From: a virus | DNA length: 21,286 bases | Virus record (IMG/VR): IMGVR_UViG_3300033064_007027 | Span: 1 to 21,286 of that record | Strand: one strand, 5' to 3' | In this document: piece after piece, positions 1-21,286 of the stretch | How positions within the stretch are numbered: position 1 is the first letter of the stretch | How the letters are laid out: each line of letters begins with the position of its first letter | The notes under the pieces: generated by a model | Told to the model about the DNA's origin: nothing | Seen by the model: the letters and a program-made list of their open reading frames with translations, nothing else | Database searches by the model: none | Made by a program: the position numbers and the translations under genes

Positions 1-143
1 ACGAGAAGGCGCGCGACCTGGGCTGGAAGGCGCTCTCGGGCGACGAGAAGCAGAAGCTCATCACCGCTGGCGCAGCCGTGGTCGTGGGTGGTCGCGTCGT
101 TCTGGGTGGCGGAATCCTCACCGGCGGCGACGGCCTCGTCTAA
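1..143 (+). CDS. C-terminal end of an unidentified protein (partial)
   Basis: An open frame runs in from the left edge and ends at a TAA at 141-143, eight bases before the portal start. About 46 residues are visible: a charged stretch rich in Lys, Glu and Asp, then a Gly/Val-rich hydrophobic tail ending in GGDGLV. The codons favour G or C in the third position, as in the neighbouring genes, which supports real coding. The fragment is too short to assign a family. The hydrophobic tail might be a membrane segment or a buried strand. Its place directly before the portal suggests membership of the same late transcription unit. Confidence 0.6.
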   Translation, partial: EKARDLGWKALSGDEKQKLITAGAAVVVGGRVVLGGGILTGGDGLV

Positions 144-151
144 GGTAAGCG

Positions 152-3124
152 ATGTCCGACGTATCGCTGGGCTCAGGCACAGACCGCCGCCGCGGGACGG
201 TCTATCCGTCACCGTTCTTCGACGTCGCGCAGACGTACATGCCGCCAACAGTCAAGGAACTGTTCCGGTGGTGCACCTACTTCTTCTACAAGGATCCAAT
301 GATCGGGTCGGTGGTCACCAAGATCGCCGAGTACCCCGTCACCGACTTCGTCTACAACGCCGACGAGAAGCACATCCGCGACGGGTGGAAGGAGTTGATG
401 GAGGACACCCTCAACCTCAAACCCTTCCTGATCGAGCTCGGCCTCGACTACTTCTGCTTTCACGGCGACACGAAGGTCACTACGAAGCAGGGAGTATTCA
501 AACTTCGAGACATCGTGGGCCAGAAGCTCGACGTCCTGTCCCAGGACGGTGCTTACCGGCCCGCGGAGTTCAAGTCCTTCGGGCGCCAGAGGCTGCTCGA
601 GGTCGAGTTCCATGACGGCCGGACCGTTCTGGCGACCCCGGAGCACCAGTGGGTTGTCACAACCTCGAACGGGAAGGACATCCGCGTTCCAACCACGGAG
701 CTCGAAGGCCGACGCATTCCTCGGAATGTTGCCCCTCGGCCAGAAAGGAACGACGAGTACCACGAGGGCATCCGCCACGGTTTCGTCTTCGGGGATGGCA
801 CTACCTACAACGACGGCAAGCAGTGCCGCGCGTATTTCTATGGAGATAAAGATCTCCAGATGGCGAAGTTTTTTGAGGGCTGTGGGTCACCTCTTATCGA
901 GGGATCTGGCGGCGCTTGGATGATTCACGGACTGCCTACGCATTATAAGTTGCTACCCGAGGCGACCAAATCCGCTAGCTACTGGTACGGCTTTGTTAGC
1001 GGATTTTTGGCGGCCGACGGGTGCGTTGACGCTAACGGATGCGCCGTCCTCACGCAGAAGGCCAGGGCAACGCTCGAAGCCGTCAGCGACCAGTTCCCTC
1101 GCATCGGCATGATTGCCGGCAAGGTCCGTGGGTACGCGCGAGAGACTTCGTTCGAGTACGGAGACAAGACCTACTCCTACGAGGGGGAGGTGCACTATCT
1201 CTCGATGTTCAAGCAGTACCTGCTTCCTCAGGATTTCCTGCTAACGCATCACCGCCAGAACTTCGAACAGAACTTCAAGCCAGGCAAGTACGGGTCGTAT
1301 GCTCACGTTCGGGCGGTTCGTGAGACCGGCATCGTTGATGAGGTTTTCTGTGGCGTCGAGATGGAAACGCACACGCTCACCATCGACAACGGCATCCTGA
1401 CGGGCAACTGCTACGGCAACGCGTTCGTCTCCATCAACCTCCCCTTCGTCCGCTGGTTGCAGTGCGCGAAGTGCGGGGAGATGCACCGCCTGTCGAACCC
1501 CGACGTCGTCTTCAAGTTCCAGAACTTCGGGTTCAACCTCACGTGCAAGATCTGCGATTCCACGGGGACCGCGAAGATCGTCGACAAGCCTCTGCACGAC
1601 CGCTCGGGCATCAACTTCGTCCGCTGGGATCCGAAGAACATCGACATCTACTACAACCCGATCACGGGTCGCTCGAAGTACCGCTACAAGATCCCCAACA
1701 AGATCCAGAAGGCCATCCAGCAAGGTGTTCGGGAGATCCTCGTGGATATCCCAGAGATCTTCCTCCAGGCCCTCAAGCAGAAGCGTGACATCGCGCTGTC
1801 CGATCAGAACCTGTTCCACTTCAAGCGTCCCACGCTAGCCGAAGCGGACATGGGCTGGGGCAAGCCGCTGATCATCCACTCGATGGGGCGGATGTTCTAC
1901 CTGTACGTGCTGCGCCGCGCCCAGGAGGCCATCGCCCTCCAGCGGATCATGCCGCTCGAGTTCATCTTCCCGCAGGCCAACGCCCAGCAGGATCCCTACC
2001 AGCACGTCAACCTGTCGAGCTGGCAGAGCACCGTCCAGGGCGAGATCCGCAAGTGGCGGACGGACCCGAACTACATCTCCGTCGTTGCCGTTCCGCTCGG
2101 GTTCGAGCGACTCGGTGGCGACGGTCGGGCGCTTCTCCTGGGGCCGGAGATCGAGGTCACGAACAAGGAGATCACGGGCGGCATGGGCGTGCCGCTCGAG
2201 TTCGTGTTCGGCGGCCTGTCCTGGTCCGGGTCCTCGGTCTCGCTTCGTACCCTCGAGAACCACTTCCTCATGTACCGCCGCCTGCTGCTGCGGTTCGTGA
2301 ACTGGGTCAAGAACCGAGTGCGCCTCTACCTCGGCCTCCCTGACGTCGAGATCGGCTTCACCGAGTTCAAGATGGCGGACGACATCCAGCGCAAGCAGCT
2401 CGTCATCCAGCTGAACGCCGCCAACAAGATCTCCGATCACACGATGCTGACCGAGCTTGGGTTCGACTACGACGACGAGCTCAAGATGATCGAGAAGGAG
2501 GCGGAGCAACGCAACCGCATCCAGTCCCTCACCATGAAGTCGCAGACCGAGGCGCAGGGCGAGGCATCAATCCTCCAGGCGAAGTACCAGGCGCGTGCGC
2601 AGGAGGCCATGAACGAGGCCATGGGCGCGCAGTCCGGTGGCCAGCCCGCTCAGGGCGAGCAGGGCCAAGGCCAGACCGCTGAAGGCCAGCAGGGCCAGCA
2701 GGATCAGGCGCAGGGGCAGGGTGCCCCGCAGCAGGGGCAGGGGCAGCAACAGGCACCGGCCAGTGGGCCGACGCCGGACCAGATGGCCGCCGATCAGCAG
2801 ATGGGCCAGCAGGGCGGGCAGGGCCTCGCAGCCCAGCAGCAGGCGGCCGTCGAGGGTGAATCTGGAACCCAGGCCGGCGGCCAAGCCGTCGAGCTCGACG
2901 CCTCGCGCGTGGCGAGGCAGTGGGCGAACCGCATCAAGGATCTCCCGCCCGACCAGAAGATGGCGGTCCTGGGAGATCTTCGATCCAAGATGCCGAACAT
3001 GGCCCGCCTGGTCGACCAGCTGCTGTCGCAGATGCAGGGTGGCGAAACCGTCGGGGAATCCATGGAGCGCGCCAAGCCGCTTCCCCAGAACGCGCCACCG
3101 CGGCGTAACGCGGGAGTCGTCTGA
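152..3124 (+). CDS. Portal protein precursor interrupted by an intein
   Basis: This 990-residue precursor should become about 672 residues after the intein (residues 102-419) is removed. The portal is the dodecameric ring at one head vertex through which DNA is packaged and ejected. Portal-like features include the early helical region, the conserved YGNAF motif straight after the intein, and a long helical core (about residues 570-800) followed by a disordered tail. A four-cysteine site at C438, C441, C465 and C468 looks like a zinc ribbon inserted in the N-terminal part. Residues of about 823-910 are a Gln/Gly/Ala-rich low-complexity stretch, and a short helical domain closes the protein. 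The ATG follows an AAGG at 142-145. The TGA overlaps the next ATG. The portal call rests on the family-like pattern and phage context, not on a search. Confidence 0.8.
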   Translation: MSDVSLGSGTDRRRGTVYPSPFFDVAQTYMPPTVKELFRWCTYFFYKDPMIGSVVTKIAEYPVTDFVYNADEKHIRDGWKELMEDTLNLKPFLIELGLDYFCFHGDTKVTTKQGVFKLRDIVGQKLDVLSQDGAYRPAEFKSFGRQRLLEVEFHDGRTVLATPEHQWVVTTSNGKDIRVPTTELEGRRIPRNVAPRPERNDEYHEGIRHGFVFGDGTTYNDGKQCRAYFYGDKDLQMAKFFEGCGSPLIEGSGGAWMIHGLPTHYKLLPEATKSASYWYGFVSGFLAADGCVDANGCAVLTQKARATLEAVSDQFPRIGMIAGKVRGYARETSFEYGDKTYSYEGEVHYLSMFKQYLLPQDFLLTHHRQNFEQNFKPGKYGSYAHVRAVRETGIVDEVFCGVEMETHTLTIDNGILTGNCYGNAFVSINLPFVRWLQCAKCGEMHRLSNPDVVFKFQNFGFNLTCKICDSTGTAKIVDKPLHDRSGINFVRWDPKNIDIYYNPITGRSKYRYKIPNKIQKAIQQGVREILVDIPEIFLQALKQKRDIALSDQNLFHFKRPTLAEADMGWGKPLIIHSMGRMFYLYVLRRAQEAIALQRIMPLEFIFPQANAQQDPYQHVNLSSWQSTVQGEIRKWRTDPNYISVVAVPLGFERLGGDGRALLLGPEIEVTNKEITGGMGVPLEFVFGGLSWSGSSVSLRTLENHFLMYRRLLLRFVNWVKNRVRLYLGLPDVEIGFTEFKMADDIQRKQLVIQLNAANKISDHTMLTELGFDYDDELKMIEKEAEQRNRIQSLTMKSQTEAQGEASILQAKYQARAQEAMNEAMGAQSGGQPAQGEQGQGQTAEGQQGQQDQAQGQGAPQQGQGQQQAPASGPTPDQMAADQQMGQQGGQGLAAQQQAAVEGESGTQAGGQAVELDASRVARQWANRIKDLPPDQKMAVLGDLRSKMPNMARLVDQLLSQMQGGETVGESMERAKPLPQNAPPRRNAGVV
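455..1408 (+). other. In-frame intein with LAGLIDADG homing endonuclease, inside the portal gene
   Basis: The intein is 318 residues, precursor residues 102-419. It starts at Cys102 (CFHGDTKV, block A) and ends with GILTGN, followed by Cys420 as the first C-extein residue. Block B is visible as TPEHQWVV with His165. Two LAGLIDADG-type motifs are present, around GFVFGDGT (Asp215) and GFLAADGCV (Asp289), so a homing endonuclease domain is probably present. Block F reads ETHTLTIDNG. The usual penultimate His is Gly418 here. Excision would restore DYF-CYGNAFV, a conserved portal motif. The central part uses more A/T-ending codons than the flanking exteins, consistent with separate acquisition. 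Confidence 0.93.
2621..2884 (+). repeat. Gln/Gly-rich low-complexity tract in the portal C-terminus
   Basis: Irregular repeats of CAG, GGC and GGG codons encode a run dominated by Gln, Gly and Ala, about residues 823-910 of the portal precursor. Units resembling cag-ggg-cag recur without a fixed period. The segment is predicted to be disordered and to link the portal core to a short C-terminal helical domain. Slippage-driven length variation between relatives is likely. Confidence 0.75.
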
Positions 3125-3474
3125 TGGCGGCCAAGGCCAGCGAAGTCAAGGTGGGTGGATCGAACCGGAACCTTGGCGAGTTCAAGGTCGATCGGTTCAA
3201 CATGTTCGACGACGAGGACATGGCCAGATACGCCCAGTTCCGGACGGACGCGAACGACGCATCCGCGGGCATCAGCATCGAGCAGATTCGGGAGTACACT
3301 CGCAAGACCACCACCCGTGAGGGTGAGGGCGAGAGTTCGGTGGCAACCACGGTCGAGGAGATCTTCCTGATCGCCCACTACTGGACCCGCAACCCGATCG
3401 AAAATAAGGGAGATAGTGATGAAGATGTCAAAGAAGCTCGTCGTGAATGGTCCCGTGAACGAACTGCTGGCTAG
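3124..3474 (+). CDS. Hypothetical protein, 116 residues
   Basis: The ATG overlaps the portal stop as TGATG, so translation is probably coupled to the portal. The product is hydrophilic and highly charged, with no signal peptide, membrane segment or cysteine motif. It has a central GISIEQIREYTR helix-like segment, a Thr/Gly/Glu-rich stretch, then a helix containing EEIFLIAHYWTRNP and a strongly charged end. The 3' end overlaps the next gene by 56 bases. Its position between the portal and the membrane-protein cluster fits a small head or connector accessory protein, but no family was recognised. Codon use matches the surrounding genes. Confidence 0.7.
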   Translation: MAAKASEVKVGGSNRNLGEFKVDRFNMFDDEDMARYAQFRTDANDASAGISIEQIREYTRKTTTREGEGESSVATTVEEIFLIAHYWTRNPIENKGDSDEDVKEARREWSRERTAG

Positions 3475-3934
3475 TCTGCCGGCGATGGCGCTCCTGGCAA
3501 CCCTTCTCCTGCCATCCATCGCGCACGCCGAGACGGCCATCCAGTCCGCCACCAGCGAGATCATGGGCATCCTGGTCCCGGTATTCGTCACCCTGATCGG
3601 CGCCCTTGCGACCTGGATCCTGCGCAAGGTCCAGCAGAAGCTTCACATCGAGGTCGGGGACAGGACGGCCCTTGCCTGGGACGAGCTTGCGCGCCGCGCC
3701 GCTCTTCGTGGCGGCGAGTGGGCCCGCAACAAGTCCAAGGACCTCACCGACGGCAAGAAACTGCCTGGTGGTGAAGTCATGGAGGTCGCGGCGATCTGGG
3801 CCGTCGAGATGGCCAAGCAGCAGAAGCTACCCGAGATGGCCCGCAACAAGCTCGAGGGGCTGATCGAGGCCCACCTGTTCGAGCTCCGCGAGCAGCAGGA
3901 GCGCTCCACCGCTGCGCGCCTGCGCGTGGTCTAG
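3419..3934 (+). CDS. Putative holin of the LLH type or related membrane protein
   Basis: The ATG at 3419 (171 residues) is preferred over a GTG at 3416 because the ribosome binding site AAGGGAG at 3406-3412 lies six bases upstream. Residues 1-38 look like a signal peptide or first membrane segment, with a possible signal-peptidase cleavage after AHA. A second hydrophobic helix, around ILVPVFVTLIGALATWIL, is followed by a soluble helical region ending in a GLIEAHLFEL segment. One N-terminal membrane domain followed by a soluble helical tail ending in an IEA-type motif resembles the LLH holin family. Holins permeabilise the inner membrane to trigger lysis. The neighbouring spanin-like frames support a lysis role. 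Another kind of membrane protein cannot be excluded. Confidence 0.55.
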   Translation: MKMSKKLVVNGPVNELLASLPAMALLATLLLPSIAHAETAIQSATSEIMGILVPVFVTLIGALATWILRKVQQKLHIEVGDRTALAWDELARRAALRGGEWARNKSKDLTDGKKLPGGEVMEVAAIWAVEMAKQQKLPEMARNKLEGLIEAHLFELREQQERSTAARLRVV

Positions 3935-3935
3935 C

Positions 3936-4349
3936 GTGGCCGAGCAGCCGCCCGTTGATCCGCTCGCCCTCCTGGGAAAGCTCGAGGGCATCATCCGGGG
4001 TCAGAAGTCTGCGGTTGGCGGCCGGTCCTGGATGGGCACCTTGATCGTGATCGCGGCCGCGCTGTTCGGGATGGCGGTCTGGACCTGGGTCAGCGCTCGC
4101 CGGGGCCGCGAGCTCGCGCAGCTGCGCCACGAGAAGTTCGTTGCCGAGGTGAAGGCCGACCAGGCCATCGTTGACACCATCCTCCGCAAGAACGACCAGG
4201 CCCTGGCTGCCATCCGCGTCATCGAGCAGGCGGCCGCGGAGAAGCTTCGGTTGATCGAGTCAGACATCAAGGCTGAGGAGGCCAGGTATGCGGCTGATCT
4301 ACGCGCTATCGATCGTATTCGCACTTGGCGTGACGTCGGCGCACGCTGA
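3936..4349 (+). CDS. Single-pass membrane protein with coiled coil, i-spanin-like
   Basis: Translation probably starts at GTG 3936, one base after the preceding TAG. The 137-residue product has a 31-residue N-terminal segment, one transmembrane helix at about residues 34-52, then a long Ala/Glu/Arg/Lys-rich helical stretch (about 55-137) typical of a coiled coil. This is the topology of an inner-membrane spanin (Rz type), which crosses the periplasm and joins an outer-membrane partner for the last step of lysis in Gram-negative hosts. The next gene starts inside its 3' end in another frame, as Rz1 does inside Rz. The function is inferred from architecture only. Confidence 0.55.
   Translation: MAEQPPVDPLALLGKLEGIIRGQKSAVGGRSWMGTLIVIAAALFGMAVWTWVSARRGRELAQLRHEKFVAEVKADQAIVDTILRKNDQALAAIRVIEQAAAEKLRLIESDIKAEEARYAADLRAIDRIRTWRDVGAR
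4276..4281 (+). promoter_or_regulatory. Strong ribosome binding site inside the upstream gene
   Basis: AGGAGG sits six bases before the ATG at 4288 while still inside the coding region of the preceding coiled-coil gene. It fixes the start of the overlapping gene and shows that the overlap is used for translation. Confidence 0.8.
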
Positions 4350-4737
4350 CGGATACACGCCCCAGGCCGTTCCGCCGTGCACGCTATTCCAGACCCCCGC
4401 CGGCGAAGTGTGTGGGTACCTGAACATCGAGGACTGGAAGCTCGTCCTCAAGGCCGATGCTGAGCTCGTGCATCTCCGGGTCAGGGTAAAAAACGACAGC
4501 GATCGCGCTGTCGTTCTTGACCTGCAGATCGCTGAGATGCACCGCCAGAACAGCATCTACGCAGGCAGCCAGACCATCTTGCTGGAACGCAATACGACGC
4601 TCTCGAAGCAGCTACTGGACTTGGACCTGAAGTACCAGCAGGAACGGGTGAAGCCAGCGTGGGGATCGACGCTGGCTTGGTCAGTCGCGGGGGTGTCGCT
4701 GGCGATGCTGGTGTGCGTGATCGTCGGTGGTTTCTAG
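4288..4737 (+). CDS. Exported protein with C-terminal membrane anchor, possible spanin-like partner
   Basis: The 149-residue product starts with a textbook signal peptide (cleavage predicted after SAHA, about residue 20). A periplasmic segment contains two cysteines (in PPCTLF and GEVCGY) and a helical, Leu-rich region, and one transmembrane helix closes the protein at about residues 128-148. The start overlaps the previous frame by 62 bases. A signal peptide plus a C-terminal helix predicts a periplasmic domain anchored in the inner membrane. There is no lipobox cysteine, so it is not a standard outer-membrane lipoprotein spanin. It may be an unusual spanin-like or lysis-control protein. The family is not recognised. 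Its stop codon overlaps that of the converging minus-strand gene. Confidence 0.65.
   Translation: MRLIYALSIVFALGVTSAHADGYTPQAVPPCTLFQTPAGEVCGYLNIEDWKLVLKADAELVHLRVRVKNDSDRAVVLDLQIAEMHRQNSIYAGSQTILLERNTTLSKQLLDLDLKYQQERVKPAWGSTLAWSVAGVSLAMLVCVIVGGF
4488..4515 (-). terminator. Intrinsic terminator for the minus strand, antisense to the 4288-4737 gene
   Basis: On the minus strand a perfect 10-bp stem (AACGACAGCG / CGCTGTCGTT) with a four-base loop is followed by a run of T residues (six A residues on the plus strand at 4488-4493, two of them within the stem). This is the classic Rho-independent layout. It lies about 220 bases beyond the minus-strand stop at 4734, so it would end the transcript of the 5351-4734 genes. 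On the plus strand it is part of the codons for VKNDSDRAVVLD. Confidence 0.7.
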
Positions 4738-5171
4738 CCGACGTACTCCTCAAAGATGGACGTCTGGGCGGGCGGCTTGGCCTTCTGGAACAGCAGCCCA
4801 CCCGTCGCGGGTGACGTGGCAGCCTGCTGCTGAGATGCCTGCGAGGCCGTGATCATGGCCGCGACGGGCAGCATCGGCAGGCCGCTGGCTTGCCACTTCT
4901 TCACGAAGTGACTGTAGACGAGACTGCCGGCTGCGATCATGAACGCCCAGGCGCACGCGCCCAGGAAGGTGCGCATCCAGGAACCGAAGGGTGAGTGGAC
5001 GACCGCGCCCACGGAACTCGTTGCGTAGGCTCCCTTGTTGAAGACGAAACCATGTGCCGGGACCACCGCGGCCGCGGCGAGCTCAGCGAAGACCCCCTCG
5101 GCCTCGCCGGCCACACGCGGCCGCGGGCGAGGGGGTCGAGTAAAACGTGTTCGTCGATGGATGATCAGCAC
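4734..5171 (-). CDS. Hypothetical single-pass membrane protein
   Basis: This minus-strand frame of 145 residues starts at a GTG (5171) with GAGG four bases upstream. A later internal start is possible because the first 30 residues are Arg/Pro-rich and coincide with a hairpin. The last 100 codons show strong G/C preference at the third base, unlike the plus-strand frames here, which supports coding on this strand. A hydrophobic helix lies at about residues 66-86 (around GACAWAFMIAAGSLVY), followed by a Gln/Ala/Ser/Pro-rich tail ending in FEEYVG. The stop overlaps that of the converging plus-strand gene, and a terminator lies downstream. No family was recognised. A membrane protein beside a lysis cluster could be a lysis regulator, but that is speculation. 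Confidence 0.65.
   Translation of the reverse strand: MLIIHRRTRFTRPPRPRPRVAGEAEGVFAELAAAAVVPAHGFVFNKGAYATSSVGAVVHSPFGSWMRTFLGACAWAFMIAAGSLVYSHFVKKWQASGLPMLPVAAMITASQASQQQAATSPATGGLLFQKAKPPAQTSIFEEYVG
5091..5137. repeat. Inverted repeat with nested stem
   Basis: GACCCCCTCG at 5091-5100 pairs perfectly with CGAGGGGGTC at 5128-5137. Inside the 27-base loop, GGCC at 5109-5112 can pair with GGCC at 5119-5122. No T-run follows on either strand, so it is not a standard intrinsic terminator. It falls in the doubtful N-terminal part of the 5171-4734 gene, and could be a regulatory hairpin or a protein-binding site. Confidence 0.6.
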
Positions 5172-5177
5172 GAAACC

Positions 5178-5351
5178 TCAGGCGCGATCAGCGAAGACGG
5201 TGGTGGTAACGGTGGCCAGCGCGGCCCAGGCGTGCGCCTTGGCGGTCATGCGCAACAGGGCTGATGCGAATGACCCACCAGGCGCGGGTAGGCTAACGAA
5301 GGGGGGCGGAGGGAGTGAGGCTCGGGCAAGCTTACGCTTGACGATCAACAT
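5178..5351 (-). CDS. Small hypothetical protein, 57 residues
   Basis: A minus-strand ATG at 5351 has a good ribosome binding site, AAGGA at 5364-5360, eight bases upstream. The frame ends at TGA (5180-5178), six bases before the GTG of the next minus-strand gene, so the two would form a short operon. The product starts MLIVKRK, continues through a Pro-rich segment (PPPPF) and a mildly hydrophobic Ala/Thr/Val-rich stretch, and ends ADRA. The downstream neighbour starts with the similar MLIIHRR. No family was recognised. Support comes from the start signal, the tandem position and the downstream terminator. The short length and GC-rich context leave real doubt. Confidence 0.42.
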   Translation of the reverse strand: MLIVKRKLARASLPPPPFVSLPAPGGSFASALLRMTAKAHAWAALATVTTTVFADRA

Positions 5352-5430
5352 CTGGGGATTCCTTTGACGAGTCGAAATCGGTGGTTACGGGTAAGATCCT
5401 TCTCAGTCCTCTTATGCCGGTGGTGCCCTA
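5352..5430. promoter_or_regulatory. Divergent intergenic region upstream of the RNA polymerase gene
   Basis: This is the only gap between a minus-strand gene and the polymerase gene, so it must hold control signals for at least one of them. TTGACG occurs at 5364-5369, and another at 5338-5343. A TAAGAT at 5392-5397 resembles a -10 box, but the spacing to the nearer TTGACG is 22 bases, too long for a normal sigma-70 promoter. A five-codon frame (ATG at 5414, TAG at 5429-5431) overlaps the polymerase GTG as TAGTG and could be a leader. No firm promoter is identified. Confidence 0.3.
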
Positions 5431-8400
5431 GTGACCCAGACGACCCCCTTCGACCACGTCAGCCAGTTCGAGAAGATCAAGAAGGACGTGATCGCGTCCT
5501 TCACCAAAGCGCTCGACATCCAGGCGACGGGTACCAACCGGAAGATCGTCGTCAGGAACGTCTGGATCGACGACGATAAGGCCCCGGAGGACTGGGAGTC
5601 CCAGCGCGATGCCGTCCGCAAGGACAAGACCTGGGGCGTGCCCGTGTACGCCGCGCTGGACTTGGTCGACCGCAAGACCGGAGAGGTCATCTCCTCCACG
5701 AACAAGAAGCTCCTGGCGACGCTGCCCAAGACGACCGACATCGGCAGCTTCATCGTCGAGGGCAAGCACTACCAGGTCCAGCACCAGCTGCGTCGCAAGC
5801 CCGGGGTCTACATCGCCCAGAAGGAGAATGGGGAGATGAAGACCGAGGTGAACATCGCCCGGCAGCCGTTTGACATCACGTACGACGCCAAGAAGGGCAT
5901 CTTCAAGCTCATGCGCGGCACCCAGGATGGGTCCGGCGTCGCGCTCTATCCCATCCTGTCCCGGATTGGTGTCTCGGACTCGGCCATGGCCAAGGCCTGG
6001 GGGGCGGACGTCCTGGCAGCCAACAAGGCCGTGAATGAGAAAAACTCCACCAGCGCCGTGCTCAAGGCCGGGGAGTACTTCACCAAGTCCAAGCACGATT
6101 CGCCCGACGCCGCCGCCAAGGCCATCGCCACGTTCTTCGAGGACGAGACCGAGGTCCGCCCCGAGGTTACCAAAGCGACCATCGGCAAGGCCTTCACCAA
6201 GGTCGGCCCCGAGATGCTGCTCAGCGGCACGACCGAACTGCTCAAGCTCGAGCGCGGCGAGCGCGACGCTGATGATCGCCATGCCCTCGAATTCAAGAAG
6301 GTGATGAACCCTGGCGACCTGATCAACGAGCGCATGGTGCAGAGCAGCGGCGAGCTCGCCGAGTCCCTCTCCAAGCTGCGGGTGAAGATCGGCTACCGCT
6401 TGAACGATCGCAAGTCGGTCCCCAACGACATCGGCAAGTTGATCAACTCGAACGAGCTGAGTGGGGTGTTCTCGACCTTCTTCACGGGGTCGTCGCTGTC
6501 CAACACCACGGACCAGACCAACCCGATCAACATGATCAACGGGTCGTCGAAGATCACGATTACCGGCGAGGGCGGCGTCCAGGACGAGCGCGCCATCTGG
6601 CAGGAGGAGCACACCCTGCACCCATCGCACATGGGCTTCATCGATCCGATCCACACGCCCGACGCGTCCACGATCGGCATCTCGCTGAACCTGCCGATCG
6701 GTTCCGCAAAGGAGGGTGATAGCCTGCAGGCCAAGATCCTTGACGTCCGCACGGGTGCGGAGCGCATGGTCGGGCCGGCTGACATGCGCGAAATGACGGT
6801 TGCCTTTCCGGATCAGTACAAGGATGGCAAGCCGATCAACGCCAAGGTCAAGGCGATGGTGAAGGGCGAGATGCAGATGGTGAAGGCCACGTCCGTGGAC
6901 GCCGTCATGCAGACGTCGCAGCAGGCGTTCTCGATGGCGACCAATACGATTCCGTTCCTGGCGTCCATTCAGGGCGTCCGTGGGCAGATGGCCACGAAGA
7001 TGATCGAGCAGGCGCTGCCGCTGACCAACAGGGAGGCTCCGCTCGTCCAGGTCAAGGTCGGGAAGGGGACGATCGAGGATGCGATCGGTTCAAAGTTCTC
7101 GGTCGCCGCCAAGGCGGATGGCGTCATCGAGAAGATTGACGCCAAGCGGATCACGATCCGCACGGCCGACGGCCTCGTCGAGCAACCCCTCTATGACAAC
7201 CTGCCCCTGAACGGCAAGTCGTTCCTGCACTCGGATACCGTGGTCAAGGTCGGGGATGCCGTGAAGAAGGGGGACATCCTCGCCGACTCCAACTTCACTG
7301 ACGGCGGCACGCTGGCCCTGGGGACGAACCTTCGCGCCGCGTACATCCCCTACAAAGGCTACAACTTCGAGGACGGCATCGTCATCACGGAGTCGGCGGC
7401 CAAGAAGCTCTCGAGCGAACACCTGCACGAGCACGCCCACTCGATCGACAAGGGCGACGTGTCCTCGAAGGGGGACTACCTGGCCTGGAACTCCACCAAA
7501 CTGTCGCCCGAGCAGCGCGACATGCTCGACGACGATGGCGTGGTCAGGAAGGGGCAGATCGTCAGCAAGGGCGATCCGCTGTGGGTCGGCACCCGCGAGA
7601 ACAAGTACGACGCCGAGTACCTGGCCTTCAAGAAGATTGCCCCCAAGACGACGCCGCGCCGCGGGCACATGGAGGAATGGTCCAACGATGCCTCCGGGAC
7701 CGTCGTGGACGTCGTCAAGGAAGGCAAGAAGGTCAAGATCTACGTCAAGACCGAGGAGCCCGCGCAGATCGGCGACAAGATCACGAATCGCCACGGCGCG
7801 AAGGGCATCATCACGAAGATCATTTCCGACGGCGAGGCCCCCTACACGCAGAACGCAGACGGGACCTCCGCCAAGGTCGACATCCTGCTGAACCCGCACG
7901 GCATCGTCACCCGCATGAACCCGTCACAGATCCTCGAGACGGCCGCCGCCAAGCTGGCCGTCAACAAGGGCTCCGCCTACATCGTCGACAACTTCAATGG
8001 CCAGGACCACTCACGGGCGATGATCGACGAACTGGCCGTCAACGGCGTCTCTGATACCGAGACCCTCTACGATCCTCACAGCAAGGATGCCTTGGGCGAG
8101 GTCCTCGTCGGTCCCCAGTACGTGCTCAAGCTCGCCAAGCAGGCGACCTCGCAGTTCTCCTCGCGCGAGTCAGGCGCCTACGACATCAACAAGGCCCCCA
8201 TGCGCGGCGGCGAGGACGGCGCCAAGGCGCTCGACCTGCTGGCGTTCTACTCGATGCTCTCGCACGGCAGCCGCGCCAACCTGCGCGAGATGGCTACACA
8301 CAAAGGATCCCAAAACGAGCACTTCTGGAACTGGCTGGCCGCCGGCCACAAGAGCGGCCAGGTCGCACCGGCGCCACAGCCAACGTTTGCATACAAGAAG

Positions 8401-11400
8401 TTCGAGGCATACCTGAATGGCGCGGGCGTAAACACCAAGCGCAACGGATCCAAGAACATCATCCAGCCGATGACCGACAAGGAGGTCGACCTGCTGAGTT
8501 CGGGAGCCATCAAGGACCCGGTCTTCGTCCGCGCCAAGGACCTGTCCGAGGAGCCGGGCGGGCTGATGGACACGCAGATCTTCGGAGGGCGGCTTGGCGA
8601 TCGATGGGGGCACATCGAGCTCGCGGAGCCCATCGCCAACCCGGTCTTCGAGCAGCCGATCAAGAAGCTCACGGGGATGAACGCGACGCAGTACGCCGGC
8701 TTGGTCAAGGGCAACCTGTTCGTGGATCCGGAGACTGGGGAGTGGGCGGAGCAAGGGTTGACGGGCGGCGAGGCGTTCAAGAAGAAGCTGGGGATGATCG
8801 ACGTCGACGCCGACATCAAGGCCTGGACCGACAGGGCCAAGACGGCCAAGACGGCCCCCGCGCTCGACGACGCGAACAAGCGCCTGAAGTACCTCCACGC
8901 CCTGAAAAAGATCGGCATCCGCCCTGAGGACGCCTACGTCCAGACCAAGATCCCGGTCATCCCGCCGCAATTCAGGCAGATCAACGAGACGGACGACGGC
9001 CAGATCTCCAACGCGGGCCTGAACACGCTCTATCGCGACGTCAGCCTCGTCAGCAACGAACTCGCTTGGCAGAAAACGATCCCGTACATGCCCGAGGGCG
9101 CGAAGTCCGAGCTCCGGCAGAACCTCTACGACGGCATCGCGGCCATCTACGGGATCGGCGACCCCATCGCAAAGTACCCGAAGACCCGCATGCCCCGCGG
9201 CATCATCGACCAGATCAAGGGCGAGAAGGCCGCCAAGGAAGGCTTCTTTATCAACAACGTCCTGCGACGCAATCAGGACTACGTGGGTCGCGGCACCATC
9301 ATCCCTGAGCCAAAGCTGGGACTCGACGAGGTCGGGCTCCCCGAGGAGATGTCCTGGAATATCTTTAGACCGTTCGTGATCCGGCGCCTGGTGAACTCGG
9401 CCGGCAAGGATCCGGTGCAGGCATCCAAGGAGTACGACGCGCGCACGCCGACCGCACGCGCAGCGCTCGTGGCCGAGATGGACGACCACCCCGTTCTCCT
9501 GAACCGCGCCCCCTCGCTGCACAAGTTCTCGATGATGGCCTTCAAGCCGACGATCACCGACGGCAAGGCTGTCAAGATCCCGCCGCTGGTCGTCAAGGGG
9601 TTCAACGCGGACTTCGATGGCGACGCCATGACCGTCCACGTCCCCATCCTGCCGGACGCGATCGAGGAGGCCAGGCGCATGCTGCCATCCAGGAACCTCT
9701 ACAACCCTGGCACCGGGCAGATCATGATGCAGCCCCAGAACGAGGCAGCGCTGGGGCTCTACCTGATGTCCAGGGATCCGGCCCAGAAGGGCAAGATCGC
9801 CGACGCCTTGCCAGAGTCCATGCGCGAGCAGTTCGCCGACGTCGAGCTCAACAAGCATGGCCTCAAGGCCCTGACCACGACGCTCGCCGAGACGATGCCG
9901 CGGGACTATGGCAAGGTCCTCGACAAGCTCAAGCAGGCCGGGGAGGAGCACACCTACCGCACGGGGTTTACCGTGAGCATGAAGGACCTGGTCCCCGATC
10001 TGCCCGGGAGAAGAGACATGTTCCGCCGCACCAGCGAGGCACTGGGAAAGATCGACCTGACCTCACGCGTGGGCCGCGAGGAGGGTCGAGCCGTGACGGC
10101 GGCGGCAAACATCGAGCATGACGCCATCGTGAAGAACGGGCTTAAGGGTCAGGCCAATAGCCTGGACCTCATGGTGCAATCAGGCGCCCGCGGCAACGCG
10201 AACCAGCTCAAGCAGACGCTCTCGACGCCGTTCATGGTCGACGATCATCGCTCACGGCCGTCGCCGTTCCCGGTCATGAACTCGTTTGCGGAGGGGCTGC
10301 CGTTCTCAGACTACTGGAGTACGCTCTACGGCGCACGGGCGACGGCGGTCGACAGGCAGCTCCAGACAGCCAAGCCCGGTGAGTTCAACAAGGACATCAT
10401 GGCGACAGCGATGACGACGGTTGTCGCCGCGGCGGATTGCGGCACGCGCATGGGGCTGGACGTGCGGGTCGAATCCGCGGACGCCGAGGACCGCTTCTTG
10501 GCCAAGGACATCTCCGTCAAGGGAGACGTGATCGCGCACGCAGGCAGCCAGGTGACGTCGACGCTGCTCAGCACGTTGCGCAACGCCAAGGTGGCGACCG
10601 TGGACGTGCGCTCACCGATCACCTGCAAGCTGCCCAAGGGCGTCTGCGCGAAGTGCTATGGCCTCGACGAGCATGGCGGTCTGCCGGCGATTGGCGACAA
10701 CGTCGGCGCGACCTCGGGCCAGGCGATGTCCGAGCCGCTGGTGCAGATGACGATGCGCACGTTCCACTCGGGCGGCATCTCGGGCACGCGCGGCATCGTC
10801 TCGGGCTACGACAAGATCGACAAGCTCCTGAAGATGCCCAAGATCAAGAGCGGGCGCGCGACCCTGTCCCTGGCAGACGGGACCGTCGATAGCGTCACGC
10901 CGTCGATTGGAGGCACCGGGCAGGACGTCAAGATCGGGTCCAAGACCCACTACATCTCCAACGACCTCTGGGACTCCAAGCGCGTGCACGTGGGTGCAGT
11001 CAAGCGCAAGGGTGACATCCTGTCCGGCGGCATCGCTCAGCCCAACGAGCTCGCGGACCTGAAGGGGATGCGCAGCGCGCAGGAGTACCTAGCCGACGAG
11101 ATCCAGTCCGCCTACCAGAGCCAGGGCGTTGATATCAAGCGCCGCGCGATCGAGACCGTCGTGCGTGCCGTGGGCAACACGACCAAGATCATCGACCCAG
11201 GAGATAGCGCCTTCATCTACGGCGACACCGCCCCCTGGACGGTCGTCGAGGACTTCAACAGCAAGAAGCTGGGGAAGAAGTCCTTGCGGGATGCGCATGG
11301 GTTTTCCCTGCAGGAAGACGCTGGTGGCGTCTCCAGGGGGACCGTCATCGACGATCGGGTCCAGCGCCTGCTCGAGAAGAGCGGCCTGACCAGCGTCGAG

Positions 11401-11640
11401 ACGGGGAACTCCCCGATCCTGCACCGCCCCTTCCTCAAGGGCATCCAGCAGATCCCGATGCTGCGAGATGACTGGATGAGCCAGATGGGCTACCGCGAGC
11501 TCAAGGACGCGATCGTCGAGGGTGCCGCCCGTGGCGCCGAGTCAGACTTCCACGGCTACTCGCCCATTCCTGGATTTGCGTACGGCGCGGAGTTCGGCGA
11601 AGATCCGGACGGGCGATCGCTCACCGAGGGTGTCTACTGA
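5431..11640 (+). CDS. Fused beta / beta-prime DNA-dependent RNA polymerase
   Basis: The 2069-residue product transcribes DNA. Residues 1 to about 1010 match bacterial beta (RpoB). These include a lobe segment ending RRKPGVYI, the DQTNP rifampicin-region loop at Asp361, GYNFEDG with Glu647/Asp648, and GDK...RHGAK with the two conserved lysines Lys783 and Lys791. The C-terminal clamp segment (GSRANLREMA) is also present. Residues from about 1011 match beta-prime (RpoC): RWGHIEL at about 1058, a VDYSGR-like DYVGRG, NADFDGD with catalytic Asp1394, Asp1396 and Asp1398, the bridge-helix region, and the QMTMRTFHSGG trigger loop (1772-1782). The second zinc site is conserved (Cys1670, Cys1732, Cys1739, Cys1742), but the beta-prime N-terminal zinc ribbon is missing. 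Both halves are shorter than cellular subunits. The start is GTG with a weak GGTGG upstream. No alpha, omega or sigma gene is seen here. Confidence 0.97.
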   Translation: MTQTTPFDHVSQFEKIKKDVIASFTKALDIQATGTNRKIVVRNVWIDDDKAPEDWESQRDAVRKDKTWGVPVYAALDLVDRKTGEVISSTNKKLLATLPKTTDIGSFIVEGKHYQVQHQLRRKPGVYIAQKENGEMKTEVNIARQPFDITYDAKKGIFKLMRGTQDGSGVALYPILSRIGVSDSAMAKAWGADVLAANKAVNEKNSTSAVLKAGEYFTKSKHDSPDAAAKAIATFFEDETEVRPEVTKATIGKAFTKVGPEMLLSGTTELLKLERGERDADDRHALEFKKVMNPGDLINERMVQSSGELAESLSKLRVKIGYRLNDRKSVPNDIGKLINSNELSGVFSTFFTGSSLSNTTDQTNPINMINGSSKITITGEGGVQDERAIWQEEHTLHPSHMGFIDPIHTPDASTIGISLNLPIGSAKEGDSLQAKILDVRTGAERMVGPADMREMTVAFPDQYKDGKPINAKVKAMVKGEMQMVKATSVDAVMQTSQQAFSMATNTIPFLASIQGVRGQMATKMIEQALPLTNREAPLVQVKVGKGTIEDAIGSKFSVAAKADGVIEKIDAKRITIRTADGLVEQPLYDNLPLNGKSFLHSDTVVKVGDAVKKGDILADSNFTDGGTLALGTNLRAAYIPYKGYNFEDGIVITESAAKKLSSEHLHEHAHSIDKGDVSSKGDYLAWNSTKLSPEQRDMLDDDGVVRKGQIVSKGDPLWVGTRENKYDAEYLAFKKIAPKTTPRRGHMEEWSNDASGTVVDVVKEGKKVKIYVKTEEPAQIGDKITNRHGAKGIITKIISDGEAPYTQNADGTSAKVDILLNPHGIVTRMNPSQILETAAAKLAVNKGSAYIVDNFNGQDHSRAMIDELAVNGVSDTETLYDPHSKDALGEVLVGPQYVLKLAKQATSQFSSRESGAYDINKAPMRGGEDGAKALDLLAFYSMLSHGSRANLREMATHKGSQNEHFWNWLAAGHKSGQVAPAPQPTFAYKKFEAYLNGAGVNTKRNGSKNIIQPMTDKEVDLLSSGAIKDPVFVRAKDLSEEPGGLMDTQIFGGRLGDRWGHIELAEPIANPVFEQPIKKLTGMNATQYAGLVKGNLFVDPETGEWAEQGLTGGEAFKKKLGMIDVDADIKAWTDRAKTAKTAPALDDANKRLKYLHALKKIGIRPEDAYVQTKIPVIPPQFRQINETDDGQISNAGLNTLYRDVSLVSNELAWQKTIPYMPEGAKSELRQNLYDGIAAIYGIGDPIAKYPKTRMPRGIIDQIKGEKAAKEGFFINNVLRRNQDYVGRGTIIPEPKLGLDEVGLPEEMSWNIFRPFVIRRLVNSAGKDPVQASKEYDARTPTARAALVAEMDDHPVLLNRAPSLHKFSMMAFKPTITDGKAVKIPPLVVKGFNADFDGDAMTVHVPILPDAIEEARRMLPSRNLYNPGTGQIMMQPQNEAALGLYLMSRDPAQKGKIADALPESMREQFADVELNKHGLKALTTTLAETMPRDYGKVLDKLKQAGEEHTYRTGFTVSMKDLVPDLPGRRDMFRRTSEALGKIDLTSRVGREEGRAVTAAANIEHDAIVKNGLKGQANSLDLMVQSGARGNANQLKQTLSTPFMVDDHRSRPSPFPVMNSFAEGLPFSDYWSTLYGARATAVDRQLQTAKPGEFNKDIMATAMTTVVAAADCGTRMGLDVRVESADAEDRFLAKDISVKGDVIAHAGSQVTSTLLSTLRNAKVATVDVRSPITCKLPKGVCAKCYGLDEHGGLPAIGDNVGATSGQAMSEPLVQMTMRTFHSGGISGTRGIVSGYDKIDKLLKMPKIKSGRATLSLADGTVDSVTPSIGGTGQDVKIGSKTHYISNDLWDSKRVHVGAVKRKGDILSGGIAQPNELADLKGMRSAQEYLADEIQSAYQSQGVDIKRRAIETVVRAVGNTTKIIDPGDSAFIYGDTAPWTVVEDFNSKKLGKKSLRDAHGFSLQEDAGGVSRGTVIDDRVQRLLEKSGLTSVETGNSPILHRPFLKGIQQIPMLRDDWMSQMGYRELKDAIVEGAARGAESDFHGYSPIPGFAYGAEFGEDPDGRSLTEGVY

Positions 11641-12902
11641 TGAACGACGAGGAAGATCAGACCATCGGATCAAGCGAGATGCCATCCCTCGAGGCCATGC
11701 TGGCGGCCAGGCGGCAGATCGAGGCGGAAGACGAAGCGCGATACGACCGGGCAACCCAGGCGCCGGCAGTCCCAGCCGAGCGCAAGCGCTGGGACGGTGT
11801 CGTTGGAGATACAGAGGCGGGCCTCGACATCCCACCCGCGATCCCCTCCATCGCCGCGATGCTGGCGACGCTGCATGCGGGGAAGCTGGTTAGGCGAGCG
11901 TCTGGACGAGCCATGCAGCGATCGGTCGCCGGGGCGCCCGCCATGGTCGCGACCGCCGGCACGCCCCTGGACCGCATCGCCGCGTTCACGAGCAAGGAGG
12001 TCCAGGACCTCAACGCCTTCGCCGCGAGCAAGCGGGTGACGGCCCCCATCATGGCGGCCGGCCCACCCCTGCATGGCAACGCCTACTACAAGCCGGAGAG
12101 CAAGCTCCTCAAGGCCCTGGTCCGAGGCAATCCAGACGCCGAGCGAGAGATGATCGCGGCCCTGCGCAGCAGGGGGATCGCCGGCGGGCTGGACGAGCAC
12201 ATTGGGCTGGGCATCAACTCCGTCCCCGTCGCCATGCACGAGATCGGGCATGCAACGCCGATCTTCGGAAGCACCAGGTTGCGCAACGCCGTTCAGACGC
12301 TGGCGGGTGTCTCACGTTCACCCATCGGTGGTGCGGCGCGGATGCTGATGATGGCCAACGCGCTCTCCGCCCAAAAGGACGAGGAAAGCTCCCTCCGGAC
12401 TTACACCCGCGACAACGCCCCCGCACTCATCGCCGCGTCAGCGGCCCCTTACGTGTTTGAGGAAGCGCGTGCGAACACGCACGCGTTGCTGGGGGCACGG
12501 AAGTATGGCCCCGGCGTCGGGGCCGCTGCGCGCCAGCTCCTCCCTGCCTTTGGCACATACGTCGCCGCGGCCGCGGCGCCCGTCCTTGCAACCATCGCCG
12601 CCCAGAAGCTCATGGAGTACCTGCGCGCGCGGGGTCAAGCGCAGCAAGAGAAGCAGGCCGCCCCAACCGCCGGCAAGGAGGTCCAGGCGCCGGGCATCCT
12701 GCGGGCCTCCGCCAGCGCCGCCTGGCGAACTGGCCTCTCGGCGCCGAAGCCCAAGAGCACCAAGCCCAGCACGGGTCCGGGGCAGCGGGCCAAGGATATC
12801 CCAACCGCTCGTCCGCCGGGCAAGACGGGCTTCTTCTCGGACATGGTCAAGACCCTGAACAACCCCCAGCGGGGTTTTCGACTCGCAAAGCTCCAAGGCT
12901 AA
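11640..12902 (+). CDS. Putative HExxH zinc metallopeptidase with hydrophobic segments
   Basis: The ATG overlaps the polymerase TGA, so the two are translationally coupled. The product is 420 residues. HEIGHA at His200-Glu201-His204 is a zincin active-site signature. EEARAN at Glu274/Glu275, about 70 residues later, could supply the third zinc ligand as in gluzincins. Hydrophobic stretches surround this pair (about 258-273 and 300-325), so it may be membrane-associated. The first 60 residues are charged. The last 90 are basic, Pro/Lys/Ala-rich and probably disordered. Possible roles are processing a virion protein, the polymerase or a host factor. None is shown by the sequence. The precise peptidase family is not recognised, and the HExxH motif alone can occur by chance, though the spaced Glu motif strengthens it. 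Confidence 0.65.
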   Translation: MNDEEDQTIGSSEMPSLEAMLAARRQIEAEDEARYDRATQAPAVPAERKRWDGVVGDTEAGLDIPPAIPSIAAMLATLHAGKLVRRASGRAMQRSVAGAPAMVATAGTPLDRIAAFTSKEVQDLNAFAASKRVTAPIMAAGPPLHGNAYYKPESKLLKALVRGNPDAEREMIAALRSRGIAGGLDEHIGLGINSVPVAMHEIGHATPIFGSTRLRNAVQTLAGVSRSPIGGAARMLMMANALSAQKDEESSLRTYTRDNAPALIAASAAPYVFEEARANTHALLGARKYGPGVGAAARQLLPAFGTYVAAAAAPVLATIAAQKLMEYLRARGQAQQEKQAAPTAGKEVQAPGILRASASAAWRTGLSAPKPKSTKPSTGPGQRAKDIPTARPPGKTGFFSDMVKTLNNPQRGFRLAKLQG

Positions 12903-12927
12903 AAAAGACGGTCCACCAGGACCGTCT
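12901..12927 (-). terminator. Intrinsic terminator of the SSB operon
   Basis: On the minus strand the hairpin GACGGTCC-TGGT-GGACCGTC is followed directly by TTTTTT (plus-strand A run at 12901-12906). The stem is 8 bp, or 9 with the flanking A-T pair. It lies 22 bases after the minus-strand stop at 12949. The A run includes two bases of the TAA of the converging plus-strand gene. Without a T-run on the plus strand it should act mainly on minus-strand transcripts. Confidence 0.9.
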
Positions 12928-12948
12928 CCTGGAGCGTCGCCGGATTGA

Positions 12949-13470
12949 TTACCCCAGGACAGCCCTGACGTACCGATCCGTCTCGGTCACGTCCATCTCG
13001 CGAATGGACCTGAGCGCGGTTGCGACGTTCATGTCTGGACACCAGTCCGCGATCCGAAAGGACCAGGACAGGAGCCGCTTCGCGTCGCTCTTGATCGAGT
13101 CGATCTTCGAGTTTTCGCCAGTGCTCTCCCCATCAGGTGACGTCGCCTCAAGTCCAAGGAGTTCGCAATCCTGGACACTGAGCCCCAGTCGCCTGACGAG
13201 CCTGTTGAGGAGTTCACTGTCTTCGCTGCTTGCCAAGGCCCTGACCGCACTCAGCCCGAACGGGACCTGGTCCCATGGGTAGAAGCGCGTCAGGCCCTGC
13301 AGGGGCTCGAAGAACTGCGCCGAGATGCCACGCTCCTTGACGTAGAACTCGCCGAGCCCAAGCAGGAGTTGAGGCGGCGGCTCCGTTGCTGTCACCCTGT
13401 TCCCGCCTGAATCGACGATTCGCCTGAGCGTGTTCGCCTGCTGATTATTTTTTCTCTGGAAGATGAGCAT
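12949..13470 (-). CDS. Hypothetical protein, 173 residues, downstream of SSB
   Basis: The likely start is the ATG at 13470, which gives MLIFQRKNNQQ, 22 bases after the SSB stop. A longer in-frame extension to 13617 would run inside the SSB gene and looks like a shadow. The ribosome binding site is weak: a purine-rich GAGAGAGAAG tract sits further upstream than usual, so translation may depend on coupling to SSB. The product is soluble and mixed alpha/beta in character, with a basic start, a central FYPWDQVPFGLSAV segment and an acidic end. It has no membrane segment or recognisable catalytic motif. Co-transcription with SSB suggests a DNA replication or repair accessory role, but this is context only. 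Confidence 0.7.
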   Translation of the reverse strand: MLIFQRKNNQQANTLRRIVDSGGNRVTATEPPPQLLLGLGEFYVKERGISAQFFEPLQGLTRFYPWDQVPFGLSAVRALASSEDSELLNRLVRRLGLSVQDCELLGLEATSPDGESTGENSKIDSIKSDAKRLLSWSFRIADWCPDMNVATALRSIREMDVTETDRYVRAVLG

Positions 13471-13492
13471 GGTGGTGCTTTTCTTCTCTCTC

Positions 13493-13918
13493 TCAGAACG
13501 GGATGTCGTCGTCGGAGGCAGGCGCACTGGGCGGTTGCTGGCCGCCATGGTGCCCATGACCCTGATCATCCTCGCCGCGGTCCTTGCTGCCGCCGAGGAA
13601 CTTGAAGTCCTTGCCACGCACCGACGTCCGGTACCGCTTTACCCCATCCTTGTCGTCGTAGGTGCGGGTCTGGGTCTCGCCCCGCGCCCACATCAACTGC
13701 CCCTTCTTCGCGTACTTGGGCAGGATCTCGGACGGCTTGTAGCTCTGGGTGTCCCAGAAGTTGACCTCGAACCACTCCGTTCGCTCCTGCTTGTTCCCAT
13801 CCTTGTCCTTCCACTTCTCGCTCGTGGCGATGGACAGGGTGGTGACGGTGCCGCTCCCGACGCTCTTGACCTCGGGATCCTTGCCGAGATAGCCGATGAC
13901 TGTCTGCTCGTTGAACAC
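13493..13918 (-). CDS. ssb: Single-stranded DNA-binding protein
   Basis: The 141-residue product starts at GTG 13918, with AAGGAG (13930-13925 on the minus strand) six bases upstream. Residues 1 to about 110 form an OB-fold of the bacterial SSB type: an early VIGYLGKDPEVK strand, then TLSIATSEKWKDKDG, WFEVNFWD, and a GKDFKFLGG closing strand. A disordered Gly/His/Gln/Pro linker leads to the acidic tip DDDIPF, the peptide that recruits replication and repair partners in SSB proteins. It coats single-stranded phage DNA during replication and recombination. It is the first gene of a two-gene minus-strand operon and is transcribed divergently from the structural gene at 13951. Length is slightly below that of the E. 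coli protein. Confidence 0.95.
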   Translation of the reverse strand: MFNEQTVIGYLGKDPEVKSVGSGTVTTLSIATSEKWKDKDGNKQERTEWFEVNFWDTQSYKPSEILPKYAKKGQLMWARGETQTRTYDDKDGVKRYRTSVRGKDFKFLGGSKDRGEDDQGHGHHGGQQPPSAPASDDDIPF

Positions 13919-13950
13919 GCAATGCTCCTTGGTGGGGTTCCGGCCAGCGC
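13919..13950. promoter_or_regulatory. Divergent intergenic region between SSB and the baseplate-like gene
   Basis: Only 32 bases separate two divergent starts. The SSB ribosome binding site is clear. A GGTGGGG about 14 bases before the plus-strand ATG is a poor site for that gene. There is no room for full promoters, so they must lie inside the opposing coding regions. No TTGACA/TATAAT-like pair was recognised here. Confidence 0.4.
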
Positions 13951-14988
13951 ATGCTGACCTTCGAAAGCCTTATGCCGGGAATGTGGGTAGGATGGGGTGT
14001 GAACAACGGCTTTTGGCATGGCGAGGGACTGCCCACAGGGAAGATTCTGTTCGGGACCATCGGCGAAGAGACCCCAACCAAGACCACTCCTCCCAAGGGA
14101 TCGGGGGTCTACGAGTTCACCTCCAGCTGCGGCATCGTGGTGTACGACGCCCACATCCTGAGCGCGGATGCCGACACGAAGGGTGGGGGTGATCACGCCC
14201 GTCCTCGCCCGGGATCGACCTGCATAGCCGTCATGACCACCAACGGGGCCCAGTGCTTCATCATTGGGTTCTTGCGCTCACCTATCTTCGACGACAACTC
14301 AGACGACCCACCCACAGTGGGAGCGCCCGCGGACAGCAGCACCACCGGCGATAAGGTCTACAAGACCGCCGGAGGCGCCACCCTGCTCCTCAAGCGTGGC
14401 GGGGCCGTCATCCTCGAGGGAGGCGCCGGCGCCAGCGTGCTTCTGAACCCGATCAATAACCAGATGTCCCTGCGGGCGTCGAACCTCCGGCAGAACGCGG
14501 ACGGCTACCTTGCCCGACGAGGTCGGGTCGCGCCGGGCTCGACCGACACGCCGACCACGCACGAGGAGACGTTTCTGCATCAGGTCGGACCGACCTACGA
14601 CCGCTTCCGGCTGCGTCACGGAACCCTCCCGGGTGACGCCCGCCGCCAGCTCGAGCTCTCGGCGGTGAGGGTCGCGGGCGGCCGCGAGACGGCGACCGTT
14701 CAGACGCGCGAAACCTACCACGCTGACGGTCACTGGGTCGGCGAGGGGCCGAAGTACCAGTGGGGTGGTGCAGATGCCAACGAGCCCGCAGTGCTCGGGC
14801 ATGCGCTGGTCGAGGCCATCTCGAAGTTGATCGACATCGTTGCGCAGCTCAAGGTGGGGACGGCTTGGGGCCCATCCACGCCGCCGCTGCCACCAACGAC
14901 GGTGGATCTGGCGCAGCTCAAGGCCGAGCTATCTGATAAGATCCTGTCGACGTTTGCCTTCTTCGCCAAGAAGCCAGCCGATCTCTGA
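13951..14988 (+). CDS. Baseplate/spike-like virion protein
   Basis: The 345-residue product starts MLTFESLMPGMWVGWG. It has an N-terminal beta-rich domain ending near RPGSTCIAVMTTNG and FIIGFLRSP, which resembles the OB-fold found at the start of baseplate spike and gp5-type proteins. The middle has short alternating strands (TAGGATLLLKRGGAVILEGG) like a beta-prism or helix shaft. The C-terminal part has a helix (ALVEAISKLIDIVAQL) and a Pro-rich linker. Such proteins sit at the tail tip and help puncture the host envelope. The call is from pattern resemblance and phage context only. The ATG at 13951 lacks a strong ribosome binding site, so an internal start at residue 8 or 11 is possible. The stop overlaps the next start. 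Confidence 0.55.
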   Translation: MLTFESLMPGMWVGWGVNNGFWHGEGLPTGKILFGTIGEETPTKTTPPKGSGVYEFTSSCGIVVYDAHILSADADTKGGGDHARPRPGSTCIAVMTTNGAQCFIIGFLRSPIFDDNSDDPPTVGAPADSSTTGDKVYKTAGGATLLLKRGGAVILEGGAGASVLLNPINNQMSLRASNLRQNADGYLARRGRVAPGSTDTPTTHEETFLHQVGPTYDRFRLRHGTLPGDARRQLELSAVRVAGGRETATVQTRETYHADGHWVGEGPKYQWGGADANEPAVLGHALVEAISKLIDIVAQLKVGTAWGPSTPPLPPTTVDLAQLKAELSDKILSTFAFFAKKPADL

Positions 14989-15443
14989 TGCCTCTCGCCG
15001 CCGCCACCCCCGTGCTCGCTGCTGGCTTCCTGCCGATGTTCATGCCGGCCACCACGCCCACGACCGCCAAGACCGCCGCAACCGCCTGGGCGCAGGCCTA
15101 CGCGGGGTACGTGGTTGCGGGCGGGATGCCGGCCGCCGCAGCTCGTCAGGACGCGCTGGCGCAGAACCTGGAGACAGCCTTCAACCCCGCGCTCGCCGGT
15201 GGTGGCCCCGCCCTATTCATGGCGGCGCTCCTGACGTTCTGGATCGGCATGCCCGTGCTCCTGCCCCCAGGAACGGTCATCATCTTCGCCCCCGCCTCGC
15301 CGAGCATCAACAGTCCGCAGCCGCCGGACGCCACGCCACAACAACAAGCAAACGGATTGGCTCAGGTAATTGCTGGGCTTACACTGGGGAGCGTCAAGTT
15401 CGTGCTGACGGCTCCGCCCTTCACGGTGTCGCCGATCGCATAG
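14988..15443 (+). CDS. Small hydrophobic structural-like protein
   Basis: The ATG overlaps the previous TGA, implying coupled synthesis with the baseplate-like protein. The 151-residue product is rich in Ala, Pro, Thr and Gly, with moderately hydrophobic stretches (MPLAAATPVLAAGFLPMF at the start, then ALFMAALLTFWIGMPVLLPPG in the middle). It has one Gln-rich turn before a final beta-like segment. Its few charges and Pro-rich segments fit a small virion component more than a helical membrane pore, although either is possible. No family was recognised. Its place between the spike-like gene and a large probable virion gene suggests tail or baseplate assembly. Confidence 0.65.
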   Translation: MPLAAATPVLAAGFLPMFMPATTPTTAKTAATAWAQAYAGYVVAGGMPAAAARQDALAQNLETAFNPALAGGGPALFMAALLTFWIGMPVLLPPGTVIIFAPASPSINSPQPPDATPQQQANGLAQVIAGLTLGSVKFVLTAPPFTVSPIA

Positions 15444-15452
15444 GAGCTCTCC

Positions 15453-18002
15453 ATGGAAAACCTCTTCTCAGAAGATCCGCAGTTTCGGCGGGTGCAGTAC
15501 AAGAAGCTCTCGGACAACGTCCGGGAGTGGCAGCAGGAAATTGCTGCGCTTGTGGCCGAGAAGCTCCCGAAGGACCTCGGCCTCGATGTCGTGGTGACCT
15601 TTCAGAAGGTCGACGACGAGAAGGGGTACGCCGTCGGCTCGGCCGTGACGACGGACCCGAGCTCGGGCATCACGATTGGCATTCCGATCGTGGTCAAGTC
15701 GTGGCACCTCGCGCCGATCGACTTGTTCTTCAGGGAGCAGAAGGTCTTCCCGCTGACGGACGAAAACCTCGCCAAGGTGTTCTACCAGAGCAGCCTGGGC
15801 GCGGGCCTGGCGCCGGAAAATCCGCCGCCGAACATGGCGGATGACGCCTTCGCGGAGACGCGGTCGCCGCCGATGGGTGGCAAGTACTCGTACTCCGCGC
15901 CTCATTCGATGATCAGCGCGATCGCCGGCACCCTGGGCGCCGAGGATCTCAAGCTGTTCAAGACGGCCGTCGAGTCCAACCCCCGCTTGATGGGGGCATT
16001 CCACCGCCACGGCACCGACGGGCTACTGCACAAGCTGGCGGTCGAGGCCGCCAAGCCCACGGAGCAGGACGCCTCCAACAAGGAGCGCGCCTCGGAGGTG
16101 TTCACCGTCAAGAAGGACGGGCCCAACGCGTACCGCATGTTCTCGGCGCCGGACGAGGTCTACGACCCCGTCATGATCTCGACGGATCGGCAGGGCCTGA
16201 AGCGGTTTCTCGAGATGCGCCGGTCTGAGCTCTGGGACTACGAGCAGGACCCGATGAACTCGATCGACCAGTACGGTCACTTCACCGTGATCCCGCCCGA
16301 GACGGTCTACGGCAAGGAGGTCGATGGGCCCTCCGGCAACGGCGTGGATGGCTCGGGCTCCTACGGCGCCGCACTGGGCGTCCATCGCAATCCCTGGGTG
16401 TTCGACCCCCTGCAAGACGACCGCATCGTCCGCACCGTCGACAAGTTCGGGCGCTACGGCGTCAAGGACGCGGACGGCGTCATGGCGAAGGGCTGGGTCA
16501 TCCCCAACGTCGTCGACTTCGACGGCGCCTCCAAGCCGATCAAGCTGTTCCTGGGCAAGTCGCTCGCGTCGATGCAGGGCCGCATCGCGGGTATCCCGCT
16601 CAATGATGACGCGGACGTGACGTTGGCGGCGGATCGCCCAGACACCGGCAAGACCGGCACGCTGGTCTACCGCGACGGCGAGAAGATCTTCGCCACGGTT
16701 CCGTTCCAGGTCACCTCGGTCACGGTGTTCAAGAACCTGCGCAGCCTGGGCGTCATCGACTACCAGGGCAAGCAGGCCAACCTGATCATCAGCCCGAACA
16801 TCGATGGCATCGTCGCCGTCACGGCGGGCCAGAAGAGCTCGCTCGGGCCGCTGCTGGGCCCCGGCAAGAACTACGTCATCTCGGCGAAGATGTTCTTTGT
16901 CCGCATGCCGCGGCTGTGCCAGGTCTCCGAGGGCCCCGACGACTTCAAGCGGATGGCCGCGGCCTGGCTCGACACGAACCCGATCAAGGTCGCGCAGGCC
17001 AACGGGCGCTTCATCTTCAAGGGTGGACAGATCGCGAAGTACGCAAACCCGAAGCACCTCGAGGATGGCGGGCTTGGCAGATACACCAACAACACGCCAA
17101 CCCAAAGGGATCTGAACCACGCCAACACAGACGGGGCGTATGGGTGGGCGAATGAGCCCAAGACCCTCGAGATGGGCGGCTTTGGACCCATCTCGAGGGC
17201 AAAGTTCAAGGCCGTGGCGGCGGCTCCGCGGGCCACCGCGCTACAGCGTGCTGGCTTCAACTCCCGGAATCAGCCAACGGATCCCGTGGAGCAGTTCGGT
17301 CCGGCGGGCACTGGGTGGCCGCGCACCATGGACCCCAATAACAAGAAGAGTAGCTTTCAGCGGGACGGGATGGAGGGCATCCTTGGCGCCACAACTCCCA
17401 AGGGCGACTCCGTCCAGAAAGTCGCTTTTGACTTCAACTCGCTGGCGCGCCACGAGGCGGAGTTCCTGCTCGGGTACTGGGGGCTCGGGCGCGAGAAGGT
17501 TGCCGAGGTGCTCGACAAGGCCAAGGACCACATCCGCCTCGAGGTGCACCACCTGCGGTTCCCCAAGACCGCCTACGCCGTGAAGACGGCGAGCTCGCCA
17601 AAGGTCAAGGCGTACATCGACTCGCTGCGTGCCCCCATCGCGGACCTGCTGAAGTGCGCGGCCTCGATCGATGATGCGCAGGCTGTCGACGCGGTCCTGT
17701 CGATCGGCTTCATCAACGAGGAGAACATCAGCCGGTTCGCCTCGGCCAAGCCCATGCTGGTCGAGGTCAGCCAGATGCTGGCCAAGCTCCTGCTCGCGTC
17801 ACGCCTGGGAATGGAAGACATCCCGGAGGAGAACGTGCGCGCCGCCCTCATGCACATCCAGCGCATTGTCTCGGGCCTCGAGCGCCTGACGATGCTGGGC
17901 CGCAGCCAGATGAAGACCGCCGGCGCCAGGCCCGCGCCCGCAGCCTCGCACGTCGGTGGCCGCCTCACCCCGACGATGAGCCCGTTCGGGTTCGTTCGAT
18001 GA
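15453..18002 (+). CDS. Large probable virion protein, 849 residues
   Basis: The start is well set: AGGAG at 15442-15446, overlapping the preceding stop, lies six bases before the ATG. An N-terminal domain of about 130 residues (helical start, then strands around ITIGIPIVVKSWHLAPIDLFF) is followed by a helical Ser/His-containing segment. A large beta-rich central region (about 210-510) contains repeated DYEQDP- and FDG-type turns. A less structured linker (about 525-650) uses more A/T-ending codons, and a helical C-terminal domain (about 655-815) is followed by a Pro/Ala tail. There is no signal peptide or membrane helix. Size, position between baseplate-like and packaging genes, and codon use support a structural or injected virion protein. 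The family is unrecognised. Confidence 0.7.
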   Translation: MENLFSEDPQFRRVQYKKLSDNVREWQQEIAALVAEKLPKDLGLDVVVTFQKVDDEKGYAVGSAVTTDPSSGITIGIPIVVKSWHLAPIDLFFREQKVFPLTDENLAKVFYQSSLGAGLAPENPPPNMADDAFAETRSPPMGGKYSYSAPHSMISAIAGTLGAEDLKLFKTAVESNPRLMGAFHRHGTDGLLHKLAVEAAKPTEQDASNKERASEVFTVKKDGPNAYRMFSAPDEVYDPVMISTDRQGLKRFLEMRRSELWDYEQDPMNSIDQYGHFTVIPPETVYGKEVDGPSGNGVDGSGSYGAALGVHRNPWVFDPLQDDRIVRTVDKFGRYGVKDADGVMAKGWVIPNVVDFDGASKPIKLFLGKSLASMQGRIAGIPLNDDADVTLAADRPDTGKTGTLVYRDGEKIFATVPFQVTSVTVFKNLRSLGVIDYQGKQANLIISPNIDGIVAVTAGQKSSLGPLLGPGKNYVISAKMFFVRMPRLCQVSEGPDDFKRMAAAWLDTNPIKVAQANGRFIFKGGQIAKYANPKHLEDGGLGRYTNNTPTQRDLNHANTDGAYGWANEPKTLEMGGFGPISRAKFKAVAAAPRATALQRAGFNSRNQPTDPVEQFGPAGTGWPRTMDPNNKKSSFQRDGMEGILGATTPKGDSVQKVAFDFNSLARHEAEFLLGYWGLGREKVAEVLDKAKDHIRLEVHHLRFPKTAYAVKTASSPKVKAYIDSLRAPIADLLKCAASIDDAQAVDAVLSIGFINEENISRFASAKPMLVEVSQMLAKLLLASRLGMEDIPEENVRAALMHIQRIVSGLERLTMLGRSQMKTAGARPAPAASHVGGRLTPTMSPFGFVR
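17164..17199. repeat. Perfect 13-bp inverted repeat inside the 849-residue gene
   Basis: CCCTCGAGATGGG at 17164-17176 and CCCATCTCGAGGG at 17187-17199 are exact reverse complements around a 10-base loop. The region encodes TLEMGGFGPISR. No T-run follows on either strand. Such a stable stem in mRNA could slow ribosomes, bind a protein, or mark a recombination junction. It lies in the part of the gene with unusual codon use. Confidence 0.7.
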
Positions 18003-18008
18003 AGTCGT

Positions 18009-18893
18009 GTGCGGTACCCGTATGAGCGCTTTCTTCGGTTCCTGGTCTCTCGCAAGGTCGATGTAAATCGAACGATGGATCAGGTGGGCCTCCCACCTGT
18101 CGGTGGGCTGTGGTCCGCGACATGGCGCAGCGCCATGCGCAAGAGCGCACCCTACGCACTGATCCGCCACCTTGACGCAACGGAGGAGCGCCTCCCAACC
18201 CGCGAGGGCGTTCTCGCATGGGCGGAGCGCGAGGGCCTCCGTGAGCTCTGGGATGCGCAGCCCGAGTTCGGCTGCGTGACCCCACCCGAACTCGACACCG
18301 CCTGGCGCATCTTTGCCAACCACGGCACGCGGGCGCGCATGGGGCTCCTCTTGTTCTCCAGGGCTGGCATGGCCGAGATCGCCGAGGTTGCGGCTGCGCA
18401 CCTTGAGGTGGAGATCGAGGAGAGCGGGGTAGAGCTCTATCGCCGCATCTTCTGGGATGCGAGCGAGATGACCCGCAGCGACTGGACGCTGCTCATGGAG
18501 CAGCTCAAGACCAAGGAGGAAAAGCACCACTTGGCCCTCGGGTTCGAGCACCCGACCCTCGATAGCGTGCGGCGCACCCTGGGAGGTGAGGTCACGGTCG
18601 AGCCTGATGTCGTGCTGAGGCGGCTGATGACCAGCGCGCTGGAGCAATACGATCTCGCGATGAAGCTGCCACTCCCGTCGGCCAATGACGTATTCAAGTG
18701 GGGCGAGATGGCCAAGTCCTCCGCCGTGGCGCTCGCCGCCCATCAGCCCAAGAAGGTCGAGTCGAACTCGATCCCGAAAGACTTCAACGGCCTGTTCTCG
18801 GTGCAGGTCTCCAAGTCCAAGCACATCTCGCTGGCGGACCTGCAGGGGCAGGTCGGGATCCCTGAGCCTGCGAAGCCCGTCGAGGATCCGTGA
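18009..18893 (+). CDS. Possible small terminase subunit or packaging-associated protein
   Basis: The 294-residue product probably starts at GTG 18009. No strong ribosome binding site is seen, and an ATG at 18075 (residue 23) is an alternative. A predicted helix-turn-helix-like segment occurs at about residues 115-155 (RAGMAEIAEVAAAHLEV followed by a YRRIFWD helix), a pattern seen in small terminases that recognise the packaging site. Further helices follow, and the C-terminus is a Lys/Ser/Pro-rich tail. The gene ends in a TGATG overlap with the large terminase, the usual position of the small subunit. It is longer than most small terminases and no family match is certain. It could instead be a head-completion or regulatory protein. 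Confidence 0.5.
   Translation: MRYPYERFLRFLVSRKVDVNRTMDQVGLPPVGGLWSATWRSAMRKSAPYALIRHLDATEERLPTREGVLAWAEREGLRELWDAQPEFGCVTPPELDTAWRIFANHGTRARMGLLLFSRAGMAEIAEVAAAHLEVEIEESGVELYRRIFWDASEMTRSDWTLLMEQLKTKEEKHHLALGFEHPTLDSVRRTLGGEVTVEPDVVLRRLMTSALEQYDLAMKLPLPSANDVFKWGEMAKSSAVALAAHQPKKVESNSIPKDFNGLFSVQVSKSKHISLADLQGQVGIPEPAKPVEDP
18081..18137. repeat. Cluster of inverted repeats near the start of the gene before the terminase
   Basis: CAGGTGGG (18081-18088) pairs with CCCACCTG (18092-18099) around three bases. CCCACC (18092-18097) can alternatively pair with GGTGGG (18102-18107), so the two hairpins exclude each other. CATGGCGC (18121-18128) and GCGCCATG (18130-18137) form a near-perfect palindrome. 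Three such elements within 57 bases of coding DNA are unusual and could be a binding or packaging site, or an RNA switch. Confidence 0.55.
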
Positions 18894-20677
18894 TGGACGA
18901 GCTCGTTGAAGGGGGCGAGGACCTCGCTCTCGATGCCGACCCGTTCGACTTCACGGGCCGGGAGATCGATCCGCCCAGCTTCTCGAACGACGTGAAGTGG
19001 AACGGCGAGTACGACTGGGAGGGTCGCCTTGAGCACGTGGACATCCCCGGCAAGGAGCGCGCGACCTACCGAGGGCGCAAGAGCGACATCGCCCAGGCGG
19101 TGCTCCATCACCTGGGGCGGCCGCTCAAGCTCGACAACCACGCCTTCATGCTGCCCATCTACAACGATGATGATGAGCGGCTGGTGATGAAGTGTTCGCG
19201 CCAGGTCGCCAAGTCGACGACGGTCTGCAACCTCCAGATCATCGAGTCCATCATCCGCCCGCACTGGCGGTCGCTCTACGTCTCGCCGTCCGCCCTGCAG
19301 ACGCGGCAGTACTCGAACGAGAAGCTCCGTCCAACCCTGATCGACTCCCCGTTCGTCGCGAAGTACCTGTTCGGGAAGGGCGTGACCGACCAGGTCTTCG
19401 AGAAGACGCTGGCCAACGGTTCGTACATCTTCCTGCGGTACGCCTTCCTGACGGCCGCCCGAGCTCGCGGCATCCCCGCCAGCCGCGTGTTCTTCGACGA
19501 GGCCCAGGATCTCCTCAAGGACAACGTCAAGGTGATCAGCCAGTCGCTGTCGGCGTCGCGCCTCGCGATGGGCGTGCCGGGCAAGGAGATGATCACCGGC
19601 ACGCCGCTGACCTTCTCGAATACCCTCGAGGAGTACTGGCAGTGGTCCACCCAGAACGAGTGGATGGTCCCCTGCGACTGTACCGGCGGCGAGGGCGGGC
19701 GGTACTGGAATTACCTCGACGCCCGCAGCATCGGCATGAAGGGGCTGATCTGCTCCAAGTGCGGCAAGGCGATCAATCCCGCCCAGGGCCAGTGGGTCAG
19801 CTTCGCGCCCAAGGAGTTCTACGTCGGCTATCACATCTCGCAGCTGATGGTGCCGTGGAAGCAGTCCGTGGAAGCCTGGCGGACCGAGATCGTCCTGCCC
19901 CACGAGAAGTGGCCCGAGTCCAAGTTCAACAACGAGATCCTCGGCCTCTCGTTTGACAACGCCTCGGCCCCCGTCACCCGCACGGACATCCAGGAGAACT
20001 GCTGGCCGGCCAAGCGCCACGCCGGGATCGACACCCAGAAATTCACACATCGTCGTGGCCCAGCACACCAGGGCCTCCGCATCTTCGCCGGCATCGACTG
20101 GGGCGAGGGTCGCGAAGAAGGCGACGCGAGCTCGGGGCGCAAGAAGTTCGCCTCGTGGACCGTTCTGACGCTCGGCGCCTACGTCAACGACGAGACGTTC
20201 TGGCCGTTCCTGATGAAGCGGTACGTCGGCAAGGACGTCGATCCCGAGCTCATCCTGCCCGACGTCGAGCACGTCTGCGCGCACTGGAACGTCGAGATCC
20301 TCGGCGCGGACTGGGGGCACGGCTGGGGCATGAACAGCCGGCTATTCAAGAGCCGCGGCCGCGCCGGCGTGATGCAGTTCGCCTACTCGGCCAACCTGGG
20401 CGAGCGCAAGCGCTGGGACGCCCAGGCGTACAAGTTCATCATCAACCGCAACGCGGCCATGTCGCAGTTCTTCGGCGACATCAAGCAAAAACATTTCGTG
20501 TTCCCGGAATGGGAGGAGTTCGAGCCGTTCGCCAAGGATATCCTGGCGGAGTACGTGGAGTACAACGACCGGACCCGGACGATGACGTACGATCACCCCA
20601 TCGACCAGCCGGACGACGCCCTCCACAGCATGGTCTATGCGAAGCTGGCGGCAGACATCACGCTGGGGAAATTCTAG
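18893..20677 (+). CDS. Terminase large subunit (ATPase and nuclease)
   Basis: The protein is the motor that pumps DNA into the prohead through the portal and cuts concatemers. The ATG at 18893 (594 residues) is preferred over GTG 18890 because GAGGA at 18882-18886 is then six bases away. The ATPase domain shows a Walker A variant SRQVAKST (Lys107), Walker B VFFDEAQD (Asp202, Glu203) and a coupling-motif-like ITGTPL. A CDC...CSKC cysteine set at about residues 262-287 suggests a zinc ribbon. The RNase H-like nuclease shows GIDWGEG (Asp402), GADWGHG (Asp473) and a C-terminal PDDALHS (Asp574/Asp575). Length is typical of the family. The start overlaps the preceding gene's stop. Confidence 0.95.
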   Translation: MDELVEGGEDLALDADPFDFTGREIDPPSFSNDVKWNGEYDWEGRLEHVDIPGKERATYRGRKSDIAQAVLHHLGRPLKLDNHAFMLPIYNDDDERLVMKCSRQVAKSTTVCNLQIIESIIRPHWRSLYVSPSALQTRQYSNEKLRPTLIDSPFVAKYLFGKGVTDQVFEKTLANGSYIFLRYAFLTAARARGIPASRVFFDEAQDLLKDNVKVISQSLSASRLAMGVPGKEMITGTPLTFSNTLEEYWQWSTQNEWMVPCDCTGGEGGRYWNYLDARSIGMKGLICSKCGKAINPAQGQWVSFAPKEFYVGYHISQLMVPWKQSVEAWRTEIVLPHEKWPESKFNNEILGLSFDNASAPVTRTDIQENCWPAKRHAGIDTQKFTHRRGPAHQGLRIFAGIDWGEGREEGDASSGRKKFASWTVLTLGAYVNDETFWPFLMKRYVGKDVDPELILPDVEHVCAHWNVEILGADWGHGWGMNSRLFKSRGRAGVMQFAYSANLGERKRWDAQAYKFIINRNAAMSQFFGDIKQKHFVFPEWEEFEPFAKDILAEYVEYNDRTRTMTYDHPIDQPDDALHSMVYAKLAADITLGKF

Positions 20678-20680
20678 GCC

Positions 20681-20887
20681 ATGGCTCGTGGACCCTACCT
20701 ACAGCAACGCTTCGAGATCCTTCGGACGGTGACCTACGTCGGCGTTGCCGAGCGCGGGGCCCTCGCGAGCGACGCCATGTGGACCATCAAGAAGATCGAC
20801 TTCGACAACGCGGGCAACCCCACCCACACGCGATGGACCAACACCACGGCGGTGTGGAACAATCGCGCGTCCGAGACGTACTCGTAG
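20681..20887 (+). CDS. Small probable virion protein, 68 residues
   Basis: The ATG lies three bases after the terminase stop, so translation is probably coupled. No strong separate ribosome binding site is visible. The product contains a DAMWTIKKIDFDNAGNP segment and ends WNNRASETYS. I recall similar short proteins with a WTIKK...D..GNPT...W pattern next to structural genes in other tailed phages. They are usually annotated as hypothetical or structural. It is probably a beta-rich minor virion component. Function is not known. The gene is followed 13 bases later by another probable virion protein with a strong ribosome binding site. Confidence 0.72.
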   Translation: MARGPYLQQRFEILRTVTYVGVAERGALASDAMWTIKKIDFDNAGNPTHTRWTNTTAVWNNRASETYS

Positions 20888-20900
20888 TAGGAGACCCTAG

Positions 20901-21286
20901 ATGCCCATCGCCACAGACGTCAGCGTCGCCTCCAACGGCAACATTCGCTATACCGGCACGGTCGCCAACTACTCGGTCATCGAGCTCCACCGGTTCCTCC
21001 AGGGGCTCGCCGATGACGCGCTGGCGGCGGGCGACGACCTGCTCGACATCACGAACTCGACGCCGTCAGATCGCTCGACCGACAACATCATCACGCTGCT
21101 CACGCCGTACAACATCGACGACACGCTGGCCGAGCACCTCTACGACGGATCGATCATCCAGGCGGGCGGTGACACGATCTACGACGGTTTCGTCGTCTAC
21201 GCGAACGCGGGCGCTTACGTCTCGATGATCCAGAACGGCGCGGTCGTGACGCCGAACTTCTGGACGACCGGGCTCAACGCCGACGC
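20901..21286 (+). CDS. Probable virion protein, N-terminal part (cut by window end)
   Basis: The ATG at 20901 has AGGAG (20889-20893) seven bases upstream. The frame is open to the last base, giving 128 residues. It starts MPIATDVSVASNGNIRYTG and continues through a helix (VIELHRFLQGLADDAL), the motif DRSTDNIITL, then NIDDTLAEHLYDGS and GGDTIYDGF. I recall comparable N-termini among large tail- or capsid-associated structural proteins of other phages, but the exact role is uncertain. It has no signal peptide. Because it sits after the terminase and the 68-residue gene, it probably begins another structural block. Confidence 0.8.
   Translation, partial: MPIATDVSVASNGNIRYTGTVANYSVIELHRFLQGLADDALAAGDDLLDITNSTPSDRSTDNIITLLTPYNIDDTLAEHLYDGSIIQAGGDTIYDGFVVYANAGAYVSMIQNGAVVTPNFWTTGLNAD

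Follow-up and report, generated by a model that had tools for sequence, protein, structure and literature searches.

A near-cellular RNA polymerase with beta and beta' in one chain, from a large clade of tailed phages with a recurrent promoter-like motif

So far, multisubunit RNA polymerases of phages have been known mainly in two forms, the fragmented and divergent enzymes of jumbo phages, and single chains that are likewise divergent. The locus described here raises the question of whether a phage can also encode a core close to the cellular form, with beta and beta' joined in one gene. If so, where does such an enzyme come from, and which DNA does it read? The gene lies in a viral stretch of 21,286 nucleotides, positions 1 to 21,286 of IMG/VR record IMGVR_UViG_3300033064_007027, which we refer to as the window. 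Note that this record is itself only a 21-kb fragment. An earlier note on the sequence had taken the gene to be of phage origin, and this is borne out by portal and terminase genes on the same contig. Features are collected in Table 1.

Table 1. Features of the window, in order of position
Feature	Position	Strand	Basis and remarks
Portal protein gene, with intein at residues ~102-434	152..3124	+	PHROG portal; TIGR01445 intein N-terminus; intein-free 658-aa homologue in contig L001
Promoter-like motif GGCATAAG	5411..5418	-	Just upstream of the RNA polymerase gene, reads away from it; a small frame with Shine-Dalgarno follows
Single-chain RNA polymerase, beta and beta' fused, 2069 aa, GTG start	5431..11640	+	ORF; Pfam/NCBIfam; structure matches
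Beta (RpoB) part, residues 1 to ~1002	5431..8436	+	AlphaFold model of residues 1-1010, pLDDT 85; Foldseek matches to RpoB chains
Beta catalytic lysines K783 and K791	7777..7803	+	Invariant in 35 fused, 22 split and 24 bacterial enzymes
Join of beta and beta', residues ~1003-1012	8437..8466	+	Alignment; beta' zinc-binding domain 1 (Cys4), normally next, is absent
Beta' (RpoC) part, residues 1013-2069	8467..11637	+	AlphaFold model of residues 870-2069, pLDDT 86; Foldseek matches to RpoC chains
NADFDGD, residues 1392-1398, with Mg-binding Asp triad D1394/D1396/D1398	9604..9624	+	Triad invariant in all groups
Bridge-helix region	10303..10404	+	Alignment; helix in AlphaFold model
Second beta' zinc site, C1670, C1732, C1739 and C1742	10438..10656	+	Each Cys in 32/35 fused enzymes
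Trigger-loop segment, R1776 and H1779	10720..10770	+	H in 34/35 fused enzymes, R in 14/35
ssb, single-stranded DNA-binding protein, downstream of motif	13493..13918	-	Pfam SSB, PHROG 44
Promoter-like motif GGCATAAG	13969..13976	-	Upstream of ssb, ~50 nt before its GTG
Large terminase subunit, gpA type	18890..20677	+	Pfam GpA_ATPase, PHROG 675

The polymerase frame contains no internal stops over its 2069 codons. Within it, the Pfam domains Rpb2_3 and Rpb2_6, at residues 360-926, are followed by Rpb1_1/2/4/5 at residues 1148-1926, with Rpb1 domains 1 and 4 scoring under their cut-offs. The top NCBIfam model for the chain is the fused beta/beta' of Helicobacter. Hence, from domain order and the uninterrupted frame, beta and beta' are indeed fused in their natural order, as first proposed. 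The earlier note had also called for a structural search, and this placed both halves. Briefly, AlphaFold models were made with 35 family sequences as input (pTM 0.81 for residues 870-2069). In Foldseek searches of the PDB, the first model matched RpoB chains (E-values down to 3e-71, TM approximately 0.75) and the second matched RpoC chains (E-values down to 9e-61). Query TM-scores against solved RpoB and RpoC chains, at 0.7-0.77, identify the RpoB and RpoC folds. We conclude, with near certainty, that the product is a cellular-type RNA polymerase core with two double-psi beta-barrels. Chance is excluded as the source of the observation.

Residues were compared between 24 bacterial enzymes and 57 from phages, of which 35 are fused and 22 split. 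The Asp triad and both beta lysines, said at the outset to be kept, are invariant across all 57 phage sequences. Judged by its sequence, the fused enzyme is very likely active as an RNA polymerase. In the alignment, beta' clamp helices are kept in a short form and a short flap-tip-like segment can be aligned. Conversely, the zinc cysteines of the first beta' zinc-binding domain are missing in 57 of 57 phage enzymes. The distance between landmarks flanking the join, which is an alignable and conserved stretch among relatives, is 59-67 residues in fused enzymes versus 72-158 in concatenated bacterial sequences. Hence, given the shorter spacing and the missing domain, the join falls where the C-terminal end of beta runs into the N-terminal end of beta'. 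Five rifampicin-contact positions are also altered in the alignment (Q513N, F514T, H526G, R529K, and S531T, in E. coli numbering) and, on this basis, the fused core is probably insensitive to the drug. The first description of the chain as complete therefore stands in part. Beta is followed by beta' in one frame, but without the first zinc-binding domain at the join, and the relatives searched yielded no alpha gene. Specifically, alpha (PF01000) was detected in none of 23 records of relatives, while the same search was positive in 13 of 14 control genomes.

Identity to bacterial enzymes is only 25-29%. The chain is far nearer to cellular enzymes than those of the crAss-like or phiKZ type, in agreement with the initial reading. 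The virion and non-virion enzymes of phiKZ and AR9 (PMC7598289, PMC13282480) also belong to phages that own their transcription, lack alpha, and have an early-promoter motif near -10. However, their beta and beta' are distributed over at least four to five polypeptides and are far more divergent, with two enzymes per phage rather than the one chain seen here. A 2026 review of jumbo phages likewise has phage cores made up of no fewer than four or five polypeptides (PMC13282480). RNA polymerases of crAss-like phages, YonO and the P23-45 enzyme (PMC7481178, PMC10770324) have both catalytic barrels in one chain, as here, but crAss-like enzymes are too divergent for COG0085/COG0086 HMMs and the P23-45 enzyme is a virion protein fused to the tail tape measure. 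Our literature search found no description of this beta-beta' fusion.

A fused chain had been presented, by implication, as a singular oddity. This view has to be given up, since fused chains are the rule across a large phage clade. A profile scan of IMG/VR gave at least 326 relatives, so the family is common. Among the matches listed, the loci retrieved include an uninterrupted chain of 2.0-2.2 kaa in 35 distinct phage contigs, counting the window; the 34 others are approximately 32-78% identical to the window's chain. Near relatives in IMG/VR, with the same uninterrupted chain, are 76%, 64%, and 60% identical. The 35 chains were used for alignment and tree; a few further chains are 2.4-3.0 kaa long and probably carry inteins. 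One beta match per genome was found in 14 records. The clade has two main architectures: one chain, or a beta-beta'N fusion of approximately 1430-1530 aa with the last ~600 residues, beta'C, in a separate gene. The second architecture includes Salmonella phage Arash (OQ632216) and Vibrio phage D69. The polymerases of these phages, and of Vibrio phages D148 and D181, fall in the same clade as the window's, have the same join, and lack zinc-binding domain 1. They differ in having the C-terminal third of beta' as a separate gene, in being 32-33% identical over beta-beta'N, and in carrying AADYDGD in place of NADFDGD. In two other contigs (L192/L193) beta'N is its own gene, of 389 aa. Querying IMG/VR with beta' of Cobetia and Rhizobium phages, for relatives with separate subunits, returned mostly more members of the same family or fragments, L192/L193 among them. 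We found no paper on Arash.

To place these enzymes, a tree was built from concatenated beta and beta' (1966 columns, LG+F+G4, 57 taxa, with neither an archaeal outgroup nor mReC sequences). Phage enzymes stand apart from the bacterial references with ultrafast bootstrap 100. The split-beta'C group forms a clade, also with support 100, and the fully fused group has moderate support (~80-90), with one deep-branching member, L045, shifting between analyses. Note that the support labels follow rerooting and should be read with care. Since the beta-beta'N join is common to the fused and split groups, the join is old; beta'C may have been either split off or added.

The portal gene lies just upstream of the polymerase gene in Arash (as annotated) and D69 (from position and length), and a portal gene in this place, with a gpA-type terminase, is a likeness between the window and Arash, D69, D148, and D181. 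Capsid and terminase genes bear on whether the enzyme is already known. The mReC phages of Weinheimer and Aylward (2020; PMC7481178) are tailed phages with cellular-like beta and beta', and their RNA polymerase clade stands apart from cells, as does ours in the present tree. Logically, our enzymes could be members of that lineage, with the fusion unnoted and beta and beta' treated as two subunits. Both data sets draw on IMG/VR, and the mReC criteria (both COG matches, at least 800 aa, and NADxDGD) would admit fused chains. However, comparing by published description, the mReC text does not describe a fusion and reports a Gp23 capsid protein and a PF03237 terminase. All mReC major capsid proteins match Gp23 (PF07068), which was found in 0 of 21 family records, many of them incomplete. 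All Pfam-matched mReC terminases are PF03237 (VOG01069); the gpA type (PF05876) fits 18 of 21 family records and PF03237 exceeds its cut-off in 3. Gp23 is present in Cobetia and Rhizobium phages, which have separate beta'. We regard membership of mReC as a real prospect that falls somewhat short of even. It is a question of filing, and is compatible with the explanation that we prefer.

Which DNA might the enzyme read? Little of the DNA directly before the polymerase gene is conserved, apart from two short blocks. Three near-relative contigs contain 30 copies of one of these, CTTATGCC, all on the polymerase strand, and no other 8-mer in them is as strand-biased (30 versus 0; next best p ~1e-5). 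Its reverse complement is GGCATAAG. In the general form G(G/T)YATAAG, the motif is found in most genomes of the family, predominantly on the strand opposite the polymerase gene and in many cases ahead of a ribosome-binding site. This promoter-like motif, in the fused-polymerase phage family, is new here. Variants are GGTATAAG in Arash (and in G008 and G016), GTTATAAG in D69, GGGATAAG in G013, and GTCATAAG in G014; the motif is thus a further likeness to Arash and D69, for both of which it was tested. Most copies in nine genomes are on the strand opposite the polymerase gene. There, a start signature, with a pyrimidine 13 and a purine 14 positions downstream, follows 148 of 192 copies (77%, nine genomes), compared to 28 of 63 on the polymerase strand. 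A Shine-Dalgarno sequence and start codon lie within 60 nt in 96/131 cases, versus 42/131 in the other orientation and 12-20% at random. The pattern was not found in two phages with separate-subunit polymerases. Two carriers of a family polymerase had few, weak copies (G015) or none standing out (G017). From its sequence context, the motif resembles a promoter serving the gene arm opposite the structural genes, with its ATAA core at approximately -11 to -8.

Two other readings of the block were considered. The first, a phiKZ-late-like promoter of the polymerase gene itself, was rejected because all copies of CTTATGCC are on one strand, and the Shine-Dalgarno and start signatures are on its reverse complement. 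Second, T5 is a known case of a single-strand nick signal. A T5-like signal of this kind was set aside on the same strand, Shine-Dalgarno, and start-signature evidence. No promoter of the polymerase gene was identified.

By analogy, the fused polymerase, encoded among head genes, is a candidate reader of GGYATAAG promoters, and we consider this only slightly less probable than the opposite. Early promoters of jumbo phages that are attributed to the virion RNA polymerase are marked by a conserved motif with its centre close to -10 (PMC7598289). Matches to sigma region 4 were found in 12 of 21 records, 8 over the cut-off, and to sigma region 2 in 6 of 23. A close relative, G001, encodes a 162-aa protein with sigma region 4 only. 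Sigma genes were not found in every relative, though most contigs are incomplete. The same observations allow another division of labour. The fused enzyme could be made during infection, rather than carried in the virion, and transcribe late genes on its own strand, with GGYATAAG serving as early or middle promoters for host RNA polymerase. Since the ATAA core is similar to a bacterial -10 box, it could be read by host RNA polymerase with a sigma factor of host or phage origin; the motif is on the strand opposite the structural genes, and the region-2 sigma factors of some family phages could act on the host enzyme. Against this, the motif has variable bases or G where the sigma70 box has T-12 and T-7, there is only A-richness near -33 in place of a TTGACA-like -35 element, and the motif tracks the phage family across hosts as unlike as Salmonella and Vibrio. 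None of these points is decisive. We give this division of labour perhaps one chance in three.

The fusion itself might have arisen in a host. Bacterial beta and beta' genes are usually adjacent and in the same order, so one phage could have picked up a recent, independent rpoB-rpoC fusion, and a natural fused rpoBC does exist in Helicobacter (L133). There too, beta precedes beta' in one chain, but of 2.9 kaa and by an independent fusion that nests inside bacteria in the tree. All phage enzymes form one clade apart from the bacterial references and identity to bacteria is low, as given above. Hence, recent capture is refuted by the tree and is very improbable. A host or prophage origin was also rejected by search, as the best 80 genome contigs listed carry only the bacteria's own rpoB and rpoC, the sole fused one being Helicobacter. 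Separately, human-faecal record MT836236 and a Staphylococcus phage record contain bacterial-type rpoBC, which is probably contamination. Finally, an assembly or frameshift artefact joining two genes, the sequencing error against which the earlier note had warned, has no point in its favour and is refuted by the same continuous frame in the 34 other distinct contigs and by the alignable, conserved join, leaving it next to no probability.

The explanation that we prefer is of an active, single-chain, cellular-type core RNA polymerase from a large clade of tailed phages. Such a core would need no alpha dimer because the covalent link between beta and beta' would take over the job of assembly. 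The alignment shows the catalytic site retained, together with the bridge helix, the His of the trigger loop, the clamp helices of beta' and the flap-tip-like segment. Zinc-binding domain 1 of beta' is gone, as are most of the residues that contact rifampicin. Recruitment to GGYATAAG promoters would depend on a sigma-like factor, which several relatives encode themselves, and these promoters may drive the gene arm opposite the structural genes. The place of the gene in the head module would fit packaging in the virion and early transcription. Taken as a whole, we think this explanation evenly poised between right and wrong. Packaging of the enzyme, taken separately, is doubtful, with roughly a one-in-three prospect. 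Less likely still is the most far-reaching version, which we offer as speculation. In this, a widespread lineage would have a virion-packaged, single-chain RNA polymerase, with one core gene and neither alpha nor zinc-binding domain 1, that starts early transcription, with a minimal sigma4-like factor, at a family-wide GGYATAAG opposite the structural arm.

The fused, near-cellular clade, its sister clade with one further gene break, and the cultured isolates Arash and D69 together provide tractable material. They serve two questions: did evolution split phage RNA polymerases or fuse them, and what lets a core of the bacterial type come together in the absence of alpha? Since a barely described phage group shares a promoter-like DNA signal, the steering of its enzyme is directly testable. 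If the fused enzyme does read the motif, it would provide a core that is self-contained, encoded by one gene and matched to a known target sequence, of use in biochemistry and orthogonal expression.

The motif G(G/T)(T/C/G)ATAAG is also found in related family contigs (G001, from a close relative of the window phage, G004, G006, G008, G013, G014, G016 and isolates Arash and D69). In the window and these contigs, most copies sit on the other strand from the RNA polymerase and structural genes. On the 3' side are a Y-R start signature and a Shine-Dalgarno sequence. The motif is thus promoter-like in character and family-wide. The ATAAG motif is absent from the G017 contig (locus L061), though a split RNA polymerase is present there. 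Note that, in the same contig, GGCACGCT has a strong strand bias (44 vs 8). A G001 protein, containing only sigma region 4 and a Cys-containing stretch, is a candidate minimal specificity factor.

Features located in the window and in G001
Feature	Position	Strand	Detail
G(G/T)(T/C/G)ATAAG	window 5411-5418	minus	promoter-like motif
G(G/T)(T/C/G)ATAAG	window 13969-13976	minus	promoter-like motif
Portal gene with intein	window 152-3124		intein at about residues 102-434
Sigma region 4 protein	G001, L214:11020-11508	minus	162 aa

Portal homologues at related loci L001-L004 are without the intein found in the window portal; the L005 homologue (983 aa) appears to carry it. Polymerase chains of L040, L094, L096, L097 and L098, and likewise beta'C of L073 and L085, exceed the usual length by 350-950 aa. 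The extra length probably represents inteins within the polymerase. In the phages collection, MT836236 (L009) and OR844998 (L184), both deposited as phage, have bacterial-type rpoB/rpoC and are probable contamination.

In split-type enzymes (L006, L061, L042 and others), where beta'C is a separate gene, the NADFDGD Asn is often Gly or Ala, and half are missing the cysteines of the second beta' zinc site. Despite these changes, the Asp triad is retained. In a third architecture, at loci L192 and L193, beta'N is encoded by its own 389-aa gene and the beta frame runs to about 1136 aa; this is possibly an additional step of gene fission.
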